NCBI RefSeq assembly: GCF_902832885.1
Contig: NZ_CADFDK010000009.1
Location: 124,001 to 188,000, forward strand
Length of the DNA: 64,000 bases
Source of the DNA: Burkholderia seminalis DSM 23518
GTDB taxonomy: Bacteria; Pseudomonadota; Gammaproteobacteria; Burkholderiales; Burkholderiaceae
Reading direction: 5' to 3'
This document shows, piece by piece, positions 1-64,000 of this stretch (position 1 is the first letter of the stretch; each line of letters begins with the position of its first letter). The notes beneath the pieces were generated by a model. That model made no database searches, was not told the DNA's origin, and saw nothing but the letters and a program-made list of their open reading frames with translations. The position numbers were made by a program, and so were the translations under genes.

Positions 1-1076
1 CACTGCAACGCGCGCTGGATGCGCTGCAGCCGGGCCAGCGACTCGTGTTCGCGCCGGGGCGCTACATCGTTGACCGCTCGCTCGTCGTTCGGCAGGCGCA
101 GGTCGTGCTGTCGGGCTACGGCGCGACGCTGATCGCGACCGTGCCGGACGACCAGACGATCGAGATGCGCGGCACCGGCACGACGATCGCCGGATTCAGG
201 CTGGTGGGAACGGGTACGACGCGGATGGGCACGCCCGGGTCGACCAAGATCGAAGTGACGGGGCACGACGTGCAGGTGCTCGACAACGCGATCGACGGTG
301 GTGGTGGCGGCATCTTCGTATTCGGCGGAACGGACGTCGCGATCGTCGGCAACGAGGTGCTGTCGACGCTGGCCGACGGCATCCACATCACGCATGGCGC
401 GCGTAACGTGCTGGTCAAGGGCAACCTCGTGCGCGGCACCGGCGACGACATGATCGCCGTGGTGAGCTACCAGGGCGACGGCGTGCTCAGCCGCAACGTG
501 CTGATCACCGGCAACTCGCTCGAAGGTAACGCGTGGGGGCGCGGCATCACGGTGGTCGGCGGTGCCGACGTGACGATCGAGAACAACGTCGTGCGCAACG
601 TGCAGGTGAGCGCGGGCATTCTCGTCGCGCAGGAGGACAGCTTCCGGACTTACGGCGCGTCCGGCGTGCTGGTCGAGAACAACGAGATTTCGGATATCCA
701 GAACGCGGCCGTGCGTACCGATCCGCGCCCGCTCACGCAGCAGGCCGCGATCGACGTCAGCACGTGGTCGGGCTCGGTGACGCGCGTGGCCGTGATCGGC
801 AACCGCGTGTCGCGCGCACGGTTCGCCGGAATTCGCGTGTGGGGAAACGTATCGCAGTACCGGATCGCGGACAACCGCTTCTCCGCGATCGGCGGCATGC
901 CCGTGCAGGTAGGCGGGGGCGGAGGCTGCCCCTCGGGTGGCGCGCAGGCCGGGTCGTGCGGGGCGCAGGTTGTGCAGCAAGCATTGGCCGACAAGGTCGG
1001 GGCGGACCCCTCGGCGTTGCCGCGCGTGCGTGAAGCGCTCAGGCAGGCGCGCCCGTCGCGGCGCGGCATCGATTGA
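1..1076 (+). CDS. Right-handed parallel beta-helix protein, 5' end outside window
   Basis: The reading frame is open from base 3 to the TGA at 1074-1076, so the start lies upstream of the window; the first ATG inside (45) is probably internal. The protein shows successive beta-helix turns with Asn ladders and repeated small/Val motifs such as NAIDGGGGG, GNEVL, GNLVRG, GNSLEG, ENNVV, ENNEIS, GNRVS and DNRFS, typical of NosD/AlgG/pectate-lyase-like folds. Members act as polysaccharide epimerases, lyases or hydrolases in the periplasm or outside the cell. The neighbouring manC and glycosyltransferases make a role in exopolysaccharide modification likely, but that is inference. The C-terminus carries a Gly/Cys-rich insert (about residues 287-305 of the ATG-45 frame) and then a short helical tail. 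No catalytic assignment is possible. Confidence 0.8.
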   Translation, partial: LQRALDALQPGQRLVFAPGRYIVDRSLVVRQAQVVLSGYGATLIATVPDDQTIEMRGTGTTIAGFRLVGTGTTRMGTPGSTKIEVTGHDVQVLDNAIDGGGGGIFVFGGTDVAIVGNEVLSTLADGIHITHGARNVLVKGNLVRGTGDDMIAVVSYQGDGVLSRNVLITGNSLEGNAWGRGITVVGGADVTIENNVVRNVQVSAGILVAQEDSFRTYGASGVLVENNEISDIQNAAVRTDPRPLTQQAAIDVSTWSGSVTRVAVIGNRVSRARFAGIRVWGNVSQYRIADNRFSAIGGMPVQVGGGGGCPSGGAQAGSCGAQVVQQALADKVGADPSALPRVREALRQARPSRRGID

Positions 1077-1088
1077 CGACTCGATGCA

Positions 1089-1104
1089 CGCGCCGGCAGG
1101 CGCG
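1089..1104. terminator. Candidate short hairpin between convergent genes
   Basis: CGCGCC (1089-1094) and GGCGCG (1099-1104) form a perfect 6-bp stem with a GGCA loop, in the 36-nt gap between the convergent beta-helix gene and manC. There is no clear T-run on either side, so termination is only a possibility. Confidence 0.3.
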
Positions 1105-1112
1105 GCCTGCGA

Positions 1113-2675
1113 TTAGCGGACGACGTCTCCCTCCACCACTTGCACGTTCGACACCGCGTGCCGTTCCGGCAGCGTGTCGACGACGGGGCGCCCGTACTGG
1201 TCGTCGAAGCGCACGATGTCGTCCTCGCCGAGATAGTTGCCCGACTGCACCTCGATGATTTCCAGCGGAATCCGGCCGGGATTCTCGAGACGATGGACTT
1301 CGCCGACGGCGATGTACGTCGACTCGTTCTCGCTGAGCAGAAAGGTCTCGTTGCCGCGCGTCACCTTCGCGGTGCCGCGCACGACGATCCAGTGCTCGGC
1401 GCGGTGATAGTGCATCTGCAACGACAGCCGCTTGCCCGGTTCGACGACGATCCGCTTCACCTGGAACCGCTCGCCGAGATCGATCGAATCGTAGTGCCCC
1501 CACGGACGCTGCACCTTGCGGTGCTCGCTCGCCTGCGGGCGCCGGTCGCTCTTCAGGCGCGCGACGATGTTCTTCACGCGCTGCACGTCGTGCTTGTTCG
1601 CGACGAGCACCGCGTCGGGCGTTTCGATCACGACGACATCCTTCATCCCGACGCACGCGACGAGACGACCCTCGGAGCGCACGAGGCTGTCCTGCGTGTC
1701 CTCGAACACGATCGGGCCGCGGGCGACGTTGCCGTGATCGTCCTTCGGCATGATTTCCCAGATCGCATCCCACGTGCCGACGTCCGACCAGCCGGCCGAA
1801 AGCGGCACCACGATGCCCTCGATGCCGAGTTCGCTGTGGTCGGCGAGACGCTCCATGACCGCGTAGTCGATCGAGTCGGACGGGCAGGCGTCGAAGGCCG
1901 CCGCGTCGATCCGGAAGAACGGATCCTCGGCGACGCCCGCTCGCCATGCCGACTCGCAGGCCGTGTGGATCTCGGGCGCCAGCGCGCGAATCGCGTTGAG
2001 CCAGACCGAGGCGCGCGTGACGAAAATCCCGCTGTTCCACCAGTAGTCGCCCGATTGCAGGTAGCGCTCGGCGAGCACCGCGTCGGGTTTCTCGACGAAG
2101 CGTCCGATCGAATAGCCGCCTTGACCGCCATGGCGGCTCGTCCGCGGCTCGCCCACCCGGATATAGCCGTAGCCCGTTTCCGCGCGGCGCGGCAGCACGC
2201 CGAGCGTGACGATCGCGCCTTCCTGCGCGTAACGCGCCGCGCGTGCGATCGAGTCCTGGAACGCGCCGACATCGGCGATCACGTGATCGGCCGGCATCAC
2301 GGCGAGCACGGGATCGTCCGCGAGCGCGCTGGCGTCGAGCGCGGCGAGCGTCAGCGCCGGTGCCGTATTGCGCGCGGCCGGTTCGAGCAGGATGCGCGCG
2401 GGCGCCGCACGGTCGACCACTTGAGCGGCGCTCATGATGCGATGCTGTTCGCCGCATACCAGCAACAGCGTGTCGCCCAGCGCCGCGTTCGCGATGCCGT
2501 TCAGGCGGCGTGCGGTCGCCGACAGCGGCGATTCGTTCGACGTCAGTTCGATCAGCTGCTTCGGATACTGTTCGCGCGACAGCGGCCAAAGGCGCGTGCC
2601 GGAACCGCCGGCGAGGATGACCGGCAGGATGCGTGGCAGGTCAGGCTCAGGAACCGGGCGTAGGGTGCGGGTCAT
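1113..2675 (-). CDS. manC: Mannose-1-phosphate guanylyltransferase / mannose-6-phosphate isomerase
   Basis: A bifunctional type II phosphomannose isomerase/GDP-mannose pyrophosphorylase of 520 aa, supplying GDP-mannose for polysaccharide synthesis in the cytoplasm. The nucleotidyltransferase signature ILAGGSGTRLWPLSREQYP is at residues 20-38. The C-terminal cupin isomerase domain begins near VQRPWGHYDSID and carries the metal-binding QMHYHRAEHW segment. The ATG at 2673-2675 overlaps the TGA of the upstream acetyltransferase gene (ATGA, 2672-2675), implying translational coupling. Length and domain order match the AlgA/ManC/XanB family. The open frame continues upstream of this ATG, but the conserved N-terminus and the overlap support this start. 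Convergent with the beta-helix gene. Confidence 0.95.
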   Translation of the reverse strand: MTRTLRPVPEPDLPRILPVILAGGSGTRLWPLSREQYPKQLIELTSNESPLSATARRLNGIANAALGDTLLLVCGEQHRIMSAAQVVDRAAPARILLEPAARNTAPALTLAALDASALADDPVLAVMPADHVIADVGAFQDSIARAARYAQEGAIVTLGVLPRRAETGYGYIRVGEPRTSRHGGQGGYSIGRFVEKPDAVLAERYLQSGDYWWNSGIFVTRASVWLNAIRALAPEIHTACESAWRAGVAEDPFFRIDAAAFDACPSDSIDYAVMERLADHSELGIEGIVVPLSAGWSDVGTWDAIWEIMPKDDHGNVARGPIVFEDTQDSLVRSEGRLVACVGMKDVVVIETPDAVLVANKHDVQRVKNIVARLKSDRRPQASEHRKVQRPWGHYDSIDLGERFQVKRIVVEPGKRLSLQMHYHRAEHWIVVRGTAKVTRGNETFLLSENESTYIAVGEVHRLENPGRIPLEIIEVQSGNYLGEDDIVRFDDQYGRPVVDTLPERHAVSNVQVVEGDVVR

Positions 2676-3256
2676 CGGTTGGCTCCGGTATCGGCGGGCA
2701 GCCGGTTGTGTACGCGGCCGTCGGCGCGCGCGTCTTCGGTTCGGGGCCGGGCGGTCGAGACGGCCCGGGACAGCAGCTGGCGCAACGCGCCGGCGGCGCG
2801 GTCGGCCGGCCGGATCATGCCGACGAACGGCGCGCCCTGTTCGAGATACGGTCCGTATGCCTTGCGGAATCCGAAACGTTTGTAGAACGCCTGGCGCGGC
2901 TCGGGGACGTGCATGCGCAGCGCGGCGTCCGGCCACGCGGCCAGCGCGGCGGTCAGGGCACGTTCGAGCAGATGCTCGAGCGTATCGCCGTCGCGGCACG
3001 CTTCGCTCGTCAGTACCTTGTCGATCACGACGTCCGGATCGATGTCGTCTCCGGGCAGGATCCGTGCGTAGGCCGCGACTTCCGCCGTGTCGCCGTTGCA
3101 CACGGTCGCATAGACGTGCAATGCGCCCGCGTCCTTGCCGTCGATGTCGAGATGGGTATGCGCATCCTCGACGACCAGCACGGCGTTGCGTGCGCGCAGG
3201 ATTGCATAGAGATCGACGGCGCTCAGATGTTCGAATTCACAACAATGCCATTCCAT
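2672..3256 (-). CDS. GNAT acetyltransferase, ElaA-like
   Basis: 194 aa from ATG 3256. The N-terminal pattern (MEWHCCEFEHLSAVDLYAIL, then VVEDAHTHLDIDGKD and AYARILPGDD) matches the ElaA branch of the GNAT superfamily, as does the later FYKRFGFRKA and the GPYLEQGAPFVGMIR end. GNAT proteins transfer an acetyl group from acetyl-CoA to an amine; the ElaA substrate is not established. The frame is open further upstream (to 3553) but the upstream residues look non-coding, and ElaA proteins start at this Met. Its stop overlaps the start of manC, so the two are probably one transcript; the link to GDP-mannose synthesis is unexplained. About 40 residues after the GNAT core are Ala/Arg-rich and variable. 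Confidence 0.8.
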   Translation of the reverse strand: MEWHCCEFEHLSAVDLYAILRARNAVLVVEDAHTHLDIDGKDAGALHVYATVCNGDTAEVAAYARILPGDDIDPDVVIDKVLTSEACRDGDTLEHLLERALTAALAAWPDAALRMHVPEPRQAFYKRFGFRKAYGPYLEQGAPFVGMIRPADRAAGALRQLLSRAVSTARPRTEDARADGRVHNRLPADTGANR

Positions 3257-3573
3257 GATGCGGTCCTCGTGTGAAACCTTCAGCACGCCGTGCCGCACGG
3301 ACGCGTTCGTTCCGTGCGGTGTGGCGATGACCATGATGCGGATGGCGTGCGCGCCGGTCTGTTCGAAAGCGCACTCACGGTCCGGTTTGTCGTCCCGCTC
3401 GCAGTCCGGCAAACCGGACCGTGAACGGCACGACGGTTCCGGCGCGCCGACAGCAGCGCAATGTGCGATAGCACACATCGGTCGTGGCGGGGCTTTCCGA
3501 TAATTGGCACGACATGGGGCCGTGTTGCGCGGCTGACCCATATCGAACGTCAATGAAGAATCGGGAGCGGTAC
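3257..3573. other. Divergent intergenic region between the ElaA-like gene and a glycosyltransferase
   Basis: About 317 nt separating divergent transcription units. It contains a long perfect inverted repeat (listed separately) and a TTGGCAC element at 3504-3510 whose -12 partner is wrongly spaced for sigma-54. No gene is supported here. Confidence 0.5.
3375..3424. repeat. Perfect 15-bp inverted repeat
   Basis: The arm TCACGGTCCGGTTTG (3375-3389) is exactly complementary to CAAACCGGACCGTGA (3410-3424), with a 20-nt spacer. It lies in a divergent promoter region of the exopolysaccharide locus. It could be a large operator, a pair of half-sites or an RNA hairpin; no T-run follows on either strand, so a terminator is less likely. 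Confidence 0.6.
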
Positions 3574-4791
3574 TTGAAGATTGCGATCGTTCATGACTGG
3601 CTGGTCGTGCCTGGCGGCGCCGAACGCGTGCTGGCGCACATGATCGACTGCTTTCCGCAGGCCGACGTCTACAGCCTCGTCGATTTCCTCGAGGATCGTG
3701 ACTGCCTGCGCGGCCGCGCGGTGCGCACGTCCTTCATCCAGAAGCTGCCGTTCGCGCGCACGCGCTACCGCAGCTACCTGCCGTTGTTTCCGCTGGCGAT
3801 CGAGCAGTTCGACCTGTCGGCCTACGACGTCGTGCTGTCGAGCTCGTATGCGGTCGCGAAGGGCGTGCTGACCGGCCCGGACCAGTTTCACGCCAGCTAC
3901 GTGCATTCGCCCGTGCGCTACGCATGGGACCTGCAGCACCAGTACCTGAACGAGGCCGGGCTCGCGCGCGGGCCGAAATCGGCGATCGCGCGGGCCCTCC
4001 TGCATTACATCCGCAACTGGGATGCGCGCTCGGCGAACGGCGTCGATCGCGTGGCCGCGAATTCGCACTTCATCGCACGCCGCATTCGCAAGACCTACCG
4101 GCGCGACGCGACGGTGATCTATCCGCCGGTCGACGTCGACCACCTGTCGCTGCGCCCGGACAAGGACGCGTTCTACCTGACCGCGTCGCGGCTCGTGCCG
4201 TACAAGCGGATCGACCTGATCGTCGAGGCGTTCTCGCGTACGCCCGAACGCCGCCTGGTCGTGATCGGCGACGGGCCGGAGATGGCGAAAATCCGCGCGC
4301 TGGCCGGGCCGAACGTCACGCTGCTCGGCTACCAGCCGTTCGACGTGCTGCACGACCACCTGCAGCGCGCGCGCGCATTCGTGTTCGCGGCGGAAGAGGA
4401 TTTCGGCATTTCGCCGGTCGAGGCACAGGCCTGCGGCACGCCGGTGATCGCGTACGGGAAGGGCGGCGTGCGCGAATCGGTGCGTGCATGGCCGGGCACC
4501 GGTGCAACGGGGCTGTTCTACCGCGCACAGACGGTCGACGCGCTGCTCGACGCACTGGCCCGTTTCGAAGCGCTGCCGCGCGGGTCGATCGATCCGCATG
4601 CATGTCGCGCGAATGCCGAATTCTTCGGCTCGGCGCGCTTTCGGGGCGAGTTTACGCGCTTCGTGATGGACGGCTATGCTGCGTTACAGGAGGAAATGGC
4701 CGGCCCCGCCGGTTTCACGCCGGGCGACGACGCATCGGCCGTGGACGGCATGCGCGACCGGCCGGTCCGGCAGGGCGAGACGGCACTGTGA
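3574..4791 (+). CDS. Glycosyltransferase family 4
   Basis: 405 aa from a TTG start. GGGAG lies six bases before the TTG at 3574, and translation from there begins (M)KIAIVHDWL, the usual start of this family; the in-frame ATG at 3553 has no ribosome-binding site and adds seven residues. The N-terminal Rossmann half contains the GGAERVL loop (about residues 14-20). The C-terminal GT4 half has ASRLVPYKRID, VIGDGPE and the EEDFGISPVEAQACG segment (E-x7-E type) that binds the nucleotide sugar. It is a retaining, GT-B-fold cytosolic enzyme, probably adding a mannosyl-type residue to a lipid-linked repeat unit; the sugar is inferred from manC next door. The last ~35 residues are a variable tail. 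Confidence 0.88.
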   Translation: MKIAIVHDWLVVPGGAERVLAHMIDCFPQADVYSLVDFLEDRDCLRGRAVRTSFIQKLPFARTRYRSYLPLFPLAIEQFDLSAYDVVLSSSYAVAKGVLTGPDQFHASYVHSPVRYAWDLQHQYLNEAGLARGPKSAIARALLHYIRNWDARSANGVDRVAANSHFIARRIRKTYRRDATVIYPPVDVDHLSLRPDKDAFYLTASRLVPYKRIDLIVEAFSRTPERRLVVIGDGPEMAKIRALAGPNVTLLGYQPFDVLHDHLQRARAFVFAAEEDFGISPVEAQACGTPVIAYGKGGVRESVRAWPGTGATGLFYRAQTVDALLDALARFEALPRGSIDPHACRANAEFFGSARFRGEFTRFVMDGYAALQEEMAGPAGFTPGDDASAVDGMRDRPVRQGETAL

Positions 4792-5490
4792 GCCCGGGCG
4801 GCGATCGTGCCGGTTGATTACGGTATGTAACGGTCGGGCGACCCGCGCGCGGCGCCGAGACGGCCCGGCCGGCCGGCGGCACGCACGATTATGCGGTACA
4901 TGGAATGCGGTGCCGGTTTTTTTCTCGGATTTCGATGAAAATCACATCCAATCGACGGCGCCAATCTCGCGGAAAAGTAGTATTTGGCACTGATTGACGG
5001 GAATGCTCGTAGATAATCAAATCTCAGTGGCCAAAGGGGTGTCGCGCGGGGCGACCCGGCTGCGTAACCGCCTGATTCAGGATTATCTTTTGGTAACAAG
5101 ACCATCGCGAAACGGGGTGTAAATTCACGAACGGATCACATGCGGCGGTCATTCCGCAAGCGGGTTGGCCGCCGTCCGGTTCAGCATCGGGCGCGACTGT
5201 CGTGTACGACGCGACGCACATGCGGACGGATGTTCCGTTTGCCGACGTGTCCCGCCTGACGGCGGGTCGCTTCAAAGCCGGAATGTCGCGGCTCCCGCAG
5301 CCGCGCGTTCCGTTCGAGTTCGATGACAACGAGGCCGGGTGACACATCCGGCTCGACCTCCGGGGGTTCTCGCCGTGTGCAGATTCGATCTTCGCCAAGA
5401 CTGCGGCAACGCAGCGCGAAAAGGCGGCCATGCGCCGCCGGCCGCGGCGCACACGAACGGGTCACGGAGTGAAGAAAGTGATGGGTCGTT
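4792..5490. other. Long intergenic region upstream of the sigma-54 activator
   Basis: About 700 nt with a less GC-rich stretch around 4900-5130. It holds a small palindrome CCTGATTCAGG (5071-5081) and a hairpin CCCGCC-tgac-GGCGGG (5251-5266). A TTGGCAC element at 4984-4990 lacks a correctly spaced -12 GC. No convincing gene was seen; the promoter of the downstream regulator presumably lies here. Confidence 0.45.
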
Positions 5491-6882
5491 ATGAATATGC
5501 CAATAACGCGCGATAAGAGCGCCGGCGCGGGGAGCGGTAACGGGCAGCGTCCGCTGATCTACTGGACGCAGTCGCCTTCCGTGATGCTGCGAAAGGAATT
5601 GTCGCGCCGCGACTGGAAAGTGTCGGTCGTCGCGCATGCGAACGAGTTGCGCGACACGTCCGGCGAAATCACCTGCGGCATCCTCGATCTCAGCGGCGGC
5701 CATGCCGATGCGATCGGCAGCATCGCGTCGACCTGCGCGTCGATGCGCGACGTCGTGTGGGTCGCGCTCGTCGACGTCGGCCAGACCGCGTCGCCGAACG
5801 TGCGCGCGCTGTTGCGCGACTATTGCTTCGACTACGTCACGTTGCCCGCGTCGCATCAGCGGATCGCCGATACGGTCGGCCATGCGTACGGCATGGAGTG
5901 CCTGTTTGCCCGCGACCGCGAACAGCTCGAATCGGAGGAGAAGGGCATCGTCGGCACCTGCAGCGCGATGCTGCGGCTGTTCGATACGGTGCGGCGTTTC
6001 GCGCGCACCGACGCACCGGTATTCGTGTTCGGCGAAACGGGCACCGGCAAGGAACTGACGGCCGTCGCGATCCATCGCCATTCGGAACGGCGCAACGGCC
6101 CGTTCGTCGCGGTCAACTGCGGCGCGATTCCGCCGCATCTGCTGCAGTCCGAGTTGTTCGGCTACGAGCGCGGCGCGTTTACCGGCGCGAACGCGCGCAA
6201 GATCGGTTATGTCGAAGCCGCGAACGGCGGCACGCTGCTGCTCGACGAAATCGGCGACCTGCCGCACGAGAGCCAGGCGAGCCTGCTGCGGTTTTTGCAG
6301 GAGCGTTCGATTCACCGGCTCGGCGGCAGCGATCCGGTGCCGGTCGACGTCCGGATCGTGTCGGCCACGCACGTCGACCTGCGCGATGCGATGGAGGAGG
6401 GCCGTTTTCGTGCCGACCTGTTCCACCGTCTGTGCGTGATGCGTATCGACCAGCCGCCGCTGCGCGCGCGCGGCAAGGACATCGAACTGCTCGCGCATCA
6501 CATGCTCGAACGTTTCCGCGGCGACGCGCGCCATCGCGTGCGCGGTTTCTCGACCGATGCGATCACCGCGCTGTACAAGCACGACTGGCCGGGTAATGTC
6601 CGCGAATTGATCAACCGCGTGCGCCGTGCGGTCGTGATGACGGAAGGGCGGCTGATCACCGCGCGGGATCTCGAGCTCGAATACTGTCTCGATGCGGCGT
6701 CGCCGTCGGTGGCCGACATCCGCAAGTCGATCGAGCGCGAGGCGATCGAAACGGCGCTGCTGCGCACGCGCGGCCGCGTCGCGGCTTCCGCGCGCGAACT
6801 CGGCGTGTCGCGCGCGACGCTGTATCGCTGGATGGAGGCGTACGGCATCGAGCGGCCGCGCGGGACGGGCTCGTCCGACTGA
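5491..6882 (+). CDS. Sigma-54-dependent enhancer-binding protein, VpsR/BerB-like
   Basis: 463 aa, three domains. Residues ~20-140 form a degenerate receiver-like domain (VpsR type) with LDLSGG where a phospho-Asp segment would lie, so phosphorylation is doubtful. Residues ~150-390 are an AAA+ core: Walker A GETGTGKE (181-188), the sigma-54-contacting GAFTGA loop (228-233), Walker B LLLDEIGD (249-256) and PGNVREL near 368. A Fis-type helix-turn-helix is at ~427-449 (RVAASARELGVSRATLYRW). It should activate RpoN promoters. VpsR and Burkholderia BerB bind c-di-GMP and switch on exopolysaccharide and biofilm genes; the adjacent polysaccharide genes and the sigma-54 promoter at 14569 fit that role. 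Whether this is BerB itself or a paralogue cannot be decided from sequence alone. Confidence 0.9.
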   Translation: MNMPITRDKSAGAGSGNGQRPLIYWTQSPSVMLRKELSRRDWKVSVVAHANELRDTSGEITCGILDLSGGHADAIGSIASTCASMRDVVWVALVDVGQTASPNVRALLRDYCFDYVTLPASHQRIADTVGHAYGMECLFARDREQLESEEKGIVGTCSAMLRLFDTVRRFARTDAPVFVFGETGTGKELTAVAIHRHSERRNGPFVAVNCGAIPPHLLQSELFGYERGAFTGANARKIGYVEAANGGTLLLDEIGDLPHESQASLLRFLQERSIHRLGGSDPVPVDVRIVSATHVDLRDAMEEGRFRADLFHRLCVMRIDQPPLRARGKDIELLAHHMLERFRGDARHRVRGFSTDAITALYKHDWPGNVRELINRVRRAVVMTEGRLITARDLELEYCLDAASPSVADIRKSIEREAIETALLRTRGRVAASARELGVSRATLYRWMEAYGIERPRGTGSSD

Positions 6883-6909
6883 GCGGTTCGATCGGGCGGG
6901 GATGGAACA

Positions 6910-6937
6910 CGCTCGCGGCACACGGCGGCCGCGAGCG
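6910..6937. terminator. Hairpin between convergent genes
   Basis: CGCTCGCGGC (6910-6919) pairs perfectly with GCCGCGAGCG (6928-6937), giving a 10-bp stem and an 8-nt loop in the 60-nt gap between the sigma-54 activator and the GH2 gene. There is no T-run, but placement between convergent genes suggests a bidirectional terminator. Confidence 0.5.
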
Positions 6938-6942
6938 CCGCA

Positions 6943-9426
6943 TCAACCGGCGTGCGTCGCGCGCACCGCGCGCGCGGCATTCACTGCACGGATGTCCACC
7001 GCAGGCGGCACGTCGTCGCTCGCCGGGTTGTGCCCGGCCGATTGCAGCGGAACGAGCGCGACGCGCGCCGGCGTGCCCGGCGCGAGGTGGAACCAGTCGT
7101 CGCGCGGCATGAAGCCCGGTGCGTCGATCTGCACGTGGCGCGCGACGTGCCGCGTGTCGATGTCGACATGCCACGTGCCACCGGTGCGCGATACGCACGC
7201 CTCGATTCCGAGTTCGCGGCGCGCCAGTACGGCCGGATGGGTGCGGGACGGGAAATGGAACGCCTGCGACAGCAGGGTGCCGTCGTCGGTGCGCAGCGTC
7301 GCGACAACGGTGTCGTGTTCGCAGGGCCCGAAACGGTATGCATAGGTCCAGTCGAAGAAACGGCCGAGCAGGTCGGCCGAGCCGATCCGCATCGCGTCGT
7401 GCGCGGCGATCCGCACCGGGCAGCCGGCCCGCGCGACCGGCGTGCGGCCGTCGCGCAGCGCGACCAGCTCGATCGCCGCCGACAGCGGCGCCGGGTGCTC
7501 GTTGACCACGTGCACGTCGAGCCCGTTCAAGCCTTCGTCGACGAGCAGCACCTGGACTGGCTGAAGCACCTGCCGCAGCGCATACCACGCCGATTTCGGC
7601 CGGTGCGCGGCGTCGATCACCCCCCATCCTGCTCCGGGCATCACGTCCTGGAACTGCCACACGAGCGCGCCGGCGCAGCGCGAGCCGGTGCGCCGCCACT
7701 CCGAGAACGTTTCGCGCATCAGGTCGGCGATCACCGCGCGCGACAGCTCGAAGTAGCGGGCCGGATCCTCGCGCCGCAGCCGGTCGGGCGCGACGTCGTA
7801 CAGCGTCCGCAGATAGTGGTCGCGGACATCCTCGAAATCCCACGACGTGCCGGGGTCGCGCGGCACGGCCGTCTTCCAGCGCGGCTCGTGCACGCCGGGC
7901 CAGCCGAGCACCGCGAGCGTCGCATCGCACGGCACGTTCGCGAACGCGAGGCATTCGCTCGCGAAGCGCACGTCGGCGCGGCGCGCGTCGTCGAGCGGGC
8001 GCAGGTACGCGCCGACGCCGTAGTAGTGCGACACGCGTTCGCGCGGCGTGAACGGCAGCACGCCGCCGTCGGGCGAATCGGGCACGTACGGGACGTCGGG
8101 ACGGCGTGCGGCCGCATGGCCGGCCAGCCGCTCGGCCGTCAGCTCGAGGAAGCGCTGCTTCGGCGCGAGTCCCGACATCGCGGCCTGTTGTGCGATCTCG
8201 CTGCCGCCGCACAGCACCGCCAGCGACGGCGAAGCGCCGCGGCGCGCGAGAAACTGATCCGCCTCGCGATCGACGTTGTCCGCGAACGCGGGATCGTCGA
8301 GCGCGTAGTCGAAGTTCGCGAACATGAAGTCCTGCCAGACCAGCAGCCCGAGCCGGTCGCACCATGCGTGGAACGCGTCGGCCTCATAGGTCATCGTGCC
8401 GCCGACGCGGATCATGTTGAAGCCGGCGTCGCGTGCGAGCCCGAGCAGGCGGCCGTAGGCCGCGTCGTCCGCGTGCAGCGCGAGCGGGGCGGCGCTGCTC
8501 CAGCACGCGCCGCGCGCGAACACCGGTACGCCGTTGATGCGCAACCCGAAGCCCTTGCCGTCGGCGCCGCCGTCGACCTCGATCGTGCGGAAGCCGGTCG
8601 AGCCGAGCGGCCGCCGTTCGTCGCCGATATGCAGCGTGATCTCGTAGAGTGCCGGTTCGCCGTGCGTATGCGGCCACCAGCGGCGCACGCTGGGCACGGC
8701 GACGCTGGCGCGCAGGCGGTCGGTGCCGGTGCGTTCCAGCGTCGCATGATGCTCGCCGCACGACAGCCGCGCGGCGATGCTGTCGGGCAGCGGCGCGGCG
8801 AACGCCAGTTCCGCGTCGAGCCAGCCCGTGTCGCCTTCGATGCGCGCCTGCAGGCGCGCATCGACCAGGACGGGGCCGTTGGCCGGATCGAGCACCTCGA
8901 CGGGCCGCCACGGGCCGGCCGGTACCGCTGGCGGAAACCAGCCCGGCATGTGCCCGAACAACGATGCGCGGACCGTGCGCAACGCGGCCGGCTCGGCGAG
9001 CCGCGTGCGCCAGCGCGCCCGGCGCGGCGCGCGCGCGTCGCGCAGCCGCGGCGCGAGCGCGCGAAAGCAGAGCGTCAGCCGGTGCGTGCCGTCGAGCGAC
9101 ACGGGTACGTCGTGCGTGACGAACATGCTGTCGGAGCGGAGGATCGGCGTGTCGTCGAGCCAGGCCTGCGCGAGCGTCGCGAGGCCGTGGAAGCGCAGCA
9201 CGCGCGGCCCGTGCCCGCGCAGCTCGATCCGGTACCAGTGGTCGCGCTCGTCGAGCGAGCGCGCATCGTCGACCCGGCCGGCCAGCGTGAGCGCCTGCGC
9301 GACCGTGCCGGGCACGGGCGCCGCGATCCAGCCGGCGTCATCCGCCGGAAGGTCGCACGGTTCCCGCACGGCGCCCGCGGCCGTCGCGAGCATCGACCAC
9401 GCGGGCAGGGCTCGCGCGCGCGTCAC
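6943..9426 (-). CDS. Glycoside hydrolase family 2, beta-mannosidase-like
   Basis: 827 aa from a GTG at 9424-9426 that overlaps the TGA of the upstream DUF1839 gene (GTGA). An N-terminal galactose-binding-like sandwich, an Ig-like domain and a central TIM barrel are recognisable. The barrel has SEIAQQ with the putative acid/base Glu410 (usual GNNE is here CGGSE) and the putative nucleophile Glu491 in FASECLAFANVP. RGACWSS and FNMIRVGGTMTYE are typical of beta-mannosidases. No convincing signal peptide, so probably cytoplasmic. It is the last gene of the carrier-protein operon and sits in a GDP-mannose/exopolysaccharide locus, so a mannoside or aminoacylated glycan is a possible substrate; that is inference. 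Confidence 0.85.
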   Translation of the reverse strand: MTRARALPAWSMLATAAGAVREPCDLPADDAGWIAAPVPGTVAQALTLAGRVDDARSLDERDHWYRIELRGHGPRVLRFHGLATLAQAWLDDTPILRSDSMFVTHDVPVSLDGTHRLTLCFRALAPRLRDARAPRRARWRTRLAEPAALRTVRASLFGHMPGWFPPAVPAGPWRPVEVLDPANGPVLVDARLQARIEGDTGWLDAELAFAAPLPDSIAARLSCGEHHATLERTGTDRLRASVAVPSVRRWWPHTHGEPALYEITLHIGDERRPLGSTGFRTIEVDGGADGKGFGLRINGVPVFARGACWSSAAPLALHADDAAYGRLLGLARDAGFNMIRVGGTMTYEADAFHAWCDRLGLLVWQDFMFANFDYALDDPAFADNVDREADQFLARRGASPSLAVLCGGSEIAQQAAMSGLAPKQRFLELTAERLAGHAAARRPDVPYVPDSPDGGVLPFTPRERVSHYYGVGAYLRPLDDARRADVRFASECLAFANVPCDATLAVLGWPGVHEPRWKTAVPRDPGTSWDFEDVRDHYLRTLYDVAPDRLRREDPARYFELSRAVIADLMRETFSEWRRTGSRCAGALVWQFQDVMPGAGWGVIDAAHRPKSAWYALRQVLQPVQVLLVDEGLNGLDVHVVNEHPAPLSAAIELVALRDGRTPVARAGCPVRIAAHDAMRIGSADLLGRFFDWTYAYRFGPCEHDTVVATLRTDDGTLLSQAFHFPSRTHPAVLARRELGIEACVSRTGGTWHVDIDTRHVARHVQIDAPGFMPRDDWFHLAPGTPARVALVPLQSAGHNPASDDVPPAVDIRAVNAARAVRATHAG

Positions 9427-10478
9427 CGCATGACCGGCACGGGCGCCGCGTCGCTGCGCACGGGCGCGACATGTCGCAGCGGCGCGCCGATCTGCCGCGC
9501 GCAGGCGACGAGGTCGGCATACGCGGCCTCGATCGCCTCGAGCGTCGAGTCGCCGCGTTCTTCCTTGCCGCGCGCGCAGGCGCGCGCAAGCCGGAATTCC
9601 AGCACCATCGCTTCCGACGCGATGCGATCGCACGCGGCGCGGATCTCGGCGAACGGCCCGACGCAGCCGCTGGCCTGCAGCCAGCGTGCGTAGTGGCCGA
9701 ACAGTTCGAAGTTTGCGCCGAGCTGCCGCACCGAATTGAACGAGTATGCGTGGAAGTGCTCGAGCGGTGCATCGGCGAGGGTCCGTGCGTCGGTCTGCAA
9801 CTGCCGCCGGAAGGCGGCGATCGGATTGACGACCGGCAGGCGCCGCAGGTGACGCTGCAGCGCGGCGAGCGATGCGTCGCAGAGCGCGCGCTCGTCGAGC
9901 GGCGTAAACCGCCGTTTCGCGCATTCGACGTACGGCGGCAGCGTCATCGGCGAACTGCCGCCGACGAGCCCGTTGTAGTCGAAATCCTCGGCCACGTAGT
10001 AACCGCTATTGTGGAAATAGCCGATCTGGTGCTTCACGCGGTCGATGGCGTCGATGCCGATCGTCGTCTTCGTGTGTTGTGTGCGATAGCTGCTGCCGCG
10101 CGTGTCGGGCAGGAACCACGCGTCGACCTCGACGATCATCAGGTGGCCGCGCGCGACCTGGGTCTCGATGTGCTGGTCGAGCGGTTCGTAGATCGAATGT
10201 TCCTGCACGACGATCCCGTAGAGCCGCTCCAGTTCGTCGTGCGGAAACTTGAAGAACGTGAACTGGTCGCCCTCGAAATCGAGCGCGATCGTAAACGGCA
10301 GCGCCGCGTACGGATTCAGGCCCCACCACCGGAGCACCTCGAGCCACATGTCGACGTAGCAGTTGGTCTGCTTCCAGACCATCTCCTGACTGTGCAGCGG
10401 GTGCGGCCGGTAGTGGCGTGCGCGGTGGCGCACGTCCTCGAACGACGCGTCTTCGCCGTCGCGGGAGACGAACCTCAT
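9423..10478 (-). CDS. DUF1839 family protein
   Basis: 351 aa from ATG 10478, which overlaps the TGA of the ligase gene (ATGA). No catalytic motif is recognised with certainty. Notable conserved-looking stretches are QTNCYVDMWLEVLRWWGLNP (about 40-60), IALDFEGDQFTFFKFP, IEVDAWFLPDT followed by THTKTTIG-type residues, and YFHNSGYY/DFDYNGLVG. The mix of Asn, Cys, His and Asp in these blocks is compatible with a papain-like or butirosin BtrH-like acyl-transfer fold; that comparison is inference. DUF1839 genes are known to accompany amino acid:[carrier protein] ligases, which is exactly the context here, so a role in taking the aminoacyl group from the carrier protein is a reasonable hypothesis. 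Cytoplasmic; no signal or membrane segment. Confidence 0.75.
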   Translation of the reverse strand: MRFVSRDGEDASFEDVRHRARHYRPHPLHSQEMVWKQTNCYVDMWLEVLRWWGLNPYAALPFTIALDFEGDQFTFFKFPHDELERLYGIVVQEHSIYEPLDQHIETQVARGHLMIVEVDAWFLPDTRGSSYRTQHTKTTIGIDAIDRVKHQIGYFHNSGYYVAEDFDYNGLVGGSSPMTLPPYVECAKRRFTPLDERALCDASLAALQRHLRRLPVVNPIAAFRRQLQTDARTLADAPLEHFHAYSFNSVRQLGANFELFGHYARWLQASGCVGPFAEIRAACDRIASEAMVLEFRLARACARGKEERGDSTLEAIEAAYADLVACARQIGAPLRHVAPVRSDAAPVPVMR

Positions 10479-11449
10479 CGCGCGCCCCACAGTACGTCGC
10501 GCACCTCGACCGGCCATGCGTCGATGTCGAAGCCGTGGTGGCGGAACAGCGCGAGCGTGAGCCGTTCGAGGCCGAAGCCGACGCAGCCCGTGTGCGCGAC
10601 GTCGTCCGTTGCGGTGCGGATGTTCCACAGCAGGCCGAAATGGTCCATGTGGTAGTTGAAGCTCAGGCACGCGGTCTGACGGTCGTCGTGCTCGATCGGG
10701 ATCAGCAGCTCGAACTTCAGGTTCTGCTCGCGCTGGCTGTTCGCGACGATCTTGCCGCCCCGGCCGAAGAACGGATCGTTGGCGAGATCGATCGCATTCG
10801 GCAGGCGCAGCGCCTCGATCATCCGCGTGCCGCGCTCGATCCATGTTTCGCGGAACGCGACGATCTGTTCGGGCGTGCCGATGCGCACGTACTCGCGCAT
10901 CCGGAACAGCTGCATGCGGGTCGGGTCGAGCGACGGCTCGTGCCGGAAGCAGTACGAGAACACGTCGACGATCCGGCCGTCGGCGGGCAGCGCCCCCGCG
11001 CGCGCGACGACCGGATAGACCGGGTAGCACGCGGCCGGCGTCATCACGACGTAGGTCGGCTTCTGGCTTTCGGTCCAGTCGTCGCCGCGATCGAGGCACT
11101 GCAGCACGCGCTGGTGCTGGTGTTCGTCGCCGCAGAACGCGTGCACGCTGCCAGCCAGCTGCGGGAAGCTCTTCATGTATTCGCTGCGCTCGAACTCGAT
11201 GCGGCTCATCGCCGGCGGGAAGCGCAGCACTTCGGCTTGCTGGTCGGCGCCGACGCGCGTGACGAATGCGTCGAGCGCTTCGACGACGCGCTCGAATCGT
11301 TCGCTGCGGCCGAACAGGCCCTGGATGCCGGTCGAGACCAGCAGGCCCGCGTCGATCAGTTCGTCGCGCAGCGGGTTGACGCCCGCGCGGTCGAGCGGCG
11401 CGTCGGCGGGAGTGGAGGCGGCGGAGGGCACGGCGAGGCGATCGTTCAC
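10475..11449 (-). CDS. Amino acid--[acyl-carrier-protein] ligase (class II aaRS-like)
   Basis: 324 aa. The GTG at 11447-11449 overlaps the upstream TGA (GTGA). This is a stand-alone class II synthetase core without a tRNA-binding arm, like the atypical-SerRS homologues of Bradyrhizobium that activate glycine or alanine and load it on a carrier protein instead of tRNA. Motif 2 region: YCFRHEPS and RMQLFRMREYVRIG (about 166-191); motif 3: GFGLERLTLALFR (291-303). Cys141, Glu186 and Cys289 sit where the zinc ligands of these enzymes are expected. The cognate carrier protein (12639-12890) is two genes upstream in the same operon. Which amino acid is loaded cannot be read from the sequence. Confidence 0.9.
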   Translation of the reverse strand: MNDRLAVPSAASTPADAPLDRAGVNPLRDELIDAGLLVSTGIQGLFGRSERFERVVEALDAFVTRVGADQQAEVLRFPPAMSRIEFERSEYMKSFPQLAGSVHAFCGDEHQHQRVLQCLDRGDDWTESQKPTYVVMTPAACYPVYPVVARAGALPADGRIVDVFSYCFRHEPSLDPTRMQLFRMREYVRIGTPEQIVAFRETWIERGTRMIEALRLPNAIDLANDPFFGRGGKIVANSQREQNLKFELLIPIEHDDRQTACLSFNYHMDHFGLLWNIRTATDDVAHTGCVGFGLERLTLALFRHHGFDIDAWPVEVRDVLWGAR

Positions 11450-12642
11450 GTATGTTTCTCCAGCGTCGCAGGACGCAGCGCGAGCAGCAGGCTCGCAGTG
11501 TTGGCGGCAATGCGGTCGTTGCTGATCATCAGCGGCGCCGCGAGCAGGTCGCGAATGTGACGGCCGATGCTGAACGGCGTGCCTTGCTTGTAGCCGGCCA
11601 TCCCGCAGATCATCATCGCCTGGTGCGCGACTTCGAGCGCGGTCGTCGACACGTAGGTCTTCAGCGTGTTGATCTCGGCGGCCCGGGCCATGCTGGCCGA
11701 CCACGAGCTGGTCGACGCGTTCGCGTGGAGGCGCAGCACGGCGTCGACACGGGCCTGCATCGCCTGCATCAGCGCGAGCGATTCGGCGATGCGCCGCGCC
11801 GCGGGCGACGGCGCGCCGTCGGTCTGGCGCGCCTGTGCGCGGAAGAACTGGTGCGCGCGATGGAACGCGTCGCCGGCCACGCCGATCCAGACGGCGGCCC
11901 ACAGGATGTGCGACACCGGCACCATCGTTTCTTCGGCGATCTTCGCGAACGGGACCGGCAGGCACTGGACGGCGGCGCCTTGCGCATCGAGCACGAAGCC
12001 GTTGCTGCAGGTGCCGCGCATCCCGAGCGTGTCCCATTCGCCGCGGCGCGTGAGCGTATAGCCGTCGCGCAGCAGCGTGACGAGCACCTGCTCGGAGGCC
12101 GGGGCGTCGGCGTCGCGGCGTGCGGTCGCGAGGATGCCGTCCGCATAGTCGCCGTACGAGATCGTCGGCGCGGATTTGCGCAGCCGGAACCCGCCGCCGT
12201 CGGTTTCGAGCGCGCACTGGCTTGCGCGCAGGTTGCCGCCGACGCCGTCTTCCGACGTCGCCGACGCGAGCAGCCACTGGTGGCGCACGAGCTGTTGCAG
12301 GAACAGCTTGTGCCAGCCCTGGTCGGCAGCATGGTCGACGATGCAGGCGACCTGGATCTGGTGCATCGCGAACACCATCGCCGACGACGCGCAGGCCTGG
12401 CCGAGGATCGAGCAGGCCGACGCGATATCTTCCAGCGACGCGCCCGCACCGCCGAGATGGGTCGGCACCATCGCGCCGAGCAGCCGGCGCGCGCGCATTG
12501 CCTCGATCGCCTCGACGGGGCAGCGCGCGTCGCGATCGACCGCATCCGCGTGCTGCGCGGCGATCTGTGCGACGGCGTGCGCGGCCTCGTCGAGCCGATG
12601 CGATTCGCTGTCGGCCGCGAGTTCGGGAAGCGGCGCGCTCAT
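11446..12642 (-). CDS. Acyl-CoA dehydrogenase-like flavoprotein
   Basis: 398 aa from ATG 12642, overlapping the TGA of the carrier-protein gene (ATGA). The N-terminal helical domain (PVEAIEAMRARRLLGAMVPTHLGG), a middle beta domain (SATSEDGVGGNLRAS, WDTLGMRGTCSNGFVLD) and a C-terminal helical bundle (CGMAGYKQGTPFSIGRHIRDLLAAPLM) follow the acyl-CoA dehydrogenase fold, which binds FAD. The position between a carrier protein and an amino acid:carrier-protein ligase suggests it oxidises an aminoacyl-S-carrier substrate, as PltE/RedW-type enzymes do with prolyl-carrier protein; a flavin monooxygenase activity is the alternative. No catalytic base can be assigned safely. Confidence 0.85.
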   Translation of the reverse strand: MSAPLPELAADSESHRLDEAAHAVAQIAAQHADAVDRDARCPVEAIEAMRARRLLGAMVPTHLGGAGASLEDIASACSILGQACASSAMVFAMHQIQVACIVDHAADQGWHKLFLQQLVRHQWLLASATSEDGVGGNLRASQCALETDGGGFRLRKSAPTISYGDYADGILATARRDADAPASEQVLVTLLRDGYTLTRRGEWDTLGMRGTCSNGFVLDAQGAAVQCLPVPFAKIAEETMVPVSHILWAAVWIGVAGDAFHRAHQFFRAQARQTDGAPSPAARRIAESLALMQAMQARVDAVLRLHANASTSSWSASMARAAEINTLKTYVSTTALEVAHQAMMICGMAGYKQGTPFSIGRHIRDLLAAPLMISNDRIAANTASLLLALRPATLEKHT

Positions 12643-12890
12643 GCGGAATGCTCGGTGCGTTGCAGGGTGGCGATCGTGTCCGCGAGTGCGTCGATGCTGC
12701 GGAACAGGTTGCGGTTCAGCATCTCGTCGGGAATCTCGATGTTGAACTGCTTCTCGATCGCGAGCATCAGCTGGATCGTGTCGAGCGAGGAGAGGCCCGC
12801 TTCGTAGAGGTCGTCCCCGTCGCCGATCGAATCGATCGCGGCTTCGAGGTGGGCGACGTGCTTGAGGATGGTTCTGATTTCGTTTTTCAC
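12639..12890 (-). CDS. Acyl carrier protein (amino acid carrier)
   Basis: 83 aa starting at GTG 12888-12890, with GGAG six bases upstream. The sequence has the four-helix carrier-protein pattern: DDLYEAGLSSLDTIQLMLAIEKQF followed by IEIPDEML. Ser35 in the LSSLD segment is the expected phosphopantetheine attachment site (usual DSL is here SSL). It is acidic and short, as expected for a discrete carrier. It is the first gene of the five-gene overlapping operon and the likely partner of the ligase at 10475-11449. A phosphopantetheinyl transferase is not in the window. Confidence 0.9.
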   Translation of the reverse strand: MKNEIRTILKHVAHLEAAIDSIGDGDDLYEAGLSSLDTIQLMLAIEKQFNIEIPDEMLNRNLFRSIDALADTIATLQRTEHSA

Positions 12891-13057
12891 GTGCTGCTCC
12901 GGCGTGCGTGGTGTCGTCCGCTCGGGCAGACGCGCGATGTGCGCTGACGTCCCCCCGGCAGTCCGGCATCAGTAGACCATTGGCAGGCACGGCGTTCTGT
13001 TCGCCACCCTACAATCGGCTGACCCGGCGTGCTCGCGGTGCCGGGCCGGTCCGTCGA

Positions 13058-13840
13058 TCACGCGCGCGATGCGGCCGGCACGCCCGAGTCGGCCGACAGA
13101 ATGCGCTTCATTTCGTCGCGCACGATCGCGCGGCAGCCACACGACATCCTTTCGAGGCCGTCGAGGTCGGCAAGCTCGATCGAGCTGCGGTATTGCCGGA
13201 TCAGGCCGAGCTTCTGGATTTCGCCGGCGGCATCCGTGACCGTTTCGCGCCGCACGCCGAGCATCTGCGCGAGCATGCTGTGCGTCACCTGGATCTCGAT
13301 GCTGCGCGTGCGGTCGTACGCGAGCAGGAACCATCTGCATAGCTGATGTTTCAGCACGTGATGCCGGCTGCAGAACGTGATCTGCGACACCTGCGCCATC
13401 AGCAGACGCACGCAGACGAACACGAGATGGCGGATCACCGGCGATGCGTCGAACGCGGCGGCGAATACGCGCCGGTCGAGCCGGTAGACGAAGCCGTCGC
13501 GGCAGGCCACCGCACGGCAGGGCATCCGGCCGCTGCCGCCGATCACGTCGTCGCAGACCACGCTCTCGCTGCCGATCTCCGCCACCTCCAGCGTCATGCC
13601 GCCGGACGACACGTACTGCAGCGAGATCGCCGTCGTGACCGGCAGGTACACCGCGGTGAGCATTTCACCGGGTTCGCACAGCACTTGCCCCGATTTCAGG
13701 TGAACGAGCTGCAGGTGGGGTGCCAGCGTGGCGAGTTCGTCGCGGTCGATGGCCGCGAGAAACCGGTTGGCATCGAAGCTGTGGGAAAGCTCGATCATGC
13801 CGTTCGCGTAGGCGACGGCGTCGTTGGCCTGGAGAGTCAC
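13058..13840 (-). CDS. Crp/Fnr family transcriptional regulator
   Basis: 260 aa from GTG 13838-13840, chosen because AGGA lies about nine bases upstream and the product then has the same length as its paralogue at 14760-15542. The N-terminal cyclic-nucleotide-like beta-roll spans ~40-125 (LKSGQVLCEPGEMLTAVYLP). A long dimer helix follows, then a winged helix-turn-helix at ~186-214 (THSMLAQMLGVRRETVTDAAG). No Cys cluster of the Fnr type precedes the beta-roll, so an Fe-S oxygen sensor is unlikely. It is transcribed toward the carrier-protein operon, 167 nt upstream of it, and may control it. A Fnr-like box lies about 130 nt upstream of its start. An internal Met at 13798 is an alternative start. 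Confidence 0.85.
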   Translation of the reverse strand: MTLQANDAVAYANGMIELSHSFDANRFLAAIDRDELATLAPHLQLVHLKSGQVLCEPGEMLTAVYLPVTTAISLQYVSSGGMTLEVAEIGSESVVCDDVIGGSGRMPCRAVACRDGFVYRLDRRVFAAAFDASPVIRHLVFVCVRLLMAQVSQITFCSRHHVLKHQLCRWFLLAYDRTRSIEIQVTHSMLAQMLGVRRETVTDAAGEIQKLGLIRQYRSSIELADLDGLERMSCGCRAIVRDEMKRILSADSGVPAASRA

Positions 13841-13969
13841 GGCACATCCTCGTAGGGTGGCGATCTCGCGTCGTCGTGGCGGTCCCGTGAAAACGGGATT
13901 CAGCACGATCGTGCGAATTTGTGTTCATCGAAAATCGAATGACGATGCTGCGAAAAGGCTAGCACGCGA

Positions 13970-13983
13970 TTGAAATCGATCAA
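13970..13983. promoter_or_regulatory. Fnr/Crp-like box
   Basis: TTGAAATCGATCAA matches the Fnr consensus TTGAT-N4-ATCAA except for one base. It lies about 130 nt upstream of the minus-strand Crp/Fnr gene and could be bound by either regulator flanking this region. Similarity alone does not prove binding. Confidence 0.4.
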
Positions 13984-14568
13984 TTGCACATTACGTCATC
14001 TTGCAAAGTTTGACGATTTTGGTCGAGTGCAAACGTCATGCGGATTTAATGGTTCATTTCCGTCGAATTAATCATCCGGAAATGGAATGCCGAGCGGGTC
14101 CGTCATTCAATCTTGTTCGGGAATCAATCGGATGACGGTGTGCATCGTACGTGAAAATCATCGGGCGCACGTTGAACATTATTTGACAAATAAACGGGGT
14201 CTGCCTGAATGTCCATCAGGATCAATGGCTTGCGTGCGATGTGTGCGACAGGTTACAGAACGGGGAATGCGTACGCCGATTCAAATTTGAGACAGTTTCA
14301 AACGAACGTGTGAAGCACGGCGACACCGGGAAGCGTGGTCCTGAACATCACGGAAACAATTGAAAATAGGCTGTAAGTGTTTGAACGACAAGCTTCGCGG
14401 CCCCGATCCGTTTGCCCCGGCTCGATGCAGAAGAATTGTTCAGTCAAATCAATTGCGGTGTCCGTCGCCGGAAGAGTGTCCGGAAATGAGACGCTTTTTA
14501 TGGTGCGAGGCCGAATATTCGGGCGATCCAAATCGAGTGTGATTCATATATTAAGGATGGGCGGCTAT

Positions 14569-14584
14569 TGGCACGTAAATCGCT
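14569..14584 (+). promoter_or_regulatory. Sigma-54 (RpoN) promoter
   Basis: TGGCACG (14569-14575), four bases, then TCGCT (14580-14584). The -24 element is perfect and preceded by T; the -12 element TCGC has one mismatch to TTGC; the GG-to-GC spacing is exactly 10 nt as required. Transcription would run toward the Crp/Fnr gene at 14760, leaving a leader of about 160 nt. The sigma-54 activator at 5491-6882 is the obvious candidate partner. Confidence 0.75.
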
Positions 14585-14759
14585 TATTCGAATTCGCGTG
14601 TCGAAACGGGGCGGCCGACTCAATTCGGCGGTAACAAGTCGATGGTCGGTCGGAATCAGGGTTGTGGGCCGCAACCGTTGTCAACGTCCGGACGCGCATT
14701 GCGATAACGAGTTCCGTGCACGCGGCTGCAGGCGGTGCGGACAATAAAGGGATACAGAC

Positions 14760-15542
14760 ATGCTTCATCTTCACTCGAGCTACACGGCGAACGCCATCCT
14801 CGATGCACTCCCGGAGGACAGCATCCGCACTATCGCACCGCATCTCGAACTGGTCCGGATCAAGGCCGGCATGCTCGACCGGGTCGGCGAGCCGATGCGC
14901 CATCTGTATTTTCCGACGACGGCGATGATGTCGGTGCAGCACCTGATGGAGGACGGCGCGATGGTCGAGGTGGCGGTGGTCGGCCGTGAAGGCGTGGTCG
15001 GCCTCGGGACGCTGGTGGGCGGCATCGCGGCGTCGAACCGGGTCGAGGTGCGCATCGGCGGGATGGCGTATCGCGTGCCGAGTTGCGTGATGCGTGCCGA
15101 ATTCGAGCGATCGCCGCAGACGTACCGGCTGCTGCTCAACTACTGCCAGGCGACGATGGCGCAGATCTCGCGCAGCGCGCTGTGCAACCGTCATCACTCG
15201 GTCAGCGAGCAGTTGAGCCGCTGGCTGCTGCTCGCGCACGACCGCATCGACGGCGACGAGCTGGCCGTCACGCAGCAGACGATCGCGAACATGCTCGGCG
15301 TGCGGCGCGAAGGCGTGACGGAGGCCGCCGGCAACCTGCAGGAAGCCGGATTGATCCGGCAGCGCCGCGGCCGCATCACGGTGCTCGACCGCGACGGGCT
15401 CGAACACCACGCGTGCGAATGCTACGACCTGATTCGCGCCGACTATCGCCGGTTGCTCGGGGCGCGCGGGAATGCGAGGCCGGCGCCGGTTCGTCCGCGC
15501 CTGCCGGAGGTGCATCGCGGATTCCCGGCACATGGTGCATGA
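14760..15542 (+). CDS. berA: Crp/Fnr family regulator, probable c-di-GMP effector BerA
   Basis: 260 aa. Cyclic-nucleotide-type beta-roll at ~30-115 (ELVRIKAGMLDRVGEPMRHLYFP), dimer helix, and winged helix-turn-helix at ~171-200 (TQQTIANMLGVRREGVTEAAG). In B. cenocepacia the Crp/Fnr protein BerA binds c-di-GMP and activates a biofilm exopolysaccharide cluster, and its gene is transcribed from an RpoN promoter activated by BerB. Here a near-consensus sigma-54 promoter lies upstream, a VpsR/BerB-like activator is nearby, and the stop codon overlaps the start of a sugar phosphotransferase gene (ATGA at 15539-15542). The assignment to BerA rests on this context; the paralogue at 13058-13840 is the alternative. 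Confidence 0.7.
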   Translation: MLHLHSSYTANAILDALPEDSIRTIAPHLELVRIKAGMLDRVGEPMRHLYFPTTAMMSVQHLMEDGAMVEVAVVGREGVVGLGTLVGGIAASNRVEVRIGGMAYRVPSCVMRAEFERSPQTYRLLLNYCQATMAQISRSALCNRHHSVSEQLSRWLLLAHDRIDGDELAVTQQTIANMLGVRREGVTEAAGNLQEAGLIRQRRGRITVLDRDGLEHHACECYDLIRADYRRLLGARGNARPAPVRPRLPEVHRGFPAHGA

Positions 15543-16960
15543 CGATGCAGTCGACGTCCGGTGGAACGAATGCGATGCGGCGTGCCGCGATCGCGGCGCT
15601 CGATGTCGTGCTCGTGCTGGCGGGGGCGCTTGCGGCGCAGGCCGCGTCCGGCCTCGCATGGCGTGAGTTGTCCGATGCGCAGCGCGGTGCGATCGCGCTG
15701 CTGTGCGTGCTGACGGTGGCGCTGCTGCCGCGCTACCTGCGCGCCGTGCGTGGCGGCGTGGCGGTGCGGGGCGGCGCGCACGTGCTGACGCAGACGATGG
15801 TGGCGGTCGTCTGCGCGAGCGTGCTGACGGTGGCCGCCGCGATGTGGATCATGAATCGAGGCGGCACCGTCACGACACGCTGGCTCGTGCACACGGTGCT
15901 GGCCGGCGACGCGGCGTTGCTGCTCGGCCGCGCCGCGCTGCTGGCCGTCGTGCTGACACGCAACGACCCGCGTGCGCGGCAACGCCGTGTCGCCGTGGTC
16001 GGCGCAACGGCATACGGGCGCGTGGCGGTCGAGCGGATGCAGCTCGCGCCGAACGGCCCGTTCGTGGCGGCATGCGTCTTCGATGACGACGCACCGGCCG
16101 CCGCGAACGGCATCGGCGGCGTGCCGGTGATCGACGACTGGGCCACGCTGCGCGACATGATCCGCAACGGCGAGATCGACGAAGTGTGGCTCACGCTGCC
16201 GATGTCGCACGAATGGCGGATCCAGCGCATCGTGCGCGAGTTGCGCGACGAGTTCGTCGAGCTGCGGCTGCTGCCCGATGTGCGGCAGATGGCGGTCGTC
16301 GATCGCTCCGCGACCGACGTGCTCGGCATGCCGGCGATCAATCTCGCGACCACGCCGAGCTCGGCGCCGGAGCTGTGGGCGAAGTTCGTGTTCGACCGGC
16401 TGTTCGCGTTCGGCGTGCTGATTCCGTTGCTGCCGCTGCTGTCGATCCTGGCGATCGCGGTCAAGCTGTCGTCACCGGGGCCCGTGCTGTTCAGGCAGCG
16501 CCGCAAGGGCGTGGACGGCCGCGAGTTCGACATCCTGAAGTTCCGGACGATGCGTGTGCATCGCGCGCAGCCGGGCGTCTTGCGGCAGGCCTCGCGCAAC
16601 GACGCGCGCATCACGCGCGTCGGCGCATTCCTGCGGCGCACGTCGCTCGACGAGCTGCCGCAGTTCTTCAACGTGCTGTTCGGGCAGATGTCGGTCGTCG
16701 GGCCGCGCCCGCACGCGATCGAACACGACGACCTCTATCGGCAACTGATCGACTGCTACATGTACCGCTATCGCGTGCGTCCGGGCATCACCGGATGGGC
16801 GCAGGTGAACGGCTATCGCGGCGAGACGCGCAAGGTCGAGGCGATGGCGGCGCGCGTGAAATTCGATCTTTTCTACATGCAGAACTGGAGCTTCTGGTTC
16901 GACATGAAGATCATCCTGTTGACGGTCGTGCGCGGCTTCATCGGCCGCAACGCTTTCTGA
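15539..16960 (+). CDS. Undecaprenyl-phosphate sugar phosphotransferase (exopolysaccharide initiating enzyme)
   Basis: 473 aa from ATG 15539, overlapping the regulator stop; the frame is open upstream but this start gives the expected N-terminus. Four or five hydrophobic segments in the first ~140 residues, a CoA-binding-like Rossmann middle (VAVVGATAYGRVAVE, residues ~152-166), then a membrane helix and the bacterial sugar transferase domain: FRQRRKGVDGREFDILKFRTM, TSLDELPQFFNVLFGQMSVVGPRPHA and RVRPGITGWAQVNGYRGET. It transfers hexose-1-phosphate from UDP-hexose to undecaprenyl phosphate at the inner membrane, starting repeat-unit assembly (WcaJ/WbaP type; glucose is the commonest substrate). 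Translational coupling to the regulator is notable. Confidence 0.93.
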   Translation: MTMQSTSGGTNAMRRAAIAALDVVLVLAGALAAQAASGLAWRELSDAQRGAIALLCVLTVALLPRYLRAVRGGVAVRGGAHVLTQTMVAVVCASVLTVAAAMWIMNRGGTVTTRWLVHTVLAGDAALLLGRAALLAVVLTRNDPRARQRRVAVVGATAYGRVAVERMQLAPNGPFVAACVFDDDAPAAANGIGGVPVIDDWATLRDMIRNGEIDEVWLTLPMSHEWRIQRIVRELRDEFVELRLLPDVRQMAVVDRSATDVLGMPAINLATTPSSAPELWAKFVFDRLFAFGVLIPLLPLLSILAIAVKLSSPGPVLFRQRRKGVDGREFDILKFRTMRVHRAQPGVLRQASRNDARITRVGAFLRRTSLDELPQFFNVLFGQMSVVGPRPHAIEHDDLYRQLIDCYMYRYRVRPGITGWAQVNGYRGETRKVEAMAARVKFDLFYMQNWSFWFDMKIILLTVVRGFIGRNAF

Positions 16961-17113
16961 GGATGGCGAATCGTCCGGAAAGCCGGGCGTTGTGCGGTCG
17001 AACGTACCGACCGGATCGGCGGCGGCGGACACACTGACGGCACAGCAGCATTCCGCTCAGCGGGGTGTCCGGCGGCGCCTCATCGTGCCGCAGCCATCGG
17101 AACAGTCACGATC

Positions 17114-18286
17114 ATGTCAACGTCGATTCGGGAGCGCAGCGCACCGGTACTGCAGGAAGCGCGCGCGGAACGGGGCGTCGGCGCCGCCGCGCAAACCGCG
17201 CGGTTGCGGCGCCTCGCAATCAACGGAAAATTCACGGCGCAGCGCATGACCGGCGTTCAGCGCGTGGCCTACGAACTGACGGCCGAACTCGCGCGCCTCG
17301 CGAATGCCGGTGACGAACCGTCGCTCGTCGTGCCGGTCGATCACGATCCGGCGGCCATGCCGGCCGGCGCACGACCGCAGACCGTCGGGCGCCGGCACGG
17401 CGCGCTGTGGGAGCAATGGACGCTGCCGCGCACGACGCGCGGCCGAACCCTGTTGAGCCTGTGCAACATCGGCCCGCTGGTGAAGCGCGATCAGCTGCTG
17501 ATGATTCACGATGCGGCGGTCTTCGATCTGCCGGCCGGTTATTCGCTCGCATTCCGTCTGTGGTACCGCTTCGCGTTCTCGATCCTGAAGCGGCGCGCGC
17601 GTCATATCGTGACGGTGTCGCATTTTTCGCGGGCACGGCTGGCCGCCCGGCTCGGGGTACCGCCGGCGCGCCTGTCCGTCGTACCGGGCGCGGTCGATCA
17701 CATCGACCGGATCGACGCCGATCCCGGCGTGCTGTCGCGCCTGAATCTCGAGACGGACGGCTATGTGCTGTTCGTCGGGTCGCTCGCGCCGGGCAAGAAT
17801 CTCGTGCGCGCACTGGCCGCGATCGCGTTGATGCGGGCGTCGCACCCGACGTTGCGCTTCGTGATCGCGGGCGGCGCCAATGCGAAGATATTCGGGGTAC
17901 GGGAGGCAGGCCTGCGCGAGGACGATCCCTATGTCACGTGGGCCGGTTACGTGACCGATGGCGAACTGAAAGCGCTGTACGAGCACGCCGGATGCTTCGT
18001 TTTCCCATCGTTGTACGAAGGATTTGGCTTGCCGCCGCTCGAGGCGATGCGGTGCGGTTGCCCCGTCATCGTGTCGCACGAGGGCTCGCTGCCGGAAGTC
18101 TGCGGCGGCGCTGCGCTGTTCTGCGATGCCTATTCGCCGCCGGACATCGCCGCCGCAATCGCTCGCGTGATGGACGATCCCGAACTGCGGGCGCGGCTGC
18201 GCACGACGGGCCGCGAGCATGCGCGGCGGTACAGCTGGCAGCGCTCGGCGCGCGCGTTGCTCGATATCGTCCGCGCCGATACCTGA
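17114..18286 (+). CDS. Glycosyltransferase family 4
   Basis: 390 aa. After an N-terminal ~35-residue extension comes [20 protein letters not shown], the sugar-acceptor loop of a GT4 GT-B enzyme. The C-terminal domain has [12 protein letters not shown], the [20 protein letters not shown] donor-binding segment (Glu-x7-Glu) and [12 protein letters not shown]. It likely adds a sugar, plausibly mannose, to the lipid-linked intermediate begun by the upstream phosphotransferase, 153 nt away on the same strand. Cytosolic, possibly peripheral at the membrane. The extension before residue 36 is not conserved in the family, and a later start cannot be excluded. Confidence 0.88.
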
Positions 18287-18587
18287 CGGGCGGTGACGCG
18301 GTCCGACGCAACGGCTGGGTCGATCCCGGCGGCGTCTGCGTCGGACGAATCCGGCGAGGCCGCGTTTCACATCCGTCCCCGATTTTCGGGCGTGCGGACG
18401 GCCTGCTGATTCCGGTCAACACACGCGTGTTCAATGGGTTTATCCTGCGTCGAATGCGTCTGGCGCTTCGTGCTGCCGGGCGCGTATCCGGACGCGCGGC
18501 GACGGCGGTCACGCAGTTTCGCCGCGCACCGGAGCGACACCGCGCGCCGTACGCTTTCGCGCGGAACCCGGAACAGGAGAGACGGCC
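18287..18587. other. Intergenic region at the end of the polysaccharide locus
   Basis: About 300 nt with a 10-bp perfect palindrome ACACGCGTGT (18421-18430) flanked by AAC and TCA. No gene is supported; the promoter of the DksA-like gene probably lies in its right half. Confidence 0.4.
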
Positions 18588-18980
18588 ATGGCGCTCGACC
18601 CACAACAACGGCAGACGCTGAAACAGCGGCTGAACGAGAGCGAGCAGGCGCTGCGTGCGGAGATCCGCGCGAGCGAGGACCAGCGCGCGTCGGAATCCTA
18701 CGCGGACCTTGCCGGCGCGGCGCCGGACGAGGGCGACGAGGCGAACGCGGACCTGTTCGTCGACGTCGATCACGCATTGATCGGCATGAGGCTGACCGAA
18801 CTGCGCGCGATCGGCCGCGCCCTGCAGCGGATGCGCGACGGCAGCTACGGCGAATGCATCGATTGCGACGGCGCGGTGGGCTACGAGCGGCTGCTGGCGC
18901 GCCCGGCCGCCGAGCGCTGCACGCATTGCCAGTCGATCTACGAGCGGCACTACGCGACGACCCCGCGCGCTTCCCTCTGA
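18588..18980 (+). CDS. DksA/TraR family C4 zinc-finger protein
   Basis: 130 aa, preceded by AGGAGA eight bases before the ATG. An N-terminal coiled coil (about 5-75, rich in Arg/Glu/Ala) is followed by the zinc finger CIDC...CTHC (about 90-114). DksA-like proteins enter the secondary channel of RNA polymerase and modulate transcription, often with ppGpp. The DxxDxxA tip of canonical DksA is not evident; EGDEANAD at the tip region suggests a divergent member such as the YbiI/TraR-type. Monocistronic by spacing. Confidence 0.88.
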   Translation: MALDPQQRQTLKQRLNESEQALRAEIRASEDQRASESYADLAGAAPDEGDEANADLFVDVDHALIGMRLTELRAIGRALQRMRDGSYGECIDCDGAVGYERLLARPAAERCTHCQSIYERHYATTPRASL

Positions 18981-19131
18981 CGTCGCGGCCGCAACGGCGC
19001 TGCACGCGATGCGCAGCGGGCGTACGATGAAGGACGGGCGCCGGTGGCGTCGACCTGCGATGCCGACGGGCGGGCAGGCGCCGTGGCGCCAGTACGCGGC
19101 GCCATCCACGTGGAAGGGAGCCACGCCGATC

Positions 19132-20898
19132 ATGCCGATCCACAATGCCGAGTGCGCGGCCGTATTCGCCGAGATCGCCGACATGCTCGAGATCCAGGGC
19201 GCCAATCCGTTTCGCGTGCGGGCCTACCGCAACGCCGCACGGACGATTGCCGACTACGGTCGCGATATTCCGACGATGATCGCGAACGGCGACGATCTCG
19301 GCAAGATTCCGTCGATCGGTCCGGATCTTGCGTCGAAGCTGCGCGAGATCGCCGCGACCGGCACCTGCGAGCTGCAGCAAACGCTGCGCCATGCGTTGCC
19401 GGGTGCGATCGTCGAGTTGCTCGACGTGCCGGGGCTGGGCGCGAAACGCGTGAAGGCGCTGCATGATGCGCTGCACGTCGATTCGCTCGAACAGTTGCGT
19501 GCCGAAGCGAAAAACGGTCACGTGCGCGAGCTGCCGGGCTTCGGCGCGAAAACCGAAGCCCATCTGCTCGAAGCGATCGACGATCGCCTGCAGCGCGAGC
19601 CGCAACGCTTCCTGCTGCCCGACGCCGCGCGGTCGCTGATGCCGTTGCTCGACCGCCTGCGCGCGGTCGCGGGCGTCGGCAAGGCCGTGCCGGCCGGCAG
19701 TTTTCGTCGTCGCCGCGAAACCGTCGGCGATCTCGACATCCTCGTCACCGCACGCGACCCGGCCGCCGTCGCCGATGCGTTCGTCGGCCATGGCGACGTG
19801 GCGCGTGTGCTCGCGCACGGCAAGACGAAGTCGAGCGTCGTACTCGCCAACGGTTTGCAGGTCGACCTGCGCGTGGTCGATGCCGATGCGTTCGGCGCGG
19901 CGCTCGTCTACTTCACCGGATCGAAGGCGCACAATATTGCGCTGCGCAGGATCGCGCAGGCCGGCGGGCTGAAGATCAACGAATACGGCGTGTTTCGCGG
20001 CGACGAGCGGATTGCCGGCGACACGGAGGCCTCGGTCTATGCCGCCATCGGGTTGCACGAGGTGCCGCCCGAGCTGCGCGAGGATCGCGGCGAGATCGAT
20101 GCGTCGCGCGCCGGCACGCTGCCGGCCCTGGTCGAACGCAGGCATCTCCACGGCGACCTGCATGCGCATACCGACGCGTCGGGCGGCCGCGACGGCCTGC
20201 GCGCGATGGCCGACGCGGCCCGTGCGCGCGGGCTCGCTTATCTGGCGATCACCGATCGTGCACCGCCTGCCGACGGCGGCCGCCACGACTTCGAGTGGCT
20301 TGCGCGACAGCTGGACGAGATCGATCGCATCAATGCGTCGTTCGACGATTTCGTGCTGCTCAGGGGCGTGGAGGCCGGTATTCGCGAGGACGGCAGCCTC
20401 GATGTGCCCGACGCGATGCTCGGCCGGCTCGATCTCGTGGTCGGAGCCGTCCGCGATCACTTCGACTTGCCGCGCCAGGCACAGACCGATCGCCTGCTGC
20501 GCGCGATGGACCACCCGCATTTCACGATTCTCGCGCACCCGACCGGCCGCATGCTCGGCGAACGCGAGGCAGTCGAACTCGACGTGCCGCGCGTGATTGC
20601 CCAGGCCGCGGCGCGCGGCTGCTTCGTCGAACTCGATGCACAGCCGCGGCGGCTCGATTTGCCCGACATCTGGTGCCGCGAGGCCGCGCGGGCCGGCGTG
20701 CGGGTCGCGATCGGTTCCGATGCGTACGGCACGGACGAATTCGACAATCTCGCGTACGGCATCGATCAGGCGCGGCGCGGCTGGCTCACGCGGCGGGATG
20801 TGCTGAACACGTGCACGCTCGCGCAACTGCGGCCGCTGCTGGCACGGACGATGGGCGAGGGCGGCGGGACGAAGCGGAGCCGGTCGAAGGGGGGATGA
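19132..20898 (+). CDS. polX: DNA polymerase/3'-5' exonuclease PolX
   Basis: 588 aa from ATG 19132; the frame is open to 19009 but the family starts at MPIHNAECAAVFAEIADMLEI. Helix-hairpin-helix repeats fill the N-terminal third (LGKIPSIGPDLASKL; LDVPGLGAKRVKAL; LPGFGAKTEAHLL). The family-X palm has GSFRRRRETVGDLDIL with Asp200/Asp202 and Asp245 (LQVDLRVVD) as metal ligands. The C-terminal PHP domain begins HLHGDLHAHTDAS (338-350), with further metal-binding His and Asp residues, and provides 3'-5' exonuclease or AP-endonuclease activity. It acts in base-excision or gap-filling repair. Convergent with ald. Confidence 0.93.
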   Translation: MPIHNAECAAVFAEIADMLEIQGANPFRVRAYRNAARTIADYGRDIPTMIANGDDLGKIPSIGPDLASKLREIAATGTCELQQTLRHALPGAIVELLDVPGLGAKRVKALHDALHVDSLEQLRAEAKNGHVRELPGFGAKTEAHLLEAIDDRLQREPQRFLLPDAARSLMPLLDRLRAVAGVGKAVPAGSFRRRRETVGDLDILVTARDPAAVADAFVGHGDVARVLAHGKTKSSVVLANGLQVDLRVVDADAFGAALVYFTGSKAHNIALRRIAQAGGLKINEYGVFRGDERIAGDTEASVYAAIGLHEVPPELREDRGEIDASRAGTLPALVERRHLHGDLHAHTDASGGRDGLRAMADAARARGLAYLAITDRAPPADGGRHDFEWLARQLDEIDRINASFDDFVLLRGVEAGIREDGSLDVPDAMLGRLDLVVGAVRDHFDLPRQAQTDRLLRAMDHPHFTILAHPTGRMLGEREAVELDVPRVIAQAAARGCFVELDAQPRRLDLPDIWCREAARAGVRVAIGSDAYGTDEFDNLAYGIDQARRGWLTRRDVLNTCTLAQLRPLLARTMGEGGGTKRSRSKGG

Positions 20899-20934
20899 AC
20901 GCGGGCGGCAACGCATGCTGCCCGCCGTGCGTTC
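20897..20934. terminator. Imperfect hairpin between convergent polX and ald
   Basis: GAACGC (20897-20902) pairs with GCGTTC (20929-20934), and GGCA (20907-20910) with TGCC (20919-20922), with further G-C pairs around bulges. It overlaps the polX stop and lies between convergent genes; no T-run is seen. Confidence 0.4.
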
Positions 20935-20951
20935 ATGTCATTCCGGCACGG

Positions 20952-22067
20952 TCACGCGAGCATGCCGGTCGCCGGCACATAGGGCAGGCCGAGCGCCAGC
21001 GCGACCGCTTCGTACGTGATGTGCCCGTCGCAGACGTTCAGGCCCGCGCGCAGATGCGGATCGTCGGTCATCGCCTGCTTCCAGCCCTTGTCGGCGAGCG
21101 CGAGCGCATGCCCGAGCGTCGCGTTGTTCAGCGCGAAGGTCGACGTGCGCGCGACCGCGCCGGGCATGTTCGCGACGCAGTAGTGCACGACGCCGTCGAC
21201 GACGAAGGTCGGGTCGGCATGCGTCGTCGCATGCGAGGTCTCGAAGCAGCCGCCCTGGTCGATCGCGACGTCGACGACGACGGCACCCTTGCGCATCGTC
21301 GCGATCATGTCGCGCGTGACGAGGCGCGGCGCCGATGCGCCCGGCACGAGCACCGCACCGATCACGACGTCGGCGTCGCGCACGGCTGCGTCGACCGTAT
21401 GCGCATTCGAGCAGACGGTCGAAATCCGGTTGGCGAACACGAGGTCGAGCTGGCGCAACCGGTTGACGTTGTTGTCGAGCACGGTGACGCGTGCGCCGAG
21501 GCCGACCGCCATCTGCAGCGCGCCGGTGCCCACGACACCCGCGCCGAGCACGACGACGTGCGCGGCCGGCACGCCGGGCACGCCGGCCATCAGCAGGCCG
21601 CGGCCGCCGCGCGGGCTTTCGAGGTGGGTTGCCGCGACCTGGATCGACATGCGTCCGGCCACCTCGCTCATCGGCGCGAGCAGCGGCAGGCCGCCGCCGG
21701 GGCCCGTCACGGTTTCGTACGCGACGCAGACCGCGCCGGATTTCACGAGCGCGGCCGCCTGGTCGGGATCGGGCGCGAGATGCAGGTACGCGTAGAGGAT
21801 CTGGCCGCGTCGCAGCATCGCGCATTCGGCCGGCTGCGGCTCCTTGACCTTGATGATCATGTCGGCGCACGCGAAGACTTCGTCGGCGCCGTCGCAGAGC
21901 GATGCGCCGGCGGCGGTGTAGTCGTCGTCGAGCAGGCCGATCGCGGTGCCCGCGCCGCGCTGCACGAGCACGCGATGGCCGTGCCGCGTGAGTTCGTGCG
22001 CGCCGGCCGGCGTGAGGCCGACGCGATATTCGTGGTTCTTGATCTCCTTCGGCACACCGATCAGCAT
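20952..22067 (-). CDS. ald: Alanine dehydrogenase
   Basis: 371 aa, the usual family length. MLIGVPKEIKNHEYRVGLTPAG at the start with catalytic Arg15 (EYRVGL), Lys74 in IIKVKEP, and YLHLAPD with the catalytic His. The Rossmann signature VVLGAGVVGTGALQMAVGLGA and VDVAIDQGGCFETSHATTH complete the pattern. It catalyses NAD-dependent interconversion of L-alanine and pyruvate plus ammonium in the cytoplasm, allowing alanine to be used as carbon and nitrogen source. A stem-loop 35 nt upstream of the start may be regulatory. Confidence 0.95.
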   Translation of the reverse strand: MLIGVPKEIKNHEYRVGLTPAGAHELTRHGHRVLVQRGAGTAIGLLDDDYTAAGASLCDGADEVFACADMIIKVKEPQPAECAMLRRGQILYAYLHLAPDPDQAAALVKSGAVCVAYETVTGPGGGLPLLAPMSEVAGRMSIQVAATHLESPRGGRGLLMAGVPGVPAAHVVVLGAGVVGTGALQMAVGLGARVTVLDNNVNRLRQLDLVFANRISTVCSNAHTVDAAVRDADVVIGAVLVPGASAPRLVTRDMIATMRKGAVVVDVAIDQGGCFETSHATTHADPTFVVDGVVHYCVANMPGAVARTSTFALNNATLGHALALADKGWKQAMTDDPHLRAGLNVCDGHITYEAVALALGLPYVPATGMLA

Positions 22068-22101
22068 GAGTCGCCTCCATGGCCTTCGTTATCGTTGTCG
22101 T

Positions 22102-22134
22102 GCGGTCGGTACGATGCTGCGGCGTGCCGACCGC
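22102..22134. promoter_or_regulatory. Inverted repeat upstream of ald
   Basis: GCGGTCGGTAC (22102-22112) and GTGCCGACCGC (22124-22134) form an 11-bp stem with one G-T pair and an 11-nt loop. It is 35 nt upstream of the ald start in the divergent region with the DUF3995-type gene. An operator or leader hairpin are both possible. Confidence 0.4.
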
Positions 22135-22351
22135 GGTACTGGAATAACAGGGTAGTAGCGCGCGAAGGGAAGTCAAGCGGCCGGCCCGGGCGACCGGCAC
22201 GCGCACTGCATCGCACCACGTGCTGCCACGGGTTGCGACCGCAGGTCGCAATGCACGCGTTGCCGGGTTTCGGTATCGTCATGCGTGGCGCGGGCCGGGG
22301 CCGCGCGCCGAAACCCTTCCGGCAGAACAACGAGACAAGGACACGAACGAC

Positions 22352-22768
22352 ATGACCGGCGCGTATTTCAGCGTGCCGACGCTTTGCGCGATCGCGCTCG
22401 TACACGTCTACTGGGCGTTGGGCGGGCGGCGCGGCAAGCGTGCGGCGATTCCGGAACTGGATGGCGTGCCGCTGCTGCGGCCGACCGCGATCGGCACGCT
22501 TGCCGTCGCGGCGGCGCTGCTGGGCGGCGCATGCGTGGTGGCCGCGCGTGCCGGCTGGCTGGGGCGTAACGCGTATCCCGGCACGATCGCGTTCGCGGTC
22601 GTTGCGCTCGCACTGATCTTCGCGGTGCGCGCCGTCGGCGATTTCCGCTACGTCGGCTTCTTCAAGCGCATTCGCGGGTCGCGTTTCGCACGGATGGACT
22701 CGCTGTATTACTCGCCGCTGTGCGCGGCGCTGGCGCTGTCCATCGCGTCGATGTTCTGGCCGCGGTGA
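22352..22768 (+). CDS. Small integral membrane protein, DUF3995-like
   Basis: 138 aa with four hydrophobic segments: ~8-24, ~48-66, ~78-95 and ~118-134. The pattern HVYWALGGRRG near the N-terminus and VGDFRYVGFFKR in the middle match the DUF3995 family, whose function is unknown. The ATG at 22352 is preceded by AAGGA about ten bases upstream. The frame is open further 5', but the residues there are not membrane-like. Divergent from ald, convergent with kptA (12-nt gap). Confidence 0.75.
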   Translation: MTGAYFSVPTLCAIALVHVYWALGGRRGKRAAIPELDGVPLLRPTAIGTLAVAAALLGGACVVAARAGWLGRNAYPGTIAFAVVALALIFAVRAVGDFRYVGFFKRIRGSRFARMDSLYYSPLCAALALSIASMFWPR

Positions 22769-22780
22769 GCGGCGGGCGGT

Positions 22781-23365
22781 TCAACCCGCGGGCGCATCGA
22801 TCGGCGCAAGGCATTCGGCCGGCACGGCGTCGGTCAGCCAGACGCCGTTTTCGGCAATGAAGAACGTGCGGCCCTGCCGGTGCATGCGCTGCGCGTCGAC
22901 CTCGAGAATCACCGGCACGCCGTAGCGCGCGCCAACCGCCCGTGCCGTCCCGATGTCGGCCGACAGGTGCACGTGATGCCGGGCGCCGGGTTTCAGTCCT
23001 TGCGCACGAATCGAATCGAGGAAGCGCGTCGCCGTGCCGTGATAGAGGCGCTCGGGCGGCTGCGCGGCCGGATAACGCCGTTGCACGACGGGCGTCGAAT
23101 GGCCCTGCACCGCGCGAATGCGCTGACCGTCGTCGGAAAGCGCGAAGCGCTGCTTGTCGCTGGTTGCACAGACGCTTTCGATCGTCGCGCGATCGAGCCG
23201 GTGTCCGTGACGGGCGGCGCCGGCAATCAACCGACCGATATCGGCCCAGCCTTGCGCATCGAGTTGCAGGCCGATCGCCTGCGGCTCGTGGCGTAGCAGG
23301 TAGCTCAGATATTTGCTGATGCTGGTCGAATCGGGCGCCAGCGATTTGTTTTTCCGGGTATTCAT
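22781..23365 (-). CDS. kptA: RNA 2'-phosphotransferase (KptA/Tpt1)
   Basis: 194 aa. SKYLSYLLRHEPQAIGLQLDAQGW at the N-terminus with the conserved Arg-His of the family, the winged-helix lobe to about residue 85, then the ADP-ribosyltransferase-like lobe with LYHGTATRFL, HHVHLSADIGTARAVGARYG and the TFFIAENGVWLTDAVP end. The four conserved Arg-His-Arg-Arg positions appear present. Tpt1 enzymes remove an RNA 2'-phosphate by transferring it to NAD+, giving ADP-ribose 1''-2''-cyclic phosphate. Bacteria lack yeast-type tRNA splicing, so the physiological substrate is unknown; RNA-damage repair or ADP-ribosylation have been proposed. Confidence 0.92.
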   Translation of the reverse strand: MNTRKNKSLAPDSTSISKYLSYLLRHEPQAIGLQLDAQGWADIGRLIAGAARHGHRLDRATIESVCATSDKQRFALSDDGQRIRAVQGHSTPVVQRRYPAAQPPERLYHGTATRFLDSIRAQGLKPGARHHVHLSADIGTARAVGARYGVPVILEVDAQRMHRQGRTFFIAENGVWLTDAVPAECLAPIDAPAG

Positions 23366-23968
23366 GAGAGGCGGAGGCTACCAGGGTACGGCGCGCTCCG
23401 GCGCCGTCGCGTGGTGCCGCGTGACTGGAAAGAGGCAGCTCTCCGGGTACGTCCTCCAGGCAACGAACGCCTGCCTGCCCCCTTCATCCACCTGCGATCG
23501 CGCGCATCCTTGCGCATTCCGGTTTTCAGATTTTTCAATTGTTGCGATTTTCGATGCATTGAATTGCATCGAACCCTGTAGCAATGGAACCGGTTCCAGC
23601 TATAATTCGCCGCACTCGTCGCCGGGCCCTAAAGAGGGTCGTGCACGTTGCGCTTGCCGTCGGCAAACGCGGCGTCTAAGTTGAACAAGGGTCATGGCGA
23701 TGGCAGCAGATGCCGGTCGAAAGGCCGCTATTTGTCTGACGATAGGGCCCGTTAAGAGGTCGATCCGTGCAGCGCGCCGCCGTCGCCGGCGCGACGCGCG
23801 GCCGCATGAAGGCGTCACCGTGCATCGCGCGGCCGTTGCCCGCATCGAGGTTGTTCGCAACATATGAAGAACAGGACGGCCAGCCGCATGCGGCACGGCT
23901 TCCGGCCGGCCACGCGGCATGCGGAATGCGCGTGGCCGGCGCCGATCCCCAACGATCAACATCCGACC
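23366..23968. other. Regulatory and leader region of the gluconate dehydrogenase operon
   Basis: About 600 nt between divergent kptA and the dehydrogenase gamma-subunit gene. It has a LacI/PtxS-type operator and a TATAAT box (listed separately). The leader after them is long, about 360 nt, and contains two related segments: GGGCCCTAAAGAGGGTCG (23624-23641) and GGGCCCGTTAAGAGGTCG (23745-23762). No gene is supported. Confidence 0.55.
23585..23606 (+). promoter_or_regulatory. PtxS-like LacI-family operator overlapping a promoter
   Basis: TGGAACCGGTTCCA (23585-23598) is a perfect 14-bp palindrome, two substitutions from the Pseudomonas PtxS operator TGAAACCGGTTTCA. A perfect TATAAT -10 box follows at 23601-23606, placing the operator in the -35/-10 spacer, where binding would block transcription. 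PtxS responds to 2-ketogluconate, the product of the enzyme encoded downstream. No ptxS gene is in the window. Confidence 0.7.
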
Positions 23969-24709
23969 ATGTCCACGCCACCTGACAAACCCAACTCGCG
24001 CCGCCGTTTCCTGCGCACGTCGGTCGCGCTCGTGCCGATCGCGTCGGTCGCCGGCTGCGACCTGCGCTCGTCGTCGCCGTCCGCGACGACGGCCGGCAGC
24101 GCGCCCGCCGCATCGTCCAGCGCCGAGCGCGCCCCGTACAAGCCGACCTTCTTCGATGCGAAGGAGTGGGCGTTCGTCCAGGCCGCCGTCGACCGGCTCA
24201 TCCCGGCCGACGCCGAAGGCCCCGGCGCGCTCGAATCGGGCGTGCCCGAATTCATCGACCGCCAGATGGAGACGCCGTATGCGCACGGCGCGACGTGGTA
24301 CATGCAGGGGCCGTTCCAGCAGGGCGTGCCCGAGCTGGGTTACCAGTTGAAGCTGGTGCCCCGCGACATCTACCGGCTCGGCATCGCGGCCGTCAACCGT
24401 TATTGCGAAAAGGCGCACGGCAAGGCGTTCGCGGATCTCGACGCACCGGCGCGCGACACCGTGCTCGGCGCGCTGGAGAAGGGCGCCGCGCAGATCGACG
24501 ACGTCCCGCCCGGCGTGTTCTTCGGCCAGTTGCTGCAGAACACGCGCGAAGGTTATTTCTGCGATCCGGTGCACGGCGGCAATCACGACATGGCCGCGTG
24601 GAAGATGATCGGCTTTCCGGGCGCACGCGCGGACTTCATGGATTTCGTCAACCAGAGCGGCAAGCCCTATCCGTACGGGCCCGTCTCGATCAACGGGGAG
24701 CGCAGCTGA
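23969..24709 (+). CDS. Gluconate 2-dehydrogenase-type subunit 3 (gamma)
   Basis: 246 aa from ATG 23969. The N-terminus has a twin-arginine signal (NSRRRFLRTS at ~10-19, then a hydrophobic stretch ending VAGC), as in gluconate dehydrogenase small subunits that carry the flavoprotein partner across the membrane. FFDAKEWAFVQAAVDRLIPAD and YFCDPVHGGNHDMAAWKMIGFPGA are family signatures. A longer frame is open to 23864 but would bury the Tat motif. It is the first of three overlapping genes; the stop and next start share one base (TGATG, 24707-24711). The family also includes sorbitol, fructose and 2-ketogluconate dehydrogenases, so gluconate is favoured mainly by the PtxS-like operator. Confidence 0.88.
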   Translation: MSTPPDKPNSRRRFLRTSVALVPIASVAGCDLRSSSPSATTAGSAPAASSSAERAPYKPTFFDAKEWAFVQAAVDRLIPADAEGPGALESGVPEFIDRQMETPYAHGATWYMQGPFQQGVPELGYQLKLVPRDIYRLGIAAVNRYCEKAHGKAFADLDAPARDTVLGALEKGAAQIDDVPPGVFFGQLLQNTREGYFCDPVHGGNHDMAAWKMIGFPGARADFMDFVNQSGKPYPYGPVSINGERS

Positions 24710-26487
24710 TGGCCGCAGAGAAAAAGCCGCATGTCGATGCGGTGATCGTCGGCTTCGGCTGGACCGGTGCGATTCTCGCGAAGGAACTGACCGAAGCGGG
24801 CCTGAAGGTCGTCGCGCTCGAGCGCGGCGAATATCGCGATACGTACCCGGACGGCGCGTATCCGAACACGATCGACGAGCTGACGTACAACATCCGCAAG
24901 AAGCTGTTCCTCGACCTGTCGAAGACGACCGTGTCGATCCGCCACGGCCTGCAGGACACCGCGCTGCCGTACCGGCAGCTCGCCGCGTTCCTGCCGGGCG
25001 AAGGCGTCGGCGGCGCGGGGCTGCACTGGTCGGGCGTGCATTTCCGGATCACGCCGGAAGAGCTGCGCCTGCGCAGCCACTATGAAGAGCGCTACGGCCG
25101 GAAGTTCATCCCCGAAGGGATGACGATCCAGGATACGGGCGTGACCTACGACGAGCTCGAGCCGCATTTCGACTTCGCCGAGAAGGTGTTCGGCACGTCG
25201 GGGCAGGCGTACAAGGTCGGCGGCAAGGTGGTCGGCGACGGCAACGTGTTCGAGGCGAACCGCAGCGACAACTTCCCGCTGCCCGCGCAGCTCAATACGT
25301 ATTCGGCGCAGCGCTTCTTCGACGCCGCCAAGTCGCTCGGCCTGCATCCGTACCGGCTGCCGTCGGCGAACACGTCGGGCCCGTACACGAACCCGTACGG
25401 CGTGCAGATGGGCCCGTGCAACTTCTGCGGCTACTGCAGCGGTTACGCGTGCTACATGTACTCGAAGGCGTCGCCGAACCTGAACATCCTGCCCGCGCTG
25501 AAGCAGGCGCCGAACTTCGAGCTGCGCTCGAAGTGCCACGTGCTGCGGGTCGACCTCGACGACACGAAGAAGCGCGCGACCGGCGTGACCTACGTCGATC
25601 CGGCCGGGCGCGAAGTGCACCAGCCGGCCGATCTCGTGATCGTGGCCGCGTTCCAGTATCACAACGTGCACCTGCTGCTGCTGTCGGGCATCGGCAAGCC
25701 GTACGATCCGGTCTCGGGCGAGGGTGTCGTGGGCCGCAATTTCGCGTACCAGAACCTGTCGACGATCAAGGCGTTTTTCGACAAGGATACCTACACGAAT
25801 CCGTTCATCGGCGCGGGCGGCAACGGCGTCGCGGTGGACGATTTCAACGCGGACAACTTCGACCACGGCCCGCTCGGCTTCGTCGGCGGTTCGCCGCTGT
25901 GGGTGAACCAGGCCGGCGTGAAGCCGATCAGCGGCATCGCGACGCCGCCCGGCACGCCGCAGTGGGGTTCCGCGTGGAAGAAGGCCGTCAAGGACAACTA
26001 CGCGCACACGATCTCGATGGACGCGCACGGCACCAACATGTCGTACCGCGACGTGTATCTCGACCTCGACCCGACCTATCGCGATTCGTACGGTCAGCCG
26101 CTGTTGCGGATGACGTTCGACTGGAAGGACAACGACATCAAGATGGCGCAATACGTGACCGGGCAGATGAAGAAGATCGCGGAAGCGATGGGGCCGAAGG
26201 CGATCAGCGTGTCGACGCGCGAGTTCGGCAAGCACTTCGATTCGCGCGCCTACCAGACGACCCACCTCGTCGGCGGCGCGATCATGGGCACCGACCCGAA
26301 GACGAGCGTGCTGAACCGCTACCTGCAGTGCTGGGACGTGCACAACGTGTTCGTGATGGGCGCGTCCGCGCTGCCGCAGGGCATCGGCTACAACCCGACC
26401 GGGATCATCGCGGCGCTGGCCTACTGGTCGGCACGCGCGATCCGCGAGCAATACCTGAAAAATCCTGCCCCGCTGGTGACCGTATGA
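24709..26487 (+). CDS. GMC-family FAD dehydrogenase, gluconate 2-dehydrogenase-type large subunit
   Basis: 592 aa from ATG 24709. The FAD-binding VDAVIVGFGWTGAILAKELTEAG lies at residues ~8-30, followed by VALERG. A Cys-rich loop GPCNFCGYCSGYACYMYSK near the middle resembles the [3Fe-4S]-binding Cys cluster of the large subunits of such dehydrogenases. The C-terminus has THLVGGAIMGTDPKTSVLNRYLQCWDVHNVFVMGASALPQG with the GMC catalytic His, then the FAD end GYNPTGIIAALAYW. It oxidises the sugar acid in the periplasm and passes electrons to the cytochrome subunit. No own signal: export with the Tat-carrying gamma subunit is expected. Confidence 0.9.
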   Translation: MAAEKKPHVDAVIVGFGWTGAILAKELTEAGLKVVALERGEYRDTYPDGAYPNTIDELTYNIRKKLFLDLSKTTVSIRHGLQDTALPYRQLAAFLPGEGVGGAGLHWSGVHFRITPEELRLRSHYEERYGRKFIPEGMTIQDTGVTYDELEPHFDFAEKVFGTSGQAYKVGGKVVGDGNVFEANRSDNFPLPAQLNTYSAQRFFDAAKSLGLHPYRLPSANTSGPYTNPYGVQMGPCNFCGYCSGYACYMYSKASPNLNILPALKQAPNFELRSKCHVLRVDLDDTKKRATGVTYVDPAGREVHQPADLVIVAAFQYHNVHLLLLSGIGKPYDPVSGEGVVGRNFAYQNLSTIKAFFDKDTYTNPFIGAGGNGVAVDDFNADNFDHGPLGFVGGSPLWVNQAGVKPISGIATPPGTPQWGSAWKKAVKDNYAHTISMDAHGTNMSYRDVYLDLDPTYRDSYGQPLLRMTFDWKDNDIKMAQYVTGQMKKIAEAMGPKAISVSTREFGKHFDSRAYQTTHLVGGAIMGTDPKTSVLNRYLQCWDVHNVFVMGASALPQGIGYNPTGIIAALAYWSARAIREQYLKNPAPLVTV

Positions 26488-27905
26488 AGAGGACGATGAA
26501 TTCCCTCGCCACGCGCCGCATGTCCTCGTGGTCGCGTGCCCTCGCGGCCGCGGCGAGCTGGGTCGTGTTCGGCCTCGCCGGCACGACGGCCGTCGCGCAA
26601 CCGGCGGCGCCCGCCGCGGCTTCCGGCCCGGCGGCTGCACCGGTGGCCCGGTCGGCCGACGCGAGCCTGGTCAAGCGCGGCGAATACCTCGCGCGCGCCG
26701 GCGACTGTATCGCATGCCACACCGCGAGCGGCGGCAAGCCGTTCGCCGGCGGGCTGAAGTTCGACACGCCGATCGGCGGCATCTACTCGACGAACATCAC
26801 GCCGGACCCGAAGACGGGTCTCGGCGGCTGGACTTACGAGGACTTCACGCGCGCGGTGCGCGAGGGCGTGCGCAAGAACGGCGACACGATGTATCCGGCC
26901 ATGCCGTTCCCGTCGTATTCGCGCCTGACCGACGACGACATGAAGGCGCTGTACGCGTACTTCATGCACGGCGTCGCGCCCGTCGAGCACGAGAACCGCG
27001 CGGTCGACATCGTGTGGCCGCTGTCGATGCGCTGGCCGCTCGGGATCTGGCGCAAGCTGTTCGCGCCGGCGCCGAAGCCGTTCGATGCGGCGCCGTACAC
27101 CGATCCGGTGGTCGCGCGCGGCGCGTATCTCGTACAGGGCCTCGGCCACTGCGGCGCGTGCCACACGCCGCGCGCGCCGACGATGCAGGAGCGCGGGCTG
27201 ACCGATGCGGACGGCCCGGACTTCCTGGCCGGCGGCGCAGCGATCGACGGCTGGGTGCCGACGAGCCTGCGCGGCGAGCCGCGCACGGGCCTGGGGACGT
27301 GGAACGAAGCCGAGATCGTGCAGTTCCTGAAGACGGGCCGCACGCTGCGCACGGCCGCGTTCGGCGGGATGACGGACGTGGTCGGCCACAGCATGCAGCA
27401 CATGACCGACGACGACCTGAACGCGATCGCGCGCTACCTGAAGACGCTGCCGCCGCGCGTGCAGGGCGAGCAGCCGCACGTATACGACGCGGCCGCCGCG
27501 AAGGCGCTGCAGACGGGCGACGCGAGCAAGCCGGGCGCGGCCGTCTATCGCGACAACTGCATGGCCTGCCACCGCAGCGACGGCCACGGCTACACGCGCG
27601 TGTTCCCGGCGCTGGCCGGCAACCCGGTCGTGCAGGGGGACGATCCGACCTCGCTGATCCACGTCGTGCTGGAAGGCAGCGCGCTGGAGGGGACGCGCAC
27701 CGCGCCGTCGACCTTCACGATGCCGCCGTTCGGCTGGCGCCTGTCGGACCAGGAAGTCGCCGACGTGTCGAACTTCGTGCGCACGAGCTGGGGCAACACG
27801 GGGGCGCCGGTGACGGCCGCGCAGGTCGCTAAGGTGCGCAAGAGCGTGCCGTCGACGCGGCCGGAGCCGCCGCCGGGCGCGCGGTTCCCGCAAGCGTCGC
27901 GCTGA
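26484..27905 (+). CDS. Triheme cytochrome c subunit of gluconate 2-dehydrogenase-type complex
   Basis: 473 aa; ATG 26484 overlaps the previous TGA (ATGA). A Sec signal peptide (hydrophobic ~17-35, cleavage near AVAQP) is followed by an Ala/Pro linker. Three haem c sites are visible: CIACH (75-79), CGACH near 225 and CMACH near 360, each with a later Met ligand candidate (MYPAMPFPSY, MTDVVGHSMQHM, TMPPFGWRLS). The C-terminus is Pro-rich without an obvious anchor helix. It accepts electrons from the flavoprotein and passes them to ubiquinone at the inner membrane. Domain order and length match the gluconate/alcohol dehydrogenase cytochrome family. Confidence 0.92.
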   Translation: MKRTMNSLATRRMSSWSRALAAAASWVVFGLAGTTAVAQPAAPAAASGPAAAPVARSADASLVKRGEYLARAGDCIACHTASGGKPFAGGLKFDTPIGGIYSTNITPDPKTGLGGWTYEDFTRAVREGVRKNGDTMYPAMPFPSYSRLTDDDMKALYAYFMHGVAPVEHENRAVDIVWPLSMRWPLGIWRKLFAPAPKPFDAAPYTDPVVARGAYLVQGLGHCGACHTPRAPTMQERGLTDADGPDFLAGGAAIDGWVPTSLRGEPRTGLGTWNEAEIVQFLKTGRTLRTAAFGGMTDVVGHSMQHMTDDDLNAIARYLKTLPPRVQGEQPHVYDAAAAKALQTGDASKPGAAVYRDNCMACHRSDGHGYTRVFPALAGNPVVQGDDPTSLIHVVLEGSALEGTRTAPSTFTMPPFGWRLSDQEVADVSNFVRTSWGNTGAPVTAAQVAKVRKSVPSTRPEPPPGARFPQASR

Positions 27906-28005
27906 CGCGGGCGGCGGGGCGCCGGCCCCGCCGGTCCGACCCGTTTCACGGCGCCGGCCGCGACGTGCGGCGCCCGTCGTTTCGCCGGGGTTGCACCCCG
28001 CAAAA

Positions 28006-28040
28006 GCGCGCGGCCGCGTGAATTTTTCGCGGCCGCGCGC
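28006..28040. terminator. Strong 13-bp hairpin after the dehydrogenase operon
   Basis: GCGCGCGGCCGCG (28006-28018) pairs perfectly with CGCGGCCGCGCGC (28028-28040) around a T-rich 9-nt loop. The right flank CATTCTTCC is only weakly T-rich; the left flank AAAA would give a T-run on the minus strand. Most likely the terminator of the operon ending at 27905. Confidence 0.6.
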
Positions 28041-28113
28041 CATTCTTCCGCCTCATCCCTTATCCTTTCACTCTTGAACCTTACTAAATAGTTACAAGAG
28101 CTTGGGAGGGGGG

Positions 28114-29829
28114 ATGCCTCATGACGTCAGCCTGATTGCGTTGCTCGCGGCCGGTTTCGGTCTCGCGATGATCTTCGGTTACCTCGCGTCGCTGCTGAAA
28201 ATGCCGCCGCTGGTCGGCTATCTGCTTGCCGGGATCGTGATCGGCCCCGGCACGCCCGGTTTCGTCGGCGACCTGTCGCTCGCGCAGCAGCTCGCGGAAG
28301 TGGGCGTCATGCTGCTGATGTTCGGCGTCGGCCTGCATTTTTCGCTCGGCGATCTGCTCGCGGTGCGCAAGATCGCGCTGCCGGGCGCGGTCGTCCAGAT
28401 TACCGTCGCGACGCTGCTCGGCGGCGGGCTCGCGCTCACGTGGGGCTGGAGCCTCGGCGCGGCGCTGGTGTTCGGGCTCGCCTTGTCGGTCGCGAGTACC
28501 GTCGTGCTGCTGCGCGCGCTGGAAGGACGCGGGCTCGTCGAGACGGTCAACGGGCGCATCGCGGTCGGCTGGCTGGTCGTCGAGGATCTCGTCATGGTGC
28601 TCGTGCTGGTGCTGCTGCCGCCCGTCGCGGGGCTGCTCGGCGGCACGCCGCCCGGCGATACGCATGCGGCGGGCGGCAGCGTGTGGGGCACGCTCGGCGT
28701 CACGATGCTGAAGGTCGCGGCGTTCATCGCGCTGATGCTGGTGGTCGGCAAGCGCGTGTTTCCGCGCATTCTGTGGCTCGTCGCGCGCACCGGCTCGCGC
28801 GAGCTGTTCACGCTGTGCATGATCGCGGCCGCGGTCGGGATCGCGTTCGGCGCGGCGAAGCTGTTCGACGTGTCGTTCGCGCTCGGCGCGTTCTTCGCCG
28901 GGATGATGATGCGCGAGTCGGAATTCAGTCGGCGCGCGGCCGATGAGACCTTGCCGCTGCGCGACGCGTTCTCGGTGCTGTTCTTCATCTCGGTCGGCAT
29001 GCTGTTCGACCCGAAGGTGCTGCTCGAGGAGCCGCTGCACGTGATCGAGGTCGCGGCGATCGTGCTGGTCGGCAAGACGCTCGCGGCCGTCGCGCTCGTG
29101 ATCGCGTTCCGCTATCCGCTGAACACCGCGCTGACGGTCGGCGCGGGCCTCGCGCAGATCGGCGAATTCTCGTTCATTCTCGCGGGGCTCGGGCGTGCGC
29201 TCGGGCTCTTGTCGGCCGAGGGGCAGAGCCTGATCCTGGCGGTCGCGCTGATTTCGATCGCGATGAACACGCTGCTGTTCGCGATGATCGACCCGGCGCT
29301 CGTGTGGATCCGCAAGCATTCGGCGTTCGCGCGCAAGCTCGAGGCGCGCGACGATCCGCTCGCCGCGCTGCCGATGTCGACGCCGCAGACCCACTTGACG
29401 GGGCAGGTCGTGATCGTCGGCTACGGCAAGGTCGGCACGCGGATCGCGCATGCGCTGGACGAGCGCGGGATCGCCTATGTCGTCGTCGAGCAGAATCGCG
29501 AGCTCGTCGAGAAGCTGCGCGCGGACGGCATCGCGGCCGTGTCGGGCGACGCGATCGAGCCGATCGTGCTCGTGCAGGCGCATATCGCGCGGGCCGGGAT
29601 GCTGGTCGTCACGCTGCCCGACGTGTTCGACGTGCGGCAGATCGTCGAGATCTCGCGCACGCTCAACCCGACGCTCGAAGTCGTGCTGTGCACCAACAGC
29701 GGCGACGAGGCCGCGCTGCTGTCCAGCGAGGGTGTCGGCACCGTGTTCATGGGCGAGACCGAACTCGCGCGCGGGATGACCGAGCACGTGCTCGGCCGGA
29801 TGGTGAAGCCGGTCGCGGCCGCGCATTGA
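28114..29829 (+). CDS. CPA2-family cation:proton antiporter with RCK/TrkA-N domain (YbaL-like)
   Basis: 571 aa from ATG 28114, directly after GGGAGGGGGG; the in-frame TTG at 28102 lies inside that ribosome-binding site. Twelve or so membrane helices fill residues ~5-385, with GVMLLMFGVGLHFSLGDL, SVASTVVLLRALE and LGAFFAGMMMRESEFS as CPA2 marks. A cytoplasmic NAD-binding TrkA-N domain follows (VVIVGYGKVGTRIAHALDERG, then VSGDAIEP). The long central hydrophilic loop GGTPPGDTHAAGG is typical of YbaL. It probably exchanges K+ or Na+ for protons under regulation by NAD(H). Monocistronic. Confidence 0.92.
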   Translation: MPHDVSLIALLAAGFGLAMIFGYLASLLKMPPLVGYLLAGIVIGPGTPGFVGDLSLAQQLAEVGVMLLMFGVGLHFSLGDLLAVRKIALPGAVVQITVATLLGGGLALTWGWSLGAALVFGLALSVASTVVLLRALEGRGLVETVNGRIAVGWLVVEDLVMVLVLVLLPPVAGLLGGTPPGDTHAAGGSVWGTLGVTMLKVAAFIALMLVVGKRVFPRILWLVARTGSRELFTLCMIAAAVGIAFGAAKLFDVSFALGAFFAGMMMRESEFSRRAADETLPLRDAFSVLFFISVGMLFDPKVLLEEPLHVIEVAAIVLVGKTLAAVALVIAFRYPLNTALTVGAGLAQIGEFSFILAGLGRALGLLSAEGQSLILAVALISIAMNTLLFAMIDPALVWIRKHSAFARKLEARDDPLAALPMSTPQTHLTGQVVIVGYGKVGTRIAHALDERGIAYVVVEQNRELVEKLRADGIAAVSGDAIEPIVLVQAHIARAGMLVVTLPDVFDVRQIVEISRTLNPTLEVVLCTNSGDEAALLSSEGVGTVFMGETELARGMTEHVLGRMVKPVAAAH

Positions 29830-29904
29830 CGGCGCGCGGCATCGCGCCGCGCACCGGGCAGCGCGCGGCGGCCCGGGCGGCCGCCGGCCCTGCGGGCTTC
29901 GGTG

Positions 29905-30300
29905 TCAGTAGAACGTCTCGAGCGTCGGTTCCCGCGCCATCACCACGCGATTGCCGGCCAGCAGGCCGCCGCCCACCGGCAGCGCGACGCCGGTGATGAT
30001 CCGAGCGGCCGGCGAACTCAGGAACGGCGCGGCCTGCGCGACGTCGTCGGGCGTCGCGAAATCGTCGGGCGGATACCCCTTTCTCGATTGCTCGAACACC
30101 TGCGGATTGCGCCGCACGCGCGCTTCCGACGCGGGTGTCTTCACCGTGCCGGGCAGCACGATGTTCGCGCGCGCGCCGTCGCGGCCCTATTCGATCGCCA
30201 GCGATTTCGTGTCGCTGATCAGCCCGGCCTTGGCCGCGCTGTAGGCCGGATGTTGTAGTCGGGCGCACCGGCAAGGCCGCCTGCGGCGCGCAAATATTGC
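29905..30300 (-). pseudogene. Degraded short-chain dehydrogenase/reductase
   Basis: Reading from right to left, the remnant shows GGLAGAPDYNI, then a one-base deletion near 30250, then PAYSAAKAGLISDTKSLAIE (catalytic YxxxK), then an in-frame TAG at about 30188 where other SDRs have a Tyr or Phe codon, then GARANIVLPGTVKTP and the normal SDR C-terminus to 29905. The first half with the NAD-binding Gly motif is missing; another frame disruption near 30280 is likely. The open frame from an internal Met (30159) encodes only 84 residues and would lack the active site. Sequencing error could mimic the frameshift, but two lesions plus the missing N-terminus make a pseudogene more likely. Confidence 0.75.
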
Positions 30301-30403
30301 AGGAGGACGCGGCGGGAACCCTCAAATGATGCGGGGCGTTCCTGGAACGTGGGATGAAAGCAGGGAAGGGCGACGCGCATCCGGCATCGCCCGGACGGCG
30401 ACG

Positions 30404-32296
30404 TCAGCCTGCGGCAGCCTTCGCCGGCGCGGCCGTGCCGGATCGTGCGGCCGTCTCGAGCGGCGCGGATGGTTTCCGCGCGGCAGCCGTCCGGGCCGGC
30501 GAGGCCTTCGGCGCGGCTACCGTCTTCTGCGGCGCAGCCGCTTTTGCCGGCGCATTCTTCTCGGGCTCGACCGGCGCATCGGGCGGTACGCCGAGCAATT
30601 GCAGCGAGCCGCTCGTGACCGACGCGAACACCGGGCCGGCCACCGTGCCGCCGTAGTAGCCCTTGCCGCGCGGCTCGTCGATCATCACGGCGACGATCAG
30701 GCGCGGGTTGCTCATCGGCGCCATCCCCGCGAACAGCGCGCGGTACTTGCCCTTTGCATAGGTCGCGCCGACCTGCTTGCGCGCGGTACCGGTCTTGCCG
30801 CCGATCCGGTAGCCGTCGACGCGCGCGCGGCGCCCCGTACCGCCTTCGCCGACCGCCATCTCGAGCATCGAGCGGATCGACGCGGCCGTTTGCGGCGACG
30901 TCACGCGGTGGCCACGATGCGCGTCGATCGTCTGCTGATCGGTGCCGTTCTTCAGCAGCGACACCGGGTGCAGCGTGCCGTCGCCCGCATAAGCCGTGTA
31001 GGTCTGCGCGATCTGCAGCAGCGACATCGACAGGCCGTAGCCGTAAGCCATCGTCGCCTGCTCGATCGGCCGCCAGCGCTTGTAGCCGCGCAGCCGGCCC
31101 GACGCCACGCCCGGGAACGTCAGTTCCGGCGCGCGGCCGATCCCGTACTCCTGGTATTTGTTCCAGATCGTTTCGGCGGGCAGGTTCAGCGCGAGCTTCG
31201 CGAGCGCGACGTTGCTCGACTTCTGCAGCGCCTGCGAAACCGTCAGCGACCCGTGGTTCGACGTGTCGTGAATCACGGCCGGGCCGATCTTGTAGGTGCC
31301 GGGCGACGTGTTGATGATCGTGTTCGGCGTGACCTTGCGTTCGTCGATCGACAGCGCGACGACGAGCGGCTTGATCGTCGAGCCCGGTTCGAACGTGTCG
31401 ATCACCGCGCGGTTGCGCAACTGCTGGCCGGTCAGGCGGGCACGATCGTTCGGGTCGAAGGTCGGGTAGTTCGCGAGCGCGAGGATCTCGCCGTTCTGCG
31501 CGTCGAGCACGACGACGCTGCCTGCCACCGCGTTGTTCTCGATCACGGCGGCCTTGAGCTGGCTGTACGCGAGCTGCTGGATGCGGCGATCGATCGTCAG
31601 CTCGATCGTCGCGCCGTGCTGCGCGGGGACGAGCGGGCGCGTATCCGACACGATGCGGCCGAGCCGATCGCGGATCACCTCGCGTTGCCCCGACGTGCCT
31701 TGCAGGCGTGCATTCGCCGCGAGTTCGACGCCTTCCTGGCCCTTGTCCTCGACGTTCGTGAAGCCGACCACGTGCGCGGCCGATTCGCCTTCCGGATAGA
31801 AGCGCTTCGAATCGGCGATCTGCGTGATGCCGTCGATCGCGAGCTTGTCGAGGCGGCCCGCGGTATCGGCGTCCACTTGCCGCTTGAGCAGCACGAAGGT
31901 CTTCTCGTTGCCCAGACGCCGCTTCACCTCGACGAGCGGCATGTCGAGCAGCTTGGCGATCTGCGGGTAGTCGGTATCGGCGACCTGTTTCGGGTTCGCC
32001 CAGATTTCATAGGTCGACAGGCTGACCGCGAGCATCGCGCCGTTGCGGTCGACGATGCGACCGCGCATCGCGTCGAGCTCGATCGTGCGCTGGTAGCGCT
32101 TCTGGCCCTGTCCGACATAGAAATCCTGGTTCGCGACCTGCACCCAGAAGGCCCGCGCGATCAGCGCGGCGAACGCGAGGAACACGACGATCACGATCAA
32201 CCTCGAGCGCCACATCGGCAGGCGCGACGCGAGCATCGGATTCTTGGTCGCGGCCGCGTACGGATCGGCGGGGTGGGTCTTCTTTTTCACGCTCAT
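30404..32296 (-). CDS. FtsI-type penicillin-binding protein (class B PBP), paralogue outside dcw
   Basis: 630 aa. A single N-terminal membrane helix (~33-49), the FtsI-type pedestal (DAMRGRIVDRNGAMLAVS, 75-92), and a transpeptidase domain with S306-T-I-K309, S360-S-N and K501-T-G. All three active-site motifs are intact, so D,D-transpeptidase activity is expected. After ~570 the tail is Ala/Lys/Pro-rich low complexity. Canonical ftsI lies in the division-cell-wall cluster; here there are no mur or mra neighbours, so this is an extra copy, perhaps used under particular conditions or with altered beta-lactam affinity. The ATG at 32296 begins MSVKKKTHPADPY, a usual cytoplasmic tail. Confidence 0.9.
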   Translation of the reverse strand: MSVKKKTHPADPYAAATKNPMLASRLPMWRSRLIVIVVFLAFAALIARAFWVQVANQDFYVGQGQKRYQRTIELDAMRGRIVDRNGAMLAVSLSTYEIWANPKQVADTDYPQIAKLLDMPLVEVKRRLGNEKTFVLLKRQVDADTAGRLDKLAIDGITQIADSKRFYPEGESAAHVVGFTNVEDKGQEGVELAANARLQGTSGQREVIRDRLGRIVSDTRPLVPAQHGATIELTIDRRIQQLAYSQLKAAVIENNAVAGSVVVLDAQNGEILALANYPTFDPNDRARLTGQQLRNRAVIDTFEPGSTIKPLVVALSIDERKVTPNTIINTSPGTYKIGPAVIHDTSNHGSLTVSQALQKSSNVALAKLALNLPAETIWNKYQEYGIGRAPELTFPGVASGRLRGYKRWRPIEQATMAYGYGLSMSLLQIAQTYTAYAGDGTLHPVSLLKNGTDQQTIDAHRGHRVTSPQTAASIRSMLEMAVGEGGTGRRARVDGYRIGGKTGTARKQVGATYAKGKYRALFAGMAPMSNPRLIVAVMIDEPRGKGYYGGTVAGPVFASVTSGSLQLLGVPPDAPVEPEKNAPAKAAAPQKTVAAPKASPARTAAARKPSAPLETAARSGTAAPAKAAAG

Positions 32297-32717
32297 GCAA
32301 TGGCCGGTTCGGGCCGCCCGTCGGCGGCAAATCAGTCTGGATAATGCGATTGTAATAAATGAGTAAACGTCGTGTGGGGAAAGTGTGTTCCGGCCCCGTG
32401 AAAAAACGTCAAAACGGCGACTTGGCCGGACATGAAAAACGAAGGCAGCAAAAAAGCACGGCGAAAGCGGGCGGCCGACGTCACGGCAGGCAACGGGGGG
32501 ATGCTCGGCAGGGGGGCGATCCGGGGAGGCGGATTCGGGTGCCGGTCGAGCGCGACCGCCGACGCAGCGCGATCAATTGCCCGGGCCTCGATTATTTCTT
32601 TATGCCCGAAAATGAGAAACGCCCCGAAAGGGGGCGTCGATAATCATGAATATCGAAATGAATATCACTGGCACCGGAATAAACCCGAAAACCGCAGACG
32701 ATTTACCTCGATGAATG
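32297..32717. other. Intergenic region between the PBP gene and a small unknown gene
   Basis: About 420 nt. The left part should hold the PBP promoter; the right part holds the minus-strand terminator at 32619-32637. The short frames present have no recognisable product. Confidence 0.45.
32619..32637 (-). terminator. Rho-independent-type terminator of the 32718-33062 gene
   Basis: ACGCCCC (32619-32625) pairs with GGGGCGT (32631-32637) with a GAAAG loop. Read on the minus strand the hairpin is followed by TTTCTCATTTT, a T-rich stretch. It lies about 80 nt after the stop of the small minus-strand gene. Confidence 0.7.
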
Positions 32718-33062
32718 CTATCGGGCAACGGAAATGAATTCCCGGTATTCCGGCTGGGTCGTGCAGCGATCGACCGCCTGCAGCCGCCATGCACCGGCGT
32801 GGTCGCCGGCGAGGACGGCAGGGCCCTGTTCGCGCTGCGTCGCGCCGAACGACAGCCCCTTCAGCTGGCACACGGCGTTGCCGCCATCGGCCGCGCAGAG
32901 CGCCATCGCGCCCTCGACGTCGCGGACCTTGCCCCAGGCCGGGAGATCGATGCCCTGATGTGCCTCGCGCGACCACAGTCCCTCGTCGGTATCGACCCAT
33001 AGAACTGCGAAAGCGTGCCGGGTTGCCGATTCGCTGCCATTAATCCGAATGGTGAGGCGCAT
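32718..33062 (-). CDS. Hypothetical protein, 114 aa
   Basis: Not recognised. The ATG at 33062 follows GGAGACGATCACA, a good ribosome-binding site. The protein is small, soluble and of mixed composition, with MRLTIRINGSE, FAVLWVDTDEGLWSREAHQGIDLPAW and a Cys pair far apart (near 56 and 65), plus RCTTQPEY near the end. No signal peptide or membrane segment. It has its own terminator and an upstream palindrome, so it is an independently regulated single gene. Base composition is similar to the neighbours, but its flanks are AT-richer. Confidence 0.65.
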   Translation of the reverse strand: MRLTIRINGSESATRHAFAVLWVDTDEGLWSREAHQGIDLPAWGKVRDVEGAMALCAADGGNAVCQLKGLSFGATQREQGPAVLAGDHAGAWRLQAVDRCTTQPEYREFISVAR

Positions 33063-33709
33063 TGTGATCGTCTCCTGAAAAATTGACGCATTCGACCGTT
33101 TTGACTTGATCAGTCTAGATAGACTGGTGTGAAACGCAAGTGATAATCCTCAAACAATCCTTATTGAGTTCATTCCGGTTTCAGATGGAACGACGTCTGA
33201 CGATTCATGGTCGTTTCGGAGGCACTTGCCATCACGGGCGTTAGCGGAGATCGTGGTGTCGAGAGGCGCGTCGAAGGCGGTCGGGAGATGGGATGACCCG
33301 CGCGCGGGGCGCGTCGATCTGTCGCGCGCGACCGGCCACCGAAACGGTGCCGACGGATGCGACATGGCGCAGTCGGGACACCGACCGGGCGGACGTTTCG
33401 TCGTGCCGACGGCGGGTCCGGCACGACACACTCCGACAATCGCGTACAAATCGGCACACTTTCACGAAACTTTCGGGACAGACTTGCATTCGGTCGGGCC
33501 CCACACTGGGAAGGTCCCGATCCTGTGCCGCGGACGCCCGTCCGCGGCGGCTGCCGCCATCTCGTGCCAGAGAGCGATCGACGCGATCGCAGGCCGCACG
33601 CCCGATCGGGACTGCCGGGGCCGCGTCAGCCCCGGCCCGGCCGTGAGCCGTGCGCGGCCCGCAACCGCGGGCACCGCGCCGCCCGGCCGATTCTTCGAAG
33701 GAGACTATC
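33063..33709. other. Divergent intergenic region with two inverted repeats
   Basis: About 650 nt. It holds a TetR-like palindrome (33111-33126) near the small minus-strand gene and a 9-bp stem GTCGTGCCG/CGGCACGAC (33400-33408 and 33419-33427). No convincing gene; several overlapping frames on both strands lack ribosome-binding sites. Confidence 0.45.
33111..33126. promoter_or_regulatory. TetR-type palindrome
   Basis: CAGTCTA-GA-TAGACTG is a perfect 7-bp inverted repeat with a 2-bp centre, the geometry of many TetR-family operators. It is 49 nt upstream of the 114-aa gene on the minus strand. TTGCGT and TAGACT at 16-bp spacing on that strand could form a promoter overlapping it. No TetR gene is in the window nearby. 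Confidence 0.5.
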
Positions 33710-34921
33710 GTGCTGATCTGGAAAACCGCGTTGTCGCTCAACTGGCGGACGAGCCTCGTGTCGCCGGCCAGCGCACCGGTCGCGGCGGCGAACGTCGGGC
33801 GCCTGGTGCTGACCGGCGCAACCGGCTTCATCGGCAGTACCGTGCTGACGGCGCTCGTCAATGCGGGGCTGCTCGAACGCATCGTGTGCGTCGTGCGCGC
33901 GCAGGATCGCGGCCACGCCGTCGCGCGGCTGCGCGAGGCGGCGCTGCGCGCGGGGCTTGCGCCGTACTGGGCGTCGCGCCTGACCGATGCGAACGTGATC
34001 GTCGGCGCGCTCGGCGACGTGTGGCACGGCGCCGATGCGCCGCGCCTCGCCGGGGCGACGCACGTGATTCACTGCGCCGGCCATGCGTCGCCGGCCGACG
34101 GCGCGCATCTGCGGGCCGACATCGCCGATGCGGTGCATTTCGCCGAACGCTTCGCGCGCGCGCCGCGCCTGCAGCGCTTCGTGTACGTCGGCACGGCCTA
34201 TGCGCACGCGGGCCGCGGCGGGATCGTGCAGGAACAGGCGGCGGGCGCTGCGGCGAACGACCCGGCGCACGACGACGAAGGCCTGCCGGGTGCGGTGCTC
34301 GCGGCCGATTATCTGCACGCGAAGGCCGAAACCGAACAGCGCCTGCGCGCGCTCGGGCTGCCGCTCGTCGTCGTGCGGCCGTCGCATGTGGTCGGTCATA
34401 CGGTGCTCGGCACGCGGCCCGCGCCGAATTCGTTCTGGATGTTCCGCCTCGCGCATGCCGCGCGTCGCTTCACCGCGCGGCCGATGACGCGCATCGACAT
34501 CGTGTCGGTGGACGACGTGGCGCGCGCGACGATGCTGCTGGCCGTGAAGCCGACGCTCGCCCACGACGTCTATCACGTGTCGGCCGGCGACGAGGCGCCG
34601 CAGGTCGCGCAGATCGTGCGGGCGATGGACGAGGCGGCGGGGATGACGGGTGCGCCGCGCTACGCCGCGTGTGCGCCGGCGGAACTGCCGCTCGTGGTGC
34701 GAGACGTGCTCGGGCGGGCCGATCCGGCACTCGAACGCGTGATCGGCCGTGCATTGCAGCGCTGCGGGGAATTCGCGACGGTCGATCGCGTGTTCGACAA
34801 CCGTCGCGTGCGCGACGAAATCGATTTCGAGCCGTTGCCGTTCATCGATTACGTCGAGGAGTGCATGCGCACGTCGCGCGGCGTGGCCGTGACCGAGTTG
34901 ATGCGCGGCGCGTTGCACTGA
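33710..34921 (+). CDS. NAD-dependent epimerase/thioester-reductase-like extended SDR
   Basis: 403 aa from GTG 33710, preceded by AAGGAG seven bases upstream. The Rossmann motif VLTGATGFIGSTVLTALV lies at ~34-51. The active-site Tyr-Lys equivalent is ADYLHAKAETEQ (about 200-211) and the substrate-lobe PSHVVGHTVLGTRPAPNSFW follows. The arrangement resembles thioester reductase (NRPS-terminal) and 3-beta-HSD-like SDRs. Substrate unknown. It is a single gene with a strong terminator after it; a promoter is expected in the preceding 650-nt region. Confidence 0.8.
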   Translation: MLIWKTALSLNWRTSLVSPASAPVAAANVGRLVLTGATGFIGSTVLTALVNAGLLERIVCVVRAQDRGHAVARLREAALRAGLAPYWASRLTDANVIVGALGDVWHGADAPRLAGATHVIHCAGHASPADGAHLRADIADAVHFAERFARAPRLQRFVYVGTAYAHAGRGGIVQEQAAGAAANDPAHDDEGLPGAVLAADYLHAKAETEQRLRALGLPLVVVRPSHVVGHTVLGTRPAPNSFWMFRLAHAARRFTARPMTRIDIVSVDDVARATMLLAVKPTLAHDVYHVSAGDEAPQVAQIVRAMDEAAGMTGAPRYAACAPAELPLVVRDVLGRADPALERVIGRALQRCGEFATVDRVFDNRRVRDEIDFEPLPFIDYVEECMRTSRGVAVTELMRGALH

Positions 34922-34937
34922 CTGCCCGTACCGCACC

Positions 34938-34977
34938 GCACCCGTTCCCGCGCGCGGCGGGAGCGGGTGCTTTCCTT
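34938..34977 (+). terminator. Rho-independent terminator
   Basis: GCACCCGTTCCCGC (34938-34951) pairs with GCGGGAGCGGGTGC (34957-34970) through 14 bp with one G-T pair, then TTTCCTT. It ends the SDR gene and may also serve the convergent hpaR, whose stop codon lies at 34976-34978. Confidence 0.8.
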
Positions 34978-35416
34978 ATGCGTTGCCGCCGAGTTCGATG
35001 AGCCGGTCGAGCGCGCGGTAGATGTCTTCCAGGCCGTCCTCGCCGAAGCGCGACTCGAGCTGCCGGTATTGCTCGTCGATGCGCGGACCGATCTCCGTCA
35101 CCAGTTTCCTGCTTTGCGGCGTCAGGCTGACCAGCAGCCGGCGCTGATCTTCCTGCGCGCGCGTGCGCGTGATCAGGCCGTCGCGCTCCATCCGTTCCAG
35201 CACGCCGGTGAGGCTCGGGCTCAGGATGCAGCAGCGCCTGGCGATCTGTCCCGCCTCGAGCGCCTGCGCCGGTTCGCCGTCGAGCACGCGGATGATCCGC
35301 CATTGCTGTTCGGTCAACGCGAATTCCTTGAGAATGGGGCGAAACAGACCCATCAGCGTTTCGCGGGCCTCGAGCAGCAGCATGGCCAGGTTGCGATGGT
35401 CGAGCGTACGGTTCAT
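34976..35416 (-). CDS. hpaR: HpaR, MarR-family repressor of homoprotocatechuate catabolism
   Basis: 146 aa from ATG 35416 (MNRTLDHRNLAMLLLEARE); an in-frame upstream ATG at 35446 would add ten residues that are not family-like. Winged helix-turn-helix with TEQQWRIIRVLDG, ARRCCILSPSLTGVLERMERDGLITR and the wing RAQEDQRRLLVSLT. HpaR binds its own divergent promoter region and is released by (homo)protocatechuate-type ligands. It is divergent from hpaG1 with a 152-nt shared promoter region carrying a TTAA-N4-TTAA palindrome. Confidence 0.92.
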   Translation of the reverse strand: MNRTLDHRNLAMLLLEARETLMGLFRPILKEFALTEQQWRIIRVLDGEPAQALEAGQIARRCCILSPSLTGVLERMERDGLITRTRAQEDQRRLLVSLTPQSRKLVTEIGPRIDEQYRQLESRFGEDGLEDIYRALDRLIELGGNA

Positions 35417-35515
35417 CGGGGTGGGTAAAGGACGGGGACGTATCAATCTTAACAGCCGAAGGAGATGGATTTCGCGTATCAGGGTAATCGAGGTTGCCAG
35501 CGTTCGATTGTTTAC

Positions 35516-35527
35516 TTAAGATATTAA
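35516..35527. promoter_or_regulatory. Candidate HpaR operator
   Basis: TTAAGATATTAA, extended as ACTTAAGATATTAACT (35514-35529), is symmetric at 12 of 16 positions and lies in the divergent hpaR-hpaG1 promoter, about 42 nt before hpaG1. MarR proteins bind such AT-rich palindromes. No experimental site is known from this sequence. Confidence 0.5.
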
Positions 35528-35568
35528 CTATTGACGATGCGCCGCGACGCGCGGCAGGGGAATGACGC

Positions 35569-36258
35569 ATGGAGCTGTCTTGCACGACCGCCGCGGCGCC
35601 GCCGTTGCCGGTCGCCATCGGTACCGTCTATGGCGCACTGCTCAACGAGCGCGTCGCGCTCGACGCGCTCGGCGACGCCGTGAACGCGCCGCCTTACGGC
35701 CGCCCGCCGCAGGCGCCGATCCTGTACATCAAACCCGCCAACACGCATGCGGGCGACGGCGCCGCCGTCGTCGTGCCGGCCGGCGTCGACGCGCTGGAAA
35801 TCGGCGCGTCGGTGGCCGTCGTGTTCGCCCGGCGCGCGACGCGCGTGCCGGCCGCGCAGGCGCTCGACTACGTGCACGGCTTCACGCTCGCGAGCGACGT
35901 GTCGGTGCCGCACCCCGATTACTACCGCCCGGCCGTGCGCTTCAAGTGCCGTGACGGCTTCTGCCCGCTGGGCCCGGCCATCGTGCCGGCCGCCGCGCTC
36001 GGCGACGTCGACGCGATCGGCCTGACGGTGCGGATCGACGGCGAACTGGCCGTGTCCGCGTCGACCGCCACGCTGATCCGCCCGGTGCGCGAACTGATCG
36101 CCGATGTGACCGCGTTCATGTCGTTCGACGCGGGCGACGTGCTGTTGCTCGGCGTCGCGGGCGGCGCACCGCGCGCCCGCGCGGGCAGCACGATCGAGAT
36201 TTCGGCCGCCGGGATCGGCACGCTGCGGCATACGCTGATTGCGGAGGAAGCACCATGA
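35569..36258 (+). CDS. hpaG1: HpaG1, fumarylacetoacetate-hydrolase-family decarboxylase/isomerase subunit
   Basis: 229 aa. The FAH fold is recognised from GRPPQAPILYIKPANTHAG, LEIGASVAVVF, YVHGFTLASDVSVPHPDYYRP and RFKCRDGFCPLGPAI. It corresponds to the N-terminal half of enterobacterial HpcE/HpaG, which decarboxylates 5-oxopent-3-ene-1,2,5-tricarboxylate to 2-hydroxyhepta-2,4-diene-1,7-dioate. Metal-ligand acids of the FAH family are less complete than in HpaG2, so the division of labour between the halves is uncertain. First gene of the hpa operon; its stop overlaps the hpaG2 start (36255-36258). Confidence 0.9.
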   Translation: MELSCTTAAAPPLPVAIGTVYGALLNERVALDALGDAVNAPPYGRPPQAPILYIKPANTHAGDGAAVVVPAGVDALEIGASVAVVFARRATRVPAAQALDYVHGFTLASDVSVPHPDYYRPAVRFKCRDGFCPLGPAIVPAAALGDVDAIGLTVRIDGELAVSASTATLIRPVRELIADVTAFMSFDAGDVLLLGVAGGAPRARAGSTIEISAAGIGTLRHTLIAEEAP

Positions 36259-37019
36259 AGACGGCGCGCGTGATCTACAACGGCGCACTGCATGCGGCCG
36301 AACCGGCCGGCGACGGCACGATCCGCCTCGATACGGGGCGCGTGGTCGCCGAGGAGGCGGTGGCGTGGCTGCCGCCCGTCGCGCCGCGCACGACGTTCGC
36401 GCTCGGCCTCAACTACGCCGACCACGCGAAGGAACTCGCGTTCAAGGCGCCGAGCGAGCCGCTGATCTTCCTGAAGGGACCGAACACGTTCATCGGCCAC
36501 CGGTCGCGCACCATGCGCCCGGCGGATGCGACGCACATGCACTACGAGTGCGAACTGGCCGTCGTGATCGGCCGGCCCGCGCGCAACGTGAGCCGTGCGC
36601 AGGCCGTCGACTACGTGGCCGGCTACACGGTCGCGAACGACTACGCGATCCGCGACTATCTCGAGAACTACTATCGCCCGAACCTGCGCGTGAAGAACCG
36701 CGATACCTGCACGCCGCTCGGGCCGTGGTTCGTCAGCCGCGACGAGATCGGCGACGCGGGCGACCTGATGCTGCGCACGACCGTGAACGGCCACGAGACG
36801 CAGCGCGGCAGCACGCGCGACATGATCTTCGACGTGCCGGCGCTGATCGAGCACATCAGCGGCTTCATGACGCTCGCGCCGGGCGACCTGATCCTGACCG
36901 GCACGCCCGAGGGGCTGGCGGACACGCAGCCGGGCGACGAGGTCGTGACCGAGATCGAAGGGATTGGCCGGCTCGTGAACACGATCGTCGGCGAAGCAGA
37001 CTACTATCGCGCCGGCTGA
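36255..37019 (+). CDS. hpaG2: HpaG2, 2-hydroxyhepta-2,4-diene-1,7-dioate isomerase/OPET decarboxylase subunit
   Basis: 254 aa; ATG 36255 overlaps the hpaG1 stop (ATGA). FAH-family core: ALGLNYADHAKEL, FLKGPNTFIGH, MHYECELAVVIGR with the metal-binding E-x-E, VANDYAIRDYLE, and LTGTPEGLADTQPGD. It is the C-terminal half of HpcE and, with HpaG1, converts the semialdehyde-dehydrogenase product to the diene dioate and isomerises it. Cytoplasmic. Separate hpaG1/hpaG2 genes, rather than one fused gene, fit Pseudomonas and Burkholderia. Confidence 0.92.
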   Translation: MKTARVIYNGALHAAEPAGDGTIRLDTGRVVAEEAVAWLPPVAPRTTFALGLNYADHAKELAFKAPSEPLIFLKGPNTFIGHRSRTMRPADATHMHYECELAVVIGRPARNVSRAQAVDYVAGYTVANDYAIRDYLENYYRPNLRVKNRDTCTPLGPWFVSRDEIGDAGDLMLRTTVNGHETQRGSTRDMIFDVPALIEHISGFMTLAPGDLILTGTPEGLADTQPGDEVVTEIEGIGRLVNTIVGEADYYRAG

Positions 37020-37041
37020 GCCCGTCGCCCAAGGAGAGCAC

Positions 37042-38505
37042 ATGACCATCAAGCACTGGATCGACGGCCGCGAAGTCGAGAGCCGCGAGACCTTCACGAC
37101 GCTGAACCCCGCGACGGGCGACGTCATCACCGACGTCGCGTCGGGCGGCGAGGCCGAGGTCGACGCGGCCGTGCGCGCGGCGAAGGCGGCGTTCCCGAAA
37201 TGGGCGAACACGCCCGCGAAGGCGCGCGCGAAGCTGATGCGCAAGCTCGGCGAGCTGATCGAGAAGAACGTGCCGATGCTCGCGGCGCTGGAGACGCAGG
37301 ACACCGGCCTGCCGATCGCGCAGACGAGCAAGCAGCTGATTCCGCGCGCCTCGGAGAACTTCAATTTCTTCGCGGAAGTGTGCGTGCAGATGAACGGCCG
37401 CACGTATCCGGTCGACGACCAGATGCTGAACTACACGCTGTACCAGCCGGTGGGCGTGTGCGCGCTGGTGTCGCCATGGAACGTGCCGTTCATGACGGCC
37501 ACGTGGAAGACGGCGCCGTGCCTCGCGCTCGGCAATACGGCCGTGCTGAAGATGTCGGAACTGTCGCCGCTGACGGCCGACCAGCTCGGCCGGCTCGCGC
37601 TCGAAGCCGGCATTCCGCCCGGCGTGCTGAACGTCGTGCAGGGCTACGGCGCGACGGCCGGCGACGCGCTCGTGCGCCATCCCGACGTGCGCGCGGTGTC
37701 GTTCACCGGCGGCACCGTGACGGGCAAGCGGATCATGGAGCGCGCGGGCCTCAAGAAGTATTCGATGGAGCTCGGCGGCAAGTCGCCGGTGCTGATCTTC
37801 GACGACGCCGATTTCGACCGTGCGCTCGACGCGTCGCTGTTCACGATCTTCTCGATCAACGGCGAACGGTGCACCGCCGGTTCGCGGATCTTCGTGCAGC
37901 GCACGATCTACGACCGCTTCGTGCAGGAATTCGCGCGCCGCGCGAACAACCTGGTGGTCGGCGACCCGGCCGATCCGGGCACGAATCTCGGCGCGATGAT
38001 CACGCGCCAGCACTGGGAGAAGGTGACGGGCTACATCCGCATCGGCGAGCAGGAAGGCGCGCGCGTGGTCGCGGGCGGCGCGGACAAGCCGGCCGGGCTG
38101 CCCGCGCATCTGCGCAACGGCAACTTCGTGCGCCCGACCGTGTTCGCCGACGTCGACAACCGGATGCGTATCGCGCAGGAAGAGATCTTCGGGCCGGTCG
38201 CCTGCATCATTCCGTTCGAGGACGAAGACGAAGGGCTGCGGCTCGCGAACGACACCGCGTATGGCCTTGCGTCGTATATCTGGACGCAGGACGTCGGCAA
38301 GGTGCATCGTCTCGCACGCGGGATCGAGGCCGGGATGGTGTTCGTGAACAGTCAGAACGTGCGCGACCTGCGCCAGCCGTTCGGCGGCGTGAAGGAGTCG
38401 GGCACCGGGCGCGAGGGCGGCGAGTACAGTTTCGAGGTGTTCGCGGAGATCAAGAACGTGTGCATCTCGATGGGTTCGCACCACATCCCGCGCTGGGGCG
38501 TGTGA
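37042..38505 (+). CDS. hpaE: 5-carboxymethyl-2-hydroxymuconate semialdehyde dehydrogenase
   Basis: 487 aa, preceded by AAGGAG. Aldehyde dehydrogenase fold: VSPWNVPFMTATWKTAPCLALGN (NAD site), SFTGGTVTGKRI, catalytic Glu in MELGGKSPVLIF and nucleophile Cys in NGERCTAGSRIF. The closing GGVKESGTGREGGEYSFEVF matches the HpaE/HpcC group. It oxidises 5-carboxymethyl-2-hydroxymuconic semialdehyde with NAD+ after ring cleavage by HpaD, encoded next. Same operon, 22 nt after hpaG2. Confidence 0.95.
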   Translation: MTIKHWIDGREVESRETFTTLNPATGDVITDVASGGEAEVDAAVRAAKAAFPKWANTPAKARAKLMRKLGELIEKNVPMLAALETQDTGLPIAQTSKQLIPRASENFNFFAEVCVQMNGRTYPVDDQMLNYTLYQPVGVCALVSPWNVPFMTATWKTAPCLALGNTAVLKMSELSPLTADQLGRLALEAGIPPGVLNVVQGYGATAGDALVRHPDVRAVSFTGGTVTGKRIMERAGLKKYSMELGGKSPVLIFDDADFDRALDASLFTIFSINGERCTAGSRIFVQRTIYDRFVQEFARRANNLVVGDPADPGTNLGAMITRQHWEKVTGYIRIGEQEGARVVAGGADKPAGLPAHLRNGNFVRPTVFADVDNRMRIAQEEIFGPVACIIPFEDEDEGLRLANDTAYGLASYIWTQDVGKVHRLARGIEAGMVFVNSQNVRDLRQPFGGVKESGTGREGGEYSFEVFAEIKNVCISMGSHHIPRWGV

Positions 38506-38547
38506 CGGTCGTTTCGCCGCGATAACGAACCAAACGGAGACTGAACG

Positions 38548-39396
38548 ATGGGCAAACTGTCCCTCGCCGCGAAGATCACGCACGTGCCGTCGATGTATCT
38601 GTCGGAACTGCCCGGCAGGCATCACGGTTGCCGCGAGGCGGCGATCCGCGGCCACCAGCTGATCGGCGAGCGCTGCCGCGCGCTCGGCGTCGACACGATC
38701 GTCGTGTCGGACGTGCACTGGCTCGTCAATGCCGGTTATCACGTGAACTGCAACGCGCGGTTCTCGGGCACGTACACGAGCAACGAGCTGCCGCATTTCA
38801 TCCGCGACATGACGTACGCGTATCCGGGCAACCCGGCGCTCGGCCGGCTGATCGCCGAGACGGCCACCGGGCGCGGCATCGCGACGCGCGCGCACGAGAT
38901 CGACAGCCTGGAACTCGAATACGGCACGCTCGTGCCGATGCGCTACATGAACGGCGACCAGCATTTCAAGGTCGTGTCGATCGCCGGCTGGTGCATGTGG
39001 CATCAGCTCGACGAAAGCCGCCGCTTCGGCGAGGCGCTGCTCGAGGCGATCGAGAAGAGCGATTCGAACGTCGCGTTCCTCGCGAGCGGCTCGTTGTCGC
39101 GCCGCTTCAACGACAACGGCAGCCCCGAGGAATCGATCCACCAGATCAGCCGCGAATTCTTCCGCCAGGTCGACCTGCGCGTGGTCGAGCTGTGGAGGCA
39201 GGGCGATTTCAAGACCTTCTGCGCGATGCTGCCCGAGTACAACCTCCATTGCCACGGCGAAGGCGGGATGCACGACACGGCGATGCTGCTCGGGCTGCTC
39301 GGCTGGGATCGTTACGACAAGCCCGTCGAGATCGTCACCGACTATTTCGCGAGTTCGGGCACCGGGCAGATCAACGCGATCTTTCCGCTCGCCTGA
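38548..39396 (+). CDS. hpaD: 3,4-dihydroxyphenylacetate 2,3-dioxygenase
   Basis: 282 aa, after GGAGACTGAACG. Class III (LigB-type) extradiol dioxygenase: early [30 protein letters not shown] with an iron-ligand His, and [22 protein letters not shown] with Glu/His at the end. Fe(II) cleaves the ring of homoprotocatechuate between C2 and C3, giving the substrate of HpaE. Length and motifs match HpaD/HpcB of the catabolic cluster. Confidence 0.95.
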
Positions 39397-39440
39397 GCGC
39401 TGCCGCCTGCCAAGCAATCGAATCCGAACGGAGATTTGCC

Positions 39441-39833
39441 ATGCCACACATCGTCGTCGAATACACCGCGAACATCCGCGACGACGCGCGCATTCCCGCG
39501 CTGCTGCGCACGATCAACGCGACGCTGATCGCGCAGGGCGGCGTGTTCCCGACCGGCGGCATCCGCTCGCGCGCGCTCGAACTGCAGGACTACTGCGTCG
39601 CCGACGGCACGGAGGACGACGCCTTCGTCCACGTGACGCTGAAGATCGGCTCGGGGCGTACCGACGCGCAGAAGAAGGCCGCGTGCGATGCGCTGTTCGA
39701 TGCGATCAAGGCGCATTTCGCCGAGCTGTACGCGAAACGCTACCTCGCGCTGTCGATGGAACTGACCGAGTTCAGCGAAAGCGGCTCGTACAAGCACAAC
39801 AACATCCACGCCCGCTACAAGCGGGCCGGCTGA
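39441..39833 (+). CDS. hpaF: 5-carboxymethyl-2-hydroxymuconate Delta-isomerase
   Basis: 130 aa from ATG 39441 after GGAGATTTGCC. The mature-like N-terminus [12 protein letters not shown] supplies the catalytic Pro2 of the tautomerase superfamily (CHMI type). [19 protein letters not shown] and [23 protein letters not shown] are characteristic. It tautomerises 5-carboxymethyl-2-hydroxymuconate for HpaG. Between hpaD and hpaH in the operon. Confidence 0.93.
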
Positions 39834-39853
39834 ACCCCATTCCCGATCCGACC

Positions 39854-40657
39854 ATGCTCGAACCCGCCCTCATCGACCAGCTCGCGCGGCGTCTGCACGA
39901 CGCCGAGCGCGAGCGCACGCAGATCCGCCAGATCTCGCTCGACCATCCCGACATCACGATCGACGACGCGTATGCGATCCAGCGCGCGTGGGTGACCCTC
40001 AAGCTCGCGGAAGGCCGCACGCTGAAGGGGCACAAGATCGGCCTCACGTCGAAGGCGATGCAGAACACGTCGCAGATCGACGAGCCCGATTACGGCGCGC
40101 TGCTCGACGACATGTTCTTCGACGACGGCGGCACGATCCCGACCGGCCGCTTCATCGTGCCGCGCGTCGAGGTCGAACTCGCGTTCGTGCTCGGCAAGCG
40201 GCTCTCGGGCCCGAACTGCACGATCTTCGACGTGTACGACGCGGTCGATTACGTCGTGCCCGCGCTCGAGATCATCGACGCGCGCAGCCAGTCCATCGAC
40301 CCCGATACGAAACGGCCGCGCAAGGTGTTCGACACGATCGCCGACAACGCCGCGAACGCGGGCGTCGTGATCGGCGGCCGGCCGGTGCGGCCGCAGGACG
40401 TCGACCTGCGCTGGGTCGCGGCGATCATGTCGCGCAACGGCGTGGTCGAGGAAACGGGCGTCGCGGCCGGCGTGCTGAACCATCCGGCGAACGGCGTCGC
40501 GTGGCTCGCGAACCGGCTGTCGCGTTTCGGCGTCGCGCTGGAACCCGGGCAGATCGTGCTCGGCGGGTCGTTCACGCGGCCGTGTGCGGCGCGGCCGGGC
40601 GATACGTTCAGCGTCGACTACGGCCCGCTCGGGACGATCCAGTGCCATTTCGAGTGA
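39854..40657 (+). CDS. hpaH: 2-oxo-hept-4-ene-1,7-dioate hydratase
   Basis: 267 aa from ATG 39854, the family length. MhpD/XylJ-type hydratase-decarboxylase fold: [46 protein letters not shown], the metal-binding [13 protein letters not shown] and [11 protein letters not shown]. It adds water to 2-oxohept-4-ene-1,7-dioate, needing Mg2+. The gene starts 20 nt after hpaF. No clear purine-rich ribosome-binding site precedes the ATG, so coupling to hpaF is plausible. Confidence 0.94.
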
Positions 40658-40668
40658 GGTAGCGAACG

Positions 40669-41475
40669 ATGCAGATTCCGTCGAATGTCTTCAAGGCCGC
40701 GCTCGCGCGCGGCGACGCGCAGATCGGGCTGTGGCTCGGGCTCGCGAATCCGTACAGCGCCGAGGTCGTCGCGGGCGCGGGATTCGACTGGTTGCTGATC
40801 GACGGCGAGCATGCGCCGAACACGGTGCCGACGATCCTCGCGCAGTTGCAGGCGATCGCGCCGTATCCGTCGCATCCGGTCGTGCGCGTGCCGTGGAACG
40901 ATCCGGTGATCGTCAAGCAGGTGCTCGATCTCGGGGCGCAGACGCTGCTGGTGCCGATGGTGCAGAGCGCCGACGAAGCGCGCGCGGCCGTGGCCGCGAC
41001 GCGTTACCCGCCGCACGGGATGCGCGGCGTCGGCAGTTCGCTGGCACGCGCGTCGCGGTGGAATCGTGTGGGCGACTACCTGCATCGCGCGAACGACGAG
41101 ATGGCCGTGCTCGTGCAGGTCGAGACACGCGCGGGGCTCGATGCGATCGATGCGATCGCGCGGGTCGAAGGCGTCGACGGCGTGTTCATCGGGCCGGCTG
41201 ACCTGGCCGCCGATCTCGGGCATCTCGGCAATCCGGGCCACCCGGTCGTGCAGGCCGCGATCGACGGCGCGATCCGGATGATCAAGGCGGCCGGCAAGGC
41301 GCCGGGCATTCTGAGCGCGGATGAGGCGGCCGCGCGACGCTATCTGGACGCGGGCGCGCTGTTCGTCGCGGTCGGGGTCGATACGACGCTGCTCGCGAGG
41401 AGCGCGGAGCGGCTGGCGGCGCAGTTCAAGGGGAAGGGGGGCAAGGCCGCGGAGAAGGGCGACGGCACGTATTGA
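40669..41475 (+). CDS. hpaI: 4-hydroxy-2-oxoheptanedioate aldolase
   Basis: 268 aa. Class II pyruvate aldolase (HpcH/HpaI): [60 protein letters not shown], catalytic Arg and metal-binding Glu and Asp in [14 protein letters not shown] and [15 protein letters not shown]. It cleaves the hydrated product to pyruvate and succinate semialdehyde, the last step of the pathway. Last gene of the operon; the C-terminal ~12 residues are Lys/Gly-rich. Confidence 0.95.
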
Positions 41476-41713
41476 ACGAAACGGACAGACCGTTTATAGA
41501 GGGCGATATCACTTTTCGTTTATTGCGAAAAAATCATGCCATCCAGAACCCCGGTTTGGAGCGCGCGATGCCCCACACCACGATGTCCGCTACGATCTGC
41601 CCGTCGAGCGCGAGATGCGGGCGGCTGTCGAAGGGCAGCGCGCCTACCGGACGATCATCTGAATTGAACCGGATTCCGCGAATCGTTTGACGTTTCAAGC
41701 CGGTCGCGTGTTG

Positions 41714-42514
41714 TTACCGTGCGTCGATTGTCGATGTCCCCCCGTTCTCCATATACCGTCCAGGCGTCGTCCCCAACGCCCGCCGGAACATGTCGATGAA
41801 CGCGCTCACGTTGTCGTACCCGAGATCGAGCGCGATCGTCGTCACCGGCACGTCATCGGCGATTCTCTCCAGCGCCCGCAGCAACCTGGCCTGCTGACGC
41901 CACTGCGCGAACGTCAGCCCCGTCTCGGCGACGAAGCGGCGGCTCATCGTTCGCGCACTGATGCCGGCCCATGCGGCCCATTCCTCCAGCCGCCGGTTGT
42001 CCGCGAGATTCGTGGCCAGCGCATCGGTGATCTTCATCAGCCGCGCGTCTCGCGGCCGTACCAGTCCCAGCGCCTCGACCTCCGACGACGCGATTTCGTC
42101 GAGGATCACGTCGGCGATGCGCGTTTGCGCGGCATCCAGTTCCGAATCGCCCCAGCTTGCCGCGCGCTGCACGGCTTCACGCAGCAGCGGTGTCGTGCGG
42201 ATCGCGCGCGGCGCGGCCGGCAGTGCCGCGCAGCGTGCTTCGGCGACGAACGCCGACCAGCCGGAAATCGGCCCGAACGAACGCAACGAATGCCGGCAAT
42301 GCGGCGGAATCCAGATCGCGTGAATGGCCGGCACGACCCAGGCCTGGTCATCGAGGCCGATCGTCAGCAGCCCGCTCAGCGCGCCGACGAGCTGGCCGCG
42401 CGCATGCGAATGCGGCGCGGTCACGCGCGGGTCGCGTTGCGACAGCACGGCGGCGACCACGAACGGGCCGTCGTCGGACGTGACGAATCGGGCGGGCAGA
42501 AGCGGATCGGACAT
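41714..42514 (-). CDS. AraC-family transcriptional regulator
   Basis: 266 aa from ATG 42514 (MSDPLLPARFV); upstream in-frame sequence to 42670 is not family-like. An N-terminal cupin (HSHARGQLVGALSGLLTIGLDD, then IHAIWIPPHCRHSLRSFG) senses a ligand; two helix-turn-helix motifs are at the C-terminus (LEEWAAWAGISARTMSRRFVAETGLTF and VTTIALDLGYDNVSAFIDMFRRALGTTPGRY). Divergent from the 42610 gene and the MDR oxidoreductase, which it may control. Convergent with hpaI across a 238-nt gap without a clear terminator. Confidence 0.9.
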   Translation of the reverse strand: MSDPLLPARFVTSDDGPFVVAAVLSQRDPRVTAPHSHARGQLVGALSGLLTIGLDDQAWVVPAIHAIWIPPHCRHSLRSFGPISGWSAFVAEARCAALPAAPRAIRTTPLLREAVQRAASWGDSELDAAQTRIADVILDEIASSEVEALGLVRPRDARLMKITDALATNLADNRRLEEWAAWAGISARTMSRRFVAETGLTFAQWRQQARLLRALERIADDVPVTTIALDLGYDNVSAFIDMFRRALGTTPGRYMENGGTSTIDAR

Positions 42515-42609
42515 GGCCGGATATCGGTATCGAATGGCTGTTATACCGGAGATTGGCCGGCTTCGCACGCCTACACTGCATCCATCGATGACAACCGGAG
42601 TACGACGCG

Positions 42610-42861
42610 ATGCGAGCCGAACAGATGCTTCCCGACCATGCCGACCGGATCGAAACCGGCGGAACGACAATCCGCAAGGGGACCGTCGGCGCGTTCCTGG
42701 TCAACGCGCGCGTGTTGACCGACCCGCACGCCGAGCCCGCCGACCGGGCGCGCGCGGAGGCCGACGCGATCGACGCATTGCCGGCGCTGCGCGCGCTCGG
42801 CCTGTTCGACGTGCTGGAAGTGCGCGATCCCGCGCTGCGCGCGTGGCTCGACGCACGCTGA
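42610..42861 (+). CDS. Hypothetical protein, 83 aa
   Basis: Not recognised. Acidic, soluble, with IRKGTVGAFLVNARVL, an Ala-rich helix PADRARAEADAIDALPALRALG and FDVLEVRDPALRAWLDAR at the end. No signal peptide. It is 46 nt upstream of a quinone-oxidoreductase-like gene on the same strand and divergent from an AraC regulator, so co-transcription with the oxidoreductase is likely. A weak GGAG lies about ten bases before the ATG. Confidence 0.65.
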   Translation: MRAEQMLPDHADRIETGGTTIRKGTVGAFLVNARVLTDPHAEPADRARAEADAIDALPALRALGLFDVLEVRDPALRAWLDAR

Positions 42862-42907
42862 TGCGCAGCTGAACCGTCGATCGAGATCCCCGATTCAAGG
42901 AGTCACC

Positions 42908-43873
42908 ATGAAAGCAGCAGTCGTGACGGGCGCCGGCGAGCGTCCCGTTCAGATGGAATTCGATGCGCCGCGCGCGATGCCGGGCCACAGCCTGATCGAC
43001 GTGACGGCGTCCGCGCTGAGCCGGCTCGCGCAGGCGCGCGCGGCCGGCACGCATTACTCGTCGGACGGGCGTTATCCGTTCGTCGTCGGCGTCGACGGGG
43101 TGGGTCGCCGTCTCGACGACGGGCAGCGCGTCTACTTCTTCGGCGCACCCGCCCCGTTCGGCGCGATGGCCGAGCGGACGATCGCGCCCGATACGCGGTG
43201 CGTGCCGCTGCCCGATTCGCTCGACGACGTCACGGCGGCGGCGATCGCGATTCCCGGGATGTCGTCGTGGGCGGCGCTGACCGAGCGCGCGCGGCTCGTC
43301 GCGGGCGAGACGGTACTCGTCAACGGTGCGACGGGTACGTCGGGGCGGCTGGCAGTGCGGATCGCGAAGCATCTCGGCGCCGCGAAGGTGATCGCGACGG
43401 GCCGCAACGCAGCCGCGCTGCAGGCGTTGCCGAGCGCCGGTGCGGATGCGGTCGTGTCGCTGCAGCAGGACGACGCACATCTGGCACGCGCGCTCGAACC
43501 GCATTTCCGTGAAGGTGTGGACGTCGTGCTCGACTATCTGTGGGGCGCCAGCGCGCAGACGCTGTTGCTTGCCGCCGCGAAGGCGACGCCCGACGGCCGC
43601 CGGCTGCGATTCGTGCAGATCGGCTCGATCGGCGGCGCGGACGTGCTGCTGCCAGGCGCGGTGCTGCGGGCGACCGCGATCGAACTGATGGGCAGCGGCA
43701 TCGGCAGCGTATCGCTGCCCCGCTTGCTGGCGTCGGTGCGCGGTGTGTTCGACGCGGCCGGGCCGGCCGGCCTCGCGATCGACACGCGCACGGTGCCGCT
43801 GTCGGCCGTGGGCGAACACTGGGGCGATACGAACAGTCTCGTGCGCCCGGTGTTCACGATGCGCGGCGAGTGA
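42908..43873 (+). CDS. Medium-chain dehydrogenase/reductase, quinone-oxidoreductase-like
   Basis: 321 aa after AAGGAGTCACC. The N-terminal GroES-like domain is followed by the NADPH-binding LVNGATGTSGRLAVRIAKHLGAAKVIATGR (about 137-166) and the VDVVLDYLWGASAQTLLLAA segment. No zinc-ligand Cys or His set of the alcohol dehydrogenases is present, so it belongs to the zinc-free quinone-oxidoreductase branch. Electron acceptor unknown. The N-terminus is short for the family. Confidence 0.85.
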   Translation: MKAAVVTGAGERPVQMEFDAPRAMPGHSLIDVTASALSRLAQARAAGTHYSSDGRYPFVVGVDGVGRRLDDGQRVYFFGAPAPFGAMAERTIAPDTRCVPLPDSLDDVTAAAIAIPGMSSWAALTERARLVAGETVLVNGATGTSGRLAVRIAKHLGAAKVIATGRNAAALQALPSAGADAVVSLQQDDAHLARALEPHFREGVDVVLDYLWGASAQTLLLAAAKATPDGRRLRFVQIGSIGGADVLLPGAVLRATAIELMGSGIGSVSLPRLLASVRGVFDAAGPAGLAIDTRTVPLSAVGEHWGDTNSLVRPVFTMRGE

Positions 43874-44014
43874 GCGGCGCATCGAAACGCAGCGCGCCGG
43901 ACGTGACGCGAGGGGCACGCTGGGCGGCGGCGGCCGGCGGTTCGCCGCGATGCCGCCGCGCGTGGCCTGGCTGAACGGCGGTCGACCGACTGCCGCCGCC
44001 CGCCGGCCCGGGTG

Positions 44015-45106
44015 TCAGAACCGCTGCTGGATCCCCGCCGTGACGCCGACCTGGGTCGTGCCGTATCCCGCGAAATCGCGCGACACGCCAACCTTCTGGT
44101 CGTGTTTCGCGATCGCGAACGCGCCGGCCGCGTACAGCACCGTGCGCTTCGACAGCGCGTAGTTCGCGCGCATCGACACCAGCGTCGGATCGGCATCGCT
44201 GCCGCCCTTGATGTTCTGGTGATAGACGGCCGCGATCAGCGAGAACGCCGGCGTGAACTGATACGACCCGCCGAGCCAGTACGTGTCGCTCAGCTGGTTC
44301 GCCGCCGTGGTGCGGAACGTGCGTTTGTAGTTGCGGTAGCCGGCCATCGTCTTCAGGTTGCCGAAGTCGTAGCTCAGGCCGGCATGGACGCCCTGGATAT
44401 AGTTGACCGTATCGGCCGGCGTGACGCTGTCGGCCGCGCCGTTCTGCCGATCGAACGTGACGACCGCCGCGAACGGGCCTTTCTCGTAGCCGACCGCGAA
44501 GTCGTATTTCGAGCTGGTCTTCACGCTGCCCGGCACGTTGCCGAAGCCGTACAACGCGCCGAACTTGAAGCCGCTGAATTCGCCGTCGTAGCGCACCGCG
44601 TTCGACGAGCGCGTGAACATGCCGTCCTTGCGGCCGCCCGTCGCCGTCGACGCCGAGGCCCACGAGTAGTTCTGCGCGTAACCCATCGGGTCGAACGGCA
44701 GCATGTAGTCGTAGGTGACGGTGTAGTTGCGGCCGAGCGTCAGTTCGCCCCATTTGCTCTTCAGGCCGACCGTCGCGCGGCGCGCGAAGATCGAGTCGGG
44801 GCCGTCGTCGAGCGCGCCGTTCGCGAGGTCGATCCCGCTTTCGAGTCGGAACACGGCCTTCAGCCCGCCGCCGAGATCCTCGACGCCGCGCAAGCCCCAG
44901 CGCGAGGTGTTCTTGTTGCCCGACTTGAGCTTGACCGAACTGCCGCCTTCGGGCGCCGCATGGTTCGTGTATTCGATGCCGGCATCCATGATCCCGTACA
45001 TCGTGACCGACGACTGCGCGTGCGCGGCGCCTGCCGCGAGTCCGGCGACGGCGGCCGATCCGGTCAGGACGGCGGCGCGAAGGGAACGCTCTGCGCGTGA
45101 TTTCAT
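44015..45106 (-). CDS. Outer-membrane porin, OmpC/Gram-negative trimeric type
   Basis: 363 aa from ATG 45106, with AAGGAGACACC upstream. Signal peptide (about 1-30, ending AAHAQ) then SSVTMYGIMDAGIEYTNH, the usual first strand of Burkholderia porins. The L3-type region FARRATVGLKSKWGELTLGRNYTVTYDYML and the C-terminal strand TQVGVTAGIQQRF, ending in Phe, are clear. It forms a 16-stranded trimeric channel. It lies 142 nt downstream of the ABC importer genes on the same strand; a hairpin (45167-45190) separates them. Confidence 0.95.
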   Translation of the reverse strand: MKSRAERSLRAAVLTGSAAVAGLAAGAAHAQSSVTMYGIMDAGIEYTNHAAPEGGSSVKLKSGNKNTSRWGLRGVEDLGGGLKAVFRLESGIDLANGALDDGPDSIFARRATVGLKSKWGELTLGRNYTVTYDYMLPFDPMGYAQNYSWASASTATGGRKDGMFTRSSNAVRYDGEFSGFKFGALYGFGNVPGSVKTSSKYDFAVGYEKGPFAAVVTFDRQNGAADSVTPADTVNYIQGVHAGLSYDFGNLKTMAGYRNYKRTFRTTAANQLSDTYWLGGSYQFTPAFSLIAAVYHQNIKGGSDADPTLVSMRANYALSKRTVLYAAGAFAIAKHDQKVGVSRDFAGYGTTQVGVTAGIQQRF

Positions 45107-45166
45107 TGACGGTGTCTCCTTGGTTCTTGTGGGTTGGGTGAGTCGGTTAGGCGCGCATCCGCCCGC

Positions 45167-45190
45167 GGCGGACACCGGGAGGCGTCCGCC
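45167..45190 (-). terminator. Hairpin after the ABC transporter operon
   Basis: GGCGGAC (45167-45173) pairs with GTCCGCC (45184-45190), 7 bp with a 10-nt loop, between the ATPase gene stop and the porin start. No T-run. Could be a terminator, attenuator or mRNA end stabiliser. Confidence 0.35.
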
Positions 45191-45248
45191 GGACGGGAAG
45201 TCCATGCGTGGCGGGATGCGCGGCGGCACGTGAGCCGCCGCGACCGGG

Positions 45249-46316
45249 TCAGCCCGCTTTCGCGAACGCCCAGCAGTCGTTGGTCGGGAATTCGATCCAG
45301 TGCTTGCCGGCCGCGCGCGGCACGTGGCCGAACGCGCGCAGGCGCATGTCGCCGCAATGGAACAGGTATTCCCAGCGGTCGCCGAGATACATCGACGTGA
45401 CGAGGTCGGCCTGCAGCCGGTTCGCGCCCGGGCCGTCGGTGACCTGCACGCGTTCGAGGCGGATCACGGCCTGCGCGTCCTGGCCCGGCGCGAGCGTGTC
45501 GCGGGCCAGCGCCCGCAGTTCCCAGCCGTCGCCGGCGAGCGTCACGCATTCGCCGTCGATCGCGGCGACGCGCGCATCGATCCGGTTGTTGCTGCCCATG
45601 AATTCGGCGGTGTACAGCGAGCGCGGCGCGCCGTACAGCTCGGCCGGCGTGCCTTCCTGTTCGATGCGGCCGTTGCGCAGCAGCAGGATGCGGTCGGACA
45701 TCGCCATCGCCTCGGTCTGGTCGTGCGTCACGCACAGGGCCGACAGCCCGAGCGACACGATCAGCTCGCGCAGCCACGCACGCGCTTCCTCGCGCAGCTT
45801 CGCGTCGAGGTTCGACAGCGGCTCGTCGAGCAGGATCACCGGCGGGTTGTAGACGAGCGCGCGTGCGATCGCGACGCGCTGCTGCTGGCCGCCCGACAGC
45901 TGGTGCGGAAAACGTTCCGCGAGATGGCCGAGGCCGAGCTGATCGAGCGCGGTCTGCACGCGGCGCTTCTGTTCGGCCAGGGCGACGCGGCGCAGCTTCA
46001 GTCCGTAGCCGACGTTGTCGGCGACGGTGCGGTGCGGCCACAGCGCGTACGACTGGAACACGAGGCCGAGCGAGCGCTGCTCGACGGGCAGGTCGACGCG
46101 TTTCGCGCCGTCGAAGAACACGCGGTCGTCGAGCTGGATGCGGCCGTCGGACGGCTGTTCGAGGCCGGCCACCGCGCGCAGCAGCGTGGTCTTGCCGCTG
46201 CCCGACGCGCCGAGCAGGCACACGACTTCGCCGGCCTTCAGTTCGAACGACACGCCCTTGAGGATCGGATTGGCGCCGTAGCTGAGGTGCAGGTCGTCGA
46301 CGATGAGCTTATCCAT
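45249..46316 (-). CDS. ABC transporter ATPase, Fe(3+)/sugar-phosphate/polyamine importer type
   Basis: 355 aa. Walker A GASGSGKTTLL (~36-46), Q-loop FQSYALWPH, signature LSGGQQQRVAIARAL, Walker B VILLDEPLSNLD and H-loop CVTHDQTEAMA. The C-terminal TOBE/OB domain (about 240-355) fits the FbpC/PotA/AfuC group. Its start overlaps the permease stop by 8 bp (46309-46316). It powers import by the adjacent permease and binding protein. Confidence 0.93.
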   Translation of the reverse strand: MDKLIVDDLHLSYGANPILKGVSFELKAGEVVCLLGASGSGKTTLLRAVAGLEQPSDGRIQLDDRVFFDGAKRVDLPVEQRSLGLVFQSYALWPHRTVADNVGYGLKLRRVALAEQKRRVQTALDQLGLGHLAERFPHQLSGGQQQRVAIARALVYNPPVILLDEPLSNLDAKLREEARAWLRELIVSLGLSALCVTHDQTEAMAMSDRILLLRNGRIEQEGTPAELYGAPRSLYTAEFMGSNNRIDARVAAIDGECVTLAGDGWELRALARDTLAPGQDAQAVIRLERVQVTDGPGANRLQADLVTSMYLGDRWEYLFHCGDMRLRAFGHVPRAAGKHWIEFPTNDCWAFAKAG

Positions 46317-48081
46317 GAAGTTTCACTCCGAAGCGCAGGGCCACGCCAAGACCGGCGCCGACCATCGCGATGTTGATGACAGAAAGCGCGGCGACCTGGT
46401 CGACGGCGCCGGTCGCCCACAGCGACACGAGCAGCGCGCCGATCACTTCGGTGCCGGGCGACAGCAGGTAGACGGCCGTCGAGTATTCGCGCTCGAAGAT
46501 CATGAAGATCAGCAGCCACGCGGCGAGCAGGCCGAAGCGCACGAGCGGCAGTGTCACGTCGAGCGACACGCGGCTGCGCGTCGCGCCGACGCTGCGGCCG
46601 GCTTCCTCGAGTTCCGGGCCGACCTGCAGCAGCGCGCTCTGGATGAGGCGCATCCCGTACGCGAGCCACACGACCGTGTACGCGATCCAGATGCTCCACA
46701 TCGAGTTCTTCAGTTCGCGCAGGCCTGGCACGAACAGGAAGATCCACAGGAACGCGAGACCGGCGAGCAGGCCCGGCACCGCGCGCGGCAGCAGCACGAG
46801 GTAGTCGAGCAGCTTGGTCGCCCAGTCGGGGCGGCGGTGGCCGGCGAACGCGACGAGCGAGTAGAAGCCGATCGCGAGCGCGCCGCCGATCACGCCGATG
46901 CCGAGCGTGTTGACGATCGCGCGCACCAGGTTGTCCTGCTCGAACAGCTCGATGAAGTTCGACAGCGTCAGCACTTCGGCGAGCGCGACGCCTTCGCCCC
47001 AGTTGGTCACGAATGCGCGCAGCACGATGCCCGAGATCGGCACGATCACGGTCAGCATCAGCCACAGTACGACGATCGCGAGCGCGACCCAGCGCCACAC
47101 GCCGAGCGGCAGCACCGTCGTCCGGCCGGCCTTGCCCTTCACGGTGACGAAGCGGTTCGCGGTCTTCAGCAGGCGGCGCTGCAGCAGCACGAGCGGGAAC
47201 GTGATCGCGACGATGCACACGGCGACCGCGGCCATCAGGTGATACGACGGCACGCCGAGCTTGTTGGTCAGCTTGTACAGGTAGGTCGCGAGCACCAGGT
47301 GGCCTTCCGGATCGCCGAGCACGAGCGGCAGCCCGAACACTTCGAAGCCGAGGAAGAACACGAGCACGCCGGCGAACAGCAGCGCGGGCATCGTCATCGG
47401 CAGGCTCACGTCGAGCGCGACGCGGAACGGGCGGGCGCCCGCCACGCGCGCGGCTTCCTCGACGTCCGAGCCGAGGTTGCGCAACGCGGCCGACGAATAC
47501 AGGTACACGTGCGGCACGTGCGTGAGGCCGACGATCACCGTGATCGCGAAGACCGAGTACACGTTCCAGGGGATGTTCTGTACCCCGAACAGTTCCTTGA
47601 ACCACACCGAGTAGAAGCCGACCGGTCCGGCCGCGACCACGTAGCCGAACGCGAGCACCATCGGCGACACGAACACGGGCGTGAGCAGCAGCGGTTCGAG
47701 CCAGCGACGGCCGGGCAGGTCGGTGCGCACCATCAGGAACGCGAGGATGCCGCCGAGCGGGATCGAGATGAACAGCATCCCGCCGGCGATGATGAACGAG
47801 TTCTTCACGGCCGACCAGAAATCGGGATCGCTGAAGACGAAACGGAAGCCGTCGATGCCGAGCGTCTTGTTCGCGTCGAAGAACGGCGCGGACAGCAGGC
47901 TCTGGAACAGGATGAAGCCGAGCGGCAGTGCGACCGCGATGGTGAGTACCGCGACGACGATCCAGCGCAGCATGCCGGCGAGCGGCTGCAGGCTGTTGAC
48001 CGGCAGCGCGGGAATCGCGTCGCGCGGGCCGGCGGCGGGTGGCGCGGCCGGTGCCGTGCCGGGGGTGCTGGTTGAAAGCAT
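46309..48081 (-). CDS. ABC transporter permease, two fused halves (FbpB/AfuB type)
   Basis: 590 aa with about twelve membrane segments in two binding-protein-dependent transport domains. EAA-type loops are EEAARVAGARPFRVALDVSLPM in the first half and EEAGRSVGATRSRVSLDVTLPL in the second, both contacting the ATPase. Fused permeases of this length are typical of ferric-ion and AfuABC-like importers. The N-terminal ~40 residues are Pro/Ala-rich. Downstream of the binding-protein gene by 113 nt including a 10-bp hairpin. Confidence 0.93.
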   Translation of the reverse strand: MLSTSTPGTAPAAPPAAGPRDAIPALPVNSLQPLAGMLRWIVVAVLTIAVALPLGFILFQSLLSAPFFDANKTLGIDGFRFVFSDPDFWSAVKNSFIIAGGMLFISIPLGGILAFLMVRTDLPGRRWLEPLLLTPVFVSPMVLAFGYVVAAGPVGFYSVWFKELFGVQNIPWNVYSVFAITVIVGLTHVPHVYLYSSAALRNLGSDVEEAARVAGARPFRVALDVSLPMTMPALLFAGVLVFFLGFEVFGLPLVLGDPEGHLVLATYLYKLTNKLGVPSYHLMAAVAVCIVAITFPLVLLQRRLLKTANRFVTVKGKAGRTTVLPLGVWRWVALAIVVLWLMLTVIVPISGIVLRAFVTNWGEGVALAEVLTLSNFIELFEQDNLVRAIVNTLGIGVIGGALAIGFYSLVAFAGHRRPDWATKLLDYLVLLPRAVPGLLAGLAFLWIFLFVPGLRELKNSMWSIWIAYTVVWLAYGMRLIQSALLQVGPELEEAGRSVGATRSRVSLDVTLPLVRFGLLAAWLLIFMIFEREYSTAVYLLSPGTEVIGALLVSLWATGAVDQVAALSVINIAMVGAGLGVALRFGVKLHG

Positions 48082-48137
48082 GAGTTCGCCCCTGCGGCCA
48101 TCCGGATGGCCGCCTCAAGGAAGTCGGTAAGGGGAAG

Positions 48138-48167
48138 GGCCGCCCGCGCGACGTGCGGCGGGCGGCC
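48138..48167 (-). repeat. Intercistronic 10-bp hairpin
   Basis: GGCCGCCCGC (48138-48147) pairs perfectly with GCGGGCGGCC (48158-48167). It sits between the binding-protein and permease genes; read on the minus strand it is followed by CTTCCCCTTA. Such hairpins commonly raise the ratio of binding-protein transcript to membrane-component transcript. Confidence 0.6.
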
Positions 48168-48194
48168 GTGGGTCGGCCGGAGCCGGTCAGCGGA

Positions 48195-49295
48195 TCAGCT
48201 CTTGATCGCCTGCTGCCATTGCTTCAGGAACGCGAGCCGCTTCGACTGGTCCAGATAGACGAGCAGGCCGGTGCCGATCTGGATCGGCTTCAGCGAATCG
48301 CCGAGTTCCTTCGTGAGGCTCGCGGCCGACGTCTCGCCGGTCACGTCCGTGCGGATCGCGTACAGGTTCGCCTGGTTCGCGATCATGGTCTGGCCGCGTT
48401 TCGACAGCAGGTAGTCCACCCACAGCTTGGCGGCGTTCGGGTTTTTCGCCTTCTTCGAGATGGTGGCGAGGCGGCTCACGATCTGCGTGTAGTCCTTCGG
48501 AAACACGTATCCGATGGACTTGTCCTTCTTCGCCTTCGCGTACGCATACGAACCGATGATGTTGTAGCCGATCAGGTTCTCGCCCGACGAGATGCGCTCC
48601 ATCATCGCGCCGGTGCTCGACTGCAGCTTCGGGCCCGTCGCGCCGATCGCCTTCACGAGTTCCCACGTGACCTTCTCGTTCAGGTGCGCGTCCTGCGTCA
48701 GCGCGTTGAAGCCGACGCCGGATTTCTCGACGTCGTACGTCGTGAGCTTGCCCTTGAACTTGTCCGGTTGCGACGCGAGCAGCTTGATCAGCTCGGCGCG
48801 CGTCTTCGGCACTTCGTTCTCGGGGATCAGGCGCTTGTTGTAGACGATCGCGAGCGGCTCGAAGGTCGTGCCGTACGCCTGCTTCTGGTACTGCGCCCAT
48901 TGCGGCACGTTCGGGCTTTCGGGCGAATCGTAGGCCGCCATCAGGCCGTCGTTGACGAGCTTGACCTGCAGGTCCATCGCGGAGCTCCACAGCACGTCGG
49001 CGCTGGTGCTGCTCGCCGCGTTTTCGCTGATGTAGCGGTTGTACAGCTCGGTGCTGTTCATGTCGTTGTACTCGACCTTCACGCCGTACAGGCTTTCGAA
49101 GTCCTTGATCAGCGGGCGCACGAGGCCCGTGTCGGTCGTCGAGTAGACGATCAGCTTGCCTTCCTTCTTCGCGGCGTCGATCACGCCCTGGTAATTACCC
49201 GGATACCCGGCCGGAACCTGCGCGACGGCGCCGCCGGCGGCAGTGCCCAGGACGATCGCCAGTGCGGCGGCAACGCGCTTCGGTGCAAACGACAT
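48195..49295 (-). CDS. Periplasmic substrate-binding protein of AfuA/FbpA type
   Basis: 366 aa with a Sec signal (hydrophobic ~8-25, AVAQV). Type II binding-protein fold: GKLIVYSTTDTGLVRPLIKDFESLYGVKVEYNDMNSTELYNRY and AMDLQVKLVNDGLMAAYDSPE. The adjacent C-terminal Tyr pair that binds ferric ion in FbpA is not evident (IIGSYAYAKAKK is nearest), while AfuA-type relatives are known to bind sugar phosphates. Ferric ion, sugar phosphate or phosphonate are all possible. First gene of the importer operon. Confidence 0.88.
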   Translation of the reverse strand: MSFAPKRVAAALAIVLGTAAGGAVAQVPAGYPGNYQGVIDAAKKEGKLIVYSTTDTGLVRPLIKDFESLYGVKVEYNDMNSTELYNRYISENAASSTSADVLWSSAMDLQVKLVNDGLMAAYDSPESPNVPQWAQYQKQAYGTTFEPLAIVYNKRLIPENEVPKTRAELIKLLASQPDKFKGKLTTYDVEKSGVGFNALTQDAHLNEKVTWELVKAIGATGPKLQSSTGAMMERISSGENLIGYNIIGSYAYAKAKKDKSIGYVFPKDYTQIVSRLATISKKAKNPNAAKLWVDYLLSKRGQTMIANQANLYAIRTDVTGETSAASLTKELGDSLKPIQIGTGLLVYLDQSKRLAFLKQWQQAIKS

Positions 49296-49511
49296 GTCTT
49301 CCTCCAGTTATGCGTGGTGTTGTTCGAGTGACGCGGATGTTAATTGCGGGGCACTTTCAGCCTGCTTTCATTCCCGTTCACAATCGCGTCGTTTGCGTCA
49401 TGGATTTCCCGAGGTCGCGGCGGCCGCCGCCGCGGGTTGCGCGGCGTGCGGCATGGTTCGGACGGGAACAGAAGCGGGGCCGGGCAGGCGCGGGAACGCC
49501 CGCAACGACCG

Positions 49512-50984
49512 CTAGGCGGAGGCCGCCAGCAACTGGCCGAGGATCCGGCCGCCATGCCGTGCATGCGCGGCCGTCAGCGCGGAATATCCGACGACGACAC
49601 CCGCTTCACGCCGGGCGCTTCGGCAGAATTCGCGGATCGGCTGCAACGCGATGCCGGCCGCGCGGGCCCGGGCGACAACCGTCGCGTCGTCCGTCCCGGG
49701 CGGCAGCCACAGCACGAAATGAAAGCCCGCGTGCTCGCCGGATACCGCGAACCGTCCGCCGGCGTGCTTCGCCAGCTGCTCGAGCACGATGTCGCGCCGC
49801 TGGCGGTACGCGTGCCGCGCGGCGCGCAGGTGCTTCGCGAAATCGCCGCTGGCGATGAAGCGGGCCAGCGCCAGTTGCGGCGCTGCGCCGACCGCGCGCG
49901 CGGTCGCATGCCACACGGCCGACAGCGCCGGCCGCAGCGCTTTCGGTACGACCATGAAGCCGATGCGCAGCCCCGAGAACAGCGTCTTGTTGAACGAGCC
50001 GCAGTAGATCACGCGGTCGCACGCGTCGAGCGATTTCAGCGCGGGCAGCGGGGCGGTCTGGTAGCTGAATTCGCCGTCGTAGTCGTCTTCGACGATCCAC
50101 GCGCGGCCGCGCTGCGCCCAGTCGAGCAGTTCGAGCCGGCGCGACACCGACATCGTGACGCCGAGCGGTGCCTGATGCGCGGGCGTCACGTAGACGGCAC
50201 GCGCATCGGGATGCCGGTGCAGCGACGCCGTGTCGATGCCTTCCCGATCGACCGGCACGTCGATCACGGTCGCGCCCGCGATCGTGAAGATCTGCCACGC
50301 CGACACGTAGCCGGGATCTTCCATCAGCACCGTCGAGCCCGGCGCGAGCACCGTGCGCGCGACGAGGTCGATCGAATGGCGGATGCCGGTCGTGATGAAG
50401 ATGTCGCCGGCGTCGCACGGAATGCCGCGATATTCGCGCAGGTACGCGGCGATTTCGTCGCGGAGGCTGTCGACGCCTTGCGCGGGCGTCGCGCCGAGCT
50501 CGTTGGCCGTCGCGGCAAGCAGGCTCGCGCCGAGCGCCTTCTTCCATTGCTGCATCGGCATCAGGCCGGGATCGGCGAGCCGCGCGACGAACGGGACGCC
50601 CGGGCGCACGCCGTGTTCGGATTCGGACTCGTCCGGGCCGCCTGCCGGCTCGCGGTGTGCGTTGCCGGGACGAGGCTGCGCGGCCGCGCGCAGATAGCTG
50701 TCCGGCACCACCGCGCAGACGCGCGTGCCGGACCCTCGCGTGCGGGCGATGTAGCCCTCGGCGCACAGGATGTCGTACGCCGCTTCGACGGTGCCGCGCG
50801 CGATGTCCCAGCGCACGGCCAGCGTCCGGCTGGACGGCAGCGGGCTGTCGGCAGGCAGCAGGCGCTTCAGGATCGCGTCGCGAATCGTGTCGGCAATGCA
50901 TTCCTGCTTCGACGACGGGCTGCCGGCCGACAGCCCGGAAGGGCGCGGCAGATCGAGCGGAATCGCGGCTTTGCCTCGCGGCAT
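49512..50984 (-). CDS. MocR-type GntR/aminotransferase transcriptional regulator
   Basis: 490 aa. An N-terminal GntR winged helix (~25-95: IADTIRDAILKRLLPADSPLPSSRTLAVRWDIARGTVEAAYD) is joined by a ~40-residue linker to a fold-type I aminotransferase domain. The PLP-binding Lys is in SFNKTLFSGLRIG; EDDYDGEF binds the cofactor ring. MocR proteins sense amines or PLP-linked amino compounds. It is divergent from a Bcr/CflA exporter; three TGGTC repeats at 12-bp spacing lie between them. Confidence 0.92.
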   Translation of the reverse strand: MPRGKAAIPLDLPRPSGLSAGSPSSKQECIADTIRDAILKRLLPADSPLPSSRTLAVRWDIARGTVEAAYDILCAEGYIARTRGSGTRVCAVVPDSYLRAAAQPRPGNAHREPAGGPDESESEHGVRPGVPFVARLADPGLMPMQQWKKALGASLLAATANELGATPAQGVDSLRDEIAAYLREYRGIPCDAGDIFITTGIRHSIDLVARTVLAPGSTVLMEDPGYVSAWQIFTIAGATVIDVPVDREGIDTASLHRHPDARAVYVTPAHQAPLGVTMSVSRRLELLDWAQRGRAWIVEDDYDGEFSYQTAPLPALKSLDACDRVIYCGSFNKTLFSGLRIGFMVVPKALRPALSAVWHATARAVGAAPQLALARFIASGDFAKHLRAARHAYRQRRDIVLEQLAKHAGGRFAVSGEHAGFHFVLWLPPGTDDATVVARARAAGIALQPIREFCRSARREAGVVVGYSALTAAHARHGGRILGQLLAASA

Positions 50985-50986
50985 AG

Positions 50987-51016
50987 TGGTCCAGTCGGTG
51001 GTCGATTTAATGGTCC
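50987..51016. promoter_or_regulatory. Three 12-bp-spaced TGGTC repeats, candidate MocR operator
   Basis: TGGTCC (50987-50992), TGGTCG (50999-51004) and TGGTCC (51011-51016) start exactly 12 bp apart. Direct repeats are the usual binding targets of MocR dimers. They lie in the 103-nt region between the divergent regulator and exporter genes, immediately upstream of the regulator's start. Confidence 0.6.
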
Positions 51017-51087
51017 TTCAGCTTATATCACTTTCCCCTTAGATTGCTGTCGACCCTTTCTCCTCGGACCGGAAACGGACTTGCCGC

Positions 51088-52323
51088 ATGAAGACACGCT
51101 CATTGCCCCAGCGGGGCTGGTTGTTCCTGTTGATGCTCGTCGTGTGCCTGCCGCGCGTCACGATCGATGCATACCTGCCGTCGCTGCCCGCGATGGCGGA
51201 CGCGCTGCACGGCACCGACGCCCAATTGCAGCTCACGCTCACCCTCTACATGGTCGGCTATGCGCTGTCGATGCTGGTGTCGGGGCCGTTGTCCGACCGT
51301 TACGGGCGCCGTCCCGTGCTGCTCGGCGGTCTGTGCGTGTACGTCGTCGCGAGCGTGGCGTGCGCGCTGTCGAGCGGCGTCGCGGCCCTCATCGTCGCGC
51401 GCATCTTTCAGGCGCTCGGCGGCTGCACCGGCACGGTGATCGGCCGCGTCATCGTGCGCGAGCGCTTTCCGGCCGCGACGCAGGCCACGATGCTCGGCCA
51501 TATCTCGGCCGGCATGGCGCTGTCGCCGGTGGTCGCGCCGCTGGCCGGCAGCGCGATCGCCGCGTGGCTCGGCTGGCGCGGCGTGTTCGGATGGCTCGCG
51601 GCGGGCGGGCTGGTCGCGACCGCGATGGTGCTGCGCGTGCTGCCCGAGACGCGCGAACAGGCCGCGCGGCCGGCGCCGGGCCCCGGGCTCCTGCGGACCT
51701 ACGCCGGCCTGCTGCGCGAGCGACGTTTCCTGCGCTACTCGCTCGCGATCAGCTTCGTTTACTGCACGTACTACCCGTTCATCGCGGAATCGTCGACGCT
51801 GTTCCAGCGGCAGATCGGCGTGTCCGGCCCGGTCTATGCGGCGATCTTCGGCGTGACCGTGTTCGGCTACCTGATCGGCTCGAGCGCGTTCGCGCGGACC
51901 GGCGGGCGCTGGCAAGCCGATTCGGTCATCGCGGCGGCGGCCGCCGTGAATCTGGCCGGCGCCGCCATGCTGTGGGCCGGCGGCGCGCTCGCCCCGATGT
52001 CGGTGGCCGCGCTGGTCGTGCCGATGTTCGTCGTGATGATCGCGGTCGGGATCGCGATTCCGGCGTGCCAGTTCGCGGTGATGCAGCCGTATACGCAGAT
52101 CGCCGGCACCGCATCGGGGCTGTTCTTCTTTATCCAGATGGCGATCACGGCCGCGTGCGGCGGCGTGCTGGCGTGGCTGTCGGACGGCACCGCGCACCCG
52201 ATGATCGTCGTGACGGCCGGCGCGAGCGTCGCGTTCGTCGCGGTGGTCGTCGGCTTTCGCGAGCGGCGCGCGGCCGGCGATGCGCGCTTCGCGGCGCCCG
52301 GTCATCCCGCGGCGGAACGCTGA
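51088..52323 (+). CDS. Bcr/CflA-family MFS drug efflux transporter
   Basis: 411 aa, twelve predicted membrane helices. The family motif after helix 2, LSDRYGRRPVLLGG, is present, preceded by LYMVGYALSMLVSGP. IDAYLPSLPAMA near the N-terminus is typical of Bcr/CflA. An inner-membrane proton antiporter for drugs such as bicyclomycin or chloramphenicol in known members; the substrate here is unknown. Divergent from the MocR gene, which likely controls it. The start at ATG 51088 is favoured over upstream frames. Confidence 0.93.
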   Translation: MKTRSLPQRGWLFLLMLVVCLPRVTIDAYLPSLPAMADALHGTDAQLQLTLTLYMVGYALSMLVSGPLSDRYGRRPVLLGGLCVYVVASVACALSSGVAALIVARIFQALGGCTGTVIGRVIVRERFPAATQATMLGHISAGMALSPVVAPLAGSAIAAWLGWRGVFGWLAAGGLVATAMVLRVLPETREQAARPAPGPGLLRTYAGLLRERRFLRYSLAISFVYCTYYPFIAESSTLFQRQIGVSGPVYAAIFGVTVFGYLIGSSAFARTGGRWQADSVIAAAAAVNLAGAAMLWAGGALAPMSVAALVVPMFVVMIAVGIAIPACQFAVMQPYTQIAGTASGLFFFIQMAITAACGGVLAWLSDGTAHPMIVVTAGASVAFVAVVVGFRERRAAGDARFAAPGHPAAER

Positions 52324-52448
52324 GCGGCGGCCGCCGGCGGCGCGCGCGGCGGCTTGGCGGCCCCCGCGCAACCCGTGTTTCCGCGAGGCGTCGACATGGA
52401 AAGGATCATGTAATGTAGCGGCCTGTCGCTGACCTTACCGGAATCCCC

Positions 52449-53129
52449 ATGCGCGTGCTGCTCGTCGAAGACAATCCGAACCTGGCCCAGTCGCTGAGCG
52501 ATGCGCTGAGCGCCGCGCGCTTCGCGGTCGATCACATGGCGGACGGCGAGGCGGCGGACCACGTGCTGCGCACGCAGGATTACGCGCTGGTGATCCTCGA
52601 TCTCGGGCTGCCGAAGCTCGACGGGCTGGAGGTGCTGCGGCGGCTGCGCGCGCGCCGCAACCCGGTGCCGGTGCTGATCCTCACCGCGCACGGGTCGGTC
52701 GAGGACCGCGTGAAGGGGCTCGATCTCGGCGCCGACGACTATCTCGCGAAGCCGTTCGAGCTGACCGAGCTGGAGGCGCGCGCCCGCGCGCTGATCCGGC
52801 GCAGCCTCGGCCACGAGCATTCGCTCGTGGCATGCGGGCCGCTTTCGTACGACAGCATCGATCGCAGCTTCCATCTCGCGGGCGAGCCGCTGTCGCTCAC
52901 GCCGCGCGAGCGCTCGGTGCTCGAGGTGCTGATCCTGCGCAACGGCCGCGCGATCAACAAGGACACGCTGTCGGAGAAGATCTTCGGGCTCGACGAGTCG
53001 GTCAATGCCGATGCGATCGAAATCTACGTGTACCGGTTGCGCAAGAAGCTGGAGAACACGGGTGTCGCGATCGTCACGCTGCGCGGGCTCGGTTATCTGC
53101 TCGAAGCGAAGGCGGAGAACGACGAATGA
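52449..53129 (+). CDS. OmpR-family response regulator (TctD/QseB-like)
   Basis: 226 aa. Receiver domain with the acidic pair Glu7-Asp8, phospho-acceptor Asp51 (LVILDLGLPKLDG), Thr in ILTAHGS and Lys in YLAKPFELTEL. The C-terminal winged helix (about 125-222) has LTPRERSVLEVLILRNGRAINKDTL and VYRLRKKLENTGVAIVTLRGLGYLL. Its stop overlaps the start of the sensor kinase (53126-53129), giving a translationally coupled pair. Confidence 0.94.
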   Translation: MRVLLVEDNPNLAQSLSDALSAARFAVDHMADGEAADHVLRTQDYALVILDLGLPKLDGLEVLRRLRARRNPVPVLILTAHGSVEDRVKGLDLGADDYLAKPFELTELEARARALIRRSLGHEHSLVACGPLSYDSIDRSFHLAGEPLSLTPRERSVLEVLILRNGRAINKDTLSEKIFGLDESVNADAIEIYVYRLRKKLENTGVAIVTLRGLGYLLEAKAENDE

Positions 53130-54547
53130 TTCGCCCGAACCTGCGCACGCAGGTCGCGCTGTGGCTGCTGCTGCCGCTGCTCGGGCTGCTCGCGCTCGAC
53201 TCGTGGCTCACGTACCAGCGCGCGATGAACGCCGCGCACGTCGCATTCGACCGTACGCTGTCGTCGTCGCTGAAGTCGATCCGCGAAGGCGTGCGGCTCA
53301 ACGACGGCGAGATCGAGGTCGACCTGCCGTATCTCGCGCTCGAAATGCTCGAATCGAGCGACGGCGGCAAGATCTACTACCTGATCCGCGAGGACAACGG
53401 CCACACGATCACCGGCTACCCGGACCTGCCGCTGCCGCAGGGACGCGACGCGGGCGACGGCGAACTGTTCGTCACGCGTTACTACGACGTCGTGTATCGC
53501 GGCGAGCAGTTGCGGATGGCCGCGCTGCGCATCCCGGTGCACGACGTGCCGACCGCGCAGTCGCGCATCGTGTGGGTGATGGTCGGCGAGACGATCGAGG
53601 CGCGCCAGGCGCTCGCGCGCGAGATCCTGGTCGGGTCGCTGCTGCAGGAGGGGCTGCTCGTCGTGCTCGCGCTCGGGATCGTGTGGCTCGGCGTCGGGCG
53701 CGGGCTGCGGCCGCTGAACCGGCTGTCGGCCACCGTGGCCGCGCGCAGCGAGGACGACACGACGCCGCTCGATACCGGTGCGATGCCGAGCGAGCTCACG
53801 CCGCTCGTCGATTCGATCAACCAGTACATCGGCCGCACGCAGCGGATGCAGGTTGCGCGGCGCCGCTTCTTCGCCGATGCGGCCCATCAGCTGAAGACGC
53901 CGCTCGCGGCCGTGCAGGCCGGCGTCGAACTCGCGCTGCGGCCCGACGAGCAGCCGCGCGCGAACGGGCACCTGCGGCGTGCGAACGGCGCGGTGCGGCA
54001 GGCCGCGAAGATCGTCCAGCAACTGCTGTCGCTGTCGCGGCTCGATTCGGACAGCGGCCATGCGATCGCGCACAAGCCGGTCGAACTGCACCGGCTCGCG
54101 CGCAGCGTGACGCTCGACTGGTCGCCGGTCGCCCGGGCGCGCGACATCGATCTCGGCTTCGAGCACGAGGCCGATGTCGACGTGCTCGGGCAGCCCGATC
54201 TGCTCGGCGAGATGGTCGGCAACCTGATCGACAACGCGATCCGCTATGCGGGCGACCACGCGGTGATCACGGTGCGCGTGTCGCGCGACGGCGAGCACGC
54301 GCGGCTCGACGTGATCGACAACGGGCCGGGCATCCCGGCGGACGAGCGCGACGCGGTGTTCGAGCGTTTCCATCGCGGCAGCAAGACGCAGACGGTCGAG
54401 GGAACGGGGCTCGGGTTGTCGATCGTGCGGGAGATCGCACGCGTGCATCAGGGCAGCGTGACGCTGGCCGATGCGGCCGGCGGCGGACTGATCGTGACGA
54501 TCCGGCTACCGGCGGCGGCGACCGAGGCGGTGCCGCGCGCCGCGTGA
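53126..54547 (+). CDS. Sensor histidine kinase, TctE-like
   Basis: 473 aa from ATG 53126, overlapping the regulator stop. Two membrane helices (~8-26 and ~170-190) flank a periplasmic domain of 2CSK type. A HAMP-like linker precedes the dimerisation helix with His254 (FFADAAHQLKTPL). The catalytic domain has N-box NLIDNAIRYAG, G1 DNGPGIP, and G2 GTGLGLSIV. TctE-type kinases sense tricarboxylates; no tct transporter is adjacent here, so the signal is unknown. Confidence 0.93.
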   Translation: MIRPNLRTQVALWLLLPLLGLLALDSWLTYQRAMNAAHVAFDRTLSSSLKSIREGVRLNDGEIEVDLPYLALEMLESSDGGKIYYLIREDNGHTITGYPDLPLPQGRDAGDGELFVTRYYDVVYRGEQLRMAALRIPVHDVPTAQSRIVWVMVGETIEARQALAREILVGSLLQEGLLVVLALGIVWLGVGRGLRPLNRLSATVAARSEDDTTPLDTGAMPSELTPLVDSINQYIGRTQRMQVARRRFFADAAHQLKTPLAAVQAGVELALRPDEQPRANGHLRRANGAVRQAAKIVQQLLSLSRLDSDSGHAIAHKPVELHRLARSVTLDWSPVARARDIDLGFEHEADVDVLGQPDLLGEMVGNLIDNAIRYAGDHAVITVRVSRDGEHARLDVIDNGPGIPADERDAVFERFHRGSKTQTVEGTGLGLSIVREIARVHQGSVTLADAAGGGLIVTIRLPAAATEAVPRAA

Positions 54548-54589
54548 TCGCGCGTGAGGAGGCGGGACGGGAAAGGGCGGTGGTCCGGC

Positions 54590-55456
54590 TCAGTCGCCGA
54601 ACCCGATCTCCGCTTCGACCGGCTGGCCGATTTCGAGCCACGCACCGGCGCCTTCGACGACGATCGCATTGATGCCGAACGTCAGCGCGTCGTCGTGGTT
54701 CGGGTTCGCGCGATAGGTCTGCAGCGTGTCGGTCGGCTCGTGCGGCCAGGCGGGGTCGGGCGCGCCGGTGGCCTGGTCGATCGTCGGCATCGGGCAGCGC
54801 GTGCACAGCTTCACGAGGCGCAGCCGCACCGGCGTGTCGCCGTCGGCGTCGAGGTGTTCGACGAAATCCTCCTCGTACGCGTCGAGATCCGACACGACGA
54901 TGTTCGGGCGGAAGCGGTTCATCGGAATCGCCGGCGCGCCTTTCGCGGCGAGCCGCGCGTTCAGGTCGTCGAGCGACGACTGCCCGATCACGAGCAGCGG
55001 ATAGCCGTCCGCGAACTGCGTGTGCGTTTCGATCTCGCCGGTCCATTTGCGGTTGCAGCCGCGGCGCGCGTCGGGCCCGAAGCGCGCGAGCTTCGTCGGC
55101 GTACCGAGGTATTCGGTGAGCCACGCGGCCGTGTCGGCGCCCGTGTCGATCGCGTCGACGGTGTCGCGCCAGACGGTCGCCGCCATCCCGGGCGTCGCGG
55201 GCGAAGCGTCGCCGTCGAGCGGCGTGCGGATTTCCGGCATGCCCGGCGCGTTCAGCACGAGCGCGTCGTTGTCGAATGCCGTGCGGATCAGCGCGAGGCG
55301 CGGGTGCGTGCGCTGCGTGATCATCTGCCCGTCGGGATCGGTGATCAGCCAGTGGCGGTCGTACGCGAGGCCCGTTTCGAGCAGTTGCGCACGCGTCAGC
55401 GCGATGCCGGCGCAGGATTTGATCGGATAGACGAAGAGTTCGGTGATGGCTGGCAT
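54590..55456 (-). CDS. MOSC domain protein (YcbX/mARC-like)
   Basis: 288 aa from ATG 55456 (MPAITELFVYPIKSCAGI). MOSC_N beta-barrel to about residue 115, then the MOSC domain with NRFRPNIVVSD and RLVKLCTRCPMPTIDQATGAPD, whose Cys is the likely molybdenum-cofactor ligand. The C-terminal [2Fe-2S] ferredoxin domain of E. coli YcbX is absent. Such proteins reduce N-hydroxylated compounds or handle molybdenum-cofactor sulfur. Same strand and 90 nt downstream of the organosulfur operon, so co-transcription is possible. Confidence 0.88.
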   Translation of the reverse strand: MPAITELFVYPIKSCAGIALTRAQLLETGLAYDRHWLITDPDGQMITQRTHPRLALIRTAFDNDALVLNAPGMPEIRTPLDGDASPATPGMAATVWRDTVDAIDTGADTAAWLTEYLGTPTKLARFGPDARRGCNRKWTGEIETHTQFADGYPLLVIGQSSLDDLNARLAAKGAPAIPMNRFRPNIVVSDLDAYEEDFVEHLDADGDTPVRLRLVKLCTRCPMPTIDQATGAPDPAWPHEPTDTLQTYRANPNHDDALTFGINAIVVEGAGAWLEIGQPVEAEIGFGD

Positions 55457-55545
55457 GACGCTGGCTGAACGCGGGATGGTCGAATCGCGATTGTGCCAGA
55501 TCGTGCCGAAGCCGTTTGGGCCGTTGCACGCTGCCGCGCGGCCGT

Positions 55546-56499
55546 TCAGGCGAGCGGAAAGCCCGTATCGAACGTCGTGCGCACGTCGAGCGGCTGGCGC
55601 AGCAGCCCGGCCTTCAGGTAGAAGTCGGCCGTGCGCTGCTGTTCGGCGATCACCGTCGCGTCGATCGGCAGCCAGCGCGTGTTGCGGCGCTCGAACTGCA
55701 GCTTCGCGGCGGCCGGCGGAATGCCGATGATGCGCGCGAGCGCCGCCGAATACGCGTCGACGTGCCGGTACGACCACGTCTGCGCGCGCACGACGCGCCG
55801 CAGGAAATCGTGCAGCACGTCGCGCTTCGACGCGATCGCCGCGTCGGTCGCCGCGAGATAGCTGAGGCCCGACCACAGCCCGCGGCCGTTGACCAGCACG
55901 CGTGCGCGGCCGCTCGTTTCGGCGAGCGCCGTGTAGGGCTCCCAGGTCGCCCATGCGTCGATCGAACCGGTGGCGAGCGCCAGCATCGTGTCGGCCGGCG
56001 GCAGGAAGCGGAACGACACCGCATCGGGCGGCAGGCCGGCCGCGTCGAGCGCCTTCAGCGTGACGAAATGGCCGATCGAGCCGCGCGTGGTGCCGATGCG
56101 CTTGCCCTTCAGGTCGGCCGCGCCTTTCAGCGCCGCGTCGGGTTGCACGAGCACGGCCGTGCCGTACGGATCGGAACGGTTCGCGCCGATCACCTTGATG
56201 CGGGCGCCCGACGCGAGCGCGAAGATCACCGGCGCGTCGCCGATCGGGCCGCAGTCGACGGCCGCCGCGTTCAGGGCTTCGGCGAGCGGCGCGGCGGCCG
56301 GGAATTCGGTCCACGCGATGTCGTACGCGAGGCCGTTCAGTTCGCCGGCCGCTTCGAGCAGCGCGCGCAGCCCGCCTTTCTGGTCGCCGGCGCGCAGCAG
56401 CGGCCGTGCGCCCGATTGCGCGCGCAGTGCGGCAGGCGCCGCGGCGATCGTGGCGAGGGCGCTCGCCTGTGCGAGGAAATGGCGTCGGGTCGGATTCAT
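55546..56499 (-). CDS. ABC transporter substrate-binding protein, sulfonate/nitrate/taurine type
   Basis: 317 aa with a twin-arginine signal (TRRHFLAQASA then an Ala-rich hydrophobic run). SsuA/TauA-like fold: DQKGGLRALLEAAGELNGLAYDIAWTEFPAAAPL and GSIDAWATWEPYTALAETSG, KRIGTTRGSIGHF. Second binding protein in this operon, placed at its downstream end, 34 nt after the cytochrome gene. Probably a ligand-specific partner of the permease at 58578 or an orphan. Confidence 0.88.
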   Translation of the reverse strand: MNPTRRHFLAQASALATIAAAPAALRAQSGARPLLRAGDQKGGLRALLEAAGELNGLAYDIAWTEFPAAAPLAEALNAAAVDCGPIGDAPVIFALASGARIKVIGANRSDPYGTAVLVQPDAALKGAADLKGKRIGTTRGSIGHFVTLKALDAAGLPPDAVSFRFLPPADTMLALATGSIDAWATWEPYTALAETSGRARVLVNGRGLWSGLSYLAATDAAIASKRDVLHDFLRRVVRAQTWSYRHVDAYSAALARIIGIPPAAAKLQFERRNTRWLPIDATVIAEQQRTADFYLKAGLLRQPLDVRTTFDTGFPLA

Positions 56500-56533
56500 C
56501 GTGGAGTTCGGTTGGAAGAACGGGTTCAGGGAT

Positions 56534-57718
56534 TCAATGCGGGAGCCCGGCCTGCACGTCGCGCACGGGTTCGGTGTCGACGCGCAGCAGCAGTGCGGTC
56601 AGCGCGTCGCCGCCGGCGGCCGGCACGGTCGGTCGTGCCGCCGCACTCGAGCGGCACAGCAGGTCGGCATCCGACCAGCCGGCGCTGCCCGGCAACGCGC
56701 GCGCCCGCAGCCAGCCTCGGCGATCGGCGAGCAGTTGCGTGCCGCCGAGCGCATCGGGCGCGATGCCGGCAATCGTGGCGAACGCGCGCCACGTATCGGG
56801 CGTCGTCGCGACGCAGTTCGCGCGCGTGCCGATCGAGGGCGCCGCGACGGACGCGCCGCGTTCGGTGACGAGCAAGGTTTGCCAGCGCGCGTCTTCCGGC
56901 GGCGGCGTCGCGCCCGGCGCGAGCGCGACGATCCGCACGCGCTGGCCTTCGCGCCAGCGATCGAGCGGTTGCGGCGCGGCGTCGCCGCAGCGCACGTCGA
57001 GCGCCGGCAGCGGGACGGGCACCGGCCATGCGCCTTCCGCCTGCGCGCCGCTGCCCGCGGCCAGCGCCTTCAGGTAGTCGAGCACGGCCCACGTGTCCTG
57101 CGGGCCGAGTGTCGCGGCGAACCCGGGCATCGTCGACGCGCCGTGCTCGTCGCGTGTGCCGTGCCGCACGCGCCAGAACAGTTCGCCGTCGAGGCGCCGC
57201 GCGAGCAGCGTGCCGGCAAAGGTCGGCGGCCAGTGCGCGAGCGTGGCCGCGAGCGGCCCTTCGCCACGGCCGTCCGCGCCATGGCACGCGGCGCAGTGTT
57301 GCGCATACAGGTGCGCGCCGCGCATCACGCTCGATACGGAAAACGGCGCGGGATCGCGCTGGAAGCTCGTCGGCACGGCCGGCGCGAGCCACAGCGACGA
57401 AGGCGGCCACGGCGCGAACCACGCGACGGCCAGCGCGGCGAGCGCGGAGGCGACACGCCGCCTGCGCGAAACGAGCGCGATGCAGGCGAGCACGACCGCC
57501 AGTGCCGTCGCTGCGCACGCGAACGCGAGTTGCCGCGTCAGTCCGGCATCGATGCGCAGCGTTTCGAGCGCGATACGGTGCGCCCATGGCCACGCGCCCT
57601 GACCGTCCGCGTCCGCCGTCAGGCCGAGCGCGTGCAGCACACGTGCCAGCGCGATTTGCGCGCGATACAGCAGTTGCAGGAACGCGATCGCCCAGTCGGA
57701 GAAGAGCGGTGCGTTCAT
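56534..57718 (-). CDS. Membrane-anchored monohaem cytochrome c
   Basis: 394 aa from ATG 57718. Two hydrophobic segments (~63-83 and ~88-112) precede one haem site CAACH at 142-146 (QHCAACHGADGRGEG) with Met candidate TMPGF. The C-terminal ~170 residues carry Cys residues (VRCGDA, RANCVAT, LLCRSS) and are not recognised. Its position between the ATPase and a second binding protein of a sulfonate-type transporter is unusual: it suggests periplasmic redox chemistry on the imported compound or its sulfite product. Electron partner unknown. Confidence 0.8.
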   Translation of the reverse strand: MNAPLFSDWAIAFLQLLYRAQIALARVLHALGLTADADGQGAWPWAHRIALETLRIDAGLTRQLAFACAATALAVVLACIALVSRRRRVASALAALAVAWFAPWPPSSLWLAPAVPTSFQRDPAPFSVSSVMRGAHLYAQHCAACHGADGRGEGPLAATLAHWPPTFAGTLLARRLDGELFWRVRHGTRDEHGASTMPGFAATLGPQDTWAVLDYLKALAAGSGAQAEGAWPVPVPLPALDVRCGDAAPQPLDRWREGQRVRIVALAPGATPPPEDARWQTLLVTERGASVAAPSIGTRANCVATTPDTWRAFATIAGIAPDALGGTQLLADRRGWLRARALPGSAGWSDADLLCRSSAAARPTVPAAGGDALTALLLRVDTEPVRDVQAGLPH

Positions 57719-57768
57719 CGCACGCGCCAGAGCCGGGCAGCGACCGGACGTCGAACGGCACCCGGCAT

Positions 57769-58584
57769 CTACCAGCTCGCGTCGAGTCCGAGATGCCGCA
57801 GCGCGTCGTGGCGCAATTCGGCGAGGCGCGGGTCGCCGCGATGGCGCGGGTAGGGCAGGTCGACGTGCAATTCGGCGACGATCCGTGCCGGGCGGGGACC
57901 GAACACGATCACGCGCTGCGCGAGGAACAGCGCTTCCTCGACGTCGTGCGTGACGAGCAGCGCGGAGAAACCGTCGCGTTGCCACAGCGCGGTCAGCTCG
58001 GCCTGCATCGTGAGCCGCGTCAGCGAATCGAGCTTGCCGAGCGGCTCGTCGAGAATCAGCAGGCGCGGATCGTTGACGAGCGCGCGGGCGAGCGCGACGC
58101 GTTGCGCCATCCCGCCGGACAGCTGATGCGGGAACACGTTCGCGAAGTCCTGCAGCCCGACGCGCGCGAGCGCATCGTCGACGCGATGCTGCGCGGTGCG
58201 CGCCACGCCGCGCGCTTCGAGGCCGAGTGCGACGTTCGCGCGCACGCGCCGCCACGGGTACAGCGTCGGATCCTGGAACACGACGATGCGCGACGGATCG
58301 GGGCGCTCGATCGGCACGCCGTCCTGCGCGATGCCGCCTTGCCGTGCCGCGTCGAGCCCCGCGACGAGGCGCAGCAGCGTCGATTTTCCGCAACCGCTCG
58401 GGCCGAGCAGCGCGACGAATTCGCCGGCCGCGACCGACAGCGTGACGTCGTCGAGCACCGGCAGCGCACCGCCGGGCCCGTCGAACGCATGGCTCACGCG
58501 GCGAATGTCGATGCGCGCGCCGCGTGGCGCGGTGACGGCGGGTGCGGCGGCAACGGGGGAGTCCAGCACGGCGGCGCTTACCAT
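57769..58584 (-). CDS. ABC transporter ATPase, SsuB/TauB type
   Basis: 271 aa from ATG 58584, overlapping the permease stop by 7 bp. Walker A GPSGCGKSTLLRL, Q-loop FQDPTLYPWRRV, signature LSGGMAQRVALARAL, Walker B LLILDEPLGKLD and VTHDVEEALFLA. The YPWRRV after the Q-loop is typical of sulfonate/nitrate/taurine importers. N-terminal ~25 residues are Ala-rich and variable. Confidence 0.94.
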   Translation of the reverse strand: MVSAAVLDSPVAAAPAVTAPRGARIDIRRVSHAFDGPGGALPVLDDVTLSVAAGEFVALLGPSGCGKSTLLRLVAGLDAARQGGIAQDGVPIERPDPSRIVVFQDPTLYPWRRVRANVALGLEARGVARTAQHRVDDALARVGLQDFANVFPHQLSGGMAQRVALARALVNDPRLLILDEPLGKLDSLTRLTMQAELTALWQRDGFSALLVTHDVEEALFLAQRVIVFGPRPARIVAELHVDLPYPRHRGDPRLAELRHDALRHLGLDASW

Positions 58585-59669
58585 TTGACGGTTCCTTTCT
58601 GCCACGCGAGCACGCGGTCGCGCACCGCGAACAGCAGCGCGATCAGCCCGGAAAACAGCAGCGCCATCACGATCAGCGCCGCATACATGTTCACGTACGA
58701 CGCCCAGCCCTGCGCCCAGCTCAGGTACCAGCCGAGCCCCGACTTCACGCCCATCATTTCCGCGACGACCAGCACCGTGAACGACGCGCTCAGCCCCATG
58801 AAGATGCCGACGAACACGTGCGGCAGCGCGGCCGGAATCGCGACGCGCAGCACGAGGAAGCGCGCGTTCGCGCCGAGCGTGCGCGCGACGTCGTAGTACT
58901 GCTTGTTGACGCTCGCGACGCCCGACCACGTGAGCACCGCGACCGGGAAGCCGGTGGCGAGCGCGATCAGGAACGCGGCGGCCGAATAGCTCGACGGGAA
59001 GAAGTAGAACGTGAGGGGCAGCAGCGCGGTGGCCGGCACGGGGCCGAGCACGCGCAGCACCGGATGCACCCAGTAGCCGATCCGGCGCGACCAGCCGATC
59101 GACACGCCCACCGCGAAGCCGACCGCGACGCCGTACGCAAACCCGAGCGCGAGCAGCCTCAGCGTATTGCCGGCGCTGCCCGCGAGTCGCGGCCAGTCGT
59201 CGACGTAGACCTCGATCAGCGCCTGCGGCGGCGCGAAGAACGGCGTCGGCAGCCAGCCGGTTTTCGCGGTGACGATCTCCCACGCGGCGAGCACGAGCGG
59301 CAACGCGACGAGCCACGGCCCGGCCGGGCGTACGCGGGCGAGCCGCGTGCGCGTGGCGGGGACGAGATGGCCGAGCGTCGCGGCGGCCAGCAGCAGTGCG
59401 GCGATCGTCCACGCGGCCGTGCCGAACGTGTCGGTGTACGCCCAGTCGCTGAAGCCGACGATGCGGTTCGGCCACAGTTGCGTGAGCGCGCCGAGCGCGG
59501 CCCACGCGAATGCGGCGACGATCCCGGTCGGCCAGAGGCGCGCGCGGCGCGTTTCGGCGGCCTGCGTGGCTTCGCAGGCCGTGCAGGCGACGCGCGCGGA
59601 CGGGGCGGCACTGCCGCCGGCAGGTGCCGGCGCAGTGCGGGCGGCGGAAGCGTGTTCGATCGTCGACAT
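58578..59669 (-). CDS. ABC transporter permease, SsuC type with N-terminal extension
   Basis: 363 aa; family members are commonly about 260 aa. The C-terminal ~250 residues are a normal binding-protein-dependent permease (AFAYGVAVGFAVGVSIGW, EAA loop NKQYYDVARTLGANARFLVLRVAIPAALPHV). The N-terminal ~105 residues add two more hydrophobic segments and a CTAC motif (VACTACEATQ). Start ATG 59669 lies 5 nt after the binding-protein gene, and the frame is clear, so the extension appears genuine. Confidence 0.9.
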   Translation of the reverse strand: MSTIEHASAARTAPAPAGGSAAPSARVACTACEATQAAETRRARLWPTGIVAAFAWAALGALTQLWPNRIVGFSDWAYTDTFGTAAWTIAALLLAAATLGHLVPATRTRLARVRPAGPWLVALPLVLAAWEIVTAKTGWLPTPFFAPPQALIEVYVDDWPRLAGSAGNTLRLLALGFAYGVAVGFAVGVSIGWSRRIGYWVHPVLRVLGPVPATALLPLTFYFFPSSYSAAAFLIALATGFPVAVLTWSGVASVNKQYYDVARTLGANARFLVLRVAIPAALPHVFVGIFMGLSASFTVLVVAEMMGVKSGLGWYLSWAQGWASYVNMYAALIVMALLFSGLIALLFAVRDRVLAWQKGTVKW

Positions 59670-59673
59670 CGCG

Positions 59674-60708
59674 TTACCCCAGTACGTTGGCGTAGACCTG
59701 CTGCGCGAAGCGCTGCGGGTCCGTGCTCTTCTTCAGCACGCTGATGCGGCGGAAGTCGTCCGCATAGAATGCGATCTCCTGCTGCAGGTCGACGTTGGTC
59801 GGGTGATGCGTATAGGTGAGCGTCGCGTACAGCTTGCGCAGATCCTCGGGGTCGATCTTCGGCGAGTATTTCGCGAACACCTTCGCGGCTTCGTTCGGGT
59901 TGTCGTGCGTGTATTCGGTGGCCTGCACGATCGAGCGCGCGAGTGCGGCGGCCGACGGCCGGTCGTTGCGGACGAGATCGCCGCGCGCGCCGATCACGCA
60001 GCACACCTTGCGCGCGTATTCGCCGGACAGGTTCGTCGCGAGTTCCGTGTACGCGCCGTTGCTGCGCTTCTCGAGCAGATAGAGGTTCGGGTCGCCGTCG
60101 GCGATCGCGTGAATCTCGCCCTTGTCGACCGCGACGCCGAGCAGGTCGGCCGGATACTGCCGCCACGTGATGTCGCGCTCGGGATCGATCCCGTTCTTCG
60201 CGAGCAGGATCGAGAAGAAGTGCTTGCCGGGCGCGGCCAGATCGCTGACGCCGACCGTCTTGCCCTTCAGCGCCTGCAGCGTCGTGACGCCGGCCGCCTT
60301 CGCGCCGAGCAGCCGCACGCAACCGCCGTGCGAACTGCCGATGATCTTCACGTCGAAGCCGGCTTCGAGCGGCTTGAGCCAGCGGTGGATCATCCCGACC
60401 GCCGCATCGGCCTTGCCGGTCGCGATCGATTCGAGCAGCTGGTCGGTCGAGCCGCTGTAGTTGATCAGCTCGACCTTCAGGCCGTTTTTCTCGAAGAAGC
60501 CGCGCTCCTGCGCGACGACGATCGGCGTCAGGCAGAACGCGTTCTGGTTCCACGCGAACGTGAGCTTCTTCAGCGGCGGCGCGGACCATGCCTTGCGGCC
60601 GAGCGTGATCGCCGGCGCGGCGAGCGCGGCGGCGCCGGCCGCGCGCAGCAGCCGGCGGCGTTTGTCGTCGTGCGCGCCGGCGGGCGCGGGTGCGGTGGTG
60701 TGGGTCAT
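59674..60708 (-). CDS. ABC transporter substrate-binding protein, aliphatic-sulfonate type
   Basis: 344 aa with an Arg-rich export signal (DDKRRRLLRAAGAAALAAPAI), compatible with Tat. SsuA-like: LTFAWNQNAFCLTPIVVAQERGFFEKNGLKVELINYSGS, QLLESIATGKADAAVGM and ALKGKTVGVSDLAAPGKHF. It is 30 nt downstream of the aldolase gene and next to the permease gene, so it is the main binding protein of this importer. Confidence 0.92.
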   Translation of the reverse strand: MTHTTAPAPAGAHDDKRRRLLRAAGAAALAAPAITLGRKAWSAPPLKKLTFAWNQNAFCLTPIVVAQERGFFEKNGLKVELINYSGSTDQLLESIATGKADAAVGMIHRWLKPLEAGFDVKIIGSSHGGCVRLLGAKAAGVTTLQALKGKTVGVSDLAAPGKHFFSILLAKNGIDPERDITWRQYPADLLGVAVDKGEIHAIADGDPNLYLLEKRSNGAYTELATNLSGEYARKVCCVIGARGDLVRNDRPSAAALARSIVQATEYTHDNPNEAAKVFAKYSPKIDPEDLRKLYATLTYTHHPTNVDLQQEIAFYADDFRRISVLKKSTDPQRFAQQVYANVLG

Positions 60709-60738
60709 CGTCTGGTCTCCGGTCTTGCGGAAAGGCGC

Positions 60739-61578
60739 TCAGTCGAGCAGGTCGGGTTCGTCGGCGAGGACGCGCGCGAACAGGCTGTCGAACGCATGCA
60801 GCGCACCGTCGGGGCCGCCGATCTGGCCGTGCGTGTGGCGCGCGGTGGCGTGATCGATCGGCTGCGGCGTGCCGGCCGCTTCCGCCAGCAACTGCGTGTG
60901 CGCGACGTTGTCGAGCGCGATGTACCACCATGCGGCGGCCTCGACCGTCGGGCCGGCCGTCAGGATCCCGTGGTTCTTCAGGATCACGCCCTTGTGCGTG
61001 CTGCCGTCCGGTTTCGCGAGCGCATCGGCGATCCGTGCGCCTTCGCTGGTATCGACGACCATCCCCGTGAAATCGCCGAACAGCGCGTGATCCTCGTAGA
61101 ACACGCATGCGTCCTGCGTGAGCGGATCGAGCGGACGGCCGAGTGTCGACCACGCCTTGCCGTAGGTCGAGTGCGTGTGCGCCGCGGCGACGACGTGCGG
61201 ATGGGCTTCGTGGATCGCCGCATGGATCGCGAATGCGGCCTTGTTCAGCGGCCGCGTGCCGATCGCGGTCTCGCCGCGGGCATTCACGAGCAGCAGGTCG
61301 GACACCTTGATCTGCGAGAAATGCACGCCGAGCGGGTTCACCCAGAAGTGATCGGGCAACTCCGGATCGCGCGCGGTGATGTGGCCGGCGAGGCCCGACG
61401 CGAAACCGAAGCGCGCGAACAGGCGGAACGCGGCCGCGAGCCGCTCCTGCCGGTGGCGGCGCTCGGCGGCGACGTCGATGCGCGGCGCGGTCGGGTCGAA
61501 CCAGAAATGCTGGCGCGGCGCTTCGGCGAGTTCGAGGCCCGATGCGGTGCGCACGGGCGAGGACAGGACGGCGGACAT
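60739..61578 (-). CDS. Class II aldolase/adducin family protein
   Basis: 279 aa from ATG 61578. The family zinc-binding His residues are in AAAHTHSTYGKAWS, and the later ILKNHGILTAGPTVEAAAWW supplies the third His; SGLAGHITARDPE is the phosphate/substrate-loop region. Members include fuculose-phosphate aldolases and decarboxylating or epimerising enzymes. In an organosulfur operon it may break a carbon-carbon bond of the desulfonated product, but this is inference. It lies 23 nt after the monooxygenase gene. Confidence 0.88.
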   Translation of the reverse strand: MSAVLSSPVRTASGLELAEAPRQHFWFDPTAPRIDVAAERRHRQERLAAAFRLFARFGFASGLAGHITARDPELPDHFWVNPLGVHFSQIKVSDLLLVNARGETAIGTRPLNKAAFAIHAAIHEAHPHVVAAAHTHSTYGKAWSTLGRPLDPLTQDACVFYEDHALFGDFTGMVVDTSEGARIADALAKPDGSTHKGVILKNHGILTAGPTVEAAAWWYIALDNVAHTQLLAEAAGTPQPIDHATARHTHGQIGGPDGALHAFDSLFARVLADEPDLLD

Positions 61579-61601
61579 GATGAGGTATCGCTCCGTTGGG
61601 C

Positions 61602-62687
61602 TCAGGCGGCGCGACGTGCGGCGTCGCGGGCGGCGACGGCGCCGCGCACGCGCGGAATCAGTTCGCGGCCGTAGTCGATCGCGTCTTCCAGCGGGTCGAA
61701 GCCGCGGATCAGGAAGGTCGTCACGCCGAGGTCGTAGTAGTCGAGCAGCGCATCGGCGACCTGCTCGGGTGTGCCGACGAGCGCCGTCGAGTTCGAGCGC
61801 GCGCCGGTGAGCTTCGCGATCTCGGTCCACAGCCGCTTGTCGACGCGCGAGCCGCGATCGGCCGCGGCAAGCAGGCGGCGCGCGCCTTCACTCTGCTGCG
61901 GGCCGCCGGCGCCGAGGCCGGCCGCTTCGCGCAGGCGGCGCGTTTCGTCGAGGATGCGGTGCGCGCGCGCCCACGCTTCGTCTTCGGTCGCGGCGAGGAT
62001 CGGGCGGAACGACACCGAGAAGCGCACCTGCCGGCCGTGCTTCGCGGCTTCGGCGCGCACGCGGGTGGTCAGGTCGCGCACCTGGTCGAGCGACTCGCCC
62101 CACAGCGCATAGACGTCCGCGTGCTTGCCGGCCACCGCGAGCGCGGCTTCCGACGCGCCGCCGAAGTAGATCGGCACATGCGGCTGCTGGAACGGCTTCA
62201 CTTCCGAAAAACCCTGCGTGAACCGGTAGTGCGCGCCGTCGTGATCGAACGGCTGCGCTTCGGTCCAGATCCGCCGCAGGATGCCGAGGTATTCGTCGGT
62301 GCGTGCATAACGCGCGTCATGGTCGAGGAAATCGCCGTCGCGCTGCTGCTCGCTGTCCGAGCCGCCGGAGATGAAGTGCACGGCGAGCCGGCCGCGGCTG
62401 AACTGGTCGAGCGTCGCGATCTGCCGCGCGGCGAGCGTCGGCGCGGTGAAGCCCGGACGATGCGCGAGCATGAAGTGGATGCGCTCGGTCGCGGCCGCGG
62501 CGAACGCGATCGTCAGCGTCGCCGACGGGCCGGTCGAATGATGCGGCACGAGGATCCGGTCGAAGCCGGCCGTTTCGTGGGCGCGCGCGAAGTCGCGCAC
62601 GTAGTCGGGATCGACCACGGGGCCGGACGCCGGGTGGATTTCCGATTGCTTCTGGCTCTGGATCATGCCGATGAATTCGACGCTCAT
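61602..62687 (-). CDS. LLM-class flavin-dependent monooxygenase, SsuD-like
   Basis: 361 aa from ATG 62687 with GGAGACCC upstream. TIM-barrel luciferase-like fold: EFIGMIQSQKQSEIHPA, DRILVPHHSTGPSATLTIAFAAAATERIHFMLAHRPGF, FISGGSDSEQQRDGDFLDHDARYARTDEYLGIL and VPIYFGGASEAALAVAGKHADVYALWGE. Closest in pattern to alkanesulfonate monooxygenases, which cleave the C-S bond with FMNH2 and O2 to release sulfite. No flavin reductase gene is in the window. First gene of the operon. Confidence 0.92.
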   Translation of the reverse strand: MSVEFIGMIQSQKQSEIHPASGPVVDPDYVRDFARAHETAGFDRILVPHHSTGPSATLTIAFAAAATERIHFMLAHRPGFTAPTLAARQIATLDQFSRGRLAVHFISGGSDSEQQRDGDFLDHDARYARTDEYLGILRRIWTEAQPFDHDGAHYRFTQGFSEVKPFQQPHVPIYFGGASEAALAVAGKHADVYALWGESLDQVRDLTTRVRAEAAKHGRQVRFSVSFRPILAATEDEAWARAHRILDETRRLREAAGLGAGGPQQSEGARRLLAAADRGSRVDKRLWTEIAKLTGARSNSTALVGTPEQVADALLDYYDLGVTTFLIRGFDPLEDAIDYGRELIPRVRGAVAARDAARRAA

Positions 62688-62819
62688 CTGGGTCTCCGGT
62701 GCGGGGATGTCCCGGCGCACGGCCGGGCAGGAATGGAGCGCAGGTTAACGCCGGGATCATGCGGAACGGAAATAATCAATCCCGATTTGAATATCAGATT
62801 TGCATGGTTTGGGCCGGAT

Positions 62820-62830
62820 TGCGTTACGCA
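62820..62830. promoter_or_regulatory. Short palindrome in the divergent organosulfur promoter
   Basis: TGCGT-T-ACGCA lies in the 214-nt AT-richer region between the SsuD-like gene and the divergent flavoprotein gene. It could be part of a regulator site; the evidence is only symmetry and position. Confidence 0.3.
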
Positions 62831-62901
62831 TACGCTGTGGGCTCGTGAATGATCGGGCGCGCGTTGGCGCCGTGTTTGCACTCCCCAGGGAATCCGTCTC
62901 G

Positions 62902-64000
62902 ATGTCCGCCAGCCTTGCCGCTTCCTCGCCGTCCCCGCAGCCTGCGCTGCGTCTCCTGCCTGCCGACCCGGCCGACGATGCGAACGACGCACGCGTCGCC
63001 GCGCTGCTCGACCGCCTCGCGCCCGACCTGGCCGCCGATGCGGCCCGCAACGACGCCGACGGCCGTTTTCCGCACGAGAACTTCGCGCGGCTGCATCGCG
63101 CGGGGCTGATCGCGCAGGTCGTGCCGCGCGAGCATGGCGGCGCCGGTGCGACGCTCGCGCAGGCGAGCCGGATCGTGGCCGCCGTCGCGCGGGCCGATCC
63201 GGCGACCGCGCTGGTGCTGACGATGACCTATCTGCAGCATCGCGCGCTCGGCCGCGCCGACAACCGCTGGCCGGCCCCGGTGCGGCGCGCGGTGTTCGAC
63301 AGCGCGGTTGCGCACGGCGCGCTGATCAACGCGCTGCGCGTCGAGCCGGCGCTCGGATCGCCGTCGCGCGGCGGGCTGCCGGCCACGATCGCGCGCCGCG
63401 ACGGCGACGGCTGGCGGCTGTCCGGCCACAAGCTCTACAGCACCGGCATTCCGGCACTGCGCTGGCTGGCCGTGTGGGCGCGCACCGACGAACGGGAGCC
63501 GCGCGTCGGCGTGTTCCTCGTGCCGCGCGACCGTGACGCCGATGGCGAGCGCATCCGCGTGATCGAAAGCTGGAACCACCTCGGCTTGCGCGCATCGGGC
63601 AGCCACGAAGTCGTCTTCGACGACGTGCGGCTGCCGGCCGATCACGCGGTCGACGTGCGTGCACCGGGAGAGTGGGCCGTGTCGGCCGCGACCCATGCGG
63701 ATGCCGACGCGCAGGCCGACCAGCAGGCGTGGATGGTCGTGCTGCTCGGCAGCCTGTACGACGCGGTCGCGCGGGCGTCGCGCGACTGGCTGGTCGAATT
63801 CGCGACGACGCGTGCGCCGAGCGGGCTCGGTGCGCCGCTCGCGACGTTGCCGCGCGTGCAGGAAGCGGTCGGCGAAATCGAGGGCTGGCTGCACACGAAC
63901 CGCGTGCTGCTCGACGATCTCGTCGCGCGCACCGATGCGGGCAATGCGCCGTCGGTCACGACGAGCGGCCTCGTCAAGCGAACCGTGACCGAGCACGCGA
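62902..64000 (+). CDS. Acyl-CoA dehydrogenase-type flavoprotein (DszC/SfnB-like), 3' end outside window
   Basis: Starts at ATG 62902 (MSASLAASSPSPQPALRLL) and remains open to the window end (366 codons). Acyl-CoA dehydrogenase fold: FARLHRAGLIAQVVPREHGGAGATLAQASRIVAAVARADPATALVL, then GWRLSGHKLYSTGIPALRWLAVWART and SWNHLGLRASGSHEVVFDDVRLP. Divergent from the SsuD-like operon; in sulfur-scavenging clusters such proteins act as FMNH2-dependent monooxygenases or dehydrogenases (SfnB, DszC). The N-terminal ~25 residues are variable. Confidence 0.85.
   Translation, partial: MSASLAASSPSPQPALRLLPADPADDANDARVAALLDRLAPDLAADAARNDADGRFPHENFARLHRAGLIAQVVPREHGGAGATLAQASRIVAAVARADPATALVLTMTYLQHRALGRADNRWPAPVRRAVFDSAVAHGALINALRVEPALGSPSRGGLPATIARRDGDGWRLSGHKLYSTGIPALRWLAVWARTDEREPRVGVFLVPRDRDADGERIRVIESWNHLGLRASGSHEVVFDDVRLPADHAVDVRAPGEWAVSAATHADADAQADQQAWMVVLLGSLYDAVARASRDWLVEFATTRAPSGLGAPLATLPRVQEAVGEIEGWLHTNRVLLDDLVARTDAGNAPSVTTSGLVKRTVTEHA

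Follow-up and report, generated by a model that had tools for sequence, protein, structure and literature searches.

The butirosin side-chain module (BtrI/J/O/H) comprises an ACP, a ligase, a flavin oxygenase and a papain-like ACP:aminoglycoside acyltransferase. Ligases that aminoacylate carrier proteins (CPs) have been known since 2010, and members of the family use Gly or Ala as the amino acid. BtrH has been named as the papain-like ACP:aminoglycoside acyltransferase (PMC10318531). A 2022 review (PMC9437257) still calls the biological role of CP aminoacylation unknown. The closest precedent for the locus described here is itself a prediction. In a note in proof of 2010, Aravind and colleagues proposed sugar aminoacylation by a neighbourhood of ligase, ACP, redox enzyme, conserved protein (Atu2574) and glycosidase (PMC2922099). 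It describes the same neighbourhood as ours and an amide to an amino sugar; hence the gist of our main proposal was already there, and the original prediction, which held that the full pathway appears undescribed, was mistaken on this point. A literature search on the amino acid:CP ligase, exopolysaccharide and DUF1839, done mostly by title, found no experimental test of the 2010 prediction. To that prediction we add evidence from the fold, statistics, an additional gene, copies with and without Cys that occur in pairs, and the berA/berB setting; we see no overall association with genes for surface polysaccharides.

Three described systems resemble the locus in part. The lincosamide condensation system (CcbD/LmbD with the adenylating enzyme LmbC/CcbC) has, like our cassette, a free-standing or fused CP, a separate activating enzyme and a Cys transferase of the same fold. 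It uses an A domain, whereas the cassette uses a class II synthetase-like ligase and adds a flavoprotein and a GH2 glycosidase. The butirosin module can be likened to the cassette by description only: BtrH_N is another Pfam family than DUF1839, and the cassette has no decarboxylase. The Bradyrhizobium amino acid:CP ligase (Bll0957, PDB 3mey/4h2w) shares the ligase family and its Cys/Glu/Cys residues, and a flavoprotein adjoins it in related loci. None of the 12 loci of this second type (type 2) gave a DUF1839 or GH2 match. In six Bradyrhizobium-like ones the ligase is followed by a protein of ∼ 312 amino acids that looks GNAT-like by eye and had no Pfam, NCBIfam or PDB match. Clustering grouped this protein with DUF1839, but direct comparison showed no link and we treat the grouping as an artefact.

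The window, a stretch of 64,000 nucleotides from Burkholderia seminalis DSM 23518, carries five minus-strand genes encoding a CP, a flavoprotein of the acyl-CoA dehydrogenase (ACAD) fold, an amino acid:[CP] ligase, a DUF1839 protein and a GH2 glycosidase. These genes and their relevant neighbours are:

12639..12890, minus strand: carrier protein (CP); GTG start, 83 amino acids; phosphopantetheine serine Ser35; PF00550, NF005480
11446..12642, minus strand: ACAD-fold flavoprotein; ATG start, 398 amino acids; Ile373 where the ACAD catalytic Glu sits
10475..11449, minus strand: amino acid:[carrier protein] ligase; GTG start, 324 amino acids; class II synthetase core; Cys141, Glu186, Cys289; NF005479
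9423..10478, minus strand: DUF1839 protein, predicted CP-dependent aminoacyl transferase (amide-forming); ATG start, 351 amino acids; Cys40, Thr138, His156, Asp167
6943..9426, minus strand: GH2 glycosidase, beta-mannosidase-like; GTG start, 827 amino acids; Glu410 and Glu491, predicted catalytic pair; PF22666, PDB 5n6u, 2vjx
13058..13906, minus strand: CRP/FNR-family regulator, berA by position; PF00027 and PF13545; gene order compared with a table in PMC9684580
5491..6882, plus strand: sigma-54 activator with VpsR domain, berB by position; PF00158, PF20161; gene order; converges on the GH2 gene
1113..3101, minus strand: ManC, GDP-mannose synthesis, adjacent exopolysaccharide locus; Pfam; counterpart of Bcam1340 in Table 2 of PMC3584217
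15083..16960, plus strand: undecaprenyl-phosphate-type sugar transferase, exopolysaccharide locus; PF02397

As originally described, the five genes overlap: all four junctions, from CP to GH2, are 4-base overlaps (ATGA, GTGA, ATGA, GTGA). Such overlaps are a Burkholderia trait; the estimated spacings differ among other genera. The apparent berA lies 167 bp before the CP gene and shares its direction. A scan of positions 12600-14600 for sigma-70 promoters and terminators found none.

The five genes were collinear, in order and strand, in 77 of 80 named loci (the named and unnamed locus sets overlap, L051 being L147). Because order and strand are kept to this extent, the grouping is beyond chance, and the neighbourhood search thus confirmed a co-conserved unit that is not confined to one strain. 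DUF1839 was present in 16 of 398 sampled Pseudomonadota genomes, and each of the 16 also had the ligase. Carriers of the cassette include many plant-, insect- and fungus-associated bacteria. The set as first delimited was nevertheless incomplete: the five do occur together, but a sixth gene, an alpha/beta-hydrolase fusion, often adjoins them; in this genome it lies ∼ 14 kb off.

As first proposed, the ligase and its CP are members of the described amino acid:CP ligase system, and amino acid loading is predicted here. Cys141, Glu186 and Cys289 of the ligase are putative zinc ligands, as had been suggested; the three residues were invariant in 21/21 and in 121/121 aligned ligases. The protein scored above the NF005479 equivalog cut-off ('amino acid--[acyl-carrier-protein] ligase'; 557.2 versus 357) and slightly under that of the class II core PF00587 (27.9 versus 29.3), and it matched PDB 4h2w/3mey with E values of 2e-93/9e-91. 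The CP matched PF00550 (PP-binding) and exceeded the NF005480 'acyl carrier protein' equivalog cut-off (148 versus 72); its Ser35 was invariant (89/89). For these residue counts (ligase n = 121, CP n = 89, flavoprotein n = 111, GH2 n = 95), alignment rows that held internal stops or were of odd length had been removed beforehand.

The DUF1839 protein matched PF08893 with 427.5 bits (cut-off 22.5). Its fold is the papain-like CcbD/CtaG fold along the whole chain, which supports the 'transfer' role named in the original prediction. Against PDB sequences it gave only a chance match (E 0.086), and CcbD was not matched. Cys40, present in 98/99, is the first residue of the first core helix (residues 40-51) and was paired with C19 of CcbD by position only, without residue-level alignment. 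His156, Asp167 and Glu185 were invariant (99/99) and Thr138 nearly so (98/99); the third catalytic residue could be Thr138 (PMC10318531) or, by spacing, Asp167 or Glu185. From the full-length fold match, the conserved Cys and His and the strict co-occurrence we infer that DUF1839 is a CP-dependent amide-forming transferase. With this assignment, the role of CP aminoacylation would become open to a bench test that uses three or four soluble proteins. It would also provide the first reaction to test for this Pfam domain of unknown function, and it would hint at a hidden metabolite in symbionts of plants, fungi and insects.

On balance we think it probable, though well short of assured, that the cassette serves to activate a small amino acid and to link it to an amine through an amide bond, the acceptor being most probably an amino sugar. 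The ligase would adenylate the amino acid (by analogy Gly or Ala) and load the CP phosphopantetheine, as is known for the family. The flavoprotein would then oxidise the CP-bound aminoacyl group, with oxygenation (for example of nitrogen) favoured over alpha,beta-dehydrogenation. Cys40 of DUF1839 would accept the aminoacyl group from the CP, and the enzyme would hand it on to the acceptor amine. The GH2 protein, together in many genomes with the alpha/beta-hydrolase fusion, may trim or remodel the glycoside; this is the weakest step. The GH2 protein matched Glyco_hydro_2_N2 (PF22666) with 45.1 bits (cut-off 27). Presumably Glu410 and Glu491 are its acid/base and nucleophile. Both were invariant (95/95) and aligned to CGNNE and FMSE of 2vjx; the solved relatives listed span several specificities. 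Since its N-terminus is not hydrophobic, unlike a signal peptide, the enzyme is probably cytoplasmic. A pathway of transfer alone would have no evident use for it; this counts against the proposal, as does the lack of an amino-sugar-making gene in the cassette.

In acyl-CoA dehydrogenases the catalytic Glu sits in an IYEGT motif. The flavoprotein has the ACAD fold, with Acyl-CoA_dh_N and Acyl-CoA_dh_1 above their cut-offs and the middle domain under its own, but it lacks this Glu: Ile373 stands at that place and is invariant (111/111), which disfavours a canonical acyl-CoA dehydrogenase. The loss itself is not unusual. In an alignment of 23 loci (22 own-genome paralogues plus the operon's flavoprotein gene), only seven of the 22 paralogues carried Glu there (L180, L184, L185, L186, L191, L192, L193) and 15 did not, so that many PF00441 proteins lack the catalytic Glu; Ile occurred in none of the 22. 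Five further own-genome paralogues without Glu at that place are DszC-like. A true dehydrogenase that makes an imine or dehydroamino acid from the tethered amino acid with a base other than the usual Glu, all else being as in our main proposal, is possible but rather unlikely: the 12 family members shown had no Glu at an alternative place (0/12), Gly has no beta-carbon, and the nearest PDB sequences are amino-sugar N-oxygenases (DnmZ, nitrososynthase, KijD3; E 7.8e-13 to 1.8e-11), although the margin to butyryl-CoA dehydrogenase, next among the matches (E 2.1e-11), is small. The best NCBIfam model, Rv1679_FadE16, is a dehydrogenase family and scored below its cut-off. In the structural comparison dehydrogenases come first, level with DszC/TdsC-type oxygenases; the matches also include ColB1, a dehydrogenase of a tethered cysteine. 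The N-oxygenases are level there with other enzymes of the ACAD fold. Because the ACAD Glu is lost and the closest solved sequences are N-oxygenases, we softly favour oxygenation, which from these comparisons appears at least as likely as dehydrogenation. We keep oxidation of the tethered amino acid, as first proposed, as a prediction.

The cassette might instead decorate an exopolysaccharide, as the original prediction suggested, with the amino acid joined by ester or amide to Bep or some related polymer, a reading that differs from our main proposal in the acceptor and otherwise overlaps with it. In Burkholderia the cassette lies between the apparent berB and berA, beside genes for ManC, GT4 and a sugar transferase; of 123 loci searched by tblastn, 53 matched the latter, some of them partially. 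Being behind the apparent berA in a c-di-GMP exopolysaccharide locus, the cassette may be expressed with that locus. Wza, Wzc or Wzy genes lie ≤ 10 kb away in many Paraburkholderia and Caballeronia loci. Elsewhere, Shinella has a GumC family gene ∼ 6 kb upstream of the cassette and A. brasilense a family 9 glycosyltransferase ∼ 5 kb upstream of it, and in R. acidisoli the CP gene overlaps with one annotated as 'exopolysaccharide production repressor protein'; as some settings outside Burkholderiaceae thus hold exopolysaccharide genes, we kept this rival. The extra hydrolase (L009) also points this way, as it consists of two fused parts related to the exosortase-A-associated hydrolases 1 and 2 (TIGR03100 and TIGR03101; 100.5 and 77.4 bits, under the curated cut-offs of 168.45 and 202.75). 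The exopolysaccharide setting first noted does not, however, extend to the Azospirillum B510, insect-derived Caballeronia and R. gallicum stretches viewed, in which exopolysaccharide genes are absent and ABC-transporter, TonB or nif genes stand beside the cassette. The published structure of Bep from B. cenocepacia H111 is Gal-Glc-Gal-Man without an amino sugar, although NaOH extraction would strip esters. The cassette lies outside the published 12-gene bep cluster, and the locus tags looked for between berB and berA are absent from the main texts of two papers. The five cassette proteins of the window genome share 90-100% identity with those of the B. cenocepacia record used for comparison, whereas the neighbouring Wzc is only 29% identical to its counterpart there. 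Polymer structure, divergent neighbouring genes and varied settings elsewhere weaken a dedicated Bep decoration, and the probably cytoplasmic GH2 also speaks against decoration of an exopolysaccharide, which we regard as unlikely. DUF1839 could also be a thioesterase that releases a free oxidised amino acid (e.g. N-oxidised glycine or alanine), with GH2 incidental or making or freeing a glycoside. Hydrolysis is common among papain-like enzymes, and no acceptor-making gene, in particular none making an amino sugar, is among the cassette genes; we regard this reading as improbable.

Returning to amide transfer by DUF1839, a bolder version can be offered only tentatively. DUF1839 might found a CcbD/CtaG-type branch, and the cassette might make small conjugates of an undescribed class, amino glycosides that bear an N-oxidised amino acid in amide linkage, in host-associated Pseudomonadota (nif-adjoining rhizobial symbiosis plasmids, fungal endosymbionts, insect symbionts), with the Cupriavidus transferase as a dedicated catalytic and pseudoenzyme pair. 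L055 and L142 hold DUF1839 copies without the Cys alongside Cys copies; our DUF1839 counts took the best-scoring copy per locus and thereby left these Cys-less copies out. Three more plasmid records have two DUF1839 places: C. metallidurans (second record, H64), A. brasilense (H47) and R. leguminosarum (H23). In the latter two, the copies within the stretch read have the Cys, and the second place lies outside that stretch.

The five reading frames lie where the original prediction had placed them, all on the - strand, and they overlap as it described, each start codon sharing 4 bases with the preceding stop codon. The carrier protein (CP) matched PF00550 and exceeded the cut-off of NF005480, the flavoprotein was ACAD-like (Pfam/NCBIfam), and the ligase scored 557 bits against a cut-off of 357 for the NCBIfam family NF005479, amino acid--[acyl-carrier-protein] ligase. 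The DUF1839 and GH2 proteins matched PF08893 and PF22666, respectively (Pfam). The GH2 frame stays open further upstream; its start at 9426 is supported by the operon spacing and by a tryptophan at position 10 that is invariant among aligned relatives. The DNA is from Burkholderia and resembles the cepacia complex; among plasmid-collection records the closest were B. arboris at 90.8% and B. cenocepacia at 90.1%, in both cases across 84% of the query. Anatomy, conservation, residues, and model and fold matches are reported here as observed.

Co-conservation of the five genes, which the original prediction had left to a neighbourhood search, was evident: all five were collinear on one strand in 77 of 80 named loci, these being the best 80 of 576 confirmed in the genome collection and hence biased towards close relatives. 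Two of the three exceptions are contigs that stop before GH2 (L086, L091); the third, L142, also has DUF1839 in the operon, with a better-scoring second copy elsewhere. Hosts include Burkholderia, Paraburkholderia, Caballeronia, Cupriavidus, Pararobbsia, Mycetohabitans, Azospirillum, Methylobacterium and Chthonobacter; DUF1839 on plasmid records added Rhizobium, Shinella and Phyllobacterium.

Of 398 Pseudomonadota genomes sampled, 44 had a match to the ligase family, 28 of them over its cut-off. Sixteen genomes, including the window's own, carry type 1 loci, in which CP, flavoprotein, ligase, DUF1839 and GH2 follow one another; 12 carry type 2 loci, which keep flavoprotein and ligase and have neither a DUF1839 nor a GH2 match. 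Searched for separately, DUF1839 occurred in 16 of the 398 genomes, exactly the 16 with type 1 loci, where 16 of its 18 genes adjoin the ligase (hypergeometric probability 2e-21, uncorrected for kinship). A search of 61 genomes found DUF1839 in 34, each of them belonging to the same genus as the window; counting the window's own genome, 34 of the 37 members of that genus have it.

Six of the 12 type 2 genomes belong to one genus, and their ligases resemble the solved Bradyrhizobium ligase. At Bradyrhizobium-like type 2 loci (L056-L061, L066), a GNAT-looking protein of ~312 residues directly follows the ligase in six, at the place of DUF1839 in type 1; a family search with it gave no match. At L057 a PAS-GGDEF-EAL protein comes next, with relatives in the others; L066 has a relative at a distance of a few kb. 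Loci L069-L079 encode distant synthetase-like proteins, mostly open frames of 400-480 residues with 25-30% identity to the ligase; no CP, flavoprotein or DUF1839 match was found nearby.

In six loci, the operon copy of DUF1839 lacks both Cys40, the proposed nucleophile (Arg or Gln instead), and Thr138 (Ala or Ser). Four are from Cupriavidus (L142, L209, L210, L211; the last three come from a list of four Cupriavidus plasmid records) and two from two genomes of one genus (L046, L055). All six frames are open and retain His156 and Asp167; L055 has lost Glu185 as well. Each of these genomes has a second copy that retains both Cys40 and Thr138, beyond the CRP gene on the opposite strand in five and on another contig in one. 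Cupriavidus cauae has a single copy, with the Cys, in the 17.4 kb examined. The ratio dN/dS was 0.07-0.35 in 15 of 15 pairs of Cys-less copies and 0.14-0.48 in 10 pairs of Cys copies; the Cys-less copies are thus under purifying selection no weaker than that on the Cys copies. Together with the intact second copies, this argues that Cys40 probably matters and that the Cys-less protein has probably been retained for a different task, perhaps as a partner subunit.

The GH2 protein was closest to beta-mannosidases in a PDB search (5n6u, E 4.8e-43; 2vjx, E 2.5e-35), and both catalytic glutamates align, with no variation at either in the 95 sequences compared. Since the N-terminus is not hydrophobic in the window protein or in five annotated relatives, GH2 is probably cytoplasmic. 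An extra gene, often directly after GH2, was present in 35 of 98 type 1 loci (annotated after GH2 in L204, L208 and L212) and in none of the 12 type 2 loci. It encodes an alpha/beta-hydrolase fusion related, below cut-off, to exosortase-A-associated hydrolases 2 and 1. The window's genome has it ~14 kb from the operon:

L160 (window's own genome), 9138-10889: alpha/beta-hydrolase fusion

Along the window, the beta-helix gene is followed by ManC, the sigma-54 gene, the cassette and the CRP gene. PMC3584217 and PMC9684580 give the same order for B. cenocepacia (Bcam1339 beta-helix protein, Bcam1340 ManC, BCAM1342 berB, BCAM1349 berA), except that the window has a GT4 gene before the sigma-54 gene where the table of PMC3584217 has Bcam1341, a hypothetical acyltransferase. 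By this correspondence, the cassette occupies the gap between two c-di-GMP-responsive regulators, berB and berA, named by gene order and domain alone. Of the tags between them, 1343-1348 are absent from the main text of PMC3584217, and 1343, 1344, 1347 and 1348 from that of PMC5552954. A scan found no terminator-like site between the CRP gene and CP, so co-transcription of the CRP gene and cassette is possible. Compared with a B. cenocepacia record, Wzc left of the window (L160 11747-15122 versus L011 6722-8968) is 29% identical and the sigma-54 regulator 99%, suggesting that exopolysaccharide genes vary between fixed regulators.

We infer that the cassette carries out aminoacyl transfer that depends on the CP, a synthetase-like ligase standing in for an adenylation domain; every reaction assigned to it is proposed in the same sense. 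In a 2010 note in proof, Aravind and colleagues described this neighbourhood and predicted that an amino acid is amide-ligated to an amino sugar at the cell surface, the ligase being the conserved unknown Atu2574 (PMC2922099). Our results support the amide step by an independent route and weaken the general cell-surface claim. Published Bep, which was isolated in NaOH, is a polymer of Gal-Glc-Gal-Man (PMC7084887); it offers no amide acceptor, and an ester would have been lost in that isolation. Our results also go beyond the 2010 prediction with the additional gene, the strict co-occurrence, the pairing of Cys-less with Cys-bearing copies and the setting between berB and berA.

Outside Burkholderia the setting differs, and exopolysaccharide genes are still present in some genera. 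Shinella has a GumC gene ~6 kb from the cassette, A. brasilense a family 9 glycosyltransferase near it, and in R. acidisoli a gene annotated as an exopolysaccharide production repressor overlaps the CP gene. An insect-derived Caballeronia has the cassette beside MFS, TonB and ABC genes, and in Mycetohabitans type III secretion and LTA-synthase genes are nearby. On plasmids of R. gallicum and R. acidisoli, the cassette sits directly downstream of nifDKENX-fdxB:

L207 (R. gallicum IE4872), 6604-12463: cassette
L010, 8520-14355: cassette

The cassette may be in decay on R. leguminosarum plasmids. In L203, whose gene table is incomplete, GH2 is not annotated and IS5 follows DUF1839; in L213, tblastn matched part of a ligase, DUF1839 and 151 residues of GH2, and neither CP nor flavoprotein. 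The GH2 match in R. acidisoli spans just 353 residues, and in R. gallicum an ACC deaminase gene follows the cassette.
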